The notes beneath the pieces were generated by a model. It did no database searches. It saw only the letters and a list, made by a program, of their open reading frames with translations, and was not told the DNA's origin. Source: Chloroflexia bacterium SDU3-3 (GTDB lineage: Bacteria > Chloroflexota > Chloroflexia > Chloroflexales > Roseiflexaceae). Taken from it: 64,000 nucleotides of DNA. The DNA is taken from positions 62,001-126,000 of the forward strand of contig WBOU01000007.1 of the NCBI GenBank assembly GCA_009268125.1. The letters run 5' to 3'. Shown one piece after another: positions 1 through 64,000 of the stretch (its first letter is position 1; every line of letters begins with the position of its first letter). Made by a program: the position numbers and the translations under genes.

Positions 1-407
1 GCCACCAGCTCGCGCTCGCGCTCGGCCAGGCCCGCCAGCAGTTCGCCCAGCCGCGCCATATCGCTGCGGCGCTGGGCCTCCTCCTCGGGGCTGCCGGGGG
101 CGGCGTGGCCGTGGGCGGCCTCCAGCGGGGCCTCGTCGCGGCGCGCCCGCAGGTGGTCGATGCCCACGCGCTGGGCGATGGTGAACAGCCATGTGGAAAA
201 CGCGCCCAGATCGCTGCGGTAGCGCTCGCGGGCCACCCAGGCCTTCTCGAAGGTGGCGGCGGTCAGATCCTCGGCCAGCGCGCTATCGCCGAAGCGGTAG
301 CGGAAGAAGTTGTAGACGCGCGGCAGCTGCTCGGCGTACACCGCGTCCCAATCGACCGGCTCGCTCTCGGCCGTTTGTCGCTTCAGTGCGCGCGACCACA
401 TGCTCAT
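1..407 (-). CDS. ECF-type RNA polymerase sigma factor (3' end cut by window edge)
   Basis: The frame is open from an ATG at 407 to the left edge, so the C-terminus is missing. The 135 visible residues hold a sigma-70 region 2: an acidic start (EPVDWDAVYAEQLPRVYNFF), then RFGDSALAEDLTAATFEKAW and GAFSTWLFTIAQRVGIDHLR. A linker and the beginning of region 4 (LAERERELVA) follow. This is the layout of ECF sigma factors, which bind core RNA polymerase and recognise stress promoters. Another in-frame ATG lies two codons downstream. Any anti-sigma gene would lie outside the window. The family is clear; the regulon is unknown. Confidence 0.85.
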   Translation of the reverse strand, partial: MSMWSRALKRQTAESEPVDWDAVYAEQLPRVYNFFRYRFGDSALAEDLTAATFEKAWVARERYRSDLGAFSTWLFTIAQRVGIDHLRARRDEAPLEAAHGHAAPGSPEEEAQRRSDMARLGELLAGLAERERELV

Positions 408-419
408 GCCTCATGATAC

Positions 420-575
420 GGATGGCTGAGAAAAGTATCACATACCATCGCCGCGATCTTTTCAAAATGCGAAAGGCCGCTTGTTCACAGCGCTTTCTGT
501 ATAAAAAGGATGCCGAGCGCAGGATCGCCGATGTTTTGCCCTTCGCGCCTTCGTGTCTTCGTGGTGAAAAGTGGG
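420..575. other. Intergenic region with one copy of a dispersed repeat
   Basis: This gap separates ccmB from the ECF sigma gene. At 541-570 it holds a copy (read on the minus strand) of a short element with the core ACCACGAAGACACGAAGG, also found near 19.2, 52.2 and 54.7 kb. The promoter of the sigma gene should lie here, but I see no convincing -35/-10 pair. Confidence 0.6.
541..570 (-). repeat. Dispersed ACCACGAAG-type intergenic repeat, copy 1
   Basis: On the minus strand the copy contains ACCACGAAGACACGAAGG followed by CGCGAAG. It shares this core with copies at 19177-19218, 52147-52230 and 54721-54743. It lies just beyond the ccmB stop codon. Function unknown; a short non-coding repeat is the safest label. 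Confidence 0.65.
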
Positions 576-1301
576 CTAGGCCTCCCAGACGCTGCGGAAC
601 AGGAACAGCGAGGCCACCACCAGCGCCAGCGTGAAGGCCAGCAGCACCTGGATGGAGCCAAGCCCGCCCGCCCAGGTCTCGCCCTGCAGCGCCAGGGCCG
701 TGCCACGGATGGCGATCGCCATGGGCGGGATGATGATCGGGAAGGACAGCACGGCGAACAGCGCGCCCTTGGCGCTGGCCCGCGCGATGATTGCCGCGAT
801 CAGGGTGGTGGAGGCCACCAGTGCCAGATTGCCCGCCAGCAGCAGCGCGATCAGCAGGCCGGGGTTGCCCACCCGCACGCGCAGCATGGCCACGAACAGC
901 GGCGCGGTCACCACATCCAGCGCCAGCAGCAGCACTAGGTTGAACAGCAGCTTGCCCACGAACACGGCCAGCGGCGGCGCGGCCAGCCGCAGCGCCAGCG
1001 CCGTGCGGCTCTCCTCCTCCTGCACGAAGGCGCGGGCCAGCCCGGTGAAGGCCGCGAACAGCAGCGCCAGCCACAGCAGCGCGGCATGGATCATGGGCAG
1101 GTCGGTGTTGGCCAGCGGCGCTATCGGCCCCACGCCCAGGCTGATCGCGATCACGCTGCTGACGGCGAACAGCAGCAGCGCGTTGATGGCGTAACGGGTG
1201 CGCAGCTCGGCGCGCATGTCTTTGCGGAAGACCGCCCACGCGGCGGGCCAGAGCGCAGGCTCGGCGTGGTGCGGCGTGTGGGTTGCCTGGGTCTGCTCCA
1301 T
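576..1301 (-). CDS. ccmB: Heme exporter protein B (CcmB), ABC transporter membrane subunit
   Basis: The 241-residue protein has a short soluble N-terminus containing AVFRKDMRAELRTRY, then six hydrophobic segments, the last ending at FLFRSVWEA. This matches CcmB (usually about 220 residues), which with CcmA forms the ABC module of cytochrome c maturation; that module acts on the heme chaperone CcmE at the membrane. The start lies one base beyond the ccmA stop codon, so the two genes are surely co-transcribed. ccmC, ccmE and ccmF are not in the window and may be elsewhere. The ABC-2-like look of CcmB leaves some room for another small exporter, but the pairing with a CcmA-size ATPase favours CcmB. 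Confidence 0.85.
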   Translation of the reverse strand: MEQTQATHTPHHAEPALWPAAWAVFRKDMRAELRTRYAINALLLFAVSSVIAISLGVGPIAPLANTDLPMIHAALLWLALLFAAFTGLARAFVQEEESRTALALRLAAPPLAVFVGKLLFNLVLLLALDVVTAPLFVAMLRVRVGNPGLLIALLLAGNLALVASTTLIAAIIARASAKGALFAVLSFPIIIPPMAIAIRGTALALQGETWAGGLGSIQVLLAFTLALVVASLFLFRSVWEA

Positions 1302-1302
1302 G

Positions 1303-1917
1303 CTATACCCCCAGCCGCAGCAGATAGTCGCCGTGGCGCAGCTCGCGCTGGTCGTTGGTGGCGATCACGGCCACGCCGCGCTGGCGCTGGCGCTGGATGA
1401 CCGACTCGACCAGCGCCGCGCCACGCTCATCCAGCATCACGGTCGGCTCATCTAGCAGCAGCACCGGCGGCTCGTGCAGCAGCGCGTAGGCGTACTTCAG
1501 CCGGTATGCCATGCCCGAGGAGAAGGTGGCCAGCAGGTCGTCGCCGCGACCGCCCAGCCCCACCTCGTCCAGCAGCCGCTCTAGCTCGGCGCGGCCACGG
1601 CGCAGCCCGCGCACGCTGGCGAAGAAAGCCAGATTCTCCAGCGCGGTCAGCTCGCGGTAGAGCTGGAGGTCAGGCGCGACCCAGCCCACCAGCCCGCTGG
1701 CCGCCTCGGGGCGGTAGCGCGCCCCATCCACAATATAGGCCACGCTGCCGCCCGATGGGCGCTGCAGGCCGCACAGCACCCGCAGCAGCGAGCTTTTGCC
1801 GCTGCCATTGGCCCCAGCCACCACCAGCACCTCGCCCTGGCGCAGGCTCAGCGAGATGTGCTCCATCACGCGGCGCGGGCCATAGTCGATCGTCACATGC
1901 TCAAGCTCAAGCTGCAT
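1303..1917 (-). CDS. ccmA: Heme exporter ATP-binding protein (CcmA)
   Basis: This 204-residue ABC ATPase has Walker A GANGSGKSS near residue 35, an ABC-signature region altered to FSSGMAYRLKYAYALL, Walker B VLLLDEP and a switch region ending VIATNDQREL. The small size and a single domain fit CcmA, which powers the CcmABCD complex of c-type cytochrome maturation. It lies directly upstream of ccmB and 20 bp downstream of the site-2-type protease gene, so the three minus-strand genes probably form one transcript. The signature LSSGM-like motif rather than LSGGQ is common in CcmA. Confidence 0.88.
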   Translation of the reverse strand: MQLELEHVTIDYGPRRVMEHISLSLRQGEVLVVAGANGSGKSSLLRVLCGLQRPSGGSVAYIVDGARYRPEAASGLVGWVAPDLQLYRELTALENLAFFASVRGLRRGRAELERLLDEVGLGGRGDDLLATFSSGMAYRLKYAYALLHEPPVLLLDEPTVMLDERGAALVESVIQRQRQRGVAVIATNDQRELRHGDYLLRLGV

Positions 1918-1937
1918 TTCGCAAACCTATCTCAGAA

Positions 1938-3101
1938 TCAGGCTCCCACGGTGCGAAGCGGATCGGGCATAAACAGCAGCACAAACAGCACCAGCCCGAT
2001 CACGGCCAGCGCGCGGTGCCAGAACCCCAGCGGCTCGATGTCGTTGAGCGGGGCGGGGTGCTTCGGCCCGATCAGCAGGATCATCGCGCCCCAGATCAGC
2101 CAGCTGGCGCTCTGGGTCACGCCCAGCACCGCGCACAGCGCCAGCATGCCGTAGGCCAGCCAGTCGGCCCAGCGCCCCAGCAGCGCGTAGGCCACATGGC
2201 CGCCATCTAGCTGGCCCACCGGCAGCATGTTGATCATCGTCACCAGCAGGCCGATCCAGGCGGCCATGGCCACGGCGTTCAGCTGCACATCCGCGCCGCC
2301 CGCCGTGGGCAGCCACTGGCCGTGCACGGCGTACTTGAGCAGGGCATAGAGGATCGAATTGCCCTCCTGCAGGTAGCCGTGGGCCAGCATGTCGGGTGTG
2401 GGGCTGGCCACGGGCGATGTGGCCAGGCCGTAGAGCAGCAGCGGGATGGCCACCGCCAGCCCGGCCAGCGGCCCGGCGACGCCGATCTCCAGCACGCTGC
2501 GGCGATCCTCCATTGGCTCGCGCTGCACGATCACCGCGCCCATGGTGCCGGTGAAGGTGATGATGCCAAAGGGCGTGGGGATGGGCGGGATGGGGATGAA
2601 GTAGGGTAGGCTCACCGGGGCCTGGCGCAGCCGCCCGACCACGTAGTGGCCCATCTCGTGGGCAAACAGGATGCCCATGAGCGTGGCGGCGAACGGCAGC
2701 CCGCCCAGCAGCAGCCCTGGGCTGGCCAGCAGCAGCCCTGGGCTGGCGGCCAGCTCGGGGTGCGCGCTGATCGCGCCGGTGAGCAGCACCGTGGCCAGGG
2801 TGAGCACGAACAGCAGCGCGGGCAGCCCCAGCCGTGGCGGCGTGCGCACCACCACCCCCGGCATGGCCAGCAGCTCGTGCTGCCCGTGGTCGCGGCGCAG
2901 GAACGGCGTGAAGCCGACCTGCTCGACTCGCGCGCGGATCTGGCGGTAGCCCGCCGCGCTGGTGTCGCCCACCGCACCACGCAGCAGCAGGCTGCCCCGC
3001 GCATCCCACGACCAGCTCTCTATCTCCATCAGGCCCCCGAGCGCGGCGCTCACATGCGCTGCGGCGTTGGCCTGCTCGGTCTGTTCAATCGCTGCGCCCA
3101 A
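1938..3101 (-). CDS. Site-2-type membrane zinc metalloprotease (M50 family)
   Basis: The 387-residue protein starts with a soluble domain of about 115 residues, followed by six or more membrane segments. Segment 2 carries the zinc motif HEMGH (in FAHEMGHYVVG), and a later segment has NMLPVGQLDGGH, the NPDG-like third zinc ligand of M50 proteases. Such enzymes cleave membrane-embedded substrates. The N-terminal domain resembles that of plant/cyanobacterial EGY-type members, which also lack a PDZ domain. A perfect 21-bp tandem duplication at 2706-2747 encodes the repeat ASPGLLL-ASPGLLL between the first two membrane segments. A TGGTATACT promoter motif lies upstream at 3177-3185. Confidence 0.87.
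   Translation of the reverse strand: MGAAIEQTEQANAAAHVSAALGGLMEIESWSWDARGSLLLRGAVGDTSAAGYRQIRARVEQVGFTPFLRRDHGQHELLAMPGVVVRTPPRLGLPALLFVLTLATVLLTGAISAHPELAASPGLLLASPGLLLGGLPFAATLMGILFAHEMGHYVVGRLRQAPVSLPYFIPIPPIPTPFGIITFTGTMGAVIVQREPMEDRRSVLEIGVAGPLAGLAVAIPLLLYGLATSPVASPTPDMLAHGYLQEGNSILYALLKYAVHGQWLPTAGGADVQLNAVAMAAWIGLLVTMINMLPVGQLDGGHVAYALLGRWADWLAYGMLALCAVLGVTQSASWLIWGAMILLIGPKHPAPLNDIEPLGFWHRALAVIGLVLFVLLFMPDPLRTVGA
2706..2747 (-). repeat. Perfect 21-bp tandem duplication inside the M50 protease gene
   Basis: Two identical adjacent 21-bp units (2706-2726 and 2727-2747) encode the seven-residue segment ASPGLLL twice. The duplication keeps the frame and looks like recent slippage in a loop or membrane-edge region. 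Confidence 0.8.
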
Positions 3102-3176
3102 ACCTGCTCTCCCTCTTCACCCAGCCCTGCGCGGGCTGGTGATACGAAGCCGTCTATGGCTTCCCGAAGCCACGCC

Positions 3177-3185
3177 AGTATACCA
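3177..3185 (-). promoter_or_regulatory. Extended -10 promoter element (TGGTATACT) for the M50-ccmA-ccmB operon
   Basis: Read on the minus strand, TGG precedes TATACT, 76-84 bases upstream of the protease start. It is the same TG-N-TATAMT form seen at most promoters in this window. I see no clear -35. Confidence 0.55.
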
Positions 3186-3222
3186 CGCTCACTGTACTCT
3201 CACCCCTGGCGATTTTGCATCT

Positions 3223-3231
3223 TGCTATAAT
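3223..3231 (+). promoter_or_regulatory. Extended -10 promoter element (TGCTATAAT)
   Basis: TGC-TATAAT lies 55 bases upstream of the ATG of the histidine kinase at 3286 and forms a divergent promoter pair with the minus-strand element at 3177-3185. Confidence 0.65.
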
Positions 3232-3285
3232 GCAGCTGCACACGATCCTTCCATCGGTGCTGCAATTCTAGCTTCTGGTGCACCT

Positions 3286-4746
3286 ATGAACTTTGCGATC
3301 TCGCTCCGCCAGCGCCTGACGATCTCCTACATTAGCTTCTTCGCAGCCGCCCTGATTGTCCTCGATATCGGCCTCTACCTGCTGGTCTGCCAGGCGATGA
3401 TGAGCAGCGTGGACAACGAGCTGCGGCTGGGCGCGCAGCTGGTGCAGCAGGATTTCACCACCAGCAACGAGTCGTTCCAGGTCTACTATGGGCCGCGCCG
3501 CTTGCTGCCGCCGCCCTCGATCAGCGATTTCGGCGGCACCAACCTGTTTGTGCAGATCTACCGCCAGGATGGCGAGCGGGTCGCGCTCTCCTCGAACATG
3601 CCCGAGTCGCTGGTGCCCGACCTTGAGCTGGACAGTAAATCATTCCAGGCGGCCATGGGCAACACAGCGGTGGCCCACACCGCGCTGCATGGCACCGTGC
3701 GCATGCGCGAGTGGGTGATGCCGCTCACCTTCCGGGGCGAGGTCGTGGGCGTCATCCAGGTGGTGCGCTCCATGCGCGAGATCGACGAGGTGCTGCAGCT
3801 GTTCGCCTACTCGCTGCTGGGCGGCGGCCTGATCGTGCTGATCGCCGCCGCGCGGGGTGGCGCGTGGCTCACCAGCGCGGCCTTCATGCCGATCAACGAG
3901 ATCGCTGACACCACCCAGAGCATTGTGCGTGCCGAGGACTTGACCCGCCGCGTGCCTGTGCCCGTGGCTCAGGATGAGCTGCACCGCCTGACGCTCACCA
4001 TCAACGACATGCTGGCGCGCCTCGACCAGCAGTTCCAGGCCCAGCGCCGCTTCATCGCCGATGTCTCGCACGAGCTGCGCACGCCGCTGGCTGCCATGCG
4101 CGGCAATATCGAGGTGCTCGATCGCGGTGCCGCGCGCGACCCCGCGCTGCTCTCCGAGTCGCTGGCCGACATGCGCAGCGAGGTCAACCGGCTCATTCGC
4201 CTAGTGAACGACCTGCTGCTGCTGGCCCAGAGCGAGTCGGGGCTGGAGATGCGCCACGAGCCGGTGGAGCTGGACACGCTGCTGCTGGAGGTGCACCGTG
4301 AGCTGCGCCCGCTGGCGCTGGGCGTCACGCTGCGGCTGGGTAGCGAGGATCAGGTGAGCGTGATGGGCGACCGCGACCGGCTGAAGCAGGCCCTGCTGAA
4401 TCTGGCGGTGAATGCCATCCAGCACACCCCATCCGGCGGCAGCGTGACGCTGAACCTAGCCTCGCAGGGCGAGTTTGCCGCGATCAGCGTGGTGGACACC
4501 GGCTACGGCATCGCCCCCGAGGATCTGCCCCATATCTTCGAGCGCTTCTACCGCGCCGATCAGGCCCGCACGCGGGTGCGTGGCGGCGCGGGCCTGGGGC
4601 TCTCGCTGGTGCACTGGATAGCTGACGCCCACGGCGGCACAGTGAGCGTCGAGAGCACCATGGGCGCGGGCAGCACCTTCACCCTGCGCATCCCGCGCAT
4701 CCCGACACCCCTGGCGATTGTTGTGGATGACGAAGCAGAAATATAA
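3286..4746 (+). CDS. HAMP-containing sensor histidine kinase
   Basis: I start this 486-residue protein at ATG 3286 (MNFAISLRQRLTISY), because the upstream frame crosses the promoter at 3223-3231. Order: membrane segment near residues 15-38, extracytoplasmic sensor of about 135 residues, second membrane segment, HAMP linker, dimerisation domain with the phospho-accepting His in SHELRTPLAA, and an ATPase domain with N box NLAVNAIQHTPSGG, G1 DTGYGI and G2 GAGLGL. It should sense an outside signal and phosphorylate a regulator, but no response regulator gene is adjacent. The last residues, PLAIVVDDEAEI, look like the start of a receiver domain that was lost (see the 4708-4793 entry). Confidence 0.9.
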   Translation: MNFAISLRQRLTISYISFFAAALIVLDIGLYLLVCQAMMSSVDNELRLGAQLVQQDFTTSNESFQVYYGPRRLLPPPSISDFGGTNLFVQIYRQDGERVALSSNMPESLVPDLELDSKSFQAAMGNTAVAHTALHGTVRMREWVMPLTFRGEVVGVIQVVRSMREIDEVLQLFAYSLLGGGLIVLIAAARGGAWLTSAAFMPINEIADTTQSIVRAEDLTRRVPVPVAQDELHRLTLTINDMLARLDQQFQAQRRFIADVSHELRTPLAAMRGNIEVLDRGAARDPALLSESLADMRSEVNRLIRLVNDLLLLAQSESGLEMRHEPVELDTLLLEVHRELRPLALGVTLRLGSEDQVSVMGDRDRLKQALLNLAVNAIQHTPSGGSVTLNLASQGEFAAISVVDTGYGIAPEDLPHIFERFYRADQARTRVRGGAGLGLSLVHWIADAHGGTVSVESTMGAGSTFTLRIPRIPTPLAIVVDDEAEI

Positions 4747-4793
4747 GCAGGTTGCACAGCTGACATTTTTTTTAGATAACAGCGCAACCCAAC
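4708..4793 (+). pseudogene. Remnant of a response-regulator receiver domain
   Basis: The kinase ends PLAIVVDDEAEI, which is the beta-1 strand and acidic pair of a receiver domain. Directly after its stop, the +2-shifted frame reads KQVAQLTFFLDNSA, which continues the expected first helix. The resemblance stops after about 25 codons, before the next promoter at 4823. The simplest reading is a receiver gene or fused domain destroyed by a frameshift and deletion. This rests on a short match and could be chance. Confidence 0.4.
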
Positions 4794-4822
4794 GATGGGC
4801 GCTATCGATAGGGAAATGCCTG

Positions 4823-4831
4823 TGCTATAAT
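4823..4831 (+). promoter_or_regulatory. Extended -10 promoter element (TGCTATAAT)
   Basis: TGC-TATAAT sits 49 bases upstream of the pseudo-kinase ATG at 4880. It is one reason to prefer that start over the longer frame that opens at 4718. Confidence 0.65.
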
Positions 4832-4879
4832 ACCCAAACTTCAATTATCCGTGGGCGTGAACCTATTGCGGAAAAGCGT

Positions 4880-6514
4880 ATGCGCGAGTCGCGTCCTATC
4901 CTCAGCCCTTCGATGGATGTTGTCTGGGTTCAGCGGCACACTATGGTCAACCGCGCGATGCTGGGCGGCGGCCTTACCCTTGCTGCCCTGGGAATCGCAG
5001 GTCTGCTCAATCAGCCAATGCAAGCTCTTGAGATGTCAATTTCCCCGTCGGTGGCGCTGCTGGCGAGCGCTATCTGGCTGCTGGCGGCCTATCTGTTTGG
5101 CCGTTTCCAGCAGGCGGCGCTCAGCGGGTGGATGCTGGTGGTATTCTGCGTGGGCTGGTGGTCGCTGGCCATGTATATGCTGCCTAGCTATATGCTGGCG
5201 CTGCTGCCCGCCGCGCTGCTGCCTGTCGCCCTCGCCGGGCTGCTGCTGAACCGCACCTCGCTGGTGGCCACGGCGGCGCTGACGGTCGGCCTGCTGTGGC
5301 TGCTGGCCTCGGGGGCGCTGCCGCCTGCCGCGCTGGCCCAGCCTGGGCTGCCGCTGACCGAGTCCCAGTTTGCCATGGCTGTGGTCAGCTGCGCCACCGT
5401 GCTGCTCATGCTTATGCTGCTGCCCATGCGCACCGCGCAGATCGCGCTCACCCGCCAGATCGCCGACCGCGATGCGGCCCAGGCCCGCCTGCTGCAGGCC
5501 AGCGCCACAATCGAGCGCGAGCGCGATGCCGCACGGGTCTATAGCCAGCACCAGGCCGCGCACCTCGATCAGGTGGCGTGCAAGCTCCGCGATGGCCTGA
5601 TCGCCATCGACGCCAGCGGCAATGTGACCCACGCCAACGCCATGGCCCGCCAGATCTACGCCGACATCACCCGCCAGCCCGACGCGGTGTTCTCGCTCAA
5701 GGCGCTTGAGTCAGCCCTGGCCGCCTCATCCGAGGGGCTGGGCCAGGTCGAGATCGTGCCGCTGCCCGCGCAGGGCCTGGCCGCCGAGGCTTCCTTCACC
5801 CACGTGCTGATCGACCACCGCGATGAGGCCCGGCTCGCCCGCCTGCGCGGCGAGCTGCTGGGCATGCTGGCCGACGAGATGCGCAACCCGCTCACATCCA
5901 TGGTCACGGCGCTCGACCTGACCCTGGGCCAGCGCAACCTGCCCGAGGAGGCCGACCGCGTGCTGATCGGCGCGCGCCAGAGCGGCCAGCGCCTGCTGGA
6001 GCTGGTGACGATGCTGCTAGAGATCGGGCAGCTGGAAAAGAACCCGGCGGTGCTGCGCCGCTCGCAGCTCGCGCTCTCGCGTGTGATCGAGAGCGGGATC
6101 GCCCAGATGTCGCCCATGGCCCAGCGCGGCGCGATCACGGTCTCGGTCGAGCACGCAGGCGAGAGCGTGATCGCCATCGACAGCGAGCGTCTGCAGCGCG
6201 CCTTCTGCTACCTGCTGGAGCAGGCGCTGCGCCAAAGCCCGCCCTACAGCGTGGTGCAGGTGCGCACCCGCCGCGCCGAGGCCAACCTGGTGGTGCAGAT
6301 CGTGGATCAGGGCGCGGGCCGCGTGGCCCAGCAGAGCGAGCAGATCTTCCGCAAGGATACCCGCGACCGCAGCATCACCTCGCTCGGCCTGATCTATAGC
6401 AAGCTGGTGATCGAGGCTCACGGCGGGCGAGTCTGGGCCGAGAGCACCGGCGGCCAGGGCAGCGTCTACAGCTTCTCGCTGCCGGTGCATCGGCAAGAGC
6501 TGGTTGCGCCATAG
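4880..6514 (+). CDS. Membrane-bound pseudo-histidine kinase
   Basis: This 544-residue protein starts at ATG 4880 (MRESRPILSPSMD), downstream of a TGCTATAAT element. It has about six membrane segments, a coiled coil, a PAS-like domain (LRDGLIAIDASGNVTHANAMA), a DHp-like helix pair and an ATPase-like domain ending in GGRVWAESTGGQGSVYSFSLPV. The catalytic residues are gone: the His of the usual SHELRTPL is Asp (LADEMRNPLTSM), the N box reads FCYLLEQALRQSP without its Asn, G1 is DQGAG and G2 is ITSLGL. It can hardly autophosphorylate. A role as a partner or allosteric regulator of the neighbouring active kinase is an inference. Confidence 0.85.
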   Translation: MRESRPILSPSMDVVWVQRHTMVNRAMLGGGLTLAALGIAGLLNQPMQALEMSISPSVALLASAIWLLAAYLFGRFQQAALSGWMLVVFCVGWWSLAMYMLPSYMLALLPAALLPVALAGLLLNRTSLVATAALTVGLLWLLASGALPPAALAQPGLPLTESQFAMAVVSCATVLLMLMLLPMRTAQIALTRQIADRDAAQARLLQASATIERERDAARVYSQHQAAHLDQVACKLRDGLIAIDASGNVTHANAMARQIYADITRQPDAVFSLKALESALAASSEGLGQVEIVPLPAQGLAAEASFTHVLIDHRDEARLARLRGELLGMLADEMRNPLTSMVTALDLTLGQRNLPEEADRVLIGARQSGQRLLELVTMLLEIGQLEKNPAVLRRSQLALSRVIESGIAQMSPMAQRGAITVSVEHAGESVIAIDSERLQRAFCYLLEQALRQSPPYSVVQVRTRRAEANLVVQIVDQGAGRVAQQSEQIFRKDTRDRSITSLGLIYSKLVIEAHGGRVWAESTGGQGSVYSFSLPVHRQELVAP

Positions 6515-6540
6515 GCGGGGGTATCGGCATGGCTGGATAT

Positions 6541-6555
6541 GTGTTATACTAACAC
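6541..6555 (+). promoter_or_regulatory. Palindromic operator overlapping an extended -10 element
   Basis: GTGTTA-TAC-TAACAC is a perfect 6+3+6 palindrome, and it contains TGT-TATACT (6542-6550), an extended -10 box. A repressor bound here would cover the -10. It lies 27 bases after the pseudo-kinase stop and ahead of the metallophosphoesterase. Confidence 0.5.
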
Positions 6556-6563
6556 CAAGAGAT

Positions 6564-6597
6564 GCGAGGGAGCTTTGTGCTATCCCTCGCTTTTTTT
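6564..6597 (+). terminator. Intrinsic terminator, possibly an attenuator before the metallophosphoesterase
   Basis: The stem GCGAGGGA (6564-6571) pairs with TCCCTCGC (6583-6590) and is followed by seven T. It lies between the TATACT box at 6545-6550 and the start codon at 6618. It could simply terminate the upstream transcript, or attenuate the transcript that starts near 6557. Confidence 0.75.
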
Positions 6598-6617
6598 GCG
6601 TAGCAGCGGGCGAAACA

Positions 6618-7295
6618 ATGCAGTTTCTCACAGTGAGCGACGAGGTTGTTCCGGCGGTCTACAGCTTGAATATCAAAGAGCGATTTTCGCAAGTGCAGAT
6701 CGTTCTGGGCTGCGGCGACCTTCCGTATTACTACCTTGAATTTATTGTCACCATGCTGGGCCTGCCGTGCTTCTACGTCTATGGCAACCACGATACCGTG
6801 GAGCAGACATCGGGCGGCGAAGTGCTGTATGGCGCACGTGGATGTACGCTGGTTGAAGATCGCGTGATCAATCACCAGGGCTGGCTTATCGGTGGGCTGG
6901 GCGGCAGCATCCGCTACAACGATGACGAGGCCCCCCAGTACACCGACCAGCAGATGCTGATGCGGATCTGGAAGATGACCCCGCAGCTGCTGCTGAACAA
7001 AGTGCGGCATGGTCGCCATATCGACATTTTGCTCACCCACTCGCCGCCGATTGGGATCCATAATGGCCCAGATCGGCCACATCGCGGGTTCAAGGCGTTT
7101 CTGAACTTCATGGATCGTTTCCAGCCGCGCTATCTGATCCATGGTCACATCCATCGGTCCTATGGCTTTAGCCCGGTGACAGAAACGCGCTATAAGGATA
7201 CACTGGTGGTAAACACTGCGGGGCACCGCCTGCTTACCGCCCAGCTTGGCAATGAGGCACCAACGTCATCAACGCTCGATGGCAAAATTATCTGA
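6618..7295 (+). CDS. Calcineurin-like metallophosphoesterase
   Basis: The 225-residue protein starts at ATG 6618 (MQFLTVSDEVVPAVYS). The longer frame from 6504 would run through the terminator and operator upstream. The dimetal motifs appear in order: SDE near residue 7 in place of the usual DxH, GCGDLP, GNHD, THSPP and HGHIH. These bind two metal ions that hydrolyse a phosphoester; the substrate is not evident. The compact size without membrane segments suggests a cytosolic enzyme. The first motif variant SDE is what I would expect for one bacterial subgroup of the family, but I cannot confirm it here. Regulation may involve the operator and the hairpin directly upstream. Confidence 0.85.
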   Translation: MQFLTVSDEVVPAVYSLNIKERFSQVQIVLGCGDLPYYYLEFIVTMLGLPCFYVYGNHDTVEQTSGGEVLYGARGCTLVEDRVINHQGWLIGGLGGSIRYNDDEAPQYTDQQMLMRIWKMTPQLLLNKVRHGRHIDILLTHSPPIGIHNGPDRPHRGFKAFLNFMDRFQPRYLIHGHIHRSYGFSPVTETRYKDTLVVNTAGHRLLTAQLGNEAPTSSTLDGKII

Positions 7296-7459
7296 TCGTA
7301 CTTCGGCCTGCGTGCTATGGCGCGCAGCATAGGTGTCATTGATGCACTACATTGTTGCGTGTCGAACCGTTTGGCCGATAGATTCTTCTGCGAAACGGCT
7401 TGCCAGCGTTGGCGGCTACCGGCATCGTTGTCCGGCGTAGCTGATTCGGGAGAGAATCT

Positions 7460-8383
7460 ATGGACAACACCTATATCTCACGCGTCGCGCAGGAAGATTT
7501 TAAAGACGCGCGGCGTAAAGCGTTTTTCTCTGAGCTACTTGATACGCTGCGGCGGCGGCCTAATGAGCTGCTCTCGTTCGATGATGTCCGCATGCGGCTC
7601 AATATCCGTGCTCAGCGCTACCTCGGTCACCAGACCGTGCCGCTCGCCAATATTGTGGGGAGCGAGGGCCGCTATAGCGATTTCGACCGCCAGTTTCTGC
7701 CCCGCACCGATGCCATCCGCAACCGCTGGAGCAATATCGACCGCGCCATGATCCAGTCGGTCGCCCTGCCCCCGATCGAGCTGTACAAGATCGGCGATGT
7801 CTACTTTGTGCGTGATGGCAACCACCGTGTGTCGGTGGCCCGCCAGCAGGGCGCGCTCTTCATCGATGCCTTTGTCACCGAGATGGTGGTGGATGTGCCG
7901 CTTGAGGCGGATCTCTCGGTGCGCGACCTGATGCTGAAGGAAGAGTACAGCGATTTTCTTGAGTGGACCGATCTGGCCGAGCTGCGCCCCGACCAGCGCA
8001 TCGAGTTCAGCGAGCCGGGCGGCTATCTGCAGCTGGTGCGGCATATCAATGCCCACCGCTACTATATGGGCCTTGAGCGCGACGAAGAGGTGCCGCGCGA
8101 TGAGGCGGTGGGCGACTGGTACGACAGCGTCTACCTGCCGATCGTGCAGGTCATCCGCGAGCAGGGCGTGCTGCGCGCCTTCCCAGGCCGCACCGAGGCC
8201 GACCTGTACCTCTGGATCATGGATCACCGCTGGTTCACCCGCGAGCGGATCGGCTACGACCCTGGCCCCACCGATGCCACCACCGATTATGTGGCCCAGT
8301 TTGGCCGCCGGTCGCTTGGGGCGGCGGTGGGCGATGCCTTCCGCAGCGCGCTCTCGCGCCTGCGGCTTGTCCCGCTTTCTTAG
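7460..8383 (+). CDS. ParB/Srx-like domain protein of unknown function
   Basis: The 307-residue soluble protein has GGGAGAG as Shine-Dalgarno before ATG 7460. Around residues 85-135 it reads IELYKIGDVYFVRDGNHRVSVARQQG-like, with DGNHR being the signature of the ParB/sulfiredoxin fold. The N-terminal 80 residues and the C-terminal half (LERDEEVPRDEAVGDWYDSVYLPIVQVIRE) match nothing I recognise. No HTH segment is obvious, so it is not a classical partition ParB. ParB-like folds can bind or hydrolyse nucleotides; the role here is unknown. It is closed by a strong terminator at 8401-8440. The 164-base gap before it shows nothing distinctive. Confidence 0.65.
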   Translation: MDNTYISRVAQEDFKDARRKAFFSELLDTLRRRPNELLSFDDVRMRLNIRAQRYLGHQTVPLANIVGSEGRYSDFDRQFLPRTDAIRNRWSNIDRAMIQSVALPPIELYKIGDVYFVRDGNHRVSVARQQGALFIDAFVTEMVVDVPLEADLSVRDLMLKEEYSDFLEWTDLAELRPDQRIEFSEPGGYLQLVRHINAHRYYMGLERDEEVPRDEAVGDWYDSVYLPIVQVIREQGVLRAFPGRTEADLYLWIMDHRWFTRERIGYDPGPTDATTDYVAQFGRRSLGAAVGDAFRSALSRLRLVPLS

Positions 8384-8400
8384 GCGGTAGGCTGTATGGC

Positions 8401-8440
8401 AGCGGCCCAGGCTTCACATAAAGCCTGGGCCGCTGTTTTT
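8401..8440. terminator. Strong hairpin terminator between convergent genes
   Basis: A perfect 14-bp stem (8401-8414 with 8421-8434) and a six-base loop are followed by GTTTTT. It lies between the ends of the convergent ParB-like and ThuA-like genes and may serve both. Confidence 0.85.
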
Positions 8441-8457
8441 GCCACGCGGCGGGCTGC

Positions 8458-9171
8458 CTAGCGCGGCTGGTAGTTGCCAAACGTGGGCTTGGGGCCGTCG
8501 GCGGGGGCCGCCCAGCGCACCGCGTTGGCGATCACCTGGCGGATCTGCGGGTTGTAGTAGGTCGGGAAGCTCTCGTGGCCGGGGCGGAAGTAGAAGATCT
8601 TGCCGCGCCCGCGGGTGTAGCAGCAGCCGCTGCGGAACACCTCGCCGCCGGTGAACCAGCTGACCATCACCAGCTCGTCGGGCTGGGGGATGTCGAAGAA
8701 CTCGCCGTACATCTCCTCGTTGGCCAGCTCGATGCACTCGGGCAGGCCTGCGGCGATCGGGTGGCCCGGCTGCACGATCCAGATCCGCTCTTTGTCCTCG
8801 GCCTCGCGCCACTTCAGGTCGCAGGTGGTACCCATCAGCTTGCGGAAGATCTTCGAGAAGTGGCCCGAGTGCAGCACGATCAGGCCCATACCCTCAAGCA
8901 CGCGTTTGTGCACCTTGGCCACCACCTCGTCGCCTACCTCGTGGTGGGCCATATGCCCCCACCAGATCAGCACATCGGTCTTGGCCAGCACCTCGTCGGT
9001 GAGGCCGTGCTCTGGCTCATCCAGCGTGGCGGTGCCCACGTCGAAGCCGTGCTGGCTCAGGCCCTCGGCGATCGCGCCGTGGATACCTTCTTTATAGAGC
9101 TGGCTGGCGGGGTGCCGATCGTCCTTTTCGTGGCGGAACTCGTTCCAGACGGTAACATGCAACACACTCAT
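8458..9171 (-). CDS. ThuA-like (trehalose-utilisation family) protein
   Basis: I start the 237-residue protein at ATG 9171 ([16 protein letters not shown]). The upstream extension is not conserved-looking. The class-I glutamine amidotransferase-like fold of the ThuA family is visible: [54 protein letters not shown] and [18 protein letters not shown]. Members are linked to sugar catabolism and keto-sugar chemistry, but their reaction is not well defined. There is no sugar transporter or dehydrogenase next to it. The protein looks cytosolic, with no signal peptide. Confidence 0.85.
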
Positions 9172-9531
9172 TGTGTTTCTTTCTGCTGTGGTGCGAAGAA
9201 CCCGACGCACGCTAGTATAGGCAGCGCCGATCGGGCCGTCAACAGACGCGGGATGGATATGTAGGATTGCGGTTGATGCTACGACGGCCGTACATATCGC
9301 AGGGGTACATACCACAACTGCTGCTATTTCGCCAATGAATTGCTGGTGTCAGGCCGTTGCGTGCGGACGCGCCTTTTGGTAAACTGGCCACGCAAAAGCT
9401 GCTGTGCAGCTTGCGCAGTTTGGCGCCAAGTCGCGTGAATGCTGCTACGCCTGTGCATCACCGCCACGTGTACCTGAGAAAAGAAACATACTTGTACGTA
9501 TGATATGTTGTAGTAAAATAGATCTGCTGGT
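9172..9531. other. Divergent intergenic region
   Basis: These 360 bases hold the promoters of the ThuA-like gene (leftward) and the O-antigen ligase-like gene (rightward). TATACT on the minus strand at 9215-9220 is a possible -10 for the former. An 8-bp inverted repeat, GATATGTA (9256-9263) with TACATATC (9291-9298), may be an operator. I see no gene. Confidence 0.5.
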
Positions 9532-11034
9532 GTGTCGGCCAGCGACCCTGAAGATGGTGCTGGGCCTGTGAAAACGCTCTCGACTGGTTGGCGTCTCCAC
9601 ATCGCCGATACGCTACGGACAAATCGACTCGCGCAGAATCTGCTGATCGCCGTTGCCGCCATCGTGGTGGGGCTGCTGGCGGGCGCGCTGGTGGTCTTTG
9701 CCCCGTTCTGGCTTGGGTTTGCCCTTCTCATCGCGCTGGCGCTGGGCTACGCGCTGCTGCGCAGCACCAACTTTGGCCTGGCAGGCGCGCTGTGCATCGC
9801 GATCGTGCTGCCTTTTGGCACCCTGCCCTTCAAGGCGGTGGTCACCCCGCAGCTGCTGGAGCTGGTGCTGCTGGCGCTGATGGGCGTGTGGCTGCTGCGC
9901 CTGATGGTGACGCCTGAGGCGACCCTGCAGCTTTCCCCACTTGGGCTGCCGGTGATCGGCTTCTTGGGCCTGACGCTCTTCTCATTTATCCTTGGGTCGA
10001 ACGGAAGCCCGGACTCGCTGCTGCTGCATAACTACTTTAAGTTTGTGCTGGCGGTGCTCTTTTTTTTCAGCATCACCAACTGTGTGCGCAGCATCGGGCA
10101 GGCTCAGTTTGTGCTGCGCTGCCTGATCATCCTCGGCGTGGTGGCGGCGCTGATCGGCCTGGTGCTGTTCGCGCTGCCCAACGATCTCTCCGAGCGGCTG
10201 CTGGTCGCGCTTGGCCGCTTCGGCTACCCGACCGAAGGGCGTGTGCTGCGCTTCGTGAACGATGATATCTATGGGGTCGAGCGGGCGATCGGCCTGGGCG
10301 TCGACCCCAACAGCTTTGGGGGCATGCTGTCGCTGGTGGGGGCTATCGCGGCCACCCAGGCGGTGGCCGAGCGCCCCACGCTGCCGCGCTGGGCCAGCAT
10401 CCTGGCCGCGCTGCTGATCGCGGGGGTGACGTTCCTCACGCAGTCGCGCGGGGCGCTGGGCGGCCTGGTGGTGGGCGTGGCGTTTGTGGCGGTGGTGCGC
10501 TACCGTCGGCTGCTGTGGCCGATGCTGGGCGCGGCGCTGGCGGGCGTGGTGCTCTACACGGCCTTCGGCATTGGCAGCTCGTTTGTCACCCGCGTGGTCG
10601 AGGGCCTGCAGTTCCGCGATCTGGCCAACCAGATGCGGCTGGCCGAGTTTCGCAATGCTCTTGCGGTCATCCAGGCCTACCCGGTGTTTGGCATCGGCTT
10701 CGGCAGCGCCCCCGAGCTTGATCTGGTGGCCGGGGTCTCCAGCATCTACCTGGCCATGGGCCAGCGGATCGGCCTGGTGGGCCTGGGCGCATTTCTTGTG
10801 GTTGTGGCCATCTGGTTTCGCCATGTGCACCGCGCGAGCCAGGCGGCGTTTCGTCGGCAGGATGTTGCGATCGGCGGATGGCTGCTGGCGCTTGAGGCCG
10901 GTGTGGTCGCCGCGCTGGCCGTGGGCGTGCTAGACCATTATTTCTTTAATATTGAGTTTAGCCATATGGCGACGCTGCTCTGGGGGACGATTGGTCTGGG
11001 GATGGCACTCGAATCGATGAGTGCAGAGAATTAA
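9532..11034 (+). CDS. O-antigen ligase / polymerase-like membrane protein
   Basis: The 500-residue protein begins at a GTG (MSASDPEDGAGPVK) and contains about twelve hydrophobic segments. The diagnostic Wzy_C-type stretch, FLTQSRGALGGLVVG, lies near residue 305, followed by a long loop with VFGIGFGSAPELD and the final helices. Proteins of this type ligate or polymerise surface polysaccharide at the outer face of the cytoplasmic membrane. No glycosyltransferase lies nearby, so the polymer is unknown. The gene is followed after 74 bases by a sensor kinase on the same strand. A start at a downstream codon (VKTLSTGW) is possible. Confidence 0.85.
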   Translation: MSASDPEDGAGPVKTLSTGWRLHIADTLRTNRLAQNLLIAVAAIVVGLLAGALVVFAPFWLGFALLIALALGYALLRSTNFGLAGALCIAIVLPFGTLPFKAVVTPQLLELVLLALMGVWLLRLMVTPEATLQLSPLGLPVIGFLGLTLFSFILGSNGSPDSLLLHNYFKFVLAVLFFFSITNCVRSIGQAQFVLRCLIILGVVAALIGLVLFALPNDLSERLLVALGRFGYPTEGRVLRFVNDDIYGVERAIGLGVDPNSFGGMLSLVGAIAATQAVAERPTLPRWASILAALLIAGVTFLTQSRGALGGLVVGVAFVAVVRYRRLLWPMLGAALAGVVLYTAFGIGSSFVTRVVEGLQFRDLANQMRLAEFRNALAVIQAYPVFGIGFGSAPELDLVAGVSSIYLAMGQRIGLVGLGAFLVVVAIWFRHVHRASQAAFRRQDVAIGGWLLALEAGVVAALAVGVLDHYFFNIEFSHMATLLWGTIGLGMALESMSAEN

Positions 11035-11108
11035 GCTCCTGGAATCGATACATCAACCCACTACTTCAGGACGCTCGTATTCAGCGGACGGCTGCCCCGG
11101 GAGGCGCA

Positions 11109-13775
11109 ATGGTTGAGACCAAACAACCAAGTGGTGAGACACACCCACAGATCTACCGCCGTTGGCTCAGTGTGATGTATGCGGCCTTTGCGCTGGCGCT
11201 CTTGCTGCTTGCCACGATCCAGCGCTCAGAGCTGTTTGTAGGCGTTCAAAGTTCGCTCGTTCTTCTCGTCATTCTTATCATCGCGACGGTCTTCACCGCT
11301 GTGCGGGTGGGCCGAGGGCGCGCGCTACACATCTCCACCGTGGTGCTGCTTGCGGTCGACGCCCTTGCGGCGCTCGGCCTCGTCGCGGCCACCGGGGGCT
11401 ACGACTCGAGCCTGTGGGTTGGTCTGCTGCTGGTCTCTACCGCCGCCCCGCTGCTGCTGCCCGAGCGCTGGGCCGCCGGCATGCTGATCGCGGTGTGGCT
11501 GAGCTATGGTCTCTTCCTCTTCGGCGTGCCGCGCGAGATGCTCTCGGAGATGCTGCTGGCCTACCTGCTGCGCGTGGTGGGCATCGCGCTGATCGCGCTG
11601 GTGCTGCACCGCGCCCTGTCGTCGGAGGAGACCCTGCGGCTGCGGGCCGAGCGGCGCGAGCACGTGCTGCACGAGTTTCTGGAGCTGTCGGCGCGCATCC
11701 GCGTGTCGAATGGCTCGGATGCCATCCTGGAGGAGGTGGCACGCACCGTGCAGTCCGGTGGCGATTTTAACTGCGTGACGCTGAACCGGATCGACTCTGC
11801 CGCCGACACCTTCACGGTAGTGGTGGCCTATGGTGCCAGCGGGCGGCGGCTTACCTCGGTCGAGGGCCTCTCGTTCCCGTGGGACCAGTTCTCGGCCCAG
11901 CTGTGCGAGCCAAACCGCGTGGGCACCGCCGCCTATCGGCTTGAGACCCTGCCCTTCCGCTCGCTGCACGATGAGCAGCACCTAGTGCTGCCGATCATCA
12001 GCCAGAAGGGCATCGAGGGCATGCTCACCGTCTCGAACAGCGCCGATCAGCAGGCGGTGCTCGACGAGTCGCAGCTGCTGCTGGAGCTGCTGGCCAACCA
12101 GGCCTCGGCGGTGATCGATAACAGCAGCCTCTACGCCAACCTTGAGCAGCGCGTGGCCGACGCCACCGTGACGATCACGCAGAGCCGTGAGGATCTGGCC
12201 GCCGCGCGCGACCGCGCCGAGACGCTGTACCAGATCGTGCGCACCCTGGCCCGCACGCTGGACGAGCGCGAGGTGATCACCGAGTCGTTCACGCTGGTGC
12301 GCGAGGCCATCCACGCCGACTGGGGCGGCATCCTGCTGCTAGAGCCGAACACCGGGCATCTGGCCATCCGCACCGGCTGCGAGGGCCTGCGCGGGCCGGT
12401 GTTCGAGCGCCTGCAGGAGATGTGCGGCCTCGTGATCGCGCAGCGCCGCGTGCTGGTGGTGGATGATACGCGCCAGGACGTGCGCTGGCCGAGCGGCGGC
12501 GATGAGAACACCACCGCCCTGCTGCTGGTGCCCATGGTGCTCGACACCGAGCCGCTGGGCGCGCTGGTGCTTGGCTCGCGCACCCCAGGTGCGTTTAGCG
12601 CCGACCACGCCCAGCTGGCGCTGGCCGCCAGCGGCCAGATTGCGGTGGCCTTCTCGAAGGCGCAGCTCTACCGCTACACCAGCGAGCAGAGCGAGCAGCT
12701 GAGCCACACCCTGCTGCTGCGCGAGGCCGAGATCAGCAAGAATCAGGCGCTGCTGCACTCGATCGGCGAGGGCGTGGTGCTGTGCGACCGCCTCGATCGT
12801 ATCACCATGATCAACCCCGCCGCCGAGGATATGCTGGCGATCAAGGCCGAAGCCTTCCAGGGCCGCCGCCTCAGCGAGCTTCCTGGCGTGCTGCAGGGGC
12901 CGAGCGACGATAAGCAGAGCGGCTACGAGCAGCTCTCGATCGGTAGCCACACCCTGCGCGCCCACTTCACGCCGGTGCTCTCCTCCATGGGCGAGCAGCT
13001 GGGCACCGTGGTGGTCTACCACGACATCACCCGCGAGGTGATGACCGACAAGCTCAAGAGCACCTTCCTGGCCACCGCCTCGCACGAGCTGCGCACGCCG
13101 CTCACATCCATCCGCGGCTACGTCGATCTGCTGCTGCTGGGCACGATTGGCCCGCTCACCCAGCCGCAGCGCGACTTCCTCAAGGTGGTGAAGCACAACG
13201 TCGGCCAGCTAGTCGATCTGATCGACGACATCCTGGATGTCTCGAAGGTGGAGGCGGGCGAGGTGCGGCTGCGGCGGGCCATGATCGACCCAGGCGAGCT
13301 GATCTACGAGGTGGCCGAGTCGCTGTACACTGGCTTCGCCGAGAAGTCGATCGCGCTGGCGCTGGATGTCGCGCCCGACCTGCCGATGGTGATGGCCGAC
13401 CGCCAGCGCATCCGGCAGGTGGTGGTGAACCTGCTGGGCAACGCCTGCAAGTACACCCCCGAGGGCGGCAAGGTGGATGTGCTGGCCTACGTGCACAACG
13501 AAGAGTTCCGGGTGGATGTGCGCGACACCGGCGTGGGCATCGCCAGCGAGGCGCAGCCCTACATCTTCACCCCGTTCTTCCGCGCCGACAACCCGCTGCG
13601 CGATGCGGCGGGCGGCACCGGCCTGGGTCTGAGCATCACCAAGACGCTGGTAGAGCTGCACGGCGGGCGGATCTGGTTCGAGAGCAACGAGGGTGCTGGC
13701 TCGGTCTTCTCGTTCTCGCTGCCGCTGCAGGGCTACGAGTGGTCGCAGCCCGAGTGGCTGGAGGAGCAAGTCTAG
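11109..13775 (+). CDS. Multi-sensor histidine kinase (membrane, GAF-GAF-PAS-HisKA-HATPase)
   Basis: The 888-residue kinase has five to six N-terminal membrane segments (residues ~15-170), a first GAF domain (~195-335), a coiled coil, a second GAF domain (~375-530), a PAS domain (GEGVVLCDRLDRITMINPAAEDML), and a canonical core: ASHELRTPLTSIRGYVDLLL, N box NLLGNACKYTPEGG, G1 DTGVGI and G2 GTGLGLSITK. All catalytic residues are present. It should sense cytoplasmic or redox/ligand signals through the GAF domains. It has no receiver domain and no adjacent response regulator. A strong terminator follows at 13800-13835. Confidence 0.92.
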   Translation: MVETKQPSGETHPQIYRRWLSVMYAAFALALLLLATIQRSELFVGVQSSLVLLVILIIATVFTAVRVGRGRALHISTVVLLAVDALAALGLVAATGGYDSSLWVGLLLVSTAAPLLLPERWAAGMLIAVWLSYGLFLFGVPREMLSEMLLAYLLRVVGIALIALVLHRALSSEETLRLRAERREHVLHEFLELSARIRVSNGSDAILEEVARTVQSGGDFNCVTLNRIDSAADTFTVVVAYGASGRRLTSVEGLSFPWDQFSAQLCEPNRVGTAAYRLETLPFRSLHDEQHLVLPIISQKGIEGMLTVSNSADQQAVLDESQLLLELLANQASAVIDNSSLYANLEQRVADATVTITQSREDLAAARDRAETLYQIVRTLARTLDEREVITESFTLVREAIHADWGGILLLEPNTGHLAIRTGCEGLRGPVFERLQEMCGLVIAQRRVLVVDDTRQDVRWPSGGDENTTALLLVPMVLDTEPLGALVLGSRTPGAFSADHAQLALAASGQIAVAFSKAQLYRYTSEQSEQLSHTLLLREAEISKNQALLHSIGEGVVLCDRLDRITMINPAAEDMLAIKAEAFQGRRLSELPGVLQGPSDDKQSGYEQLSIGSHTLRAHFTPVLSSMGEQLGTVVVYHDITREVMTDKLKSTFLATASHELRTPLTSIRGYVDLLLLGTIGPLTQPQRDFLKVVKHNVGQLVDLIDDILDVSKVEAGEVRLRRAMIDPGELIYEVAESLYTGFAEKSIALALDVAPDLPMVMADRQRIRQVVVNLLGNACKYTPEGGKVDVLAYVHNEEFRVDVRDTGVGIASEAQPYIFTPFFRADNPLRDAAGGTGLGLSITKTLVELHGGRIWFESNEGAGSVFSFSLPLQGYEWSQPEWLEEQV

Positions 13776-13799
13776 AAGATAGCGCCAAAAACAGCAGTA

Positions 13800-13835
13800 G
13801 GGAGCGCATGGGGAAAGCCATGCGCTCCCTTTTTT
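13800..13835. terminator. Hairpin terminator between convergent kinase and uvrA
   Basis: A 12-bp stem, GGGAGCGCATGG (13800-13811) with CCATGCGCTCCC (13818-13829), is followed by six T. It closes the kinase gene and may also act on uvrA, whose stop codon is a few bases away. Confidence 0.85.
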
Positions 13836-13839
13836 GTGG

Positions 13840-16704
<2,865 letters not shown>

Positions 16705-16749
16705 AGGTGGTACTCGCTGTGTCGCTTGGGTCACTGCCGCGCAGGCGGC

Positions 16750-17931
16750 CTATGATGAGGGGTACAGCCTGCCCTGCTCGACGCGGATGGTGCGCGCGTG
16801 GCTCAGAAAGCTGGCGTCGAAGTCGCCAGTGCCCGTGGCGGTGATCAGGGTCTGCTGGTCGGGGCGCAGGATGGTGGCCAGCAAGTGCAGCCGCCGCTCG
16901 GCGTCCAGCTCCGATAGCAGGTCATCCAGCAGCAGCACCGGCGACTCGCCGCTGCGCTCGCGCATCAGCTCGGCCTCGCCCAGTTTGAGCGCCAGCGTGG
17001 CGGCGCGCTGCTGCCCGCGCGAGCCGTAGGTGCCGATGCTGATGCTCCCAACCTGCAGCTGCAGATCGTCGCGGTGTGGCCCCACCAGGGTCTGCCCGCG
17101 CCCCACCTCGTCCTCGCGGATGCGCTGCAGGTGGGCGCTGAAGGCCCGCTCGATCTGGCGCTCGTCGGCGCCCTCGGGCAGTGGCACGCTGCTCTGATAG
17201 GTGGCGGCCAGCGGCTGCTGCCCCGCGCTGATCTGGCAGAACAGCGGGCCGATCAGCGTGTTCAGGTGGCGCACGGCCTGCAGCCGCTCGTGCAGCACAT
17301 AGGCCCCGGCCAGCGCCAGCTCGCGATCCCAGAAGGCCAGCTCGTCGTCGCTGGCGCGGTACGACCGCCTGCCCTCGCGCCACGAGCGCAGCAGCGAGTT
17401 GCGCTGCTGCACGATCTTGTTGTAGTGCGAGAGCGTGCGCACATAGCGGCCATCCAGCTGCGAGAGCGTGATGTCGAGGTAGCGGCGGCGCTCGGAAGGC
17501 CCGCCTGACACCAGCACTAGGTCGGCGGGTGTGAACAGCACCACGCGCAGGTTGCCCACCAGATCGAATGCGCGCACCGCCTTACGGTCGACGCGCACCG
17601 TCTTGATCGAGGTGTTGGTCAGCTGGCCCTCGTCGTCGGCGCGGCGCTGCACCAGCACCTCCAGCCGCACCCCGCCGTCGCGGCGCTGCACCTCGCAGAG
17701 CATGCGTGCGAAGGGTGGCACGCCGATGTCGCCTGCGGCGTCCCAGCGCACGATCTCGCGGTCGGCCCCGGCGCGCGGCGAGCGCGTGGTGGCCAGGTAG
17801 AACAGCGCCTCCAGGATGGTGGTCTTGCCAGCGGCGTTTGGGCCGTAGAATAGCGTGATCCCTGGCTCCAGCGCCAGATCGAGACGGGCGTAGTTGCGGA
17901 AGTCCGATAGGTTGAGGTGGGTGACGTGCAT
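16750..17931 (-). CDS. recF: DNA replication and repair protein RecF
   Basis: The 393-residue protein begins [19 protein letters not shown], the hallmark RecF N-terminus. Walker A is GPNAAGKTT (residue ~30), the signature region is [16 protein letters not shown], and Walker B is [12 protein letters not shown]. RecF loads RecA at gaps with RecO and RecR. In many bacteria recF sits with dnaA/dnaN and gyrB; here it sits between fni and uvrA, 18 bases after fni. Length is normal and all motifs are intact. Confidence 0.96.
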
Positions 17932-17949
17932 AGCGTTTTGATCTAGCCG

Positions 17950-18993
17950 CTAGGCGGCCTGCTCCAGCTGAAGCGAGCGCAGCGCGGCGATATCGCCGCA
18001 GCCAGCGCAGAACATGGCGATCCGCAGCTCTTGGATGAAGCCCGCGAGCACGGCGATCGCGCCCTCGGAGTCGGCGCTGCTGCCCTGGCTCACGGCGGCC
18101 AGGGCGGGCTTGGCGGTGCCGCACAGATCCGCGCCCAGCGCGATGGCCTTGGCCACATCCACGCCGTTGCGGATGCCGCCCGAGCCGATCAGCGGGATGC
18201 TGGGCAGCGCGGCGCGCACCTGGCGGATGGCCTCGGTGGTGGGGATACCCCAGCCCGCGAAGGCGGTGGCCACGGTCGCGCCAGCGTCGCTCTTCTGGCG
18301 GAACCGCTCGACCTCGCTCCAGCTGGTGCCGCCCGCCCCGGCCACATCGATCACCTGCACGCCCACATCCACCAGCCGCCGCGCCGTCTTCGGCCCGATG
18401 CCGTTGCCCACCTCTTTCACGATCACCGGCACGCTCACGTGGCGGCAGATCTGCTCGATCTTGTGCAGCAGGCCCTTGAAGTTGGTGTTGCCCTCGGGCT
18501 GCACCGCCTCCTGCAGGGGGTTGAGGTGCAGGATCAGCGCGTCGGCCTCGATCATGTCTACTGCGCGCTGGCACTCGGCCACGCCGTAGCCGTAGTTCAG
18601 CTGCACCGCGCCGAGGTTGGCCAGCAGCGGGATGCTGGGGGCCAGCCTGCGCACCTGGTAGGTGAAGGCCAGCCGCTGCTCGTGGATGGCGGCCCGCTGC
18701 GAGCCGACGCCCATGGGCACGCCCAGCAGCTCGGCGGCCTCGGCCAGCGCCATGTTGATGCTGGCCACATCGGTAGCGCCGCCGGTCATCGAGCTGATCA
18801 GCAGCGGCGCGCGGATGGGCTTGCCCAGAAATGTGGTGCTGGTGTCGATCTCGGCGAGGTCGAGGTCGGGCAGCGCCTCGTGGGGTAGCCGGTAGGAAGC
18901 GAAGCCGGTGGTGATCCCCTTGGCCTGCACGTCCTGATCGAGCACGATACGCACATGGTCGCGCTTGCGGCTGATGGTGTCTTCTTGCTCCAT
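17950..18993 (-). CDS. fni: Type 2 isopentenyl-diphosphate delta-isomerase (FMN-dependent)
   Basis: The 347-residue protein starts at ATG 18993 (MEQEDTISRKRDHVRIVLD), preceded by AGAGG. The usual family length is about 345. Family motifs are visible: ISSMTGGATD, ANLGAVQLNYGYGV, HLNPLQEAVQPEGNTNFKG, VIVKEVGNGIG, DVAGAGGTSWSEVE and IGSGGIRNGVDVAKAIALGA. The enzyme interconverts IPP and DMAPP for isoprenoid synthesis in the cytosol using reduced FMN. It heads the fni-recF-uvrA minus-strand cluster, with a TGCTATACT promoter element at 19097-19105. Confidence 0.96.
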   Translation of the reverse strand: MEQEDTISRKRDHVRIVLDQDVQAKGITTGFASYRLPHEALPDLDLAEIDTSTTFLGKPIRAPLLISSMTGGATDVASINMALAEAAELLGVPMGVGSQRAAIHEQRLAFTYQVRRLAPSIPLLANLGAVQLNYGYGVAECQRAVDMIEADALILHLNPLQEAVQPEGNTNFKGLLHKIEQICRHVSVPVIVKEVGNGIGPKTARRLVDVGVQVIDVAGAGGTSWSEVERFRQKSDAGATVATAFAGWGIPTTEAIRQVRAALPSIPLIGSGGIRNGVDVAKAIALGADLCGTAKPALAAVSQGSSADSEGAIAVLAGFIQELRIAMFCAGCGDIAALRSLQLEQAA

Positions 18994-19096
18994 CTCGGTA
19001 CCTCTTGATGCCAGACGCACTCGGCAAGTATGCTCTGCGATGTGCATGTGGGGCGAAATGCCAGGGTATTGATGATCGTGCGGTGGATCAGCACGC

Positions 19097-19105
19097 AGTA
19101 TAGCA
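19097..19105 (-). promoter_or_regulatory. Extended -10 promoter element (TGCTATACT) for fni-recF-uvrA
   Basis: On the minus strand TGC precedes TATACT, about 104 bases upstream of the fni start, giving a leader of roughly 95 nt. Confidence 0.6.
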
Positions 19106-19176
19106 TACCTTGCCCTACCACCCTACGCTCGTATGTTCGTGCGATCTGGCCAATGCATGCTCGTTCGGTGGAACGT

Positions 19177-19218
19177 TTTTACCACGAAGACGCCAAGATG
19201 CTAAGGGAACACAGGGCT
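19177..19218 (+). repeat. Dispersed ACCACGAAG-type intergenic repeat, copy 2
   Basis: This copy reads TTTTACCACGAAGACGCCAA, then a diverged tail with AAGGGAACACAGGG. It shares the core with copies at 541-570, 52147-52230 and 54721-54743. Confidence 0.65.
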
Positions 19219-19347
19219 CAGATCGGCCCTAATTTTACCTGGCCATGTGGCGAAGGGGCTGCGCTAGCGGGCCGTATGCTCGCTCGCTGTGGCTAGGATT
19301 CATCGATTGCTTACCTATGCCACATGATCGCGATTGCGAGGTTAGGG

Positions 19348-19353
19348 TATAAT
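19348..19353 (+). promoter_or_regulatory. -10 promoter element (TATAAT) for the cyclophilin gene
   Basis: TATAAT lies 75 bases before the GTG at 19428. It lacks the TG of most other promoters here (GGG precedes it) and has no clear -35. Confidence 0.5.
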
Positions 19354-19427
19354 ACGCGCTGGAATCAGGTGGGCGCGCAGCACGCGACCTACAGGATAGG
19401 CCTTGTTGAAGAAGGAGCGATTGTTCT

Positions 19428-20180
19428 GTGACAAAATCATCCGCACCGAAGAATGCTAGTCCGTCGCTTGGCGCGATCCTCTCTGCGCTGATCGTGGTGG
19501 CGGTGTTTGTGGTCCTTGGCTTCGTGCTCGTCAACTCGCGCGGCGGCACGGCGGCCACCCCCACGACGGTGGCCAGCGATGCCACCGCCGTGGCCGCAGC
19601 CGACGCCACTGCCGCGCCCGCCCCAGGCGATAACCAGATCGACCCGGCGGTGGCGGCCCGCAACGACAAGTATGCTAGCAGCGGCGCTCCGGCGATGTCG
19701 ATCGACCCCAAGAAGACCTACATCGCCACGATCACCACCCCGCGCGGCGATATCGAGGTGAAGCTGCGCCCCGACATCGCGCCCGAGACGGTGAACAACT
19801 TCGTGTTCCTGGCCCGCGATGGCTACTACGACGGCGTCACCTGGCACCGCGTGCTCCCGAACTTCATGGCCCAGACCGGCGACCCCACCGGCACCGGCGC
19901 TGGCGGCCCTGGCTACACCATCAAGGACGAGTTCTCGCCCAGCATCTCGTTCGACAAGCCGGGCTTCCTGGCCATGGCCAAAACCAGCGCGCCGAACTCG
20001 GCTGGCTCGCAGTTCTTTATCACCACCGCCCCGGCCACCTGGCTGGATGGCGGCTACACCATTTTTGGCGAGGTGACGAAGGGCCAGGAGATCGTGGATG
20101 CCATCCCCCTGCGCAACCCGGATGAGAACCCCACCACGCTTGGCGAGAAGCTGATCAAGATCACGATCAGCGAGTCCTAG
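19428..20180 (+). CDS. Membrane-anchored cyclophilin-type peptidyl-prolyl isomerase
   Basis: The 250-residue protein starts at GTG 19428 with GAAGGAG ten bases upstream. An N-terminal membrane anchor (residues ~14-37) is followed by an Ala/Thr-rich linker. The cyclophilin domain from about residue 100 has GDIEVKLRPDIAPETVNNFVFLA-like beta strands, WHRVLPNFMAQTGDPTGTG, AMAKTSAPNSAGSQFFIT and the tryptophan in ATWLDGGYTIFGEV. It should catalyse proline isomerisation of exported proteins on the outer face of the membrane. A hairpin with T-run at 20205-20240 closes the gene. Confidence 0.93.
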   Translation: MTKSSAPKNASPSLGAILSALIVVAVFVVLGFVLVNSRGGTAATPTTVASDATAVAAADATAAPAPGDNQIDPAVAARNDKYASSGAPAMSIDPKKTYIATITTPRGDIEVKLRPDIAPETVNNFVFLARDGYYDGVTWHRVLPNFMAQTGDPTGTGAGGPGYTIKDEFSPSISFDKPGFLAMAKTSAPNSAGSQFFITTAPATWLDGGYTIFGEVTKGQEIVDAIPLRNPDENPTTLGEKLIKITISES

Positions 20181-20204
20181 CGGCTGGTAGGCGCTAGCAC
20201 CTGG

Positions 20205-20240
20205 GCGCGTCGCTCGCAAGGGCGGCGCGCTTTTCTTTTT
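20205..20240 (+). terminator. Hairpin terminator after the cyclophilin gene
   Basis: GCGCGTCGC (20205-20213) pairs with GCGGCGCGC (20222-20230, one G-T pair), followed by TTTTCTTTTT. It separates the cyclophilin gene from the arsenic island. Confidence 0.75.
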
Positions 20241-20257
20241 GAAAATGGCTTGCCTAG

Positions 20258-20290
20258 TATATTGACAACCTTCGATATATATGCTACGCT
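20258..20290 (+). promoter_or_regulatory. Promoter with ArsR-type operator 1 upstream of arsR
   Basis: The palindrome TATATTGA-N6-TCGATATA (20258-20279) contains the -35 TTGACA (20262-20267); 17 bases later comes TACGCT (20285-20290) preceded by TGC, a weak extended -10. A repressor on this site would block polymerase. The same palindrome recurs before the next two genes. Confidence 0.7.
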
Positions 20291-20323
20291 TCCTCCATCG
20301 AGATCGGAGAGGATGCGAGTACT

Positions 20324-20689
20324 ATGGCGAAGCGAGAGATCATCCCTATTGTTTCTGCGGCCACCCGCTGCTGCAGCGCGGATACCAGCGCGCTGCCCAG
20401 CCCCGAGCTAGCCGCGCAGCTGAGCGCCGATTTTCAGATGCTGGCGCACCCCATCCGCATCCAGATCCTCACGCTGCTGGCGCAGAGCGATGGCCAGGTG
20501 TGCGTCTGCGAGCTTGAGGCGGCGCTGCCCGTCAAGCAGCCCACGGTCTCGCACCACCTGCGGCTGCTGCGCGAGGCCGGCTTTATCGACTGCGAGCGCC
20601 ACGGGCAGTGGGCCTACTACTTCATCAAGCGCGATGTGATGGCGGCAGTGCGCGAGCGCGTGATGGCCCAGCTGGCGGCGCTGGGGTAG
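20324..20689 (+). CDS. arsR: ArsR/SmtB-family arsenite-responsive repressor
   Basis: The 121-residue winged-helix protein carries the ArsR-type metalloid site as CVCEL (in GQVCVCELEAALPV), near residue 50, followed by the recognition helix KQPTVSHHLRLLREAGFI and the wing GQWAYYFI. The N-terminus has an additional CC pair (AATRCCSAD) that might contribute to the site. Arsenite binding to the Cys pair should release the repressor from DNA. The gene heads an island with arsN2 and arsM, and a palindromic operator overlaps its own promoter, implying autoregulation. Confidence 0.92.
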   Translation: MAKREIIPIVSAATRCCSADTSALPSPELAAQLSADFQMLAHPIRIQILTLLAQSDGQVCVCELEAALPVKQPTVSHHLRLLREAGFIDCERHGQWAYYFIKRDVMAAVRERVMAQLAALG

Positions 20690-20702
20690 TTTTTTTGCGT
20701 CG

Positions 20703-20724
20703 TATATTGAACTTTATCGATATG
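20703..20724 (+). promoter_or_regulatory. ArsR-type operator 2 upstream of arsN2
   Basis: TATATTGA-ACTTTA-TCGATATG matches operator 1 in 7-8 of 8 positions per half and has the same 6-base spacer. It follows a run of T (20691-20697), and its right end abuts the Shine-Dalgarno GGAGG (20724-20728). Confidence 0.7.
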
Positions 20725-20732
20725 GAGGGCCT

Positions 20733-21179
20733 ATGATTCAGATCGATCGGGCGTGCGAGGCCGATCTGCCCGCCATCGAGGCGCTGCTGGTGGCCTGCGG
20801 CCTGCCGACCGATGGCCTGGCCGCACACCTCGGCGGTGCGCTGGTGGCTAGGGCCGAGGGCGTGGTGGTGGGCAGCGCCGCCCTTGAGCTGTATGGGGGC
20901 GAGGCCGCGCTGCTGCGCTCGGTGGCGGTGGCCCCGGCGTGGCGCGCCGCCGGGGTGGCGCGGCAGCTGATCGTGGCGGTGGCCCAGCTGGCCAGCGCGC
21001 ACGGCGTGGCCCAGCTGTACCTGCTCACCACCACCGCCGAGGGCTACTTTCCGCGCTATGGCTTCACCAGGGTCGCGCGCGAGCAGGTGCCCGCCGCGCT
21101 CGCGCAGTCGGTCGAGTTTACCTCGGCGTGCCCGCTCAGCGCCACGGTGATGGTAGGCGCGGTGTCGCCGCTGCTCTAA
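20733..21179 (+). CDS. arsN2: Arsenic-resistance GNAT N-acetyltransferase (ArsN2 type)
   Basis: The 148-residue GNAT protein has GGAGG eight bases ahead of ATG 20733. It shows the acetyl-CoA binding region (LLRSVAVAPAWRAAGVARQL, a degenerate R/Q-x-x-G-x-G/A) and the subfamily-specific ending LYLLTTTAEGYFPRYGF with EFTSACPLSATVM. ArsN2-type proteins occur in arsenic operons and are thought to acetylate an organic or inorganic arsenical; the exact substrate is not settled. Position between arsR and arsM, behind its own operator copy, supports the role. Confidence 0.85.
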   Translation: MIQIDRACEADLPAIEALLVACGLPTDGLAAHLGGALVARAEGVVVGSAALELYGGEAALLRSVAVAPAWRAAGVARQLIVAVAQLASAHGVAQLYLLTTTAEGYFPRYGFTRVAREQVPAALAQSVEFTSACPLSATVMVGAVSPLL

Positions 21180-21199
21180 GGTCGCTTTTTTTTCTCGAA

Positions 21200-21221
21200 T
21201 ATATCGAAGCATATCAATATA
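21200..21221 (+). promoter_or_regulatory. ArsR-type operator 3 upstream of arsM
   Basis: TATATCGA-AGCATA-TCAATATA is the mirror arrangement of operators 1 and 2 with the same spacer length. It follows an eight-T run and abuts the Shine-Dalgarno AGGAG (21221-21225). Confidence 0.7.
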
Positions 21222-21233
21222 GGAGAACCCACA

Positions 21234-22049
21234 ATGGACGAATCGATCAAGTCGGCGGTGCGCGAGCACTATGGGAAGGCTATCCAGTCGGCAGGCTCGT
21301 GCTGTGGCGGCGGCAGCAGCTGCTGCGGGGATGATCAGCGCACCGAGGTGCTGCTCTACGGCCAGCAGGCGCTGGCCAGCCTGCCGAGCGAGGTGGTGAC
21401 GACATCGTTTGGCTGCGGCAACCCGCTGGCGATCGCCAGCCTACGCCCCGGCGAGGTGGTGCTGGATCTTGGCTCGGGCGGCGGGCTGGATGTGATGCTG
21501 GCGGCGCAGCGTGTGGGCGCGCAGGGCTACGTCTACGGCCTGGATATGACCGACGAGATGCTAGCCACCGCCCGCCGCAACATCGAGCGGGCTGGTGTGG
21601 CGAACGCCGAGTTTTTGAAGGGTGAGATCGAGGACATACCGCTTCCCAATGCCAGCGTCGATGTGATCATCTCCAACTGTGTGATCAACCTCTCGCCCGA
21701 TAAGGCCCAGGTGCTGCGCGAGGCCCAGCGGGTGCTGCGCCCCGGCGGGCGGCTGGCGGTCTCGGACATTGTGGTGGATGGCGACTTGAGCGATCTGCCG
21801 GTGGATGAGGCTACGCTGCGCAGCGCGCTGAGCTGGGTCGGCTGCATCGCGGGGGCCATCCCGCAGGCCGAGTACACGCGGCTGCTGGCCGAGGCCGGCT
21901 TCGAGAACATTGATATGACGGTGAAGCACCGCTACACGATCGAGGATCTGGGCGAGATCCCCGAGCAGCTTGCTACGCTCGACCCCGTGCTGCTGGGCCA
22001 GATCGCCCAGCGCTTCGTCTCAAGCGCGATCAGCGCCCAGAAGCAGTAG
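21234..22049 (+). CDS. arsM: Arsenite S-adenosylmethionine methyltransferase
   Basis: The 271-residue protein has AGGAG upstream of ATG 21234. The SAM motif is [16 protein letters not shown], and the three conserved arsenite-binding cysteines fall in [19 protein letters not shown] and WVGCIAGA. A Cys-rich N-terminal stretch ([10 protein letters not shown]) is frequent in this family. ArsM methylates As(III) to mono- to trimethylated species in the cytosol, which can leave the cell as gas. It is the last gene of the island; no arsB or acr3 efflux pump is present, so methylation appears to be the local resistance route. Confidence 0.95.
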
Positions 22050-22102
22050 CGGGCGCGCATAGCGCTGCTTCTCTCGCGTAGCGGCTAGGTATATCTCTTT
22101 GC

Positions 22103-22136
22103 ATGCCTCGGCCACATCACTCATGGGCCGGGGCAT
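22103..22136 (+). terminator. Hairpin after arsM
   Basis: ATGCCTCGGCC (22103-22113) pairs with GGCCGGGGCAT (22126-22136) with one G-T pair. There is no clear T-run, so it is a weak terminator call. Confidence 0.45.
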
Positions 22137-22179
22137 CCTTTCGGATATAGCTGCACTCGATTTTGCGCAGAATCATGTT

Positions 22180-22656
22180 TTACTTCCAAACCGATCCAGC
22201 CCCGAGCCGTAGATGATTATCAGTACCTACCATATAGAAAGTAGTGTCTTTTTTTAGATTATTACGCCGGTTATCCCCTTCTAGGCTTATCTCGATAGTA
22301 TCACCCACATGGAATATATTATCAAAGCTAATTATAATGCCGTTGCTATCATTTGCTGATTTATTACAATCAATATTTCCTATACTTTGATGAGATTTGA
22401 AATTGCTTATATCTTCTTCGATAGAAACAGATACGTTATAATATACTTCTGATCCTAAGCATGTGACATATAGAACAATTTTTGGATTATCACCCTTCAT
22501 GATAAGTTCTAAATCGCCAATTTTTGTCACAGTATGTGGCTGCGCGATGGGGGCAGCTTGCTTCCAGGAGGAACCGCCCTGGGTAGTATTAGAACATGAA
22601 GATGAGAGTATAAGAACAGCAGCGAGTAACATGATTCTATATGCATAGTGTGTCAT
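22180..22656 (-). CDS. Hypothetical lipoprotein in an AT-rich island
   Basis: I start this 158-residue protein at ATG 22656 (MTHYAYRIMLLAAVLILSSSC), preceded by AAGGAG. The signal ends in the lipobox LSSSC, so it is probably lipid-anchored outside the membrane. The mature part has no domain I recognise; it alternates beta-like stretches (KIGDLELIMKGDNPKIVLYVTC) and Lys/Asn-rich segments. Base composition and codon use are far more AT-rich than in neighbouring genes, which suggests horizontal acquisition. It lies downstream of another AT-rich gene on the same strand. Confidence 0.65.
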   Translation of the reverse strand: MTHYAYRIMLLAAVLILSSSCSNTTQGGSSWKQAAPIAQPHTVTKIGDLELIMKGDNPKIVLYVTCLGSEVYYNVSVSIEEDISNFKSHQSIGNIDCNKSANDSNGIIISFDNIFHVGDTIEISLEGDNRRNNLKKDTTFYMVGTDNHLRLGAGSVWK

Positions 22657-22722
22657 TATAGGCTCCTTGTACATTTTATAATAATGTGGTTTTATTCTTA
22701 GTAAATATGAAAAAGCAAATAT

Positions 22723-22769
22723 AGATAGCAAGCTGCAAGGCTTTGCTATAGCTTTGCAGCTTGCTATCT
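22723..22769 (-). terminator. Hairpin terminator between two AT-rich genes
   Basis: A perfect 16-bp stem (22723-22738 with 22754-22769) surrounds a 15-base loop. It lies just after the stop of the 22789-23190 gene on the minus strand, and a T-rich stretch follows in that direction. Confidence 0.7.
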
Positions 22770-22788
22770 TTTATTCAACCAGGCAGAC

Positions 22789-23190
22789 CTACGCGACTTG
22801 CCAGATTGAGTAGCTTACGCCTTTAAACTCAAAAGCTTGACCCGATCCAGCTTTGTAAGAGTCGCCAATCCAAGGATCGAACCACACATCATAATCTGTA
22901 ACAGCATGCTTATGGTAGGCATCAATTTCCCAAGTAGTATTAGGAGGCATATTCAGTGAATACTGATAGCTGTTACTTCCTGTGAGTGTAACATCAAAGC
23001 CAATACCAGCGGTAACTACTTGAGCAGTTACACCAACATTGGCATTGAAAGAATGACTCCAACTATATTGCGATGTAAGGCCTAAAGTAGCCTGGCAACA
23101 AGCAGGCGCATGACCGGACATGGCAGGAGTATTACATATTAGTGAGCGTACTGTCCATAGCCATATACATAGCATCTTGGCTAAACTCAA
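22789..23190 (-). CDS. Small secreted-type beta-rich protein, probably truncated at the 5' end
   Basis: The 133-residue frame has a convincing C-terminal domain: GVTAQVVTAGIGFDVTLTG, YSLNMPPNTTWEIDAYHK and DYDVWFDPWIGDSYKAGSG. This pattern (a glycine-rich hairpin, a WEIDAY strand and a YDVWFDPW-type end) reminds me of uncharacterised secreted proteins of Gram-positive and Chloroflexota genomes. The first 35 residues look unlike a signal peptide, there is no Shine-Dalgarno, and family members I recall are longer, so a 5' truncation or frameshift is likely. Composition is AT-rich relative to the surroundings. Confidence 0.45.
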   Translation of the reverse strand: MSLAKMLCIWLWTVRSLICNTPAMSGHAPACCQATLGLTSQYSWSHSFNANVGVTAQVVTAGIGFDVTLTGSNSYQYSLNMPPNTTWEIDAYHKHAVTDYDVWFDPWIGDSYKAGSGQAFEFKGVSYSIWQVA

Positions 23191-23358
23191 TGTGCATAGC
23201 CGCGCAGAGGCAATAGCTTACCTCTATCAATCAAGTATTTATGTTCCGCCAGATAAATCGCGAGAGGTTGGTGGATGAAAATCTAAAAAATTAACGTAAT
23301 ACTACAAAAGATGTTCTGTATATGTGGGTCAATCATTTTCTGGTGCTTAAGGTGCCAT

Positions 23359-23400
23359 GCACAAAGGAAGGGCGGCACACGTGCCGCCCTTCCTTTGTGC
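23359..23400. terminator. Long perfect hairpin after the MutL-like gene
   Basis: A 20-bp perfect stem (23359-23378 with 23381-23400) has almost no loop. It lies 19 bases beyond the stop of the MutL-like gene. There is no T-run on either side, so it may work as a terminator or as a 3'-end stabiliser. Confidence 0.65.
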
Positions 23401-23418
23401 TATCTGTTGTGTTCTCTC

Positions 23419-25542
23419 TCACTTGCGGCCAAACAGCCCGCGCTTCTTGGGCTGCTCGACCGACTGCCGCAGCCGGTCGAGTCCGCCGCCACCCTCCTGC
23501 TGGGTTGGCTCCGACGGCGGCGGGGCGGTGGGGATGACCGCCACCGCAGTGATCGGCTCCTCTTCCTGCTTGCCCTTCTTGCCGCGCTTTTTCTTCTTAC
23601 CATCGTCCTCTGGTGCTGCCGCTGGGGGCGGGGACGCGGCGATTTTGGCATCCACCGGCTGGGCGGTGGGCTGCTCCTCGTGCTCGGGGGCTGCCGGGAA
23701 GGTATTGATCTCCATGATCTCGCGTAGCGGCTCGGCGGCCTCGTAGGGCATCGTGCCGCTCTCGGCCCCCAGGGCCACCAGCCACTCCCAGAGCGCGCGC
23801 TGCCGATCCAGGGGGGCGATCGGCAGGCGCAGCGGCCTGCCGCGTGCGTCGATCACCACGCCCAGCGCGCTGCCGCTGATGTCCGCCGGGCCGGTCTCGA
23901 TCGAGGCCCCGGGTGCATTGCCGCCGATCCGCACGCCGCCTGCGGGCTTTAGGATGAGCTGACCCTTCTGGCCCTGCGGCAGATCCAGCCGGGCGATCTG
24001 GCCATGGTTCACCGTCACCGTCTGCTCGCCGCCGCCCACGGTGCGCAGCGTGGCCTCAACCGCCAGCTCGCCGCTGCGGCCCGGGCCTAGCGCCACCACG
24101 CAGGTAGCCAGCGGCATGTTGCGCAGCAGATCCTGCTCGATCAGCGAGAGCGCTCCCTCGGCATCGCTGGGGGCCAGCGCGCCTGCGGTGTTCACCAGTC
24201 CCAGGGTGTCGAGGTAGATGTCGATAGCGCGCTCGTCGGCCAGTGGCTGCAGCGCATCCAGCAGCGTCAGCAGCGCATAGCCGGGGTGGGGCGCGTGCGA
24301 GAGCACGCCGCCGCTGGCCAGCACGAAGTCGAAGGGCGCGCCTGGGCGCTCGTCGAACAGCGCTGCGGCGGTGAGCGCCACCGCCTCGCGGGCCACCGCG
24401 TGCTCGATCATCACATCCTCGCGGCTGGTGGGCACCAGCTGGGGGCGCAGCTGCTTGTTCAGCAGGCTGTGCAGCATGTCCTGATCGCTGATCGGGAAGG
24501 GCAGCCAGCGCATGAAGGCCGATGTGCCGCGCTCGGCCACCAGATGCCCCACGCCATAGCCGCTGCCGATAGCGCCAAGCACCGCCGCGCTAAACGCACC
24601 CTGGCTGGAGAGCAGCGCGCTGGTGCTGGCCGAGCCGAGGTCGATAGCCAGGATGTTCCTGCCGTAGAAATCGGCCAGGAAGCGGGTGATCAGGCCTGCG
24701 GCATCGGTGGTGGTGCGGATGGGCACTGTGCTGACCCGCCGCAGATTCTGCAGGCCGGGCATGCGGCGCAGGATGCGCTCGGTGTAGAGCTTGGTGAGCG
24801 CCTTGCGGGTCGGTGCGAGGTTGGCCTTATCCAGCGACGGGCGCAGGTTCTCGACCACGATCGGCTCGGCCTTGTTCGCCAGCGACTCGACGACCTGCTC
24901 GCTAGCCCTGCTGTTGCCGGCGTAGATCACGGGGCGCACCGTCACATCGTGGCGCGACTGCCCGTCGGCATCTACCCGCGCCGAGAGCGCCGTGAGCCCG
25001 ATGATATGCGCCAGACGCACCAGTGAATCCTGCGCGCCCTGCTCAAGGCCACCCGCCAGGATGACCACATCGGGGTTCAGGCCGATCATGCGCTGGACCT
25101 GCCGCTCGATCCACGAGTAGTCGCCGGTGGCCACGCTGTGCTCGGTCGCGTCGTTCAGCGTGATCGTCTGCAGCACCACCGAATTGACGGCGCGGCTGGC
25201 GTGCAGCGCGCTGCGGGCCGAGATATCGCTTGAGACCGCAGTGACCACGATCGCCATCGGCCCCGCCGCGCTGGTGACGGTGATCAGGTGGTCGATGCCG
25301 TCGCCATCATTTGTCCGAGGCATCAGCAGATTCTCGCCCAGCAGCAGCTGTCGCCCAGTCAGATCGCTGATCGCTGCGGCAGCCTGGATGATCGAGACCA
25401 TCACATCGCTATGCGGCGGCTCATAGGTGCTGGGCACCTCGGCCTGGGCGATCAGGCGCAGCTGGCCCGCCACGTGGTCGGTGAGAGTCGCACGGGTGGT
25501 CACGCTGCCGATATCGATGATAAGTGTCGCAGAATTTGGCAT
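23419..25542 (-). CDS. MutL-like (glutamate mutase accessory family) ASKHA ATPase
   Basis: I start the 707-residue protein at ATG 25542 (MPNSATLIIDIGSVTTRATL). Two actin-fold phosphate-1 motifs are visible, IDIGSVTTRA near residue 8 and LAIDLGSASTSALLS near residue 300, with the domain-level features VVILAGGLEQGAQD and FVLASGGVLSHAPHPGYA. This matches the MutL family named after the glutamate mutase operon. No mutase subunit gene (MutS/MutE) is nearby. A low-complexity tail, PPPAAAPEDDGKKKKRGKKG and later KKRGLFGRK, is basic. It is the last gene of the uncharacterised membrane operon, so a chaperone or energising role in that complex is more likely than a mutase role. Confidence 0.8.
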   Translation of the reverse strand: MPNSATLIIDIGSVTTRATLTDHVAGQLRLIAQAEVPSTYEPPHSDVMVSIIQAAAAISDLTGRQLLLGENLLMPRTNDGDGIDHLITVTSAAGPMAIVVTAVSSDISARSALHASRAVNSVVLQTITLNDATEHSVATGDYSWIERQVQRMIGLNPDVVILAGGLEQGAQDSLVRLAHIIGLTALSARVDADGQSRHDVTVRPVIYAGNSRASEQVVESLANKAEPIVVENLRPSLDKANLAPTRKALTKLYTERILRRMPGLQNLRRVSTVPIRTTTDAAGLITRFLADFYGRNILAIDLGSASTSALLSSQGAFSAAVLGAIGSGYGVGHLVAERGTSAFMRWLPFPISDQDMLHSLLNKQLRPQLVPTSREDVMIEHAVAREAVALTAAALFDERPGAPFDFVLASGGVLSHAPHPGYALLTLLDALQPLADERAIDIYLDTLGLVNTAGALAPSDAEGALSLIEQDLLRNMPLATCVVALGPGRSGELAVEATLRTVGGGEQTVTVNHGQIARLDLPQGQKGQLILKPAGGVRIGGNAPGASIETGPADISGSALGVVIDARGRPLRLPIAPLDRQRALWEWLVALGAESGTMPYEAAEPLREIMEINTFPAAPEHEEQPTAQPVDAKIAASPPPAAAPEDDGKKKKRGKKGKQEEEPITAVAVIPTAPPPSEPTQQEGGGGLDRLRQSVEQPKKRGLFGRK

Positions 25543-25641
25543 AGATCTCGTTTTCACCAGAACATGTGCCTTGGTGCGGGCAATGCGCCCGCACCAAGGC
25601 ACTAGCGATGTTTGACTCCATCCGCTCGGCGCGCGGTGGGC

Positions 25642-26268
25642 CTACCAGGTGATCAGGAAGCGCACGCGCTCGCTCAGCGCCGCGAGGTAGGTCTGCACCG
25701 CGCTGGCGAAGAAGAAGCCGAATGCGATCATGAGCACCCAGTGGCCCAGCACCGCTGCCCGCTGCACCAGCTGGCCGACGGGCGTTTTCTGATTGGTGGT
25801 GAAGTAGAAGCGGCAGAGCACCGCCACGGTGCCGATGGCCAGCACGGCGACGCCAGCGATCTGGCTGATATCTTGGCCGGCAGCTTGGGCGCTTGCGCGG
25901 ATCTGCGGTACGAGCGTGCCCACCATTGCACCGCCAGCGGCCAGCGCGGCGCCCACGCCGAACACGAGCGAGAGCGGGATATTGGCCAGCCACGAGTAGC
26001 GCTGGTCGGTGGTGATGCGCGGCAGCAGCAGCACGCCAAGCACCAGGGGGACGGCGTAGAGCGTCAGGGTGGTGGCGCTCAGGTTGCTGGCCGTGGCCAG
26101 CACCGCGCGCTGCAGCACCTCTTGGTAGGCCACCACGAAGGCCAGCCCCAGCGAGACGCCGACAAACAGGTATTGCGCCACACGAAAGAAGGGGTTATCC
26201 CCAAAGATCCGGCTTAGAACCATCACGGTCAGCAGCGCGGCGATAATTTGAGCGATCAGCTGGGTCAT
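25642..26268 (-). CDS. Hypothetical integral membrane protein of the P-x-W-L operon
   Basis: This 208-residue protein contains about six hydrophobic segments (first MTQLIAQIIAALLTVMVLS, last WVLMIAFGFFFASAVQTYL) and short loops, one reading RITTDQRYSWL. I recognise no transporter or enzyme motif. It overlaps the stop of the P-x-W-[LM] protein gene by four bases (ATGA), so translation is coupled and a physical complex is plausible. The MutL-like gene follows 99 bases later. Confidence 0.75.
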   Translation of the reverse strand: MTQLIAQIIAALLTVMVLSRIFGDNPFFRVAQYLFVGVSLGLAFVVAYQEVLQRAVLATASNLSATTLTLYAVPLVLGVLLLPRITTDQRYSWLANIPLSLVFGVGAALAAGGAMVGTLVPQIRASAQAAGQDISQIAGVAVLAIGTVAVLCRFYFTTNQKTPVGQLVQRAAVLGHWVLMIAFGFFFASAVQTYLAALSERVRFLITW

Positions 26269-29200
26269 GCTTTTCTCCGTCGCGTCGCATCGACGATGGC
26301 AGCAACAATAGCTCCGACGAGCAGCAGGCTGACGAAGGCGATCATTCCCAGGCGTAGCTGCCCAGTCTCGACCGCTGCCGTGCCCTGGGCATCGCCGCGC
26401 AGCGCGGCATAGGCTAGGGCGCCCGGCGCCCCCACTAGCCCAAACACGTGCGGCTGCCGCTGGTATGGTTCGGAGGCCGGTGCGGCTTCGGCGGTCATCA
26501 GGGTGGCGAAAGGTACATCGGGCGCGGCCTGGTAGATCTGCTCCATCCAGCTCTGGATGTCGGACTGATCGTCGGCCAGCAGCATGATCATGGAGAAGTT
26601 CTTCAGGCTGGTCAGCGGCGTGTTGGTGCCGGTGGATGTTCCGAGCGCCAGCGGGCTGCTGGTCATATCCTCGCCCTGGAAGTCGGCGTTGAGCGTGTTG
26701 CCAAAGTTCTGCGCCAGCGATCGCAGGGCCAGCTCGCCGCCGGGCTGGTACCCCAGCAGCAGGTAGTCGATGCCGCTCGGGCGGTACTGCGCAGCGCTCA
26801 GCTTATCGCGTAGATCGTATAGCAGCAGCGATCCTTGCGGGTCGGTGCTCACGAGCACGAGCTTGACTTTCTGCTCGATCAGCTGGCCGACCACGCTTTG
26901 CTCCAGCGGTCGTAGCTCGGCCACTCGGCGCGCATCCCAGTCGTAGCCGATCAGCACCACATCGTTTGGCCCGAGCTTGCTGATCTGCTCGTGCAGCGCC
27001 TGGGCTTTGGTATCTGCCGCTGGGGCCTGCAGCTGGCTTGTTAGTGCGGGCACCAGCGCTCCCGCCAGCAGCACGGCGATCAGCAGCAGGTAGAGCACGC
27101 GATCGACGCTCAGGATCGAGCGGGTAGCTGGGGCCTTGGGCTCCTCTTGGCTGGCTGCCCGCGCTGGCTGCGGGTCACGGGCGATCCGCTCAAGCAGCGC
27201 GATGGCCTGCAGCTGCGACTCGGTCTTGACCGGGTTTGGCGGCGGCGCGAAGCGCGTGGTGACGACGGCCTGGGGTGTAGGGGCCTGCTCCTCTTCCTCG
27301 GTCGATCCGAGCTTGGTGAGCCAGTCGAGCGCCTTGCTCTCGGCCACCTTCTCGGGGGTGGCCTTCTGCTCGGGCTGGCGCAGCCACGCGGGCAGATCGG
27401 CTGCGCCGAAGAAGTTGGAATCGCTCTCGGCCTGCTCTGGCTCCGCCGCTGGCTCTGGCTCATCGAACCAGCCGCCGACTGCGGGCTGCGCTGGGTCTGC
27501 CGCAGGCTGCGGATCGGGCGCTGGCTGCTGTGCCTGGGCCGCCAGCGTGCTTTCGATCTCCGGGTCGAGCGTGGCGCCTTTCAGCCAGGGTGGCAGATCC
27601 TGCTCGCCAGGGCTGGATGCGCTGGGCATCGGCGCGCCGCTCTCGTCGCGCAGCCAAGGTGGCAGATCTTGGCCTCCGCCAAGTGGTTCGGGCGCTGGCT
27701 TGGGTGCTGGCTCGGGCGCTGGTGCTGGCTTGGGCGCTGGTGCGGCTGGCTCGGCCTGCACGCCGCGCATCCATGCTGGCAGGGTCTCATCCATCGGCTG
27801 CGGCGAGGCGGTCTCCGCCTCGCGGAGCCAGTCGGGCACCTCGGGCGCGCCCTGCGGCTGGCTGGCACCGGCGGGCGACTCAAGCCAGTCGGGTGTGGCT
27901 GGCTCCGGCTGCTGCCGTGGCGGTGTGTCGATCGGCAGAGCCGACTCGCTTGCCTGCAGCCAGGAGGGGACGCTCTCGTCGCGGCCTGGCTCAGTCGGCT
28001 GGGACGCCTCCTGCAGCCAGGAGGGGACGCTCTCGTCGCGGCCTGGCTCAGTCGGCTGGGACGCCTCCTGCAGCCAGGAGGGGACGCTCTCGTCGCGGCC
28101 TGGCTCAGTCGGCTGGGACGCCTCCTGCAGCCAGGATGGCGTTCCTGTTCCAGATGCCAGCAGCGGACTCTGCTCGGCGTCGTCGATACTTTCTTGTAGC
28201 CAGGGGGGGAGATCTTCACCACTGCTTGCTGCATCGTTGGCTGGCGGCAGGCTGCTAGGTGCCTCCCAGCTTGGTACGTCGCTGGATGCCGTGTCCTCAG
28301 TAGCGCTGGAGAGCCAGCTCGGCGCGTCGCTGGATGCTGTGTCCTCAGTAGCGCTGGAGAGCCAACTCGGCGCGTCGTTATCAGATAGGTCTTCGGCGGG
28401 CTGATTAGGCTGCGGTCGCGCGGGCTGCTCGCTGGCGCTAAACCAGTCAGCGGTGCCACCTGCCGAGTCATCGCTGCCAAGCCATGCGGGCGGGCCGCTT
28501 TGTGGTGCCGGTGTGCTGCTGCCGCCCATGCCCTCGAAGCTGAAGGGCTCTATCGTCGGCTCTTCATCCGTACCTTCCATTGCGGCCTTGACATCGTCCA
28601 TTGGGATGTCGTTGAGCCAGTCGTTGATGTCAAGCTTCTCTGTCGCGTAGCCTGTTTGCTCAGCTGTAGGAGTGGGGTCATCCCATAGGGTAGGCGTGGT
28701 GGGCTGCGCGGGTTCGGCTGCCACATTCCAGCTACTGCTCTCTGGTGCTGGCTCCTCGGGCTGTTCGGCCATGGCCTTCAGCCAATCCGGCACTTCCTCC
28801 GGACGGTCAAGGGGTGGATCTGCTGCGCGGGTGCTCGGCTCTGGTGCCTGCTCGCTTATGCCCTGCAGCCAGTCGGGGACGGTCTCCTCAGCCTGGGGCG
28901 CGGGGGTAGCCGCCGACTCGCGGAGCCAGTCGGGGACGGTCTCCTCAGCCTGGGGCGCGGGGGTAGCCGCCGACTCGCGGAGCCAGTCGGGGACAGCCTC
29001 CTCAGCCTGGGGCGCGGGGGCAGCCGCCGACTCGCGGAGCCAGTCGGGGACAGCCTCCTCAGCCTGGGGCGCGGGGGTAGCCGCCGACTCGCGGAGCCAG
29101 TCGGGGATGGTCTCCTCAGCCTGGGGCGCGGAGGTAGCCGCCGACTCGCGGAGCCAGTCGGGAAGCGTCTCGCTTTGCTGAGGCGCAGCCGGGCTAGCCC

Positions 29201-29372
29201 CGCTTAGCCAGTCGGGCACCGCATTGCTAGGTGCGCTAGCATCGCTGGGCGCCGCCTGCCAAGATGCCGCACGTTCGGCGTGGCCCGCCTGCGATGCTGG
29301 TTTCGGCGGCAGCGGCTGATCGCGCAGCCATGGAGGTAGGTTTGTGTTTGTATCAGATGGATCGCGGTTCAC
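26265..29372 (-). CDS. Large scaffold-like protein with an array of P-x-W-[LM] motifs and membrane C-terminus
   Basis: The 1,035-residue protein has a proline/acid-rich N-terminal region of about 730 residues that contains 23 copies of a P-x-W-[LM] motif (PDWLRES, PSWLQEA, PPWLRD, PAWMRG types). They sit at intervals of about 15-60 residues, many in exact tandem repeats. A membrane segment (LLIAVLLAGALVPALTS, residues ~760-778), a folded domain of about 220 residues (NDVVLIGYDWDARRVAEL, KLVLVSTDPQGS), and a second membrane segment with an RRRKA tail follow. By the positive-inside rule the motif array would be cytosolic and the folded domain outside. Short regularly spaced motifs suggest multivalent docking. 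No domain is recognised. Confidence 0.8.
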   Translation of the reverse strand: MNRDPSDTNTNLPPWLRDQPLPPKPASQAGHAERAASWQAAPSDASAPSNAVPDWLSGASPAAPQQSETLPDWLRESAATSAPQAEETIPDWLRESAATPAPQAEEAVPDWLRESAAAPAPQAEEAVPDWLRESAATPAPQAEETVPDWLRESAATPAPQAEETVPDWLQGISEQAPEPSTRAADPPLDRPEEVPDWLKAMAEQPEEPAPESSSWNVAAEPAQPTTPTLWDDPTPTAEQTGYATEKLDINDWLNDIPMDDVKAAMEGTDEEPTIEPFSFEGMGGSSTPAPQSGPPAWLGSDDSAGGTADWFSASEQPARPQPNQPAEDLSDNDAPSWLSSATEDTASSDAPSWLSSATEDTASSDVPSWEAPSSLPPANDAASSGEDLPPWLQESIDDAEQSPLLASGTGTPSWLQEASQPTEPGRDESVPSWLQEASQPTEPGRDESVPSWLQEASQPTEPGRDESVPSWLQASESALPIDTPPRQQPEPATPDWLESPAGASQPQGAPEVPDWLREAETASPQPMDETLPAWMRGVQAEPAAPAPKPAPAPEPAPKPAPEPLGGGQDLPPWLRDESGAPMPSASSPGEQDLPPWLKGATLDPEIESTLAAQAQQPAPDPQPAADPAQPAVGGWFDEPEPAAEPEQAESDSNFFGAADLPAWLRQPEQKATPEKVAESKALDWLTKLGSTEEEEQAPTPQAVVTTRFAPPPNPVKTESQLQAIALLERIARDPQPARAASQEEPKAPATRSILSVDRVLYLLLIAVLLAGALVPALTSQLQAPAADTKAQALHEQISKLGPNDVVLIGYDWDARRVAELRPLEQSVVGQLIEQKVKLVLVSTDPQGSLLLYDLRDKLSAAQYRPSGIDYLLLGYQPGGELALRSLAQNFGNTLNADFQGEDMTSSPLALGTSTGTNTPLTSLKNFSMIMLLADDQSDIQSWMEQIYQAAPDVPFATLMTAEAAPASEPYQRQPHVFGLVGAPGALAYAALRGDAQGTAAVETGQLRLGMIAFVSLLLVGAIVAAIVDATRRRKA
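27955..28125 (-). repeat. Three identical 57-bp tandem repeats (PSWLQEA type)
   Basis: Copies begin at 27955, 28012 and 28069 and are identical; a partial fourth begins at 28126. Each encodes 19 residues containing SVPSWLQEASQPTEPGRDE. Exact identity suggests recent expansion. Confidence 0.9.
28291..28376 (-). repeat. 48-bp tandem repeat (PSWLSS type)
   Basis: Two near-identical 48-bp units encode 16 residues with APSWLSSATEDTASSD. They lie within the P-x-W-[LM] array. Confidence 0.8.
28867..29168 (-). repeat. About five 57-bp tandem repeats (PDWLRES type)
   Basis: Units start about every 57 bp (28869, 28926, 28983, 29040, 29097, 29154) and each encodes 19 residues of the PDWLRESAATPAPQAEE form with few changes. 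The period equals that of the unrelated array at 27955-28125. Confidence 0.88.
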
Positions 29373-29473
29373 CGCTTATACCCTTATTATCAAGGAGGGC
29401 AGAACACAGAGGCTAGTCGTATGAGAAGACGATCTGCGATCTGTACCTGCGATCTCGCATCTTCAAGCGTAAG

Positions 29474-30157
29474 CTACCGGTCAAGAAATGGCTGATCGAA
29501 CCCAAGCAGCACTCGTATGCCGGCAACTAATGCGCCGATGGCACTGCCCAACAGCAGCCCGCGTGCACCCGCTAGAACAAGGTAATCGTTGATCCAGGCA
29601 ATGCTCGACCCCACAAATGGCAGCATATCCAGGGATGGCACAGCGGTGATCAGAAGCACCACCAGCGCCACCACCACGATGACGATCGCGTCGAGGCTGC
29701 GCTTGCGCACGGCGCGCAGCGCGGCGCTCAGGCTAAAAAAGGCCAGCAGCGCCAGAAACGACGATGCGAGCGGCTGATAGACCGTATTAAAGATGGCGCG
29801 AATGGGTTTTTCGATCAGGCTGCGCGGCAGCACAAACCCGGTGCTCCCATCATCCGAGAACACGGGTGAGAAGATCGTGCCGACGATGATCGTGATCAGC
29901 ATGGCGGCCAGCAGCAGCACGCTATAGCCCCAGTCCGAGTCGCGCTTTCTGATCCGCCCAACGTGGCTCGTGACCACGTTGATCAGTCCGACTACCAGGG
30001 CTACTGCCGTCACAATAGCAGCCCAGTTCACCAGCAGCTGGGCGATGCCTCCTACCTGCGGGAGTGATATGACAAGGTCGATGAGAACAATCAACCCTGC
30101 GACGCCAGCGATGATCGTTGCCAGCAGCCGTTTTGGATCGCGGAAGAGAGAAGACAT
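29474..30157 (-). CDS. Hypothetical integral membrane protein of the P-x-W-L operon
   Basis: The 227-residue protein starts at ATG 30157 (MSSLFRDPKRLLATI). It has six hydrophobic segments with a charged loop (SHVGRIRKRDSDWGYS) and a polar loop (FSDDGSTGFVLPRSLIEKPI). No motif of a known family is evident. It sits between the 30283-31059 gene and the P-x-W-[LM] gene on the same strand with gaps of 101-125 bases. Confidence 0.75.
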   Translation of the reverse strand: MSSLFRDPKRLLATIIAGVAGLIVLIDLVISLPQVGGIAQLLVNWAAIVTAVALVVGLINVVTSHVGRIRKRDSDWGYSVLLLAAMLITIIVGTIFSPVFSDDGSTGFVLPRSLIEKPIRAIFNTVYQPLASSFLALLAFFSLSAALRAVRKRSLDAIVIVVVALVVLLITAVPSLDMLPFVGSSIAWINDYLVLAGARGLLLGSAIGALVAGIRVLLGFDQPFLDR

Positions 30158-30282
30158 AGAACTCGTCTTTTTCGCGGTGATGCTGGGTATCAACACGCAT
30201 AAGCACCAAAGAAGCAGACGGCAGCCTTAGTTGCTGCACGATCTGCTTACGCCTCAGGAGTGCGTATTGTAAACCAGATCAT

Positions 30283-31059
30283 CTAGAACTGTACACCGAG
30301 CAGTCCCATCACAGTGGCCGCAATGATCGCGATGATCGTGATGGTGCGAAGCAGATCCTGGGTGAGCAGCCGCGCCTGCGGCGCTGTGGCCCGCGAGAGA
30401 TACGCCTCGGCGGCGAAGATCTCCTCGCCGATCAGCGTGCCCTCGCATGTGAGGTAGGTCAACGGCTGCGGGGTGGTGCTGGTTGCCCCCGCCATCTGGG
30501 CCACGCCGGCCTGCGCACCCACCTCGCCCGCCAGCAGAAACTCTTCGCCGAAGCTGCCAAGCATCTGGCTGGCCTCAAGCTGCTGCCGCCCGTAGATGGT
30601 GGTCATGCCCGAGGCATAGGCCATAGGGTCTTGCTGGGCCAGCATCTGCACATTCACTGGGTCGTAGTCTTGGCCAAACCCAGCCTGCTGGTACGCCTGG
30701 CGCAAGAAGCCGCGCTGGGCCAGGTGCGCCACCGCGTCGCCACTGCTGGCCAGCACCGGCGCGCCGTTGAAGGCCGCCTCGGTGGCCACCCGCTCGGCTG
30801 CCAGCAGCCCCGCGACGGTTGCCGCCGTGCTGGATCGGCTACCGATCGAGCCGCTCCCCGGCGAGACATGGATCGCGCGCCCGGTCTCCGCACCGCGCTC
30901 TAGCGCTCGCCGCATGATTGCAAGCGCAGGGATCGATCGCCGCTCGATGCGCTGTTTCCCAGATATAGCGCGGGCATGGTGGAGAAGCGTGATAAGCGCG
31001 ATGACGAAAATCGCAGCCAGAGAAAAAATCGAGAGGATTGTCTGAAGCGGTATATTCAA
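30283..31059 (-). CDS. Membrane protein of unknown function (DUF6754-like by recollection)
   Basis: The frame is open from 31185, but I prefer a TTG at 31059 (MNIPLQTILSIFSLAAIFV) with GCGAGG upstream, giving 258 residues. An N-terminal membrane segment, a central Gly/Ala/Ser-rich domain (AIHVSPGSGSIGSRSST, then LTYLTCEGTLIGEEIFAAEA) and a C-terminal membrane segment (TITIIAIIAATVMGLLG) are visible. The arrangement resembles proteins labelled DUF6754 in Anaerolineae and Chloroflexales, but that is memory and not a search. It is the first gene of the operon that ends with the MutL-like protein. Confidence 0.65.
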   Translation of the reverse strand: MNIPLQTILSIFSLAAIFVIALITLLHHARAISGKQRIERRSIPALAIMRRALERGAETGRAIHVSPGSGSIGSRSSTAATVAGLLAAERVATEAAFNGAPVLASSGDAVAHLAQRGFLRQAYQQAGFGQDYDPVNVQMLAQQDPMAYASGMTTIYGRQQLEASQMLGSFGEEFLLAGEVGAQAGVAQMAGATSTTPQPLTYLTCEGTLIGEEIFAAEAYLSRATAPQARLLTQDLLRTITIIAIIAATVMGLLGVQF

Positions 31060-31132
31060 GAGGGCCTCGCACAATTCTTTACAACGGCAGGCCGGGCAAT
31101 GGCTTTGAGTGTATCCTAAAAGAAAACGTTTG

Positions 31133-31390
31133 TCAACACTCCGGCTGATCGACCATCCGTCGTAAAGAGTGCCAGCTCTGCTCATCCCCTAGCGCGCCCA
31201 GGTAGCGCTGCCAGCCGCTGTTTGGCGCAAAGGGCTGCGCAAAAAGTGCCACCTGGCTAGCTAGCATCGCCACTGGCTCAACCGCCTCAAGGATCATACA
31301 GGCCACCCCCGCCAGCTGCTGGCGGCGGATCTGCGCCGCCAGCTCGCTTAACGTTTGCTCACGATCTTGGTTTTGCTGGCTGGGGTTCAT
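31133..31390 (-). CDS. Small hypothetical protein coupled to dtd
   Basis: The 85-residue soluble protein ([20 protein letters not shown]) overlaps the dtd stop codon by four bases (ATGA), so it is translated after dtd on the same transcript. It is Gln/Ala-rich with a hydrophobic segment ([20 protein letters not shown]) and ends at [14 protein letters not shown] do not recognise a family. The gap to the 30283-31059 gene is 73 bases. Confidence 0.6.
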
Positions 31391-31863
31391 TCCTGCACCC
31401 CGCTGCGGCGCGGCTCGCGCAGGCTATCGGTGTCCAGCATGATCGTCACAGGGCCATCGTTGATCAGCGCCACATCCATATGTGCGCCGAATTGCCCGGT
31501 GGCGGTGGGCAGCCCCATGCCCCGCAGCGCCTCGCAGAAGTCGCGCACCAGCGGCTCGGCTTGCTCGGGGCGGGCCGCGTCGGTGAAGCTGGGCCTGCGC
31601 CCGCGCCGGGTGTCGGCGTAGAGCGTGAACTGTGAGACCACCAGCACGCTGCCGCCCACATCGATCAGCGAGCGGTCAAACTTGCCATCGGCATCAGCAA
31701 AGATCCGCATCTGCGCGATCTTCTCTGCGAGGCTGCGGGCCTCATCCGGGCTGTCGCTATGCCCTACGCCTAGCAGCACCAGCAGCCCCTGCCCGATCTC
31801 GCCCACGATCTGCTGCTCGACCGTGACCGATGCCTTCTGTACCCGTTGGATGATCGCGCGCAT
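31387..31863 (-). CDS. dtd: D-aminoacyl-tRNA deacylase
   Basis: The 158-residue protein begins [16 protein letters not shown] and carries the two signature motifs SQFTLY and NDGPVT (NxPxT) of the Dtd family. It hydrolyses D-amino acids from mischarged tRNA in the cytosol. The family is about 145-150 residues, so a ten-residue C-terminal extension is present. It follows the PIN/TRAM gene closely (20 bases) and is coupled to a small gene downstream. Confidence 0.95.
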
Positions 31864-31883
31864 AGGGTGAGTCTTTTCCTGCT

Positions 31884-33002
31884 CTAGGGGGCTGGGGTCT
31901 CCTGCACCCGCGGGCCTCTGGCCATGTCGCTCTTGCTGGTGGATAGGTGCGCAAACACGATCCGGCCGGTTTGGGTCTGGTGCACCCGTGTGACAGTGGC
32001 GCTCACCTCTTTGCCCACCAGCTTTCGCGCATCTTCGACGACGATCATTGTACCATCTTCCAAAAAGGAGATCCCCTGATCGCGCTCGCGCCCCACATCG
32101 CGGATAACCACATACAGGTCTTGGCCTGGGATCACGGGCGGTCGCACCGCATCGGCCAGCTGGTTCAGGCTTAGCACCTGCACGCCCTGCAGCTTGGCCA
32201 CGCGGCCAAGGTTGTAGTCATTCGTGATCAGCGGACTCTGGTACTGTTGCGCCAGCGCGATCAGCCGGTTGTCGACCGGCTCGTTGCTGTTCAGCTCGGT
32301 GTCGATCACCTCGACATCCATCTTGCCATCTTTCTGCATCTCGTTGAGGATCTCTAGCCCGCGCCGCCCTTTGCCGCGCCGCATATCATCCGACGAGTCA
32401 GCCAGCGTCTGCAGCTCGTTGAGCACGAAGCGCGGCACCAGTAGCTTCCCCTCTAAAAATCCGGTTTCGCTGACCAGCGCGATCCGCCCATCGATGATCG
32501 CCGAGGTGTCCAGCAGATGGCGGCGCTGGTGCCCGATCGCGTCCAGGAGCTGCGGTGGCACCACCACCGGGCGGGTCTTTGGCCCACGTATAATCGCGAT
32601 CAGATCCTGTCGCCGACCAGCCACTAGGATCGCCCCCGCGTAGCCTAGGCCGATCGCCACGACGATCGGGATGAACTGGCCAAGCGGCGCGGGCAGGTAG
32701 CCGATGGGGATCGCGAGCAGCAGCGCGAAAAAGAGGCCGAGCAGCGCACCGAGGGTCAGCCCGATCAGCTCTTCGATCGAGATCGTCTTGACATAGTGGA
32801 TGACCTGCTGGAGCGGCTCAAGGGTCCAGCGATGGGTGGTCAGCAGCCCAAGGCCTGCGCCCGCCAGCGTCAGCAGCTGGATGGCGGTGGCCTCGGTGGG
32901 GCCAGGCTGGGTGTTGGCAAAGGTGGTGCCGAGCCAGTTCCCCACGAAGGCGAGCGCCAGCATGCCCGCGATCCGCACCAGAAAGTTGAGGCTGATTTTC
33001 AT
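31884..33002 (-). CDS. Membrane-anchored PIN/TRAM-domain RNase-like protein
   Basis: The 372-residue protein has four N-terminal membrane segments (through [14 protein letters not shown]), a PIN nuclease domain from about residue 165 with acidic residues in [22 protein letters not shown] and LITNDYNLG, and a C-terminal TRAM domain ([23 protein letters not shown]). This is the YacL-like arrangement; such proteins are predicted ribonucleases held at the membrane. It overlaps radA by four bases (ATGA), so the two are translationally coupled. Confidence 0.9.
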
Positions 33003-34375
33003 TGTTCACCAACGAGCGCCTGATCGATGGCCTCGATCACGGAGCGTGCCTCAATGATCCGCATGCCATCGATAGGCGATGGGGCTGCCCCGCTGGGGAT
33101 AACCGCGCGGGTGAACCCCAGCTTGGCGGCCTCCGACAGCCGCCGCTCAAGCTGGCTCACGCTGCGTAGCTCGCCAGAAAGCCCGATCTCACCGATAAGC
33201 GTCAGATCAGAGGTGATCTTCTTATTCTTGAATGATGATGCGATGACCGCGGCTACCGCCAGATCGGCTGCTGGCTCGCTGATCCGTAGCCCACCGACGA
33301 TATTGACATACACATCTTGGTTGAAGAGCGGTAGCCCCACGCGCTTAGAGAGGACGGCGATCAGCATCAGTAGGCGGTTCATGTCAAAGCCGTTGGCGGT
33401 GCGACGCGGCTGGGCGCTGGCGGTGGCCGCGGTCAGCGCCTGCACCTCCACCAGCAGCGGGCGCGAGCCTTCGAGGGTCACTGCCACCGCCGAACCGGGG
33501 GTGCCCACGCTGCGCTCGGCCAAGAACACCTGCGATGGGTTGGGAACCTCCATCATCCCCAGCTGGGTCATCTCGAACACGCCAACCTCGTTGGTCGAGC
33601 CGAAGCGGTTTTTAACCCCGCGTAGCAGCCGGTACTGGTGAAAGCGCTCACCCTCAAGGTAGAGCACCGCATCGACGATATGCTCAAGCACACGCGGCCC
33701 GGCGATAGCGCCCTCTTTGGTCACATGCCCCACCAAGAACATGGGGATATTGGTCTCTTTGGCCAGCCGCAGCAGCCGCAGTGCGCCCTCGCGCACTTGG
33801 CTCACGCTGCCCGCCGCCGAGGTGATATCTTCAAGATAGACAGTCTGGATGGAGTCGACGATCACCAGCCGTGGTCGTATCTGGGCTATCTGGGTCAAGA
33901 TGGCATCGAGGCTGGTCTCGCCATACACCAGCAGCTCCTGTGGGTCGATGCCCATGCGCTGGGTGCGCAGCTTGATCTGGTGTACCGACTCTTCTGCCGA
34001 GATATAGAGCGCAGGGCCGACCGCATCGGCGAAGTGGGCCGCCACCTGGGTGAGCAGGCTCGATTTGCCGATGCCGGGGTCACCGCCAACCAAGATCAGG
34101 CTGCCCGGCACCAAGCCGCCGCCCAGCACGCGTGCGAACTCGTCGCCGAGCACCGGCAGCCGCTCGAACTCACCTGCCGATACATCGCGCAGCAGCACAG
34201 GGCGTCCGAAGTTTTCGGTGCCGATGCCGCCGCCGCGCCCTTTTACTGCCGCTTCTTTCCGCTCCACCTGCTCCACCAGGCTGTCCCAGGTGCCGCAGTC
34301 GGGGCACTTCCCCATCCAGCGCGATTGCTGTGAGCCACATTGTTGGCAGATAAAAATAGTGCGTGTTTTTGCCAA
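32999..34375 (-). CDS. radA: DNA repair protein RadA/Sms
   Basis: The 458-residue protein starts at a TTG (34375) giving MAKTRTIFICQQCGSQ, the usual RadA N-terminus; a TTG seven codons upstream is less likely. A four-Cys zinc finger (CQQCG, CPDCG), Walker A GGDPGIGKSSLL, the RadA-specific KNRFGSTNEVGVFEM, and a Lon-like C-terminal domain are all present. RadA acts in branch migration during recombination. An extended -10 TGGTATAAT lies upstream on the minus strand (34423-34431). Confidence 0.95.
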   Translation of the reverse strand: MAKTRTIFICQQCGSQQSRWMGKCPDCGTWDSLVEQVERKEAAVKGRGGGIGTENFGRPVLLRDVSAGEFERLPVLGDEFARVLGGGLVPGSLILVGGDPGIGKSSLLTQVAAHFADAVGPALYISAEESVHQIKLRTQRMGIDPQELLVYGETSLDAILTQIAQIRPRLVIVDSIQTVYLEDITSAAGSVSQVREGALRLLRLAKETNIPMFLVGHVTKEGAIAGPRVLEHIVDAVLYLEGERFHQYRLLRGVKNRFGSTNEVGVFEMTQLGMMEVPNPSQVFLAERSVGTPGSAVAVTLEGSRPLLVEVQALTAATASAQPRRTANGFDMNRLLMLIAVLSKRVGLPLFNQDVYVNIVGGLRISEPAADLAVAAVIASSFKNKKITSDLTLIGEIGLSGELRSVSQLERRLSEAAKLGFTRAVIPSGAAPSPIDGMRIIEARSVIEAIDQALVGEQ

Positions 34376-34422
34376 TTTGATTCTCGTTCCTACCAAGAAA
34401 AAGTGCCTCGACCATTTTGTTA

Positions 34423-34431
34423 ATTATACCA
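34423..34431 (-). promoter_or_regulatory. Extended -10 promoter element (TGGTATAAT) for the radA operon
   Basis: Read on the minus strand, TGG-TATAAT lies about 48 bases upstream of the radA start and begins the radA-PIN-dtd transcript. Confidence 0.65.
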
Positions 34432-34493
34432 TGTAGGAATGTATGCCCAGCGCTTATTTGGCTTATTGGTGCATTAGAATGCCGGGATACAGA

Positions 34494-34529
34494 CAAAGCC
34501 GCTAGGGATGAATCTCCCTAACGGCTTTG
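34494..34529. terminator. Hairpin after clpC
   Basis: A 15-bp stem with one mismatch (34494-34508 with 34515-34529) lies beyond the clpC stop codon. No T-run follows on the minus strand, so it is a factor-dependent or 3'-stabilising hairpin candidate. Confidence 0.6.
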
Positions 34530-34556
34530 CAGAAAAGGCGTGGCAGAGAGTGGACG

Positions 34557-37124
34557 CTAGGCCACCGGCTCTGGCTCTGGCTCGTGGGCCTCTGGGTTGG
34601 GCTCGACCTCGCTCATCGGGCGCAGCCGCAGGTAGGTCTCGCCGTTTTCAATAGTAGCGGTGTCGACCACCACGGTATCGCCTGCCTTGAACCGACCCTC
34701 CAGGAAGCCTTCGGAGAGCGGATCTTCGATCAGGTTGGTGATGATCCTGCGCAGTGGGCGTGCGCCAAACGCCGGGTCGTAGCCGCGCTTGGACAGCAGT
34801 TCGTACGCGTCGTCGTGTAAATTCAGGATGATGCCATGCTCACCAAGCTGCCGCTCAACGCGCTTGATCATGATCGTCGAGATCTGGCGGATCTCCTGGT
34901 TGGTCAGCGGGTGGAAGATAATCTTCGCATCCACACGGTTCAGGAACTCGGGCCGGAACATCTGCTTGAGCGAGTCATCGACCTTCTTGCGCACATCGTC
35001 GGTATCCAGATCGATGCCCGACAAGGCTGAGAAGCCGATCTTCGAGGCTCGGCGGATGTGCTCGGTGCCCACGTTCGACGTCATAATAATGATGGTATTG
35101 CGGAAGTCGACCTTGCGGCCCTTACCATCGGTCAGGTTGCCATCCTCCAGCACCTGCAACAGCAGGTTGAAGGCGTCGGGGTGAGCCTTCTCGATCTCGT
35201 CGAACAGCACCACCGAGTAAGGCTTGCGCCGCACTGAGTCGGTCAGCTGCCCACCCTCGCCATAGCCGACATAGCCAGGAGGCGAGCCAACCAGCCGCGA
35301 TGTGGTATGCCGCTCCTGGAACTCGGACATATCGATCTTGATCAGGGCGTCTTCCGAGCCGAACATAAATTCAGCCAGGGCCTTGGCCAGCTCGGTCTTA
35401 CCTACGCCGGTAGGTCCAAGGAAGATGAATGAGCCGATCGGGCGCTTGGGATCTTTCAGCCCAGCCCTCGCGCGTCGCACCGCCTTCGAGATCGTGACGA
35501 CGGCCTCTTCTTGCCCAACCACACGCGAGTGGAGCATCTTCTCCATGTCGAGCAGGCGGGTGGTCTCGTCACCCTTGAGCCGCTTCACTGGCACGCCGGT
35601 CCACATCCCCACCACCTCGGCGATATCATCCTCGGTGACATAGGGGCGGTCGCTCACTTGGGCGTCTTTACCGATGCCCAGGTCGCCCTCAAGCTTGGCG
35701 ATCTTGTCGAGCATGCGCTCCTCGCGCTCCTGAAGATCGTTGGCCAGATCGAACTGTTGATCTTCCAGGGCGGCCTCGCGCTCCTTGCGGATAGCCTCTA
35801 GGCCACGCAGGGCATCGCGCAGCGCAGGCGGCGTAGCCGAGCGGGTCATGCGCACGCGGGCCGCTGCCTCGTCGATCAGGTCGATAGCCTTATCGGGCAG
35901 GAAGCGGTCGGGCACATAGCGTGCCGAGAGCGTGGCAGCGGCCTTGATCGACTCTTCGGCGATCTGCAGCTGGTGGAAGTCCTCGTAGCGCGACTTGATA
36001 CCGCGCAGGATCTCGATAGTCTCCTCGATCGACGGCTCGTCGACAGTGACTGGCTGGAAGCGCCGCTCCAGGGCCGCGTCGCGCTCGATGTACTTGCGGT
36101 ACTCGTCGAGTGTGGTCGCGCCCACGGTCTGCAGCTCGCCGCGCGAGAGCGCTGGCTTGAGGATGTTGGCCGCATCCAGTGTGCCCTCAGCCCCGCCCGC
36201 CCCGATGATGGTGTGGAACTCATCAATAAAGAGGATACAGCGCGTCTCTTTGATCTCGTCGACCACACGCTTCAGGCGCTCTTCAAACTGGCCGCGGTAT
36301 TTGGTGCCAGCCACCAGCGCGCCCATGTCGAGCGTGACCACACGCTTGCCCTTGATGCTGTCGGGCACGTCGCCCGCAATGATGCGCTGGGCCAGGCCTT
36401 CGACGATCGCCGTTTTGCCGACGCCTGGCTCGCCGATCAGGGCTGGGTTGTTCTTGGTGCGGCGCGAGAGAATCTGGATGACGCGCTCGATCTCGTGGCT
36501 GCGCCCGATCACCGGGTCGAGCCGCCCTGCCTCGGCCATCTCGGTCAGGTCGGTGCCCAGCGCATCTAGGTAGGGCGTCTTGCTCTGCCGTGGGGTGTTG
36601 GGGGCGCTGCCGCCGCTGCCGCCAGTGCCACCTGCGGCTGCGCTGCCCGACGATCGCTCCATCGAGCTGGTGGTGCCCTGGCGTAGCACGCGCATCACTT
36701 GGGTGCGCACCTGCTCAAGCGAGACGCCCATGATGTCGAGCACGCCAGTTGCGACGCCCTCGCCATTGCGCACCAAGCCCAGCAGCAGGTGCTCGGTGCC
36801 GATATAGTGGTGATTGAGGCGCTTGGCCTCATCGATAGCGTACTCGATAACTTTCTTGGCCCTGGCGGTCAGGTCTTGCTCTTGGCGGGTGGTTGGCTCG
36901 CCTACACCGACGATAAACTCCACCGCGTGCCGCGCCTGCGAGAGCTTTACCCCCAGGTCGTCAAGCACCCGTGCGGCCACGCCCTCGCCCTCGCGGATGA
37001 GGCCGAGGAGAATGTGCTCGGTGCCAATATAGGGATGGTTGAACGCCTTGGCTTCTTCGGTCGCGAGCTGCAGCACCTGCTTTGCTCGCTTGGTAAACTT
37101 GTCATATACGCGGTCAGATGACAT
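34557..37124 (-). CDS. clpC: ATP-dependent Clp protease ATP-binding subunit ClpC
   Basis: I start the 855-residue protein at ATG 37124 ([20 protein letters not shown]), since the track frame extends upstream without support. Two Clp_N repeats ([27 protein letters not shown]), AAA1 with [13 protein letters not shown], a UVR coiled coil ([21 protein letters not shown]), and AAA2 with [12 protein letters not shown] follow in order. It unfolds proteins for ClpP; no clpP gene is in the window. A gap of 197 bases separates it from rpsA. Length and order are typical for ClpC. Confidence 0.96.
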
Positions 37125-37321
37125 TGCTGTTCTCCAGACTAGCTTACGGCGTTCCAATTCAATCTGCTGCAATCGCCTGTTGCTACACCACGGCGGCATC
37201 TTTGTCGGCAAAGGATGCCTGTGGGGTTCCGAGCGTCAGACCCAGGGCAAAAGCGGATCTGGTGGTGCTGGAGGATGAATGTGGATACCCTCGTAGTACG
37301 CAGGCGGAGCAGGAATGGATG

Positions 37322-38518
37322 TTATGCTTCCTCGTCGTCTGCCGTCTCTGCGTTCTCTGGGGTTCCGCCTTCATCTGGCTGGCGCATGCTCAACCCAATG
37401 CGTTTGCGCGCAGGATCGATTCGGATGATCCGCACTTCCACGGCGTCGCCTTCGGCGACAATGTCACGTGGGTGCTGGACGCGGCCATCGCCCATTTCTG
37501 AGACGTGGATCAGCCCCTCCACCCCGTCTTCGATCCGGGCGAATGCGCCGAACGAGGCGAGCTGGGTGATGGTGGCCTCAACCGTTTGGCCGAGATGGTA
37601 GCGATCGTTGACGGTGACCCATGGTTCGTTTTGGGTTCGCTTGATGGAGAGCGCAATGCGTTTCCGATCATTGTCGATCCCAAGGACATAGACTTGGACT
37701 CTGTCGCCGGGCTTGAGCACTTCGGAGGGGTGCTTGACGCGGCTCCACGAGATTTCTGAGAGGTGCACTAGCCCGTCGGCACCGCCGATATCGACAAAGG
37801 CCCCAAAATCACACACCGAGGTGACAACCCCTGTACGGATGTCGCCTTCTTTGAGTGACGTGAGCAGCTCGCCTTTTTTGCCCTCGCGTACCTCTTGGGC
37901 CGCCTGCCGCTCCGAGAGGATAAGCCGGTTGCGATTGCGGTTCAGCTCGATGACCTTGAGCGAGAGGCTTTGACCAACCAGTTTGGCCATATCGCTCTGC
38001 TTTTGGGTCTCGGGGCCACGGCTGATGGTGCTAACCTGGGAAGAGGGGACGAAGCCACGCACCCCGTCGAGGTTGACGAGCAGGCCACCTTTGTTGTAGT
38101 TGACCACCTTGGCGTCGATCACATCCCCATTTTCATAGGTTTGCTGAAGGACACGCCAGCTCTTTTCTTGGCGGGCCTTATCGACGGACAGGATGGTGCG
38201 GCCTTCTTTGTCCTCAGTCTGGAGGACAAAGACAAGCAACGTGTCGCCGTCATTGAGCGCACCCCGATCTTCCGTGGAAAGCGATTGCATTTCACGGATC
38301 GGTACGACCCCTTCTGCTTTGGCCCCAATGTTGACGAGGATTTCATCTTTGTCGATGTGCATGATGATGCCATCGACCGTATCGCCATATTGGAGGTTGC
38401 GGTAGTCGTGGGCGGGATCTGCGAGGAACTGCTCCATCAGGGCGCGTTCCTCAAGTTCTTGTGCTGATTGCGCACTCGTACCTTGTTGCGGTACGCTGGG
38501 GAGTTGCTTGTCGAGCAT
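37322..38518 (-). CDS. rpsA: 30S ribosomal protein S1 (four S1 domains)
   Basis: I start the 398-residue protein at ATG 38518 (MLDKQLPSVPQQG), dropping a 35-residue extension. Four S1 (OB-fold) domains are visible: YGDTVDGIIMHIDKDEILVNI, ENGDVIDAKVVNYNKGGLLVN, EGDIRTGVVTSVCDFGAFVDI and LGQTVEATITQLASFGAFARI, the last ending KRIGLSMRQPDEGG. S1 helps the ribosome bind mRNA. Four domains are usual outside the Proteobacteria, which have six. The C-terminus is acidic and unstructured. Confidence 0.93.
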   Translation of the reverse strand: MLDKQLPSVPQQGTSAQSAQELEERALMEQFLADPAHDYRNLQYGDTVDGIIMHIDKDEILVNIGAKAEGVVPIREMQSLSTEDRGALNDGDTLLVFVLQTEDKEGRTILSVDKARQEKSWRVLQQTYENGDVIDAKVVNYNKGGLLVNLDGVRGFVPSSQVSTISRGPETQKQSDMAKLVGQSLSLKVIELNRNRNRLILSERQAAQEVREGKKGELLTSLKEGDIRTGVVTSVCDFGAFVDIGGADGLVHLSEISWSRVKHPSEVLKPGDRVQVYVLGIDNDRKRIALSIKRTQNEPWVTVNDRYHLGQTVEATITQLASFGAFARIEDGVEGLIHVSEMGDGRVQHPRDIVAEGDAVEVRIIRIDPARKRIGLSMRQPDEGGTPENAETADDEEA

Positions 38519-38978
38519 AGCTCGTTCTCGCTGCTGTACGGCTTCAGAAACCAGCGGACAGGCCTGTGCTACGATGTTGTGGTACCTGCACGATATTATA
38601 TGCTGTCCAGATCTAAAACGCAAGGGTTAGGCCTTAATTGCGGCCTATGTGTCAAGAGTTTTTAGCGGGATTTTTGACATAAGCTGTGATATTGTGGTAT
38701 AATACTTGCTCATACAAGTGTCATAATATGGATAGCTTTTGGCCTGTTGTATTAGCCTTAATGATTAACACTTTTTTGCGTTAATCGCGTAAGGCTATCT
38801 AATATCTACCATAGTTAGAGCCATCTTTTCTTATAGGCAACCGGGACCGGAGTTCTATTGTTCTTTATTAAAAAATAGTTTAATGTAGGGGAAATCATAA
38901 AATCGATATCGTTCGTAGATAGCAATATGGTATTTGCGTTTTGCTTAAAGGTTTAGATCTGAACTGTTCAGCAAAGCA
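38519..38978 (+). other. Divergent intergenic region and structured leader of the lipoprotein operon
   Basis: These 460 AT-rich bases hold a near-consensus promoter at 38674-38703 and then about 270 nt of leader. A two-part stem is visible: TAGCCTTA (38753-38760) with TAAGGCTA (38789-38797 region), enclosing GATTAAC (38763-38769) with GTTAATC (38780-38786). A 13-bp palindrome CTGAACTGTTCAG lies at 38959-38971, just before the start codon. No match to a riboswitch class that I know. Confidence 0.5.
38674..38703 (+). promoter_or_regulatory. Near-consensus sigma-70 promoter (TTGACA-N18-TGG TATAAT)
   Basis: TTGACA (38674-38679) is followed after 18 bases by TATAAT (38698-38703) with TGG before it. 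It is the only promoter here with both a perfect -35 and a perfect -10. Its transcript would start near 38710 and reach the lipoprotein gene at 38979. Confidence 0.8.
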
Positions 38979-39719
38979 TTGAAACGTATCTTTTGGTTCG
39001 TGCCGACTCTTATCATCTGCCTTACTGGATGTAGCCAGCCACGCCCGCTTGTGCTTCCAACTCCGACTCTGGCTGGTTCAGAAGCTACAGCAGTAATGCC
39101 CGAGGAAACCTACCAGCCTTTGGCGGCTACCGCCGAAGGGGCGGTAGATACCAGTGTGGCTGAGATGCGTGCAACTGAAACCATTACACCAACAGCTCTT
39201 TTAGCCCCCCCCCCGGCCCTGACCCCTGAGGTCTGGATTGCCATCCCCACATCGTTGCCTCGCTCCAACAGCGCACGCTGGCTCGATCAGCAGGCTGATC
39301 GTACTACCTTTGATCAGCCGAAGCCCTATGTAGCCTCTACACCCGTAATGCTTTTCTGGTATGATCCCATTACCGGCCAACAGCTTGAGATAGGGTACCT
39401 CATTGGCGACTTTATGGCTACGGCCCAATTCGGGCTGGCGTCACGCCCAGGGGTGGTGGCACTGGAAGTGCCATACCATATCGATCAGGACTATGGCCTG
39501 ACGGCAATCTCGCCTGTGGTAAAGGAGCGCATGCGGGCCGCCGGTAGCGAAGATCTGATTCAGGGGTATGTTATCCTTGATGCTGCTGTTGCGCCTGGGC
39601 AGCTGGCACCCACTGCCGAGCCAGGCGCGCTCGGATTACCAGCAATTTCTGCGTTATCGCGTCGTTTCGACGTAGCGAGCGCCTGTGAAAGGAACGGCTT
39701 TGAGCAGTCGCTATCTTAA
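38979..39719 (+). CDS. Hypothetical lipoprotein
   Basis: The 246-residue protein starts at a TTG (38979) with MKRIFWFVPTLIICLTGC, whose lipobox LTGC suggests a lipid anchor. A Thr/Ala/Pro-rich linker (EATAVMPEETYQPLAATAEGA) of about 80 residues precedes a small folded domain (VMLFWYDPITGQQLEIGYLIG, ALEVPYHIDQDYGLTAISPV). No family recognised. The 3' end overlaps the following membrane-protein gene (start 39700), implying coupled translation. Confidence 0.65.
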   Translation: MKRIFWFVPTLIICLTGCSQPRPLVLPTPTLAGSEATAVMPEETYQPLAATAEGAVDTSVAEMRATETITPTALLAPPPALTPEVWIAIPTSLPRSNSARWLDQQADRTTFDQPKPYVASTPVMLFWYDPITGQQLEIGYLIGDFMATAQFGLASRPGVVALEVPYHIDQDYGLTAISPVVKERMRAAGSEDLIQGYVILDAAVAPGQLAPTAEPGALGLPAISALSRRFDVASACERNGFEQSLS

Positions 39720-40656
39720 TATGGTCCGCGATCAGCGGCGGCGGCCTACGGGCTTTCAGATCACGTCAAAAACAGCCTTGACCATCCTCGCCTTTGCGGC
39801 GATGGTCTGCTCGGCCTTTTACTGGTGGGGGGTGCAGTCGGCCCTGACCGACAACCGCCTGATTGCTGCGGCCTTTACCGCGATCTTGGTGCTGGCACCT
39901 CCCGCACTTGTCTCGTTCTTGATCCCATGGTCGCCCGGCGGCATGCTGCTGCAGAAGATCAATGCCCGCACCTGGGGCTACCTGGTGGTGGTGGCCAGCG
40001 CGCTCTATCTGTTGTTCTACTCGTTCCAGCTGCAGTGGAGCTGGTGGGCAGCCCAGCCGATGACCGCTAACAGCAATCTGGTCTATCAGCAGGTGCTGAT
40101 CGGCATTATTGGTTTCATTGTCATCCCCGCCCTGCTGTGGACGCCGGTGACCTCGGAGGAGCTGGTGGAGCAGGTGCGCCAGGCGCATCTCGTGAAGCGC
40201 TATGAGCTTCAGACCCAGGCCGATATCGCCATCCTGCGGGCCACGCTGCTGCGCGCCCAGGAGAAGGCGCTGATCGGCTTTGCCAACCTGACGCTGGAGG
40301 AGCGTGAGGAGCTGGCGGGCGTGATGCGCGGGCTTGTCTCGGGGATCGACCGCACCCTGCAGGAGATCGGGTCGAGCGTAAAGACGGTGAGCGGCGCGAC
40401 GGTGCCCTTCAACGCGCTTGAGGATAACGACGATATCCGCGATGTGCTCGACTATATCAGCGATAGCTTGGTGAACTCCTCGTTTGCGAGCGATGCCCAC
40501 GAGCCCCAGGAGATGATGCTGCCCGTGGCGTCTGCCGACGATGGCTACCAGGAGCCGCGCTACCGCGGCGAACGCGTGGCCGAGGGCGAGCGCACTACCC
40601 GCCAAGAGCGCACCCAGCCGCGCCAGCGCCCGCAGCGGCGCGGGGAGGATTGGTAA
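39700..40656 (+). CDS. Hypothetical membrane protein with cytosolic tail
   Basis: I prefer a TTG at 39700 with AAAGGA upstream (MSSRYLNMVRDQRRRPTGFQ), although a GTG at 39685 and ATG at 39721 are possible. Of 318 residues, four hydrophobic segments fill the first half (AAMVCSAFYWWGVQSALTD to IIGFIVIPALLWTPV). A soluble C-terminal half is helical (ELVEQVRQAHLVKRYELQTQ) and ends in an Arg/Gln-rich tail (RQERTQPRQRPQRRGEDW). It lies between the lipoprotein and the 79-residue gene, as part of a three-gene unit. Confidence 0.65.
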   Translation: MSSRYLNMVRDQRRRPTGFQITSKTALTILAFAAMVCSAFYWWGVQSALTDNRLIAAAFTAILVLAPPALVSFLIPWSPGGMLLQKINARTWGYLVVVASALYLLFYSFQLQWSWWAAQPMTANSNLVYQQVLIGIIGFIVIPALLWTPVTSEELVEQVRQAHLVKRYELQTQADIAILRATLLRAQEKALIGFANLTLEEREELAGVMRGLVSGIDRTLQEIGSSVKTVSGATVPFNALEDNDDIRDVLDYISDSLVNSSFASDAHEPQEMMLPVASADDGYQEPRYRGERVAEGERTTRQERTQPRQRPQRRGEDW

Positions 40657-40659
40657 GCC

Positions 40660-40899
40660 ATGCGGGGCCTTCTCTACTCGACTGATCAGCGCCTTCCTGA
40701 GGAAGATCTGTTTGAGCTGACTGATATCTTGGCATGCCAGATCTTCCAAAAGTTTGGCGATCGTGCGTTTCGGCTGAGCCGCCGTGATGTGGCTGAGCTT
40801 GTGGCCAGCTATATCGAGGATCTCGATGCCGAGGATCAGCGTGCCGTGCCCTGGATGGTGTGGGACCTGATCCAAGAAGGGCTGGACGCGGACATCTAA
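40660..40899 (+). CDS. Small hypothetical acidic protein
   Basis: The 79-residue protein (MRGLLYSTDQRLPEEDLFEL) begins three bases after the preceding stop and belongs to the same transcript. It is acidic and mostly helical, with the stretch RLSRRDVAELVASYIEDLDAEDQ. I recognise no family, but a helical composition and a stop-start spacing of three bases support a real gene. A strong terminator follows. Confidence 0.65.
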   Translation: MRGLLYSTDQRLPEEDLFELTDILACQIFQKFGDRAFRLSRRDVAELVASYIEDLDAEDQRAVPWMVWDLIQEGLDADI

Positions 40900-40926
40900 G
40901 CCAGCCGCGTTCTGTGATCGTGCTGC

Positions 40927-40972
40927 GAGCACTGGATGGCACAGCCTTTGTGCATCCAGTGCTCGTTTTTTT
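40927..40972 (+). terminator. Strong intrinsic terminator after the lipoprotein operon
   Basis: GAGCACTGGAT (40927-40937) pairs with ATCCAGTGCTC (40954-40964), and a second GCAC/GTGC step lies inside; T-run 40966-40972 follows. It separates the trio from nadD. Confidence 0.88.
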
Positions 40973-40982
40973 GAAGATGCTA

Positions 40983-40988
40983 TATAAT
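40983..40988 (+). promoter_or_regulatory. -10 element (TATAAT) seven bases before nadD
   Basis: The expected transcription start, about seven bases after TATAAT, would fall on or next to the A of the nadD ATG at 40995, so the transcript would be leaderless. No Shine-Dalgarno is present. Confidence 0.6.
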
Positions 40989-40994
40989 GCCCCT

Positions 40995-41591
40995 ATGACG
41001 CGAAAGATCGGTCTTCTTGGCGGGACATTTGACCCGATCCACTATGGGCATCTGGCGCTCGCCGAGGATGTGCGGGCCGCACTTGGCCTTGATCAGCTGG
41101 TGTTTATCCCAGCGGCTCAGCAGCCCTTTAAGCGCAGCCAGCGGGTGACGCCCGCGCTCCAACGCCTAGAGATGCTGCAGCTGGCCTGTGCGGAGAACCC
41201 GCACTTTGCAATCTCGACGATCGAGCTGGATCGCGCGGGTGTCTCGTATACAGCAGTGACGCTTGAGGCGCTGCACCGCCAGCAGCTGGGCGAGCTGTTT
41301 TTTTTGGTGGGGGCCGATACGCTGATGGATATGCCGAGGTGGTATCTGGCTGGGCAGATCGCGCAGTATGCCACTGTGGTGGGCGTGCAGCGCCCTGGGG
41401 TGGTGCTTGACAGCACGCGGCTGCTGGCGCAGCTGCCTAGCCTGGCCGGGCGGCTACAGGTCTACCCCGGCCCCGATATGCATGTCTCTAGCACCGAGCT
41501 GCGTGAGCGCGTGGCCGCTGGCCGGAGCATCCGCTACTTTACGCCGGACGCGGTGGTTGAGTACATACAGATGCAAGGTCTGTACCGATAG
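40995..41591 (+). CDS. nadD: Nicotinate-nucleotide adenylyltransferase
   Basis: The 198-residue protein begins MTRKIGLLGGTFDPIHYGHL, with the nucleotidyltransferase motif GGTFDPIHYGH, and later has VGADTLMDM and SSTELRERVAAG (the ISSTxIR motif). It adenylates nicotinate mononucleotide in NAD synthesis. The ATG at 40995 lies seven bases after the -10 and there is no Shine-Dalgarno, so it is probably translated from a leaderless mRNA. rsmG follows after 63 bases. Confidence 0.96.
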   Translation: MTRKIGLLGGTFDPIHYGHLALAEDVRAALGLDQLVFIPAAQQPFKRSQRVTPALQRLEMLQLACAENPHFAISTIELDRAGVSYTAVTLEALHRQQLGELFFLVGADTLMDMPRWYLAGQIAQYATVVGVQRPGVVLDSTRLLAQLPSLAGRLQVYPGPDMHVSSTELRERVAAGRSIRYFTPDAVVEYIQMQGLYR

Positions 41592-41654
41592 ATCTGCTGA
41601 TATGCGATGGTTTCTTGAGCTACTATGGTGGCTAGCTATGGTGACGGTGCGAAG

Positions 41655-42356
41655 ATGAAATTGCTTACAACAGTCGCGCGTTCGTGGGGGCTTGAGCTGA
41701 CCGATCTGCAGCGCGACCAGTTTGCCCTGTATGCCGATGAGCTGCGCTCGTGGAACGAGCAGTTCAACCTCACTGCGATCACCGACCCCGATGGCATTGC
41801 TGTGCGGCATTTCCTCGACTCGCTGCGGATCGCCAAGAGCTGGGGCGGGGTGCCCGGGCACCTGATCGATGTGGGTACGGGTGCGGGCTTCCCTGGCCTG
41901 CCGCTGAAGATTCTGCACCCCGAGCTGCGGCTGACCATGGTGGAGAGCATTGAGAAGAAGGCCACGTTTTTGCGCCATATCGCCGCTGAGCTGGGGCTGG
42001 GCGAGGTGGATGTGGTGGTGGCGCGGGCCGAGGCGGTGGGGCGCGAGCCGCAGCACCGCGAGCGCTACGATATGGCGGTCTCGCGCGCGGTGGCCGAGCT
42101 GCGCGTGCTGTGCGAGTACTGCCTGCCGCTGGTGCGGCCTGGGGGGCGCTTCCTGGCCCCCAAGGGCGGCCAGATCGCGCAGGAGGTGGAGCTGGCGCGC
42201 GGGGCTATTGCCAAGCTGGGCGGCCAGATCGCCGCCGTGGAGCCGGTGGAGCTGCCCGAGATCGAGCCGCGCAGCCTGGTGGTGATCGACAAGATCGCGC
42301 CGACCTCGGCGCAGTACCCGCGCGCCGTAGGCATCCCTACCAAGCGCCCGCTGTAG
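41655..42356 (+). CDS. rsmG: 16S rRNA (guanine-N7)-methyltransferase RsmG
   Basis: The 233-residue protein starts at ATG 41655 (MKLLTTVARSWGLELTDLQR). Family motifs: WNEQFNLTAITDPDGIAVRH, HLIDVGTGAGFPGLPLKILHP (SAM loop) and MVESIEKKATFLRHI. RsmG methylates G527 of 16S rRNA; loss gives low-level streptomycin resistance. It follows nadD on the same strand. Confidence 0.94.
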   Translation: MKLLTTVARSWGLELTDLQRDQFALYADELRSWNEQFNLTAITDPDGIAVRHFLDSLRIAKSWGGVPGHLIDVGTGAGFPGLPLKILHPELRLTMVESIEKKATFLRHIAAELGLGEVDVVVARAEAVGREPQHRERYDMAVSRAVAELRVLCEYCLPLVRPGGRFLAPKGGQIAQEVELARGAIAKLGGQIAAVEPVELPEIEPRSLVVIDKIAPTSAQYPRAVGIPTKRPL

Positions 42357-42435
42357 AGCTATGGCTCTTTTCCTGCTGTGTGTAACCTTTGATCGGGTTC
42401 TGACGTATAAGTTATTGAAGATCACTATGGCGGCG

Positions 42436-42444
42436 TGCTAGAAT
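42436..42444 (+). promoter_or_regulatory. Extended -10 promoter element (TGCTAGAAT) for pspA
   Basis: TGC-TAGAAT lies 78 bases before the pspA start, with no clear -35. Confidence 0.5.
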
Positions 42445-42521
42445 GATGCAGTGGCATGTTCCGGCGCGCTCCGTATGATACGATGACGTAAACACATAAC
42501 GCCAGCTAAGGAGAAAGAGAC

Positions 42522-43184
42522 ATGTCGATCTTCAGCCGCATCCGTGACCTGCTCAGCGCGAATATCAATGCGATGTTGGACAACGCGGAAGATCCGGAGA
42601 AGATGGCCGATGAGTATCTTCGGCAGCTGACGAACCAGCTGTATGAGGCCAAGACCAACGTCGCCTCGGCGATGGCGGATGCGAACCGCCTGAACGCCAA
42701 GGAGACGCAGTACACCGCCGAGGCCGATAGCTGGACGACAAAGGCCGAGACGGCGCTGCGCGCTGGCGATGAGACGCTGGCCAAGGCCGCGCTCTCGCGC
42801 AAGGTGCAGGCCTCCAAGCTTGCGAATGAGTATAAAGAGCAGTCGGACGCCCAGGATACTCAGGTGGAGCAGCTGCAGCAGGCGCTCATCCAGCTGGAGA
42901 CCCGCATCGCCGAGACGAAGGCCAAGCGCGACCTGATCGTGGCCAAGAAGAACCGCGCCCAGACTCAGGAGGCCATCCAGCGCACCGCGCGCGGCCTCGG
43001 CCAGGTGAGCGCGCTCGACAAGCTGGATCAGCTGGAGGAGAAGGTTGATGGCCGCCTGGCCAAGGCCGACGCCATGACCCAGCTGGAGAACGACTCGCTG
43101 GAGAACAAGTTCAAGAATCTTGAGCGCGATAGCGAGGTCGACTCGGAGCTTGCCGAGCTGAAGCGCAAGCTCGGCCAGTCGTAG
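42522..43184 (+). CDS. pspA: PspA/IM30 (phage shock/Vipp1) family membrane-stress protein
   Basis: The 220-residue protein has AAGGAG upstream and begins MSIFSRIRDLLSANINAMLD, the amphipathic helix and first repeat of the family, with MADEYLRQLTNQLYEAKTNV and long coiled coils thereafter. PspA/Vipp1 proteins assemble into large rings on the inner face of the membrane to maintain it. No psp operon partner is adjacent. A terminator closes the gene. Confidence 0.93.
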   Translation: MSIFSRIRDLLSANINAMLDNAEDPEKMADEYLRQLTNQLYEAKTNVASAMADANRLNAKETQYTAEADSWTTKAETALRAGDETLAKAALSRKVQASKLANEYKEQSDAQDTQVEQLQQALIQLETRIAETKAKRDLIVAKKNRAQTQEAIQRTARGLGQVSALDKLDQLEEKVDGRLAKADAMTQLENDSLENKFKNLERDSEVDSELAELKRKLGQS

Positions 43185-43216
43185 CTTTCTCGCTCGCCCC
43201 CAGGCGGGTATAGATA

Positions 43217-43254
43217 AAGCGCGCCCCAGATCATTCGATCTGGGGCGCGCTTTT
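43217..43254. terminator. Strong hairpin terminator between pspA and glgP
   Basis: A perfect 16-bp stem (43217-43232 with 43237-43252) with a four-base loop is followed by TTTT. It lies between convergent genes. Confidence 0.88.
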
Positions 43255-43262
43255 GCTTTCAG

Positions 43263-45404
43263 TTAGGCAGCTGTCTCACCCATAGCGGTGAGGTAAAGCT
43301 GCTGGGTGTACTGCTTGAGCATGCGGGTGGTGGAAAACACCGGCCCGCAGGTGGCAATGGCCTCCTTGCTGATTGCCATCCAGCGATGGGGGATGCCCGC
43401 GCTGTCGCGATCGTAGTAGGTAGGCAGCACCTCGTTCTCGAGCAGGGTATAGAGGTGGCGGGCGTCGTCCCAGTCCTGCTCTTCGAGGCTGGCGTACTCC
43501 TTCTCCTGCCCGATGGCCCAGCCGTTCTTACCGTTGTAGGCCTCGGGCCACCATCCATCCAGGATGGACATGTTGGGTGCGCCGTTGAGCGCGGCCTTCA
43601 TGCCGCTGGTGCCGCTGGCCTCATAGGGGCGGCGCGGGGTGTTGAGCCACATGTCGACGCCCTGCACCAACCAGCGCGCCACGCACATATCGTACTCCTC
43701 TAGGAAGAGGATCTTGCCCGAGAATCCAGGCTGGAGCGACAGCTGATAGACCTGCTGGATGAACAGCTTGCCGGGGTCGTCGTTGGGGTGGGCCTTGCCC
43801 GCGAAGATGATCTGCATCGGGCGGGCCGGGTTGTTCAGGATGGACTTGAGCCGCTCGGGGTCTTTGAACAGCAGCGTGGCGCGCTTGTAGGTGGCGAAGC
43901 GGCGGGCGAACCCGATAGTGAAGGCGTTGGTATCCAGCGCGTAGTCGGCGGCGGCGGTGGGCATGTTGAAGCGGGTGTAGCGCTGGCGCAGCCGCGTGCG
44001 GGCGTTGGTGATCAGCTGGTTCTTCAGCTCGTTGTGGGTCTGCCACAGCACATCGTCGGGGATCTCGTAGACCTTCTGCCAGCGGGCGGTGTTGTCGATC
44101 TCGTGCTCCCAGCCGCGGCCCAGGTAGGCATCGTAGATGCGGCGCATGCCGGGGGCCAGCCACGTGAAGGGGTGGATGCCGTTGGTGATCGAGGTGATCG
44201 GCACCTGGTCGACCGGCTTCTCGGGGTAGAGCCACTTCCACATGTCGCGCGAGACCTCGCCGTGCAGCTTGGAGACGCCGTTGTGCAGCTTGGAGAGCTT
44301 GAGCGCCAGCACCGTCATGGCGAAGGTCGGCCCCCAGGACTGCTGTTGGAGCGCCACCTCGATGAACTCGTCGCGGCTGAGGCCCAGATCAGTCCAGTAC
44401 TGCCAGAAGTACTTCTCGATCAGCGGCAGCGGGAAGGCGTCGTTGCCAGCGGGCACCGGGGTGTGGGTCGTGAAGATGCACTGGCTGCTGACCTCGGCGC
44501 AGGCATCCTTGAACGACATGCCGCGCTTGACTTTCTCGCGGGCCAGCTCGAGCACTAGGAAGGCCGAGTGGCCCTCGTTCATGTGCCAGGCGGTGGGGGC
44601 GATGCCCATCTTGCGCAGGGCGCGCACGCCGCCGATGCCTAGCACGATCTCCTGTGCCACGCGCATGTCCTGGTCGCCGCCGTAGAGCCGCGCGGCCAGC
44701 TCGCGATCCTGCGGGCTGTTGGGGTGGATGTCGGTGTCCATCAGCAGCAGGGGCACGCGGCCAACCTGCACCTTGTAGACCTTGGCGTAGATCGTGCGGC
44801 CCGGCAGCTCGACCTCGACCACCACCTCCTCGCCCTCGGGGGTGATGGCGGGCGTGGCGGCCACATCGGCGAAGTTCAGCTTGTTGTAGATCGCCTCCTG
44901 CCAGCCGCTGTGATCGAGCCGCTGCCGGAAGTAGCCCTGGGGGTAGATGAAGCCGATGGCGGTGAAGGGCAGGCCAAGGTCGCTGGCCTCCTTTACGTGG
45001 TCGCCCGCGAGGATGCCGAGGCCGCCGGAGTAGATCGGCAGCGATTCGTGCAGGCCGAACTCGGCGGAGAAGTAGGCGATGCCCTGGCCCTCGCCGCTGC
45101 CGTAGTTCTTGGCGTACCACGTGTCGGTGGCGGCGATGTAGGCGTCGAAGGCCGCGAGCACGCGGTCGTACTCGCTCAGGTAGGTGGAATCTTCGGCTGC
45201 TGCGGCGAGCTTCTTCTGGCGGACATCGCGTAGGAAATCGACGGGATTGTGGTAGACCAGCTCCCATAGCTCGGGATCGACCTGGCGAAAGAGATCTTGG
45301 GCTTCTGGGTGCCATGCCCAGTACAGGTTGTAGGCGAGTTCCCGCAGCCGCGCGATGCGGCTTGGGATGGGCGTGAAGAGCAGATCGACACTCGTCGGAC
45401 TCAC
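43263..45404 (-). CDS. glgP: Alpha-glucan phosphorylase (glycogen phosphorylase family GT35)
   Basis: The 713-residue protein starts at a GTG preceded by GGAGGAAATA. It begins [25 protein letters not shown]-like and contains the GT35 core: [64 protein letters not shown] and [19 protein letters not shown], the last near the pyridoxal phosphate lysine region. It phosphorolyses alpha-1,4-glucan to glucose-1-phosphate. The roughly 700-residue length is that of the shorter glucan phosphorylases. No other glycogen genes are adjacent. Confidence 0.95.
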
Positions 45405-45578
45405 TGCTATTTCCTCCTACAGCTAGGGGCTGAGGTTGGTTCCCCTGGTGAGCTAAAACAGTTTAGCTTCGATTGTAACCAGAGATCCCAAACCTGTCCA
45501 GTTACGATGCTGATCCCAGGGCGATGTGCGGCTCGCTGCCGATGGACCAAACCCCCATGTGCGCATAAACATAGCTGT

Positions 45579-45587
45579 ATTGTAGCA
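45579..45587 (-). promoter_or_regulatory. Extended -10 promoter element (TGCTACAAT) for glgP
   Basis: On the minus strand TGC precedes TACAAT, about 175 bases upstream of the glgP start codon. Confidence 0.5.
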
Positions 45588-45785
45588 CGGGGCTGCAAGG
45601 ACGTGCGGTTTGGTGCTCTTTATAGAGGCTTGGGGCATGCCCAGCGGGCCTGATTTCCCACTGCGCAGCCATGGTGCTACCACCAATGGGCTGTATGATA
45701 GTTAGGGTGGGAAATGCTGGACGAAAGTACGCTCGTGGGTAACAACGTGGGCGAGCCTAGAGGCATGGAGTGGCACAAGCGGCTA

Positions 45786-45794
45786 TGGTATAAT
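45786..45794 (+). promoter_or_regulatory. Extended -10 promoter element (TGGTATAAT)
   Basis: TGG-TATAAT lies 33 bases upstream of the start of the 107-residue protein gene at 45828. Confidence 0.65.
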
Positions 45795-45827
45795 AGCATC
45801 GCAATGCGATAGATGAAGGAAATGTGT

Positions 45828-46151
45828 ATGAGCGACCAGGCTGTTCAGCAGGCAAGCCAGCTACAATATCCCGCCCCGCAGACAACACCCGACCCCAGCG
45901 AAGCTCGCAGGCTGCTTTCCATAACCTTCAACCCTGGCGAGCATGTGTGGCTGGTGCGCGAGCAGCACGAGCCGACCCACGGCTTGTGGCACCTCGATGT
46001 CGCGCAGCAGGGCGGCTTTGGCACCTGGCTTCTGCGGCGCTTCCGCTACGACGAGGCCACCAGCGTGCTGTACTTTCTTGGCGAGGAAGCGTTAAGCGAC
46101 GCGGCGTTCGCCGCCATCCGCGCGAGCCGCCCACGCTTTCCTATGCCCTAG
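45828..46151 (+). CDS. Small hypothetical protein
   Basis: The 107-residue protein (MSDQAVQQASQLQYPAPQTT) starts at ATG 45828 with GAAGGA upstream. After a Gln/Pro-rich N-terminus it has a compact region, HVWLVREQHEPTHGLWHLDV, then LLRRFRYDEATSVLYFLGEE, with the look of a small beta-rich domain. I recognise no family. The promoter element at 45786-45794 supports expression. The next gene follows on the same strand after 107 bases. Confidence 0.6.
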   Translation: MSDQAVQQASQLQYPAPQTTPDPSEARRLLSITFNPGEHVWLVREQHEPTHGLWHLDVAQQGGFGTWLLRRFRYDEATSVLYFLGEEALSDAAFAAIRASRPRFPMP

Positions 46152-46258
46152 CCGCTCGGCTAGGGCTGGGTGTCTTCGCTAGCTGCCCTAAAGCAGGCCG
46201 CCGAGATCCAAGGAAAAACGGGCAATTCAGCTACCACTATCAGCGGAGGAGCATCGGT

Positions 46259-46531
46259 ATGGCCGACGTGACCCCCTCGGCAAATGCGCAGGAGCCGCAC
46301 CCATGGGCAGGGCTGAGCACGAATGAGCTGCTGTCCATGGTGGTGTACGAGCTCTATGGGCCGGTAAGCGCTCTGGGATCGGAAGTCGATCGCCTGTCGC
46401 GCGGCGAGTTCGATGATGACGAGCTGCTTACCCTGATCGATCAGATGCGCGACGCGACAAATCAGCTGAGTCGGCTGGTGGTGACCCTGAAGCGCTACAC
46501 GGCAGATCTGCCGCCCGAGCCAGCGCCGTAA
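46259..46531 (+). CDS. Standalone DHp-like (histidine kinase dimerisation-like) small protein lacking the His
   Basis: The 90-residue protein starts at ATG 46259 with GCGGAGGAGC upstream; the longer frame that reaches it from 45824 is a shadow. The sequence LLSMVVYELYGPVSALGSEV aligns with kinase DHp helices such as DVSHELRTPLAAMRG of the 3286 kinase, with Tyr in place of the phospho-accepting His. The helix pair ends at QLSRLVVTLKRYTADL. There is no ATPase domain. A role as a dimerisation competitor is speculation. Confidence 0.6.
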   Translation: MADVTPSANAQEPHPWAGLSTNELLSMVVYELYGPVSALGSEVDRLSRGEFDDDELLTLIDQMRDATNQLSRLVVTLKRYTADLPPEPAP

Positions 46532-46535
46532 AGCC

Positions 46536-46568
46536 AAGCCCCGCCCATGCGAACCATGGGCGGGGCTT
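46536..46568. terminator. Hairpin between convergent small genes
   Basis: A perfect 14-bp stem (46536-46549 with 46555-46568) and a five-base loop, with no T-run. It lies between the DHp-like gene and the end of the 42-residue minus-strand gene. Confidence 0.65.
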
Positions 46569-46572
46569 GTGG

Positions 46573-46701
46573 CTAGACTATCTCGGTGTCTGGCTCGCCA
46601 AGGATCTTGTTGGTGAGGAACAGCGCGAGCCGGGTGGCGGCGATGCTCAGCACCAGGCTGAGCAGGCCGTAGACGATCCTTCGCTTGGCATCTTCTTCCA
46701 A
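46573..46701 (-). CDS. Small membrane protein of 42 residues (TTG start)
   Basis: A TTG at 46701 has a perfect AGGAGG seven bases upstream (46709-46714). The product is MEEDAKRRIVYGLLSLVLSI followed by a short helix and a C-terminal GEPDTEIV: one membrane segment with a basic N-terminal flank and an acidic end. It is encoded 33 bases after the YugP-type protease gene on the same strand. Too short for ordinary gene finders but the ribosome-binding site and sense composition make it credible. Confidence 0.65.
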   Translation of the reverse strand: MEEDAKRRIVYGLLSLVLSIAATRLALFLTNKILGEPDTEIV

Positions 46702-46734
46702 AGCAAACCCTCCTGATGGATGTAGAAGCGAATC

Positions 46735-47448
46735 CTAGTCGTTGCGCCGCGCCCCCAACAGCATGCTTACCCAGTAGAGCAGCTGCAGCATCGCCTGCGC
46801 CGCCGCCGCCACATAGGTGAGCGCCGCAGCATTCAGCACCGCGTTTACGCCCTCGGCCTCCTGCGCGGTGAGCAGGCCGTTGCGCTGCAGCATCTGGCGC
46901 GCGCGGGCGCTGGCGTTGAACTCGACGGGCAGCGTGATCAGCGAGAAGGCGACTGCGGCGGACATCAGCAGCACCCCCAGCATGGCCACGTTCCAGCCCA
47001 GCCCCGAGCTATGCATCGCGCCGAGCGCCATGCCGATGAAGATCAGCACCCAGCCGAAGTTGGAGCCAATATTGGCGATGCCCACGATGCCCGAGCGCAG
47101 CTGCAGCCACATATAGCCCTGGCTGTCCTGCAGGGCGTGGCCAAGCTCGTGGGCGACCACGGCCATGGATGCGACCGAGGGCTGGCTGGCCGAGCCGACC
47201 GAGAGATTCATGACCTTGCTGCGCGGGTCATAGTTGTCGCTCAGCATGCCGGGGATCTGGTTGATCTGCACGTGCTGCAGGCCCTCGTTCTGCATCAGAA
47301 TGCGGGCCACATCAAGCCCGGTGAGGTTGCGCAGGTTGCGCACCTGCGAATATTTTTCAAATGCCGAGCGCACCCGCCACTGGGCGAATGCGGCAAGCAG
47401 CATCCCTGGGATGAGCACAAAGAGCAAGTAGCCTGAGTTGAAGAACAC
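46735..47448 (-). CDS. YugP-type membrane zinc metallopeptidase
   Basis: The 237-residue protein has an N-terminal membrane segment (GYLLFVLIPGMLLAAFAQW), a zinc motif HELGH (VVAHELGHALQD) and three further membrane segments, ending with YWVSMLLGARRND. Family motifs include NLTGLDVARILM and DNYDPRSKVMNLS. These enzymes belong to the DUF2265/YugP group of predicted membrane peptidases; substrates are unknown. The small 42-residue gene follows directly downstream. Confidence 0.88.
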   Translation of the reverse strand: MFFNSGYLLFVLIPGMLLAAFAQWRVRSAFEKYSQVRNLRNLTGLDVARILMQNEGLQHVQINQIPGMLSDNYDPRSKVMNLSVGSASQPSVASMAVVAHELGHALQDSQGYMWLQLRSGIVGIANIGSNFGWVLIFIGMALGAMHSSGLGWNVAMLGVLLMSAAVAFSLITLPVEFNASARARQMLQRNGLLTAQEAEGVNAVLNAAALTYVAAAAQAMLQLLYWVSMLLGARRND

Positions 47449-47544
47449 CGCTTTCCTCCCACCGCAATCGTGGCAAAAGGCTACCTACGGCTTGCGCCAT
47501 GTAGCCCTGATCTGCCTGGGGTTTCGATGCGGATACGACGCATA

Positions 47545-47811
47545 TCACTGGGGGGAAGTTGCACTTACCGTGCCACGCTGGATGATGTCCTGCGCGGCCA
47601 CCTGCACCTTGGCCACCGTCTCATTGGCGATCTCCTGGGCGCGGCGTACGGTTTCCTCGGCGCGATTTTTTAGCTCGATGCCGCGGTTTGCGACCTGCTC
47701 GCGGTTCTGGATGCCGCTGCGCGGGATGAAGAGCGAGCCGACGATAATGCTGGCCGCAGCCCCGCAGATGAAGCCAAGCGTGAACCGGAGCGCGCTGCTC
47801 GATGCGTTCAT
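47545..47811 (-). CDS. Small YtxH-like membrane protein
   Basis: The 88-residue protein starts at ATG 47811 (MNASSSALRFTLGFICGAAA), with AGGA upstream. One N-terminal membrane segment is followed by a long, amphipathic, Arg/Glu/Ala-rich helix (KNRAEETVRRAQEIANETVA), as in YtxH-domain proteins. Function unknown. It lies 96 bases before the YugP-type protease on the same strand. Confidence 0.65.
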   Translation of the reverse strand: MNASSSALRFTLGFICGAAASIIVGSLFIPRSGIQNREQVANRGIELKNRAEETVRRAQEIANETVAKVQVAAQDIIQRGTVSATSPQ

Positions 47812-47968
47812 AGCATTCCTACATTCGTGAGTGATCATCGCCGCAGGCGTGGGCTTGCGGCAGCGGTATGTTTGGGCGATTGTAGCACATGCGCCGCGCG
47901 GTTGCGAGAATCTTCTTCTCGCCGTACTATTTGCCTGGTGGTGAAGATCCCAACATAGGGCACGATCA

Positions 47969-48220
47969 ATGCGCATATTTGACCTTGCCGATGCGGCAGA
48001 TGCCGATGACGATGAGCTTGCTGCCGCTGTGGCCGCCGTGTCGCTGCTGCTGGCCGAGGGCCCGGCGCAGCCCGCCGCCCAGCCCGCCGCAGCGTGGCGC
48101 GCGGCGGCGCTGCTGGAGGGCCAGGGCATGGCCTGCGGTTGCGGCCCCCGGCCCGCGTGGGCCAGTGCCGAACGCGGCGCATGGGCCTCGCGCTGGTCTC
48201 GCGGGGTGGTCGGCTCGTAG
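47969..48220 (+). CDS. Small protein preceding biotin carboxylase
   Basis: The 83-residue protein (MRIFDLADAADADDDELAAA) has an acidic start, an Ala/Leu-rich helix (AAVAAVSLLLAEGP) and a Trp/Arg-rich C-terminus (ASAERGAWASRWSRG). Small Ala- and Trp-rich proteins sit beside acyl-CoA carboxylase genes in other bacteria as epsilon-like subunits; the resemblance here is only in size and composition. It ends 33 bases before the biotin carboxylase start. An AGGG lies nine bases upstream of its ATG. Confidence 0.5.
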   Translation: MRIFDLADAADADDDELAAAVAAVSLLLAEGPAQPAAQPAAAWRAAALLEGQGMACGCGPRPAWASAERGAWASRWSRGVVGS

Positions 48221-48253
48221 TCTTCCTCCGAAGCATTTCAAAAAAGGGTTCCC

Positions 48254-50008
48254 ATGAAGTTTACCTCGGTGCTTGTGGCCAACCGTGGCGAGATCGCGCT
48301 GCGGGTGATGCGCGCCTGCAAAGAGCTTGGCCTGCGCACGGTGGCCGTGTACAGCGAGCCAGACCGCGACGCGCCCCACGTGGCTTATGCGGATGCCGCC
48401 TATCTGCTGGGGCCGGAGCCAGCGCCCGGCGCTGGCGTGCCGCGCCCCTACCTCGATATGGACCGGATCATCGCGGTGGCGCAGCAGGCGGGCGCGGGGG
48501 CCATCCACCCCGGCTACGGCTTCCTGTCCGAGAACGCGGCCTTCGCCGAGGCCTGCGAGGAGGCGGGCCTAGTGTTCATCGGGCCGCCCGCCGATGCTAT
48601 GCGGCGCATGGGCGGCAAGACCGCCGCCCGCCAGGAGGCCCAGGCGGCGGGGGTACCTATCGTGCCGGGCACGCTGGAGCCAGTGCCTCACGCGGCCAAG
48701 GTGCGCGCCCTCGGCGAGGTCTACGGCTACCCGATTGCGATCAAGGCGGTGGGCGGCGGCGGCGGGCGCGGGCTGCGCGTGGTGCAGGCGGCGGCGGATG
48801 CCGAGGCGGCGTTCGACGCGGCGCGGCGCGAGGCCGAGGCGGCGTTCGGCAACCCGCTGCTCTATGTCGAGAAGTACTTCACCGACCCGCGCCATATCGA
48901 GGTGCAGGTGCTGGCCGACATGCACGGCGCGGTGGTCGCGCTGGGCGAGCGCGACTGCTCGGTGCAGCGCCGCCACCAGAAGCTGATCGAGGAGTGCCCG
49001 GCCCCTGGACTCTCGCCCGAGCAGCGCCGGGCCATGGGCGAGGCCGCCGTGGCGCTGTGCCACCAGGTGGGCTATGTGGGCGCTGGCACGCTAGAGTTCA
49101 TGTACGAGGGCGGCGCGTTCTACTTTCTGGAGATGAACACGCGCATCCAGGTCGAGCACACCGTCACCGAGATGGTGACGGGCATCGATCTGGTGCAGGC
49201 CCAGATCCGCGTGGCCCAGGGCGAGCCGCTGTGGTTCGGCCAGGCCGACGTGCGCTGGAGCGGCCACGCCATCCAGTGCCGGATCAACGCCGAGGATCCG
49301 GCGCACCAGTTTCGGCCCGCGCTGGGCACCATCGGGGCCTACCGCGAGCCTGCGGGCTTCGGCGTGCGGGTGGATAGCGGCGTGGGCGCTGGGCACCGCA
49401 TCCCGCCACACTACGACTCGCTGCTGGCCAAGCTGGTGGTGTGGGCCGAGAGCCGCGAGGCGGCGCTGGCCCGCATGCGCCGCGCCCTGGCCGACTTCAC
49501 TATCGAGGGCGTGCGCACCGTGCTGCCTTTCCACCAGCTGGCGCTGGCCCACCCGGCGTTTGCCGCTGGCGGCGTCTCAGTTCACTTCATCCCCCGCCAT
49601 CTAGGCGCCCAGCTGGCCGCGCTGGAGCACCACGGCCAGGCGTCCCTGCCCGACCAGGAAGATGATGCCCAGCCGCGCCTGTTCGATGTGGAGGTGAACG
49701 GGCGGCGTTTCGCGGTGCGCGTGAATGAGCGCGGCGGGCAGCAGCATGTCGCGCGGCCTGCGCGCAAGGCCCGCTCGACGCGGGCGGCGGTGGATGCCAA
49801 GAGCATCGCCAGCCCCATCCAGGGCACGGTGGTGCGTGCGCTGTGTGTGGTCGGGCAGGAGGTGGAGGCGGGCCAGGTGCTGTTCGTGGTCGAGGCGATG
49901 AAGATGGAGAACGAGGTGCAGGCACCCCAGTCGGGCGTGATCGGCGAGGTGCTTGCCCAGCCGGGGCAGATCGTGAACGCTGGGGCGGCGCTGGCCACGT
50001 TTCAGTAG
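48254..50008 (+). CDS. Biotin carboxylase fused to biotin carboxyl carrier (acyl-CoA carboxylase alpha subunit)
   Basis: The 584-residue protein begins MKFTSVLVANRGEIALRVMR. The biotin carboxylase part shows HPGYGFLSENAAFAEACEEA, the ATP-grasp motif VGGGGGRGLRVV and catalytic EMNTRIQVEHTVTE. A C-terminal biotinyl domain has the site EAMKMENEV with Lys as acceptor. The fused arrangement is that of acetyl-/propionyl-type acyl-CoA carboxylase alpha subunits. The carboxyltransferase beta subunit is not in the window, so the acyl-CoA substrate is open. In Chloroflexota such carboxylases can also serve the 3-hydroxypropionate cycle. Confidence 0.92.
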   Translation: MKFTSVLVANRGEIALRVMRACKELGLRTVAVYSEPDRDAPHVAYADAAYLLGPEPAPGAGVPRPYLDMDRIIAVAQQAGAGAIHPGYGFLSENAAFAEACEEAGLVFIGPPADAMRRMGGKTAARQEAQAAGVPIVPGTLEPVPHAAKVRALGEVYGYPIAIKAVGGGGGRGLRVVQAAADAEAAFDAARREAEAAFGNPLLYVEKYFTDPRHIEVQVLADMHGAVVALGERDCSVQRRHQKLIEECPAPGLSPEQRRAMGEAAVALCHQVGYVGAGTLEFMYEGGAFYFLEMNTRIQVEHTVTEMVTGIDLVQAQIRVAQGEPLWFGQADVRWSGHAIQCRINAEDPAHQFRPALGTIGAYREPAGFGVRVDSGVGAGHRIPPHYDSLLAKLVVWAESREAALARMRRALADFTIEGVRTVLPFHQLALAHPAFAAGGVSVHFIPRHLGAQLAALEHHGQASLPDQEDDAQPRLFDVEVNGRRFAVRVNERGGQQHVARPARKARSTRAAVDAKSIASPIQGTVVRALCVVGQEVEAGQVLFVVEAMKMENEVQAPQSGVIGEVLAQPGQIVNAGAALATFQ

Positions 50009-50041
50009 CGGCCTCGGCAAACCCCAGCAGAGGTGATGCCG

Positions 50042-51748
50042 ATGATCGATCGCTATTCCATTCAGGAGAAGCTCGGCGCGGGCGGCGCGGGCACTGTCTA
50101 CCGCTCCTACCACGCGCTGCTCGATCGCCCCGTGGCGATCAAGCAGATCCAGGCTGGCGCCAGCGCCGAGCAGCGCGAGCGCTTCCTGCACGAGGCGCGG
50201 GCTATGGCCTCGCTCTCGCACCCGAACATTATCAATATCCTCGATATTGCGCTGGCGGGCGAGCGACCCTACATCGTGATGGAGCTGGTCGAGGGCGGCA
50301 GCCTCGCCGATCGGCTTGAGGGCGGCGCGCTGCCGCCGGGCGAGGCGGTCGAGATCGTGCTGGCGCTGACCGATGCGCTGTCCTACGCCCACAGCCAGGG
50401 CGTCATCCACCGCGACCTGAAGCCCGCCAACGTGCTGCTGCGCCACGGCGGCACGCCCGTGCTGGCCGACTTCGGCATCGCGCGCACCCTGGCCGAGGCC
50501 GACGCGCAGCGCCTGACGCGGGGTGGCACAATGCTGGGCACCCCGGCCTACATGGCCCCCGAGCAGTTTACCGGCGGCCAGGCCGACGCCCGCACCGATA
50601 TCTACGCGCTGGGCGTGATGCTCTTCCAGATGCTCACAGGGCGCGTGCCGTTTGAGGGCGATATCGCCCAGACCATGCGCGGCCACCTGGAGCTGCCGCC
50701 GCCCGACCCGTGCGCGCTGGATGGCCGCATCCCCGCCGAGCTGGGCGCGCTGGTGCGGCGCATGCTGGCTAAGTCGCCTAGCGAGCGGCCCCAGAGCGTG
50801 GCCGAGGTAGGGGCCGAGCTGCGCACGCTCGACCCGCGCGCGGCCACGGGGGCCACGCTGGCGCTGGCGCGCGAGCTGCCCAGGCGCGGCAGCTTCCTGC
50901 GCTGGCTGCTGGCTGTCGTTGGCAGCGTGGTGCTGGTGGTGCTGGCGGTGGCTGCCCTGTTGGCGTGGAATAGGCCGACGCCGGTAGAGATAGAGTGGCC
51001 CGACCAGCCGCGTGCGCAGGAGGTAGAGCAGCCCGCCGGTGTGGTGCGCGCGGATGGGGAGCGCTCTGTGAACATCCAGCCATCCACGGGCGGCGCGTTC
51101 AAGGTCGAGGATCTGGCGCGGGCCGAGCGCGCGCCGTTTGCCGATGCGCAGCAGATAAAAACGGAGCCGTTTAGCATCGCGGGCCTCTCGTACGACACGA
51201 ACGACGGCGGCCAGGTCAGCTTCTTGGGCGAGATCCGCAATGAGTGGGATTCGCCGCGCGAGTCCATCCAGATCCAGATCACGCTGCTGGATGCGCAGGG
51301 CGGCAACGTCGGCTACGCCGAGGGGTTCGTGGATGGCTACCTTGCACCGCACGAGATCGCGCCATTTCGCATTATCTTCTCCGAGCAGAAATGGCCGAAG
51401 TTCGCCAGCTACCGCATTGATGTGCACAGCCGCGCCGCCGACTTTCAGCTCGGCTATGTGGTGAAGGGCCAGGCGGCGCGCGATGTCTCGATCACGTCCA
51501 ACAGCTTCTCGTTTGAGTTGAAGGGCACGGCGGTGAACACATCCGATTATCCGCTGAAGTTTGTGCAGATCCGGGCGACCTTCTACGATAATACCGGCCA
51601 TGTGGTGGGAGTTGAGACCATGTTTGGCGATATAGGGGATAATGAAGTTCTCACGCCGGGCGGTTCGGCCTCATTCGACACAAGCTTTGTCTCGCTGCTA
51701 GGCCAGCCATCGACCTATGTGCTGGAGGTCTATGGCTTGAAGCCATAG
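50042..51748 (+). CDS. Ser/Thr protein kinase with C-terminal FxLYD-like domains
   Basis: I start the 568-residue protein at ATG 50042 (MIDRYSIQEKLGAGGAGTVY). The Hanks-type kinase domain (residues ~1-270) has the Gly loop LGAGGAGTVY, AIKQIQ, HRDLKPANVLL, DFGIAR and GTPAYMAPEQ. A membrane segment near residue 300 (WLLAVVGSVVLVVLAVAALL) is followed by two repeats like FxLYD domains: VSFLGEIRNEWDSPRESIQI and FELKGTAVNTSDYPLKFVQI. The outer half probably senses something, the inner half phosphorylates Ser/Thr. tRNA genes follow on the same strand. Confidence 0.9.
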   Translation: MIDRYSIQEKLGAGGAGTVYRSYHALLDRPVAIKQIQAGASAEQRERFLHEARAMASLSHPNIINILDIALAGERPYIVMELVEGGSLADRLEGGALPPGEAVEIVLALTDALSYAHSQGVIHRDLKPANVLLRHGGTPVLADFGIARTLAEADAQRLTRGGTMLGTPAYMAPEQFTGGQADARTDIYALGVMLFQMLTGRVPFEGDIAQTMRGHLELPPPDPCALDGRIPAELGALVRRMLAKSPSERPQSVAEVGAELRTLDPRAATGATLALARELPRRGSFLRWLLAVVGSVVLVVLAVAALLAWNRPTPVEIEWPDQPRAQEVEQPAGVVRADGERSVNIQPSTGGAFKVEDLARAERAPFADAQQIKTEPFSIAGLSYDTNDGGQVSFLGEIRNEWDSPRESIQIQITLLDAQGGNVGYAEGFVDGYLAPHEIAPFRIIFSEQKWPKFASYRIDVHSRAADFQLGYVVKGQAARDVSITSNSFSFELKGTAVNTSDYPLKFVQIRATFYDNTGHVVGVETMFGDIGDNEVLTPGGSASFDTSFVSLLGQPSTYVLEVYGLKP

Positions 51749-51828
51749 GCTTTCTGGGGGGTGCGGATGCGATATATGCGATCTTCCGTACGCCCTAGAG
51801 ATGGCAATTTGCATTTTCTGGGGAGCCG

Positions 51829-51837
51829 TGCTATAAT
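51829..51837 (+). promoter_or_regulatory. Extended -10 promoter element (TGCTATAAT) for the tRNA pair
   Basis: TGC-TATAAT lies 39 bases upstream of the tRNA-Glu gene, and no -35 is clear. Confidence 0.7.
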
Positions 51838-51875
51838 CCCACACGTCGCCGCAAGCGATGGTTTTAAAAATGAAT

Positions 51876-51952
51876 GGCCCCATCGTCTAGCGGCCTAGGA
51901 CGTCACCCTCTCAAGGTGAAGACCGCGGGTTCGAATCCCGCTGGGGTCACCA
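51876..51952 (+). tRNA. tRNA-Glu (anticodon CTC)
   Basis: A full cloverleaf is readable: acceptor GGCCCCA with TGGGGTC, anticodon loop CTCTCAA in a CACC/GGTG stem, T-arm GCGGG TTCGAAT CCCGC, discriminator A, encoded CCA. The anticodon CTC reads GAG (Glu). Confidence 0.92.
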
Positions 51953-51955
51953 CGT

Positions 51956-52031
51956 GGAGCCGTGGTGTAGCGGTTTGCATGGAACCCTGTCAAGGTTCAG
52001 GTGGCGGGTTCGAATCCCGTCGGCTCCGCCA
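51956..52031 (+). tRNA. tRNA-Asp (anticodon GTC)
   Basis: Acceptor GGAGCCG pairs with CGGCTCC; the anticodon stem GAACC/GGTTC encloses CTGTCAA, giving anticodon GTC (Asp); T-arm GGTTCGAATCC, discriminator G and encoded CCA. It lies four bases after tRNA-Glu, so both come from one transcript. Confidence 0.92.
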
Positions 52032-52034
52032 AAT

Positions 52035-52069
52035 AGCAGCCAGTGTTAAACGCACTGGCTGCTTTTTTT
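52035..52069 (+). terminator. Intrinsic terminator after the tRNA pair
   Basis: AGCAGCCAGTG (52035-52045) pairs with CACTGGCTGCT (52053-52063), followed by seven T. Confidence 0.9.
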
Positions 52070-52146
52070 GTGCCCCGCGAGCTTGCGGCGCAATCCCCGA
52101 CGCGCTATACTCAGGGACTATGCGTTCTCGACAGAGCGCTGATTCT

Positions 52147-52230
52147 GTTACCACCAAGACTCCAAGACACCAAGGGAAAAGGCACGAAGATTCAAAAAAG
52201 TGATAAGAGCCTTCGTGTCTTCGTGGTAAA
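52147..52230. repeat. Dispersed ACCACGAAG-type repeats, inverted pair (copy 3)
   Basis: Two copies face each other: TTACCACCAAGACTCCAAG onward (52148 on) and, on the opposite strand, TTACCACGAAGACACGAAGG (ending near 52230). They are about 30 bases apart and can form a hairpin. The pair lies between the tRNA terminator and the ECF sigma gene, where I see no gene. Confidence 0.7.
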
Positions 52231-52303
52231 GAATCTTCGGTGAAACAAAAACGCATAGCCCCTGCACTTAGGGCTGCCTGTTTGGATTTTCAGGAGCCAC
52301 GCC

Positions 52304-52927
52304 ATGCCCGGCCCCGTGATCGACCTGCACGTGTACGACGACGAGATGCAGCTGCTGCACGGCCTGCGCCGCCGCGAGGCCGACGCCTGCACCTGCTTCG
52401 TGAAGCGCTACGCCCCCATGGTCTATGGCCGCGCCCTGCGCCTGCTGGGCGACGCCGACGAGGCCGAGGGCGTGCTCCAGCAGACCTTCATCAAGGCCTG
52501 CGAGCGCTTCCAGGATTTCGCGGGCGAGAGCAGCATGGGCACCTGGCTCTACCGCATCGTCACCAACGAGGCCCTGATGCGGCTGCGGCGCAGGCGGCCC
52601 CAGGTGGAGATCGACAGCCTGGCCGAGACGCTGGACGCCGACCAGTCGCCCCAGCCCACCGTGGCCCGCCCGCCCGACCCGGCCAGCGCCGCGCTCGGCG
52701 GCGAGCTGCGCACGGCCATCGACGCGGCGCTAGCCGCGCTGCCCGAGACGCTGCGGGTGGTGTTTGTGCTGCGCGAGATCGATGGCCTGAGCACCGAGGA
52801 GACCGCCCGCCAGCTGGGCCTAGGCGAGAGCGCGGTGAAGGTGCGGCTGCACCGCGCCCGCCAGCGCCTGCGCGCCCTGCTGGCCGCCTATGTGGATGAT
52901 GCCACGGAGCCGACCGATGAGCGATGA
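52304..52927 (+). CDS. ECF-type sigma factor
   Basis: The 207-residue protein (MPGPVIDLHVYDDEMQLLHG) has region 2 (LRLLGDADEAEGVLQQTFIK, GTWLYRIVTNEALMRLRRR), a linker of about 45 residues, and region 4 (LPETLRVVFVLREIDGLSTE, GLGESAVKVRLHRARQRLR). It directs RNA polymerase to stress promoters. The 3' end overlaps the anti-sigma gene by 11 bases, so the pair is co-translated. Its neighbours are sulfur-handling genes, which may be its targets. Confidence 0.92.
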   Translation: MPGPVIDLHVYDDEMQLLHGLRRREADACTCFVKRYAPMVYGRALRLLGDADEAEGVLQQTFIKACERFQDFAGESSMGTWLYRIVTNEALMRLRRRRPQVEIDSLAETLDADQSPQPTVARPPDPASAALGGELRTAIDAALAALPETLRVVFVLREIDGLSTEETARQLGLGESAVKVRLHRARQRLRALLAAYVDDATEPTDER

Positions 52928-53180
52928 CCCCTGCCACGTCGCCTGCGCCCAGATCGATGCCCTGCTGGATGGCGAGCTGCCCGCCGCCGAGCGCGAGGCC
53001 CTGATGCGCCACATGGCCGCATGCCCGGCCTGCCGCGCGCGCTACGAGGTGCTGCGCCGCACTGTGGCGGCCTGCCGCGCCCAGCCCGAGGCCCCCGCCG
53101 CGCTGCCGCCCGAGGTCGAGCGCCGCCTGCTCGACTGGATGCTGGCCAGCAAGCCATGCGACCCCGAGCGGCCATCCTAG
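52917..53180 (+). CDS. Zinc-finger anti-sigma factor
   Basis: The 87-residue protein starts at ATG 52917 (MSDDPCHVACAQIDALLDGE), inside the 3' end of the sigma gene. It has the ZAS motif H-x3-C-x2-C as HMAACPAC, and an N-terminal Cys pair. No membrane segment is present, so it is a soluble anti-sigma factor, and redox or metal changes at the Cys/His site could free the sigma factor. It closely precedes the persulfide dioxygenase gene. Confidence 0.85.
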   Translation: MSDDPCHVACAQIDALLDGELPAAEREALMRHMAACPACRARYEVLRRTVAACRAQPEAPAALPPEVERRLLDWMLASKPCDPERPS

Positions 53181-53294
53181 AAGCGCCTCGGCAGATTCCT
53201 CCCCGCGCGATGTAACCTTTGCGCCCCGCGCTGCATCTACCCTGTGAGTTGCAGTTCTTCGGTGCTGTTACACCAGACGAGAAGGAGTTCCGCC

Positions 53295-54710
53295 GTGCTG
53301 TTACGCTACTTCTACAATGCAAAGCTTGCCCACGCCTCGTATATGGTCGGCTGCCAGTCGCTGGGCGAGGCGCTGGTGGTGGACCCAGGCCGCGACATCG
53401 AGCCATACCTGGCCGAGGCCGCCCAGCAGGGCATGCGCATCACCGCCGTGGCCGAGACCCATATCCACGCCGACTACCTCTCCGGCGCGCGCGAGCTTTC
53501 GGCCCGCACCGGCGCGCGCCTGTTCCTCTCCGACGAGGGCGACGCGGGCTGGAAGTACCAGGGCCTGGATGCCTACCCCCACACGCTGCTGCACGACGGC
53601 GACACCTTCGCGCTGGGGCGGATCGCCTTCACCGTGATGCACTCGCCCGGCCACACTCCCGAGCACATCGCGTTTCTGGTGGCCGACACCGCCCGCACCA
53701 GCGAGCCGATCGGCATCTTCACTGGCGACTTTGTGTTTGCGGGCGACATTGGGCGGCCCGACCTGCTGGAGAAGGCGGCGGGCATCGGCGGTACCGCTGA
53801 GCCGGGTGCGCGCCGCATGTTCCACTCGCTCAGGCGCTTTGCGGCGCTGCCCGAGCACCTGCAGGTGTGGCCAGCCCATGGCGCGGGCAGCGCCTGCGGC
53901 AAGGCCCTGGGCGCTATCCCCTCCTCCACCGTGGGCTACGAGAAGCGCACCAGCTGGGCATTCGGCTATGAGGATGAGGATGCCTTTGTGGCCGCGCTGC
54001 TGGATGGCCAGCCCGAGCCGCCGCACTACTTCGCCATGATGAAGCACCTGAACAAGCACGGCGCGCCGCTGGTGGTCCAGGTGCAGGCCCCGCCGCTGCT
54101 GGGCTTCGGCAGCATGGTCGCGCTGCTAGAGCAGGGCGCGACGGTGGTGGACACCCGCCCGGCCAGCGCGTTTGCCCAGGCCCATATCGCAGGCAGCATC
54201 AACATCCCCTTCGATGGCGCGTTTACCACCTGGGCGGGCTGGCTGCTGGGCTACGAGGAGCCGTTCTACCTGATTCTGGATGAGCGCCAGCGGGCCGAGG
54301 TGCTGCGCGACCTGCGCTCGATTGGGCTGGATGGCACGGCGGGCACCTTCGATGTGGCCGTGATCGAGGCGTGGCAGGCCAGCCAGCACGCGCTCCAGCG
54401 CTACGATGTGGCAAGCCCTGTCGAGCTTGCCCCCACCATCCAGGCCGGTGAGGTGACGCTGCTGGATGTGCGCGGCGCGGGCGAGCGCGAGGGCGGCTAT
54501 ATCCCCGGCTCGCGCCACATGCTGCTGGGCACGCTGATGCAGCAGCTTGGCCAGATCGACCTGGAGAAGCCGATCGTAGTGCAGTGCCAGTCCGGCGGGC
54601 GCTCGGCCATCGCGGCCAGCATCCTGCAGGCCCACGGCGCACGCCATGTGACGAATATGCTGGGCGGCTACCGCGCATGGTCCTCCAGCGGCCTGCCGAC
54701 GACGCGATAG
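53295..54710 (+). CDS. Persulfide dioxygenase-like MBL protein with two rhodanese domains
   Basis: The 471-residue protein starts at GTG 53295 (MLLRYFYNAKLAHASYMV) with GAAGGAG upstream. The metallo-beta-lactamase part has the iron-site motif THIHADYLSGAREL, HSPGHTPEHIAF and FTGDFVFAGDIGRPDL, typical of persulfide dioxygenases. A first rhodanese domain (VVDTRPASAFAQAHIAGSIN) lacks its catalytic Cys loop; the second has VVQCQSGGRSAIAAS with CQSGGRS. It should oxidise glutathione- or thiol-bound sulfane sulfur to sulfite. The neighbouring rhodanese and TauE-like exporter fit that. Confidence 0.9.
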   Translation: MLLRYFYNAKLAHASYMVGCQSLGEALVVDPGRDIEPYLAEAAQQGMRITAVAETHIHADYLSGARELSARTGARLFLSDEGDAGWKYQGLDAYPHTLLHDGDTFALGRIAFTVMHSPGHTPEHIAFLVADTARTSEPIGIFTGDFVFAGDIGRPDLLEKAAGIGGTAEPGARRMFHSLRRFAALPEHLQVWPAHGAGSACGKALGAIPSSTVGYEKRTSWAFGYEDEDAFVAALLDGQPEPPHYFAMMKHLNKHGAPLVVQVQAPPLLGFGSMVALLEQGATVVDTRPASAFAQAHIAGSINIPFDGAFTTWAGWLLGYEEPFYLILDERQRAEVLRDLRSIGLDGTAGTFDVAVIEAWQASQHALQRYDVASPVELAPTIQAGEVTLLDVRGAGEREGGYIPGSRHMLLGTLMQQLGQIDLEKPIVVQCQSGGRSAIAASILQAHGARHVTNMLGGYRAWSSSGLPTTR

Positions 54711-54720
54711 GGCGGGCGAA

Positions 54721-54743
54721 TACCACGAAGGCGCGAAGTTTTC
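54721..54743 (+). repeat. Dispersed ACCACGAAG-type intergenic repeat, copy 4
   Basis: TACCACGAAGGCGCGAAG (54721 on) is a short copy of the element at 541-570, 19177-19218 and 52147-52230. It lies in the 54-base gap between two rhodanese-type genes. Confidence 0.6.
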
Positions 54744-54764
54744 AGAAAAAGAGGAGACAGAGCA

Positions 54765-55127
54765 ATGTTCAAAGCGATATTTGGCGGCAAGAGCGGTGCG
54801 GCCCTGAAGCATATGAGCGTGGCCGCGCTGAAGCAGCAGCACGGCCCCAGCGCCCCGTTCACCCTGATCGACGTGCGCAGCCCTGGCGAGTACGCCCAGG
54901 ATGGCCATATCGCCGGGGCCAGGCTGATGCCGCTGGACGCGCTCGCGCAGCGCATGGCCGAGCTGCCCAAGGATCAGCCGGTGGCGGTGATCTGCCGCTC
55001 GGGCGGGCGCAGCCGCGTGGCCTGCGACCTGCTGCTGCGGGCGGGCTTTGCGGATGTGACGAATGTGGATGGTGGCATGGGCGCGTGGGTGGGGGCGGGC
55101 TTCCCGGTGCGGCGCGGCGAGCAGTAG
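54765..55127 (+). CDS. Single-domain rhodanese (sulfurtransferase)
   Basis: The 120-residue protein has SD-like GAGGAG upstream and carries the rhodanese features TLIDVRSPGEYAQDGHIAGA and VAVICRSGGRSRVACDLLL, with the active-site loop CRSGGRS. It can transfer sulfane sulfur to thiols, feeding or draining the persulfide dioxygenase upstream. It ends with a hairpin and T-run at 55155-55182. Confidence 0.92.
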   Translation: MFKAIFGGKSGAALKHMSVAALKQQHGPSAPFTLIDVRSPGEYAQDGHIAGARLMPLDALAQRMAELPKDQPVAVICRSGGRSRVACDLLLRAGFADVTNVDGGMGAWVGAGFPVRRGEQ

Positions 55128-55154
55128 CCGCGCAGGCGCAGGGGGGCGGAAAGG

Positions 55155-55182
55155 GGAGCGGGCGGCGGCCTGCTCCTTTTTT
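55155..55182 (+). terminator. Hairpin terminator after the rhodanese gene
   Basis: GGAGC (55155-55159) pairs with GCTCC (55172-55176) with GC-rich intervening bases, followed by TTTTTT. Confidence 0.65.
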
Positions 55183-55661
55183 GTGTTGGCAGCCCTGCCT
55201 CGATGCGCTCATAGCAAGTCTGATATGATGGAAATGCGGTCATTTATGGTGGAAACGCAGTCGGGCCAACTGTTGCTGGTTGCAGCGTTGCCCGAGTCGT
55301 CCTGCGCGGGCGGCGGCTTCGATCATACTGGTTCTTCTTGATGGGTGGGTGGATGCCCTGGGCGGGCGGCGTCAGGGGCTACGCGCCCCTGAACCCCGCC
55401 AGAGCAGTGGCCCCTAGACGCCGATTTGAGGTGTTCCCGTGCTGTTCCCCGGCGGCTGGTGTTGGTGCATATGGCCATCAAAACTATAGCGGCACCGTTG
55501 CCGCATGGGCCGGGTGGGAGGGGTACGCTACGATGATGGCTTTCCTGCGATCCAAGCGTATCTACCGTATTCATCGCACAAAAAATGATATTCCCCAAGC
55601 CCATACCGGCCCGGATGGGGGTGTTACCGAGTATAGATACGAAAAGCAGAGGACGTGAAAG
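55183..55661. other. Intergenic region without a convincing gene
   Basis: About 480 bases separate the rhodanese terminator from the TauE-like gene. A plus-strand frame (55338-55658) exists but has no Shine-Dalgarno, an odd Gly/Trp composition, and no recognisable domain. I see no repeat. Confidence 0.5.
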
Positions 55662-55690
55662 AAAAAAGGCGTATGATCACATCGTACGCC
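55662..55690 (-). terminator. Intrinsic terminator of the TauE-like gene
   Basis: On the minus strand a 10-bp stem (55668-55677 with 55681-55690, one G-T pair) is followed by a T-run. Confidence 0.75.
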
Positions 55691-55711
55691 GTAAAGATAT
55701 AAAAAGAGGAG

Positions 55712-56473
55712 CTATGCCAGCAGTTGCGGCAGATTGATCGCCAGCAGCACCGTGCCCAGCGCCAGCACCAGGGCCGCGAAGCCGCGCCGCAGCCGCATGG
55801 GCGGCAGCACGCCCGCCCAGCGCGTGCCCGCCAGCAGCCCGGGCAGCCCGCCCGCCAGCAGCAGCCCGATCATGGCCCAGTTCAGGTGCACATCGCCCAT
55901 GTGGCCCAGCACGCCCGCCACGCTGTTCACCGCGATCACCACCAGCGATGAGCCGACCGCCTGGCGCATGGGCAGGCGCAGCACCAGCACCAGCGCGGGC
56001 ACGATCAGGAAGCCGCCGCCCACGCCTAAGAACCCGGTGAGGAAGCCGACCGCGCCGCCAGCGGCCAGCAGCTGCCACCAGATCACGGGCGCGGCATCCT
56101 GCGCGGTGTCCTCGCGGCGGCTGCGCAGCATCAGGGTGGCCACGGCCAGCATCAGCAGCGCGAACAGCACCAGCAGCACGGCGGAGGGCAGCAGCGCCGA
56201 GAGCCTAGCCCCCGCGAAGGCCGTGGCCAGCCCGACCGAGCCGAACAGCAGGGCCGAGCCGAGCCGCACGTCGCCAGCGCGGCGGTGCATCACCGCGCCC
56301 GCTAGGGCGTTCAGGCCCACGATTACCAGCGACGAAGTGACGGCGGTGTGGGTGTCCTGCCCCAGCAGGTAGACGAGGGCGGGCACCATCAAGATCGAGC
56401 CGCCGCCGCCCAGCAGCCCAAGCGAGAGGCCGATCAGCGCGCCGATGGCCAGCGCCAGCAGAGATGTTGTCAT
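55712..56473 (-). CDS. TauE/SafE-type sulfite exporter (TSUP family)
   Basis: The 253-residue protein has about eight membrane segments with the two Gly-rich TSUP repeats LGLLGGGGSILMVPALVYLLG and FLTGFLGVGGGFLIVPALVL. TSUP proteins export sulfite or other sulfur anions. Convergent orientation toward the persulfide dioxygenase-rhodanese cluster suggests it disposes of the sulfite produced there. Its promoter region (56474-56596) is shared with the methyltransferase gene. Confidence 0.88.
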   Translation of the reverse strand: MTTSLLALAIGALIGLSLGLLGGGGSILMVPALVYLLGQDTHTAVTSSLVIVGLNALAGAVMHRRAGDVRLGSALLFGSVGLATAFAGARLSALLPSAVLLVLFALLMLAVATLMLRSRREDTAQDAAPVIWWQLLAAGGAVGFLTGFLGVGGGFLIVPALVLVLRLPMRQAVGSSLVVIAVNSVAGVLGHMGDVHLNWAMIGLLLAGGLPGLLAGTRWAGVLPPMRLRRGFAALVLALGTVLLAINLPQLLA

Positions 56474-56596
56474 AGGAATGCTCCCATAGGGTGGCCACCG
56501 CGTGTGGCCGCTAGCTAGTGGATGCGCGCAAGGTGTGGAAGGTTACAGCCTCGCCCTGCTACAGTGGGGGCGAGCATGTTGAAAGGAGGGATCGTG

Positions 56597-57199
56597 ATGA
56601 GCGAGCAGGAGCAGTCGGATGCCCGTTTCGCGTCGTTTCAGCAGCGCTACCGTGCGGGCGACATGCCATGGGATGCCGAGCTGCCGCCGCCCGAGGTGAT
56701 CGCGATCGCTAGGGAGCTGGCGGCGGGGCGGGCGCTGGATCTGGGCTGTGGCGCGGGGCGGGCCTGCATGCACCTGGCCAGGGCGGGCTGGCAGGTGGAT
56801 GGGGTGGACTATGTGCCCGAGGCGGTGGCCATGGCCGCCGAGCGTGTGCGCGCCGCTGGCGTGGCCGAACAGGTGCAGCTGCACGTGGGTTCGGTGGCCG
56901 ACATGGCATTTCTGGCCGGCCCGTACGACCTAGCGGTGGATGTGGGCTGCCTGCACGGGCTGGGCGATTCCGAGCGGCGAGCCTACGCCGCCGAGGTGGC
57001 GCGGCTGGTGCGGCCTGGCGGCACGCTGCTGCTGTTCGCGCACCACGGCGCGCCGGGCGAGGGGCCAGCGCGGATGCCGCACGGCGTGGTCGAGCCGCTG
57101 TTCGCCGCTGCGTTCGAGTTGGCGGCGGCGGTGTCCGGTGTCACCGAGGTGCGCGGCACCCGGCTTGACTCGGCGTGGTACACCATGCGCCGCCGCTGA
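56597..57199 (+). CDS. SAM-dependent class I methyltransferase
   Basis: The 200-residue protein starts at ATG 56597 (MSEQEQSDARFASFQQRYRA), preceded by AAAGGAGGG. It shows motif I ALDLGCGAGRACMHLA, GVDYVPEAVAMA, and DVGCLHGLGDSERRAYAAEV. The order resembles tellurite-resistance/thiopurine-type methyltransferases (TehB-like). The substrate is not evident. It lies upstream of the chemotaxis genes but its own promoter sits before it and the cheY promoter follows. Confidence 0.85.
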   Translation: MSEQEQSDARFASFQQRYRAGDMPWDAELPPPEVIAIARELAAGRALDLGCGAGRACMHLARAGWQVDGVDYVPEAVAMAAERVRAAGVAEQVQLHVGSVADMAFLAGPYDLAVDVGCLHGLGDSERRAYAAEVARLVRPGGTLLLFAHHGAPGEGPARMPHGVVEPLFAAAFELAAAVSGVTEVRGTRLDSAWYTMRRR

Positions 57200-57208
57200 G
57201 AAGGAATA

Positions 57209-57217
57209 TGCTACAAT
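57209..57217 (+). promoter_or_regulatory. Extended -10 promoter element (TGCTACAAT) for the che operon
   Basis: TGC-TACAAT lies about 135 bases upstream of cheY, ten bases after the methyltransferase stop codon, with no clear -35. Confidence 0.6.
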
Positions 57218-57351
57218 GCTAGCACCTGGATCAGCACCGCGATCACATGATCATTTTCGCCTCTAGACGGTTCTGGCTTGTTGTTATCGAACTGGGCCTC
57301 GCAGCAGTCGCGTGCGCTCACCTCTAGCGCTGTGAAAGGCAGGGCAATGCT

Positions 57352-57723
57352 ATGCGCCATATTCTTGTCGTCGATGACTCCGCTACGATGCGCAGAATGA
57401 TCATCGCCTCGCTTCGCACGCTCTGCGATGTCACCTTCAGTGAGGCCAACAACGGGCTGGAGGCGCTTGAGCGGCTGATCATCGCGCCTGTCGATCTGAT
57501 GACCATAGACCTGAACATGCCCGACATGCATGGGAGCGAGGTGGTGCGCTTTGTGCGCACGCAGGAGCGCTACCAGCAGCTGCCGATCATCGTCATCTCC
57601 ACACGGGGCGATGAATCAAGCCAAGAGGATCTGCTGGAGGCGGGGGCGAGCGCCTATGTGGTCAAGCCATTTACCCCTGGGATGCTCGCCGATCAGGCGC
57701 GGCTCCTGCTCCAGGGCGTATAG
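57352..57723 (+). CDS. CheY-type single-domain response regulator
   Basis: The 123-residue protein begins MRHILVVDDSATMRRMIIAS. Acidic pair DD, phospho-acceptor Asp in MTIDLNMPDMHG, Thr/Ser in VISTRG and Lys in YVVKPF are in place; it has no output domain. It is the likely phosphorylation target of the CheA encoded 23 bases downstream. Whether it acts on a motor, a pilus or another target is open. Confidence 0.93.
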   Translation: MRHILVVDDSATMRRMIIASLRTLCDVTFSEANNGLEALERLIIAPVDLMTIDLNMPDMHGSEVVRFVRTQERYQQLPIIVISTRGDESSQEDLLEAGASAYVVKPFTPGMLADQARLLLQGV

Positions 57724-57746
57724 CCGAGCGGCGAGAAGGGTCGCAC

Positions 57747-59705
57747 GTGCCAACCTCTAGCGGCGAGAGCCAATTCTTTAGCGAGTTTCTCGATGATTTC
57801 TTCGCCGAGAGCGAGGAGCATCTGGCGCTGGCGCGGCGTATCTTACTTTCGCTAGAGGAAGCCCCGGATGAGCCAGGGCTGGCGCAGATCGATGAGCTGT
57901 TCCGCGCATTTCACTCGCTCAAGGGCCTGGCCGGGATGGTGGGAGTGGGCGAGATCGAGCTACTGTCGCACGAGCTGGAGGCGCTGCTCCGCGCCCTGCG
58001 GATGGGCGATGCCGATCTGAGCGATGAGATGCTAGGTGCGCTGATCGGCGGTGTTCGGCTGCTGGAGCAGTGCCTGGTGGCCCGGAAGACCGGGGCTGCT
58101 GCCCCGCCGGTTGAGGCAACGATCCGCGCGCTGGCCGACATGACCGAGGGCAGTCGCAGCGCACCGACCACGCCCACCGCGCCAGGCGGGGCGGAGCCCG
58201 CCAAGATCGCGGCGGCGCTGGCCCAGGGCATGCGGGTCTGGCGTATCGTGTTCACACCATCGGCGTCGCTGGCCGAGCGCGGCGTGCATGTCAACAGCAT
58301 CCGCGAGCGTCTGCTGGCCCTGGGCGAGCTGCTGCGGGCCGCCCCGCAGGTCTCCCCCGGCGGTATGCTCACCTTCGATTTTGTGCTGGCCAGCGCCGCG
58401 CCCGAGCGCGCCTTCGATGGCTGGGCCGCCGATGGACTAGCCGTCGCCCCCTACACCCAGCCCGCCGCGCCGAGCGCCCCTGCCGCATCCCCCGCGCCGC
58501 CTGCCAGCCCAGCTCCCCCGATCCCAGCCGGGACAGTGGTGCGCGTCGACCTAGAGCGTCTAGATGACCTGATGCGCATGGTCGGCGATCTGGTGATCGC
58601 CAACGCCCGGCTAGAGGAGCAGATCGCCCAGGCCGCGCCGCTGCTGCCCAGCGCCGACGCCCGCGCCCTGTATGATCTGGTCGGCGCGTTCCAGCGGCAG
58701 ACCCGCAGCCTGCGCGCTGGGGTGATGCGGACGCGGCTGGTGCCCATCGGCGAATCCTTTGGCCGCATCCAGTTCATGGCGCGTGATCTTGCCCGCGACC
58801 TTGGGCGACAGCTGGCGGTGGTCATCCAGGGCGAGCACACCGAGATCGACAAGTTCCTGGTGGACTGGCTGATGGATCCGCTGATGCACCTAGTGCGCAA
58901 TGCCCTGAGCCACGGCCTTGAGCCGACCCAGGAGCGGGTGTCGCTGGGCAAGCCGAGCGCGGGCAGGCTCACCCTGCGAGCCGCCGCCGATGGCGAGCAC
59001 GTGGTGGTGACGGTGGCCGACGACGGGCGTGGGATCGACATTGGGCGGGTGGCGGCGCGGGCTAGGGCGCACGGCTTGCTGGCCGAGGGCGAGGAGCTTG
59101 CCCCCGACCACATACTCGACATTCTGTGCGCGCCAGGGTTCTCCACGCGGGATCAGGCCGATAGGGTGAGCGGGCGCGGCGTGGGGATGGATGTGGTGGC
59201 CAACGCCGTGCACGAGCTGCGCGGCGCGCTCGCGCTGGAGACAGTGGCGGGCCAGGGTACCACGTTCACGCTGCGCCTGCCGCTGACCCTGGCGATCATG
59301 GATGCGCTGCTGGTGGCTGTGGCCGACCAGTGCTTCGCCATCCCGCTCTCGGCCATCGGCGAGATCATATCGCTGGAGCCAGGCCAGATCACGCCGCTGG
59401 AGCGCAACGAGCTGATCACCCACCGCGGTGCGCCGCTGCCGCTGGTGCGCATCGCGCAGCGCTTTCAGATCGCGGGGGCGTTGCACCACGGCTACGCCTG
59501 CGTCGTGGGCGAGGGCGGCGGCGCTGCCGCGCTGGTCTTCGATCGCGCCCTGGGTAAGCGCGAGATCGTGGTGCGCCCGCTGAACGACCCGCTGGTGGCG
59601 CAGCCATACCTGGCCGGGGCCACCGAGCTGGGCGATGGTCGTGTGGTGCTTCTTCTGGATGTGGCCGCGCTGCTGCGGCCCGCATCCGCAGCCCGAGAGA
59701 GCTGA
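57747..59705 (+). CDS. cheA: CheA-type chemotaxis histidine kinase
   Basis: The 652-residue protein starts at GTG 57747. Order: Hpt domain with FHSLKGLAGMVG (His acceptor), a linker, a dimerisation domain (MVGDLVIANARLEEQIAQAA), HATPase (MHLVRNALSHGLEPTQE, DDGRGI, GRGVGMDVVANAV) and a CheW-like regulatory domain (VADQCFAIPLSAIGEIISLE). It lacks a recognisable P2 CheY-binding domain. CheA binds receptors and CheW and phosphorylates CheY. Encoded between cheY and cheW. Confidence 0.94.
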   Translation: MPTSSGESQFFSEFLDDFFAESEEHLALARRILLSLEEAPDEPGLAQIDELFRAFHSLKGLAGMVGVGEIELLSHELEALLRALRMGDADLSDEMLGALIGGVRLLEQCLVARKTGAAAPPVEATIRALADMTEGSRSAPTTPTAPGGAEPAKIAAALAQGMRVWRIVFTPSASLAERGVHVNSIRERLLALGELLRAAPQVSPGGMLTFDFVLASAAPERAFDGWAADGLAVAPYTQPAAPSAPAASPAPPASPAPPIPAGTVVRVDLERLDDLMRMVGDLVIANARLEEQIAQAAPLLPSADARALYDLVGAFQRQTRSLRAGVMRTRLVPIGESFGRIQFMARDLARDLGRQLAVVIQGEHTEIDKFLVDWLMDPLMHLVRNALSHGLEPTQERVSLGKPSAGRLTLRAAADGEHVVVTVADDGRGIDIGRVAARARAHGLLAEGEELAPDHILDILCAPGFSTRDQADRVSGRGVGMDVVANAVHELRGALALETVAGQGTTFTLRLPLTLAIMDALLVAVADQCFAIPLSAIGEIISLEPGQITPLERNELITHRGAPLPLVRIAQRFQIAGALHHGYACVVGEGGGAAALVFDRALGKREIVVRPLNDPLVAQPYLAGATELGDGRVVLLLDVAALLRPASAARES

Positions 59706-59707
59706 CC

Positions 59708-60202
59708 ATGAGCGAGTATATTCTCTGCGAGCTGGCCGGGGCAACCTACGCCATCCCCAGCATCGCCGTGCGCTATGTCGAGATGATCGAGCAGATCACG
59801 CCGGTGCCCAACGCCCCCCCGGCGGTGGAGGGCATCGTGCTCTCGCGCGGGCAGGTCATCCCCGCCCTGAGCCTGCGCGCGCGCTTCGGCTTCGCGCCAC
59901 AGCCGCACACGTTGCGCACCCGGCTTGTGGTGGTGGCCAGCGGCGAGCGGGTGGTGGGCCTGATCGTGGATACCGCCCGCGAGTTCGCCCGTATCGACGC
60001 TGCCGCGATTAGCCCGCCGCCTGCGGCTATCAGCGGGCTGAGCGGCAGCTACCTGGAGGGTGTGGCCACGCTTGGACAGCGGCTGGCGCTGCTGCTCCGG
60101 CTCGACGAGGTGCTGAAGATAACCGATTCGCTAGCCCCAGATGCTGGCCCCGATGAAGGAGAGCGCGACCATGGCATTCTTCAACCGACCGAAGAGCGAT
60201 AG
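59708..60202 (+). CDS. cheW: CheW-type chemotaxis adaptor
   Basis: The 164-residue protein (MSEYILCELAGATYAIPSIA) has the CheW SH3-like fold: EMIEQITPVPNAPPAVEGIV, LSRGQVIPALSLRARFGF and VVVASGERVVGLIVDTAREF. It couples CheA to receptors. It starts two bases after the cheA stop codon, and its 3' end overlaps the receptor gene by 32 bases. Confidence 0.93.
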   Translation: MSEYILCELAGATYAIPSIAVRYVEMIEQITPVPNAPPAVEGIVLSRGQVIPALSLRARFGFAPQPHTLRTRLVVVASGERVVGLIVDTAREFARIDAAAISPPPAAISGLSGSYLEGVATLGQRLALLLRLDEVLKITDSLAPDAGPDEGERDHGILQPTEER

Positions 60203-62216
60203 GCGCGGCGCGCTGGCCCGCGAGCGTGCCGCCCAGCTTGAGCGTCAGGCGCGCGCCATCCTGCGCGTGGCTGAGGCCGCCGATGCCGACGTCGCCGCGC
60301 TGGGCGGGGCGCTGGGGCAGGCCGAGCAGGGCAGCACCGCAATCACGGCGGCGCTGCGCGAGACGGCAGGCCAGGCCTCATCTGTGGCCACCTCATCCGA
60401 GCAGATGGCCTCGGCGGTGAACCAGATCTCGGTGTCGATCGAGGAGCTTACCTCCAGCACCACCAGCCTGGCCGGATCGGTCGAGCAGTCGGCCACCTCG
60501 ATCGAGGAGACGAGCGCATCCATCCAGCAGGTGGCCGGGATGGCCCAGGAGATGGCCGAGTCGTCGGCGCAGACCACCGACGCGATCCGGCAGGTGAGCA
60601 TTGCGATCAAGGCGGTGAACGGCGAGTCGGAGGTGCTGGCCTCGTCGGTGAATGAGACGGCGGCCCTGATCGAGGAGGTGTCGTCGTCGATCATCGGCGT
60701 GGCTTCTAGCGCGAACGAGCTGAGCGCCACCGCCAGCGAGACGGCGTCCTCGATCAGCGAGATGGCCACCTCGATCGAGGAGGTCAGCACGATCACCGAG
60801 AACCTCTCGGGGTCAATCGAGCAGGTCGCGACATCGATCGAGGAGATCTCGCGCTCGGTACAGGGTGTGGCCCAGAACGCCGAGCAGATCACCAGCGCCG
60901 CGACCGATGCGGCCACCGCCGCCACGCAGCTGGATCGCTCGATCCACGCTGTGGCCAACCTGGCGCACCAGGCCGATACGCTGAGCCGCCGCAGCGCGCG
61001 CGACGCCGAGACTGGCGGCGCAGCGGTGGAGCGCTCCATCCAGGGCTTCGGGCGCATGCGCGACTCGATCACGCTTTCGGCCACCACCATGCGCGAGATG
61101 GGCAGGCGCGCCCAGGAGATCAGCGGGATCGTCGATACGATCAACCTGCTGGCCGAGCGCACCAACCTGCTGTCGCTGAATGCATCGATTGAGGCGGCCC
61201 GCGCGGGCGATGCCGGGCGGGGCTTCGCCGTGATCGCCGAGGAGATCCGCAACCTGGCCGATCGATCGGCCCGCGCCACCGCTGACATCGCCACGATCAT
61301 CAAGGCGCTCCAAGATTCGGTCCAGGAGGCGATTACGACATCCTCCGATGGCATGCGGATCGCCGAGGACGCCAGCCACCAGGCCGAGGAGGCATCGCAG
61401 GGGCTGCGGCAGATCCTAAGCGGGATTGAGGAGAACACCCAGATCGTGGCGCAGATCGCGCGCGCCACCGAGGAGCAGATGAGCGCGGGGCAGAGTGTGG
61501 CGGCGGCGGTCAACACCACGGCGGCGCAGTCGCGCCAGGTGGCGAAGGCGGTGGTGGAGCAGGCCCAGGCCACGCAGTCGCTGGCGCAGAGCGCCGCGCA
61601 GATGCGGCTGATCTCGCATCAGGTGGTGCAGGCCATGGTCGAGCAGCGCACGGCGGCGCGCAGCATCACGCTTGCGGCGCAGAATACCACTAATATCGCC
61701 ACGCAGATCCGCAGCTCTACCGATGAGCAGGTGCGCGGCACCCACCAGATGCTCCAGTCGATTGAGGCGATGCGTGGCAGCGCCAGCTCCACCGCGCATG
61801 CGCTGGCCGAGCACGCCAGCGCCAGCGAGCAGATCACGCGCGAGGCCGAGCGGCTCGCACTGCTCACCAAGAATGTTAGCAGCGCGCTGGATGAGCAGTC
61901 GCGGGCGGCAGTAGACATAACTTCGGCGGTCGACAACATCCGAACGCGCTCGGTGCAGATCGCCCGCTCGCTCTCCGAGCAGTCGCGGGCCATGGCCGAG
62001 ATCCGGGCGGTGGCGCGGGACACCGCTGCGCAGCTGAAGGGTATTGTGGATGCCAACCAGGCGCGCGCCTCGGCCACGGCGGCGCTGGCGACCGCGCTAG
62101 AGCAGGCCCGGACTCTGGCCCAGCGCCAGAGCCTCGGCTTCAGCCAGACCCGGCAGGCGGCACTGATCCTGCTGAAGCAGAGCGAGATTCTTGAGACGGA
62201 TGGCAGCACAGGCTAG
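60171..62216 (+). CDS. Soluble methyl-accepting chemotaxis protein without sensor domain
   Basis: The 681-residue protein starts at ATG 60171 (MAFFNRPKSDRRGALARERA), preceded by AAGGAGAG. There is no membrane segment and no sensory domain; nearly all is coiled coil with many SIEE/SSI repeats. The signalling tip is RTNLLSLNASIEAARAGDAG followed by RGFAVIAEEIRNLADRSA. It probably receives its signal from a partner protein or the cytosol. The next gene, a PAS-HEAT protein, is a candidate partner. Confidence 0.92.
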   Translation: MAFFNRPKSDRRGALARERAAQLERQARAILRVAEAADADVAALGGALGQAEQGSTAITAALRETAGQASSVATSSEQMASAVNQISVSIEELTSSTTSLAGSVEQSATSIEETSASIQQVAGMAQEMAESSAQTTDAIRQVSIAIKAVNGESEVLASSVNETAALIEEVSSSIIGVASSANELSATASETASSISEMATSIEEVSTITENLSGSIEQVATSIEEISRSVQGVAQNAEQITSAATDAATAATQLDRSIHAVANLAHQADTLSRRSARDAETGGAAVERSIQGFGRMRDSITLSATTMREMGRRAQEISGIVDTINLLAERTNLLSLNASIEAARAGDAGRGFAVIAEEIRNLADRSARATADIATIIKALQDSVQEAITTSSDGMRIAEDASHQAEEASQGLRQILSGIEENTQIVAQIARATEEQMSAGQSVAAAVNTTAAQSRQVAKAVVEQAQATQSLAQSAAQMRLISHQVVQAMVEQRTAARSITLAAQNTTNIATQIRSSTDEQVRGTHQMLQSIEAMRGSASSTAHALAEHASASEQITREAERLALLTKNVSSALDEQSRAAVDITSAVDNIRTRSVQIARSLSEQSRAMAEIRAVARDTAAQLKGIVDANQARASATAALATALEQARTLAQRQSLGFSQTRQAALILLKQSEILETDGSTG

Positions 62217-62221
62217 GCACT

Positions 62222-64000
62222 ATGACGCATCTGAATGAGCCCGCCGTATCGGTGAGCGGCATGTTTACCACCGACCCATCGCTGGCTGTGCTGGCGTGGG
62301 ATGTCGGGATGGAGCAGATCACTGGCATCCCCGCCGACGCAGCGCAGCGGCAGCCCCTCACCGCGCTGATCCCCGACCTTGCGGCGCGCGGCATCCTGGC
62401 GCGGTTTCAGGATGCCGCCACATCTGGTGCGGCCAGCGTGCTGGCTCCAGCCCTGCACCACTACCTGATCGCATGCCCGCCGCGCCTGCCATCCCGCCAC
62501 TTCGCCCACATGCAGCAGCGCGTATCCATCGGCCCGCTGCGCGACGGTGATGCGATCATCGGGGTGCTGGCAGTGGTGGAGGATGTGACCGAGCGGTGCG
62601 ACTGCGAGCGCGACCTGGGCAGTCCGGACGAGCCGACCCGGCTGCGCGCGGCCCAGTGGCTGGCAGCGCACGAGGCCGCCACATCGCTGCTGGGCGGCGC
62701 GATCGACGACGCCAGCTGGCGGGTGCGCCACGCCGCCGTCGATGCCCTGGCCCAGCGCGCAGGTGGGGACGAGGTGCAGCGGCTGGTGCAGGTGCTGGTG
62801 CAGCACCACCGCAGCTTCGGCGCGCTCAACAGCGCCATCCAGATCCTGGCGCGCACCGACGAGGATGCCGTGGCCCCGCTGGCCGCGCTGCTGCGCTCGG
62901 AAGATGCCGACCTGCGCGGCTATGTGGCCCTGGCGCTCGGCGAGCGTGGCGATGTGCGGGCCGCGCCTGCGCTGGAGGCGGCCCTGGCCGACCCGGATGT
63001 GAATGTGCGCTACCACGCTATCGAGGCGCTCGGCAGGCTGCGCGCGGCCCACGCGGTCCCGGCGCTGCTGGCGGTGGCGATGGAGCGCGACTTCTTCCTC
63101 TCGTTTCCTGCGATCGACGCGCTGGCCCAGATCGGCGACCCGGCAGCTGCGGCACAGATCGTGCTCCTACTTGACGACGACCTGCTTTCTGCACCAGCCG
63201 CCCAGGCGCTGGCCCAGATCGGCGGGGCCGAGGCGATCGGCCCGCTGGCTGGGGCGCTCGGCACCCCCGCCCCACCTGTCCCTGAGATTGCCCGCGCGCT
63301 TGCCGCCATCGGCGAGCGGATCGGCACGGCAGCGCTGGCCGCGCGCCTGCGCTCGGCGCTCCAGCCTGATGGTGAGCAGCGCCTGCTGGATGCATTCGGC
63401 AGGGCGAGCGTAGAGGATCTTCGTGCGCTAGCCATGGTGCTGGGATGTGTTGCGAGCGCCGCAGGCGCGGCAGCGCTGGCCGCGCTGCTCGCGCGTGAGG
63501 ATGTGCGCGAGGCGGCGATCGACGCGCTGGCCCTTGTGGGCGCGCCCGCAGTGGGCGCGGTGGTGGCGCAGCTAGGCGATGCCGACCTCGCCACCTGCGA
63601 GGCGGCGATCGTGACGCTCGGGCGGATCGGCAGCGCCGAGGCGGTGCCCGCGCTGCTGGGCGTGCTGCGCGATCGGCCCGAGCTTACTGTGGCGGTGGCG
63701 GGCGCGCTCGGGCGGATCGGCGACCAGCGGGCCTTCGAGCCGCTGCTGGGCCTGCTGGGCCACCCGGATGCGCCTGTACGCCAGGCGGCGGTCGGGGCGC
63801 TCAGCTCGCTGGGCAGCCCGGGCATGGAAGGCAGCATCGCGCCCCTGCTGGCCGCGCCGGATGCCGCCACACGCGAGTCGGCGGCGAAGATCGCGGGCTA
63901 CTTCAGCTTTCCCTCGTGCGTGGAGCGCCTGCTGGCGCTGTGCGGCGACCCAGATGAGCACGTGCGCCGGGCGGCGGTGGAGAGCCTGCCCTTCCTCGAT
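62222..64000 (+). CDS. PAS-like plus HEAT-repeat protein (3' end cut by window edge)
   Basis: The frame is open from ATG 62222 (MTHLNEPAVSVSGMFTTDPS) to the right edge, 593 codons. The first 120 residues look like a PAS domain: SLAVLAWDVGMEQITGIPAD and GPLRDGDAIIGVLAVVEDVT. The rest is HEAT/PBS-lyase-like repeats of about 31 residues, for example DASWRVRHAAVDALAQRAGG, NVRYHAIEALGRLRAAHAV and PVRQAAVGALSSLGS. It starts six bases after the receptor stop, so it belongs to the che operon. HEAT repeats usually bind proteins, so this may be the sensor partner of the sensor-less receptor. Confidence 0.85.
   Translation, partial: MTHLNEPAVSVSGMFTTDPSLAVLAWDVGMEQITGIPADAAQRQPLTALIPDLAARGILARFQDAATSGAASVLAPALHHYLIACPPRLPSRHFAHMQQRVSIGPLRDGDAIIGVLAVVEDVTERCDCERDLGSPDEPTRLRAAQWLAAHEAATSLLGGAIDDASWRVRHAAVDALAQRAGGDEVQRLVQVLVQHHRSFGALNSAIQILARTDEDAVAPLAALLRSEDADLRGYVALALGERGDVRAAPALEAALADPDVNVRYHAIEALGRLRAAHAVPALLAVAMERDFFLSFPAIDALAQIGDPAAAAQIVLLLDDDLLSAPAAQALAQIGGAEAIGPLAGALGTPAPPVPEIARALAAIGERIGTAALAARLRSALQPDGEQRLLDAFGRASVEDLRALAMVLGCVASAAGAAALAALLAREDVREAAIDALALVGAPAVGAVVAQLGDADLATCEAAIVTLGRIGSAEAVPALLGVLRDRPELTVAVAGALGRIGDQRAFEPLLGLLGHPDAPVRQAAVGALSSLGSPGMEGSIAPLLAAPDAATRESAAKIAGYFSFPSCVERLLALCGDPDEHVRRAAVESLPFLD

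Follow-up and report, generated by a model that had tools for sequence, protein, structure and literature searches.

We identified a set of about seven genes, designated Z, A, B, C, D, E and F, that probably builds a complex in the cell membrane of Chloroflexia bacterium SDU3-3. Z and A to E lie together in the 64,000-nucleotide stretch analysed here (the window; contig WBOU01000007.1, positions 62,001 to 126,000), and F is unlinked. In the reading that we prefer, to which we assign a probability of roughly 50%, Z-A-B-C-D-E together with F specify an undescribed membrane complex, the cytosolic arm that protein C carries in Chloroflexota would be a multivalent docking array, and E would be an assembly factor.

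Genes A (30283..31059), B (29474..30157), C (26265..29372), D (25642..26268) and E (23419..25542) all lie on the minus strand, and their reading frames were open and free of stops, encoding 258, 227, 1035, 208 and 707 amino acids, respectively. These five frames had been described in an earlier note on this DNA, as had the ATGA overlap between C and D, which we confirmed to be 4 nt. That note took the five genes to be the whole system, thereby overlooking the unlinked gene F and the small gene Z (31133..31390, minus strand, 85 aa), which was matched in the window by its own profile with an E-value of 5.6e-19 and itself overlaps dtd by ATGA. A weak promoter-like site on the minus strand, TTGACA-17-TACACT (31108..31136; 10/12 in a consensus scan), lies close 5' of gene A. 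Immediately past E, a terminator scan returned a perfect 19-bp inverted repeat (23359..23400, no strand assigned), which is the probable end of the transcription unit.

The genes keep one another's company far outside this genome. Of 40 sampled Chloroflexota loci, 34 carry the complete run A-B-C-D-E with unchanged gene order, A being recognised as DUF6754, and in the remaining six the run was interrupted by contig ends. Of 67 DUF6754-bearing genomes, 65 also gave a match to MutL, the family of E, and in 55 the two matches shared a contig. For other phyla, the search started from a sequence motif of D, written as a DNA pattern, and looked for A, B and C next to its matches. The resulting 117 loci contained contiguous A-B-C-D in 72 cases, E in 30 and adjacent E-F in 24. 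A-B-C-D was seen in WOR-3, Marinimicrobia, Latescibacterota, Zixibacteria, Gemmatimonadetes, Armatimonadota and others, often with E, such that the gene set spans more than 12 phyla. The cassette also occurs as tandem copies among these loci. Profiles built for B and Z matched, respectively, 40 Chloroflexota loci plus 103 ORFs in other-phylum loci, and 37 Chloroflexota loci plus 22 other-phylum loci. The earlier note had proposed a candidate undescribed system that would fall if homologues were not co-located elsewhere. The homologues are co-located in order across Chloroflexota and well beyond the phylum, and by this order across phyla the set is a conserved system. Keyword searches of a literature library returned nothing on this gene system and no paper naming DUF6754, and a phage collection searched with C gave no match.

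Gene F encodes a protein with barrel-sandwich and KOW-like parts and lies directly 3' of E in most lineages, although in this genome it is unlinked. In a sister genus (g2), A, E and the unlinked F were absent from 10 of 10 genomes. This co-loss, together with the gene order, supports the assignment of both E, with its ASKHA fold, and F to the complex.

Protein A is a member of DUF6754 (PF20539; E-value 3.4e-34, 118.6 bits against a cut-off of 27), a family without known function. Its AlphaFold model (pLDDT 95.0) places a Rossmann-like domain between two transmembrane segments. In C, the predicted segments at residues 751-782 and 1004-1031 flank a second Rossmann-like domain (membrane-domain model pLDDT 93.8). 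Prediction supports an arrangement in which the two domains sit on opposite faces of the membrane, cytosolic in A and extracytoplasmic in C. Positive-inside counts of K+R within 15 aa of the transmembrane segments were 1.4/3.8/2.1/0.6 for A (115 sequences) and 3.3/1.3/1.2/4.0 for C (139 sequences), and the pattern for C also supports the proposal of the earlier note that the motif array described below is cytosolic. In other phyla, A carries a signal-peptide-like N-terminal stretch and a fibronectin-III-like domain ahead of the first transmembrane segment. Foldseek searches with the models of A and C returned generic Rossmann-like matches, none at an E-value of 0.001 or below; the best PDB matches, at 0.016 and 0.0056, were not significant. 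A sequence-based search of A to D against known structures gave no convincing match. We considered and rejected paralogy between A and C (profile-profile probability 1.0%) and between B and D (0.7%).

B, C and D matched no family above cut-off. Hydropathy and its own profile in the case of B, and alignment in the case of D, which carries a conserved DN-P-F-R...FVGVS-G motif, support the prediction that both are polytopic membrane proteins. The loops of both are conserved, as might be expected if A to D were a transporter or exporter, with E, F and Z as its regulator and the arm of C merely clustering complexes. The tandem copies of the cassette would fit such a function, as would the TonB-dependent receptor that often follows D in Fermentibacteria and Latescibacteria, sometimes with ExbB/ExbD after it. 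Against this, these outer-membrane neighbours are not conserved beyond those two groups, A to D match no transporter family above cut-off, and the sole motor domain of the set is that of E. We regard a transporter as unlikely.

Protein E matched the Pfam MutL family (PF13941) with an E-value of 3.8e-63 (214 bits, cut-off 27), bearing out its earlier description as a MutL-like ASKHA protein, and the full length of the model was covered by residues 7-472. ATP binding and hydrolysis are predicted from this family membership. Beyond the ASKHA part, E continues into a beta-rich C-terminal domain that sets it apart from GlmL/MutL and a tail that, by comparison of tails, terminates in a conserved cationic-aromatic peptide, KKRGLFGRK. 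GlmL/MutL is an accessory of adenosylcobalamin-dependent glutamate mutase, and if E were likewise a reactivating chaperone of a B12-dependent mutase, then the membrane genes would be incidental neighbours. Membership in PF13941 is in line with this, and E proteins of other phyla are closer to GlmL (221 bits). However, the E studied here scored 72 and 85 bits against the NCBIfam GlmL and Or-4 equivalogs, far under their cut-offs of 475 and 600. No B12-dependent mutase was found beside E among its annotated neighbours in the window or the conserved neighbours in the sampled loci, a test that the earlier note had named for its proposal and that the proposal withstood. The constant companions of E are instead A to D, F and Z: A-B-C-D stays with E in distant phyla and was lost together with E and F. 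A mutase chaperone is very improbable.

The ASKHA proteins FtsA and PilM, which dock on peptides, offer a different comparison, sharing the actin-like fold. PilM docks on a short conserved N-terminal motif of PilN (PMC5805733), and FtsA binds the tail of FtsZ (PMC9939409). The E-family profile weakly resembled that of PilM (E-value 0.003). Unlike the PilM setting, the cluster has no PilN/O/P or pilus genes, and A to D gave no match to PilN/PilO-like partners in Pfam or NCBIfam. As for FtsA, the genome encodes its own elsewhere: a single gene (G000:C9:70199-71314), separate from E, scored above the TIGR01174 cut-off, and E lies outside that family.

The N-terminus of C forms the arm, which is presumably disordered and in Chloroflexota usually has a zinc ribbon at its head. 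The 23 P-x-W-[LM] motifs reported earlier for this 1,035-residue protein were recovered in our recount. All lie within residues 1-720 (27381..29336, minus strand), whereas 1000 shuffles of these residues gave a mean of 0.38 motifs and a maximum of 3. The array is in part a recent tandem duplication, with 57-bp units repeated 3.2 times (100% match) and 5.2 times (96%). Across C N-termini, 475 of 666 tryptophans fell inside P-x-W-[LM], and the next residue was L, M, I or F in 572 of the 666. Flanking positions -2, -1 and +4 were enriched 3-7 fold, giving the fuller motif [DE]-[VLI]-P-x-W-L-[RK]. In a search of the same genome for other P-x-W-L array genes, C alone was significant. A W-L spacing pattern was discarded, one strand being at background level and the other matches being mostly short tandem repeats.

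Chloroflexota arms contain between 0 and 63 motifs. One Chloroflexota family lacks the array, its C being 286-299 aa long, and no motifs were found in C of the other sampled phyla, where by alignment the sole portion in common is the membrane domain (transmembrane segment, Rossmann-like domain, transmembrane segment; 26307..27095, minus strand). The earlier note had read the array as a cytosolic docking platform and listed the motif protein apart from the three membrane proteins. The array does not define the system and is dispensable for its core function, since it is missing from that family and from all other phyla sampled, and C, being anchored in the membrane, is no separate soluble platform. 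The occurrence of the arm follows that of E, not that of the membrane genes. At loci without A to D, a protein with a zinc ribbon and P-x-W-L motifs, ending in an amphipathic or single transmembrane segment, still adjoins E-F. Positions of E conserved only alongside the array were set aside, as presence of the array follows phylogeny.

The fuller motif resembles the C-terminal conserved peptide of FtsZ in its order of D/E, aliphatic, P, x, aromatic, L and R/K and in lying within a disordered linker. The FtsZ peptide conserves D, P and F and is read by FtsA, ZipA, SepF, ZapD and SlmA (PMC9939409). In this genome FtsZ ends in DDLDIPPFLRNRRK, with the tail peptide DIPPFLR; the arm of C contains DLPPWLR, and relatives have MEHLPPWLRNVPLPP. 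The pattern [DE][VILM]P.[FWY][LM][RK] gave 127 full matches in C N-termini, a count inflated by tandem copies; shuffling everything except the P.W[LM] core led to an expectation of 0.8. The arm motif keeps the proline and often the acid of the FtsZ peptide, with tryptophan replacing its phenylalanine: the aromatic position in the arm was W in 475 cases and F in 3, while readable FtsZ tails of the sampled genomes had phenylalanine. It also differs in being present in many internal copies on a membrane protein, FtsZ having a single terminal one.

If the array were a tryptophan version of the FtsZ tail, it could tie the complex to cell division through FtsA or another reader, placing it at the septum or in competition with FtsZ for FtsA. 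The likeness of the peptides and the number of pattern matches speak for such a tie. So does the distribution of readers, with FtsA found in 17 of 17 Chloroflexota genomes tested and SepF in none of them; SepF was accordingly set aside as a reader of the motif. The arm, however, uses tryptophan nearly exclusively, so its reader may differ, and short motifs converge easily. The window cluster contains no division gene, and genus g2, which lost the system, retained FtsZ and FtsA. We consider a link to division doubtful.

Returning to the preferred reading of a membrane complex with a docking arm, we infer that A, B, C and D form the membrane core. E would serve it from the cytosol in a nucleotide-dependent way, by promoting assembly or recruitment, much as FtsA and PilM do for their membrane partners; the data are compatible with the energising or assembly role that the earlier note had suggested for the ASKHA protein. 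The N-terminal part of C would have lengthened in Chloroflexota into the arm, with up to 63 copies of its motif, and this cytosolic arm would bring together numerous copies of a single partner at the membrane. E itself, or some other protein that reads peptides resembling the FtsZ tail, is the most likely candidate for this partner. The E proteins of two loci (L005 and L006) bear the motif in their own tails, which complicates E as the sole reader. A more speculative analogy is that E, or FtsA, reads tryptophan-type tails as FtsA reads phenylalanine-type ones, which would amount to an orthogonal, multivalent counterpart of the FtsZ-FtsA linkage, carried by a membrane complex.

Six of the seven proteins are without an assigned function. 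The fact that the genes are kept together across so many phyla, many of them without cultured members, suggests that the function of the system in the cell envelope is likely basic. The Chloroflexota motif provides an experimental handle, since a short repeated peptide of this kind can be made synthetically and serve as bait. Should its likeness to the FtsZ tail prove functional, these bacteria would possess a second, tryptophan-coded peptide-docking system beside that of cell division.

The five consecutive minus-strand genes that the earlier note had put forward as a membrane operon and candidate undescribed system were all found exactly as described. In a family search of the window, gene A (30283-31059) matched DUF6754 and gene E (23419-25542), encoding an ASKHA protein, matched MutL; the polytopic membrane proteins B (29474-30157) and D (25642-26268) and the motif-bearing C (26265-29372) gave no match above the cut-off. 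A small gene, Z (31133-31390), precedes A, a promoter-like site lies upstream of A, and a 19-bp perfect inverted repeat is located directly 3' of E. Within 22001-24000 the GC content drops to 51%, against 60-72% on either side, and two small ORFs at 22180-23190 gave no convincing family match; this low-GC stretch 3' of the operon is perhaps a recent insertion.

The grouping proposed from the window was recovered in other genomes of the phylum, with A-B-C-D-E in the same order in 34 of the 40 Chloroflexota neighbourhoods read. The remaining 6 were incomplete, all stopping at contig ends, several of them inside or just ahead of C, the repeat-bearing gene. Z stands ahead of A in 37 Chloroflexota loci, the window among them. 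Of 301 genomes sampled across the phylum, 67 had DUF6754 and 160 had MutL-family proteins (over the cut-off in 124); by our tally of these occurrences, MutL was also present in 65 of the 67 genomes with DUF6754, in 55 of them on the same contig. A role for E as reactivase of a B12-dependent mutase was disfavoured by family scores and by the neighbours in the loci examined.

Other phyla were probed with a DNA pattern from a conserved motif of D, run over a named genome collection, and at least 118 stretches outside Chloroflexota matched. The groups among the matches listed, as named in record titles, include WOR-3, Neomarinimicrobiota, Latescibacterota, Zixibacteria, Eisenbacteria, Fermentibacteria, Gemmatimonadetes, Armatimonadota, Riflebacteria, Poribacteria, Methylomirabilis and others. 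A recognisable homologue was present in 117 of the 118 stretches listed, which held contiguous A-B-C-D in 72 cases, E in 30 and E adjacent to F, a barrel-sandwich/KOW-like protein, in 24. Because D was the sole probe, the presence of A, B, C, E and F beside it is independent evidence. The usual arrangement there is Z/E/F followed by A-B-C-D, at times as tandem cassettes (A-B-C-D is tandemly duplicated at loci L076, L078, L088, L110 and L135). In Fermentibacteria and Latescibacteria (L100, L152, L154, L166 and others) a TonB-dependent receptor often directly follows D, with ExbB/ExbD farther along.

Confident AlphaFold models (pLDDT 95.0 for A, 93.8 for the membrane part of C) predict in both an alpha/beta Rossmann-like domain flanked by two transmembrane helices. 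No close solved structure was found for either model, and comparison of A with C detected no homology. Positive-inside patterns in 139 C and 115 A sequences support a predicted topology in which the domain of C lies outside, with both termini inside, and that of A inside. Consistent with the latter, A of other phyla carries an apparent signal peptide and a fibronectin-III-like domain, recognised by eye with no Pfam match, ahead of its first transmembrane segment.

The count of 23 P-x-W-[LM] motifs in C was borne out, all within residues 1-720, where 1000 shuffles averaged 0.38 motifs and reached 3 at most; part of the array consists of recent 57-bp tandem duplications. Two transmembrane segments predicted near the C-terminus make C itself a membrane protein. 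The stretch ahead of the first has a median length of 601 residues in Chloroflexota versus 15 in other phyla, where no C sequence compared contained the motif. Chloroflexota C proteins carry 0 to 63 motifs, the zero coming from one family with a C of 286-299 aa, and 475 of the 666 Trp residues in their N-terminal cytosolic arms fall within P-x-W-[LM]. Most begin with a zinc ribbon, which the window's close relatives have lost, their C beginning with an LPPWLR-type motif. In genomes without detected DUF6754, E-F is kept and adjoins a zinc-ribbon/P-x-W-L protein that lacks the Rossmann domain and has at its end either a cationic amphipathic segment or one transmembrane segment; the array thus tracks E and the membrane, not A-D. 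At L005 and L006, two P-x-W-[LM] motifs are also present in the tail of E itself. In the taxonomic order to which the window belongs, the C-terminus of E is a conserved cationic-aromatic peptide of KKRGLFGRK type (window 23419-23770), which resembles the C-termini of the soluble zinc-ribbon motif proteins and is possibly a membrane anchor.

The arm consensus, [DE]-[VLI]-P-x-W-L-[RK], resembles the C-terminal end of the window genome's FtsZ, DDLDIPPFLRNRRK. Full matches to [DE][VILM]P.[FWY][LM][RK] in the arms numbered 127, in part swollen by tandem copies, against 0.8 expected when P.W[LM] was kept fixed and the remaining residues shuffled. The aromatic residue differs, being Trp in 475 and Phe in 3 arm motifs, whereas the FtsZ tails readable here have Phe; the likeness is a resemblance of sequence that does not prove a common reader. 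FtsA was found in the 17 genomes tested and SepF was not found in the same 17. At L229, in sister genus g2, where the system is lost, FtsZ ends in DIPVFVRRNKDR rather than DIPPFLRNRR, and the same genome has a second FtsZ.

In most loci beyond the taxonomic order of the window, F comes after E; within that order it is kept but unlinked in 49 of 60 genomes, a count that includes one weak match (E 2e-4) in g2. The window genome's own copy is G000:C4:152393-153505. A, E and full-length F are jointly absent from all ten g2 genomes sampled, which ties the unlinked F to the operon. Around that copy (L209, G000:C4:143000-162900, at 6525-10539), F forms a row of genes with a hybrid histidine kinase (REC-GAF-HisKA-HATPase) and a REC protein whose C-terminus is roadblock-like; in several relatives this row immediately precedes the ATP synthase operon. 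The ten g2 genomes lack the REC-roadblock protein as well, but so does G321, which retains A, E and F.

We know of no described system that fits the gene set, and a literature search of open-licence papers found none on DUF6754 by name. Of its members, E falls in a named family and A in a DUF. Most likely, A-D would together make up a trans-membrane core, on which E, with F and Z, would act from the cytosol in a nucleotide-dependent manner. The Chloroflexota arm would most likely collect many copies of one partner at the membrane, and the function of the system may prove to be a variation on the ASKHA-peptide docking seen with FtsA or PilM.

Follow-up and report, generated by a model that had tools for sequence, protein, structure and literature searches.

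A five-gene operon with a PxWL-array membrane protein

The window, the whole stretch of 64,000 nucleotides analysed here, is part of contig 7 in a Chloroflexia genome of 6.76 Mb. Five genes on one strand form an operon in the order DUF6754 protein, polytopic membrane protein, array protein, polytopic membrane protein and MutL-type ATPase. The middle gene encodes a protein with many copies of the short motif P-x-W-[LM], called PxWL below. The features of the locus are as follows.

30283..31185, minus strand: operon gene 1, DUF6754 protein (PF20539), TM-alpha/beta-TM (Pfam E 3e-34; model pLDDT 93; synteny)
29474..30196, minus strand: operon gene 2, polytopic membrane protein (synteny)
26265..29372, minus strand: PxWL-array membrane protein, 1035 aa, GTG start (ORF list)
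27381..29336, minus strand: PxWL array, 23 motifs, residues 13-664 (motif positions and shuffles)
28867..29162, minus strand: 57-bp tandem array (PDWLRESAATPAPQAEE..), 5.2 copies, 96% (Tandem Repeats Finder)
28533..28556, minus strand: single TIEPFSFE motif, a second motif type common to the Chloroflexia TPR scaffold
28266..28377, minus strand: 48-bp tandem array (PSWLSSATEDTASSDA), 2.3 copies (Tandem Repeats Finder)
27953..28136, minus strand: 57-bp tandem array (PSWLQEASQPTEPGRDESV), 3.2 copies, 100% identical (Tandem Repeats Finder)
27381..27392, minus strand: membrane-proximal PxWL (DLPAWL), column P21 of alignment A1, nearly invariant
27054..27125, minus strand: predicted first transmembrane helix (AlphaFold helix 110-133 of the 395-residue C-terminal model, and sequence)
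26388..27020, minus strand: Rossmann-like alpha/beta domain between the two transmembrane helices, probably extracytoplasmic (model pLDDT above 90)
26283..26381, minus strand: predicted second transmembrane helix, followed by RRRKA (AlphaFold model and sequence)
25642..26268, minus strand: operon gene 4, polytopic membrane protein, 4-bp overlap with the array gene (ORF list and synteny)
23419..25602, minus strand: operon gene 5, MutL-family (PF13941) ASKHA-type ATPase with a basic C-terminal tail (Pfam E 5e-63; synteny)

The five genes were found in the same order throughout the Chloroflexales and in other Chloroflexota classes. Of 301 Chloroflexota genomes, 67 had DUF6754, and all 14 control genomes lacked it. 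The operon gene 1 product matched the DUF6754 profile with 118.6 bits against a gathering score of 27, and its model has a generic Rossmann-like fold for which a clear PDB relative was not found. By profile, operon gene 5 is a clear member of the MutL/GlmL family, the accessory ATPase of glutamate mutase, and is single copy in the window's genome. NCBIfam GlmL equivalogs scored far below cut-off on it, and glutamate mutase subunit E (PF06368) was above cut-off in 0 of 8 operon-bearing genomes. Glutamate mutase was therefore rejected as the partner, and the textbook function of GlmL does not hold here.

None of the Pfam or NCBIfam families scored above cut-off on the array protein. A Pfam Excisionase match was below cut-off and falls on the repeat units; it was rejected as chance. 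Searching the window's own genome with the array sequence returned no second protein, a type of search that low complexity blunts. Homologues were found in 30 of 40 relatives, and the named relatives sharing the C-terminal domain are Roseiflexus, Kouleothrix, Chloroflexus, Oscillochloris, Candidatus Chloroploca and Herpetosiphon. These relatives place the window's genome in the Chloroflexales, closest to the Roseiflexaceae group.

Across the family the protein is built as an optional zinc ribbon, a probably disordered tail with 0 to 63 motifs in array, a transmembrane helix, a Rossmann-like domain and a second transmembrane helix. The last 395 residues were modelled with AlphaFold from 26 sequences. 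The Rossmann-like domain was confident and six-stranded. Against the PDB it gave Foldseek E values of 0.02 or worse and a best VIA-align Z of 8.8, with many Rossmann folds tied, and no profile similarity between the C-terminal domain and DUF6754 was found. In the array tail, residues 641-710 had block means of 42-57 in pLDDT and formed short helical turns where the motif lies, and upstream of them the composition likewise suggests disorder. Arginines before the first transmembrane helix and RRRKA after the second would place both protein ends in the cytoplasm and the alpha/beta domain outside. An N-terminal CxxC...CxxC zinc ribbon is present in Herpetosiphonaceae, in the f2 family and in most other classes. 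It is absent from the examined members of Roseiflexaceae and Chloroflexaceae, which have a conserved LPPWLRxxPLPPxP start instead.

The motif, its copy number and selection on its codons

The first-pass annotation had counted 23 P-x-W-[LM] motifs, and exactly this number was recovered from the minus-strand ORF; they span about 650 residues (13-661) instead of the proposed 730 or so. Composition-preserving shuffles of the N-terminal 640 residues gave a mean of 0.37 motifs and a maximum of 5 in 20,000 trials. When one copy was kept per tandem unit, 15 motifs were left, compared with a shuffle mean of 0.31 and a maximum of 6 in 50,000 trials. Two different arrays with a 57-bp period, one of them with DNA-identical copies, had also been reported. 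Tandem Repeats Finder located both; they are unrelated to each other, and the one at 27953-28136 holds three full copies that are identical base for base. The arrays are in part recent tandem duplications, a point against the docking reading given below.

The same nine-residue logo was obtained from 299 non-redundant contexts in Chloroflexales and from 120 in other classes, and the full motif reads [DE]-[LVI]-P-[DEA]-W-L-[RKQ]-[DEG]-[LIVA]. An acidic residue stands at -4, a hydrophobic one at -3, proline at -2 and an acidic or small residue at -1, then W and L; a basic or polar residue follows at +2, an acidic or small one at +3 and a hydrophobic residue or alanine at +4. Judged from this pattern, the motif resembles a short amphipathic helix with a proline cap. 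Across classes, the copy nearest the membrane stays at the same position. One PFSF-like motif also occurs in several array proteins of the Roseiflexaceae group, including that of the window.

Copy number was expected to vary among homologues, and it differs even between close species: 28 against 26 in Candidatus Chloroploca, 43-45 in Herpetosiphon and 16-19 in Roseiflexus. The extremes are 63 motifs in a Chloroflexus-group genome (L101) and none in four homologues (L086, L087, L094, L095). Contigs of draft genomes often end within the array. Two relatives with the smallest arrays (L047 and L048, 2 motifs) keep the operon, indicating that a large array is not essential.

The motif had further been proposed to persist under selection while the spacers drift, and comparison of homologues bears this out. 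In eight pairs of relatives the identity was 87-100% at the motif P, W and L, 45-94% in the motif flanks and 38-82% in the spacers, in alignments that are uncertain across these low-complexity tails and in which MAFFT tends to put W against W. Proline and leucine codons of the motif showed 25 nonsynonymous and 190 synonymous differences, whereas those of the spacers showed 254 and 335 (Fisher p 1.5e-18, which is optimistic since the pairs share some species). These sequence comparisons support purifying selection on the motif codons, as opposed to mere repeat drift.

Motif carriers outside the array protein

The motif is also carried by other proteins. MutL bears two motifs on its C-terminal tail in three genomes of Herpetosiphonaceae (IPDWLREEG and LPDWLSGLD; MPEWLRQDL and VPSWMLDAP). 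A second array protein, present in other classes, came to light through a degenerate DNA pattern for [DE]-[LIVMF]-P-[DE]-W-L. In these non-Chloroflexia classes, 4-22 PxW[LMIV] motifs are flanked on both sides by TPR repeats, and the gene of this TPR scaffold is unlinked to the PxWL operon.

An orthologue of the TPR scaffold was found in the window's genome (G000 contig 2, 1544 aa, E 9e-38). Its linker contains 17 copies of [DE]-[LVM]-x-P-F-S-[LF]-[DE]-[DE]-[LF] and not PxWL. All nine examined Chloroflexia TPR orthologues with an array are of this PFS[LF] type, with 8-32 copies, and one of them has three PxW motifs as well. A gene of the Roadblock/LC7 family (PF03259), to which MglB belongs, follows the scaffold gene in eight of these cases; the remaining one is truncated at a contig end. 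The linkage of the Roadblock/LC7 gene is to the scaffold of the PFS[LF] type, not to the PxWL operon.

Two genomes in which DUF6754, MutL and the C-terminal domain were not detected, G200 and G118, still have motif carriers. The G200 carrier consists of a zinc ribbon, two motifs and a transmembrane helix. G118 has a protein with four motifs between TPR repeats and a transmembrane protein with two motifs; one of its units, FSAEELGIDEEELPDWLRG, resembles a fusion of both motif types. A 389-aa protein with a TPR-PDWL-TPR layout lies at 960-2126 of L236. A search with alignment A1 of eight genomes without a detected operon, run without a positive control, gave no matches.

Presence of the arrays was tabulated for 24 genomes. 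Each of the 19 genomes whose membrane protein has at least three motifs also carries an array, PxW or PFS, on its TPR scaffold, compared with 0 of 5 genomes with no motif or no such membrane protein, in a count which, like the genome-wide statistics that follow, ignores kinship among relatives that are not phylogenetically independent. The arrays on the membrane protein and on the TPR scaffold appear to come and go together. In the 67 genomes with DUF6754 the DNA motif pattern occurred 4.30 times on average against 1.24 for the reversed control (Wilcoxon p 1.3e-7), and in the 234 genomes without DUF6754 the means were 1.20 and 1.29 (p 0.64). Among the 301 genomes, a genome-wide excess of the motif is therefore confined to those with DUF6754.

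A probable membrane-tethered docking tail and its possible reader

The PxWL array probably acts as a multivalent docking tail tethered to the membrane. This reading is supported by motif numbers far above those of shuffled sequences, selection on the motif codons, a common logo, the conserved operon, the presence of the motif in trans and the co-occurrence of the arrays. The two transmembrane helices would anchor the protein, and the long, probably disordered N-terminal tail would display the motif copies, on the cytoplasmic side if the positive-inside charges are followed. A soluble partner may read the short amphipathic motif. The copies would be interchangeable, so that their number could rise and fall by tandem duplication while selection holds each motif. 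The tail might thereby cluster a soluble scaffold or client at an operon-encoded membrane complex, presumably made up of DUF6754, the two polytopic proteins and the array protein and working with the MutL-type ATPase.

TPR domains commonly bind short peptides, they flank the same motif in other classes, and G118, without a detected operon, again combines one TPR carrier with one transmembrane carrier. For these reasons the TPR scaffold, or a partner common to both array proteins, is our leading candidate for the reader or a co-client, although we put it forward tentatively, as a lead only. The case for a shared reader is least direct in Chloroflexia, including the window's genome, because the TPR scaffold there bears PFS[LF] and not PxWL.

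An operon partner, at which the first-pass annotation had hinted, seems an unlikely reader. In such a scheme the MutL-type ATPase or the cytosolic domain of DUF6754 would recognise the motif, and the array would draw the ATPase in many copies to the membrane complex. In its favour, almost all genomes examined have the four neighbours together with the array protein, and PF13941 proteins are soluble members of the ASKHA ATPases. However, MutL of Herpetosiphonaceae can carry the motif itself, which suits a client more than a reader and makes MutL less likely as the reader. Motif proteins also occur in the two genomes without a detected operon, and the genomes with the four motif-free homologues have kept MutL.

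Self-association of the motif is rather improbable. The W-L helices would pair with one another or with the zinc ribbon to form a membrane condensate with no dedicated reader, in keeping with the high motif number, the variable spacers and the presence, in most classes, of a zinc ribbon in the same protein. Against this, Roseiflexaceae and Chloroflexaceae members with 17-63 motifs have no zinc ribbon, proteins with only two motifs exist, and selectivity at positions -4 to +4 extends beyond W and L, which points to a folded binding site. That a Pro/Ala-rich linker of low complexity simply expanded neutrally, taking W-L along as a passenger, can hardly be credited: the base-identical 57-bp copies, the other tandem arrays and the differing copy numbers of close species fit it, but motif codons are held while spacer codons for the same amino acids change, 15 unlike contexts are left after repeats are collapsed, and other proteins carry the same motif.

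A docking tail of this kind has a parallel in CsoS2 of alpha-carboxysomes, which is described as a soluble, disordered scaffold with conserved short repeated motifs that organises Rubisco and shell through multivalency (PMC11365436, PMC10484944). The array protein, with repeated conserved motifs on a probably disordered tail, would work alike without being a member of that family; it differs from CsoS2 in its membrane anchor and its motif. A description of the PxWL motif or of DUF6754 was not found in the open literature. Searches of the same literature for Chloroflexi with PDWL, for MutL with glutamate mutase and Chloroflexi, for Chloroflexus with TPR and Roadblock, and for Chloroflexota with disorder and zinc ribbon returned nothing relevant; among the matches listed for PDWL were only unrelated abbreviations and a stray sequence.

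Eukaryotic short linear motif systems in which the number of copies evolves have been studied in depth, but to our knowledge bacteria have yielded few examples. In the present case a single motif occurs in a conserved membrane operon, on a TPR scaffold and on the tail of an ATPase, and the phylum concerned has received little study. The arrays range naturally from 0 to 63 copies, and orthologous scaffolds seem to have switched motif. It is conceivable, if speculative, that Chloroflexota possess a phylum-wide docking code of short motifs, with PxWL on the membrane complex and PxWL or PFS[LF] on the soluble TPR scaffold. The motif switch in Chloroflexia would then be tied to the Roadblock protein, and the whole might form a scaffold or condensate at the membrane, as yet undescribed, that the MutL-type ATPase powers or regulates. 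The PxWL system looks like an undescribed 'Velcro' that gathers partner proteins at the cell membrane, and it provides a functional hypothesis for DUF6754, for a mutase-less MutL-family ATPase and for several anonymous membrane proteins.

Motif carriers outside the operon

The tetratricopeptide repeat (TPR) scaffold gene of SDU3-3 is followed by genes for a Roadblock/LC7 protein and a nucleoside diphosphate kinase. The orthologue of this scaffold in other classes carries PDWL motifs; among those checked, a nucleoside diphosphate kinase gene follows the PDWL-type scaffold and no Roadblock gene was detected beside it. Small motif carriers were found in two genomes (G118 and G200) in which no operon was detected, and a hybrid FSAEELGIDEEELPDWLRG unit, in which both motif types are joined, occurs among them.

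Motif carriers unlinked to the operon
Own genome contig 2, 174337-178968 (L216:4338-8969): TPR scaffold, 17 PFS[LF]xxLGLS motifs
G118, L236 960-2126: small carrier
G118, L242 1092-1802: small carrier
G200, L237 1203-1943: small carrier

MutL and the sixth gene

Two PxWL motifs are present in each MutL C-terminal tail in Herpetosiphonaceae (L044, L046, L050). Most other Chloroflexales MutL tails end in the conserved peptide LRxxVExPKKRGxFxRK, which is perhaps a membrane or docking peptide in its own right. MutL-family genes also occur in G060, G085 and other f24/f43 genomes, in which DUF6754 and the C-terminal domain of the array protein were undetectable. Outside Chloroflexales, MutL is followed by a sixth gene (350-400 aa); its products gave only weak barrel-sandwich-like matches (RnfC_N, NQRA_N) and one weak KOW match.

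Sixth gene after MutL
L090:3065-4120
L092:15886-16977
L084:17657-18877

Array length and lineage distribution

Array length is often underestimated in public assemblies because many draft contigs break off inside the array (L006, L010, L013, L015, L017, L024 and others). G007 and genus g8, of the same family as SDU3-3, have ~3-Mb genomes. DUF6754 and MutL are both absent from G007, whose TPR homologue contains neither motif type, and those g8 genomes that were searched yielded no array protein. The whole system may have been lost in this reduced lineage.
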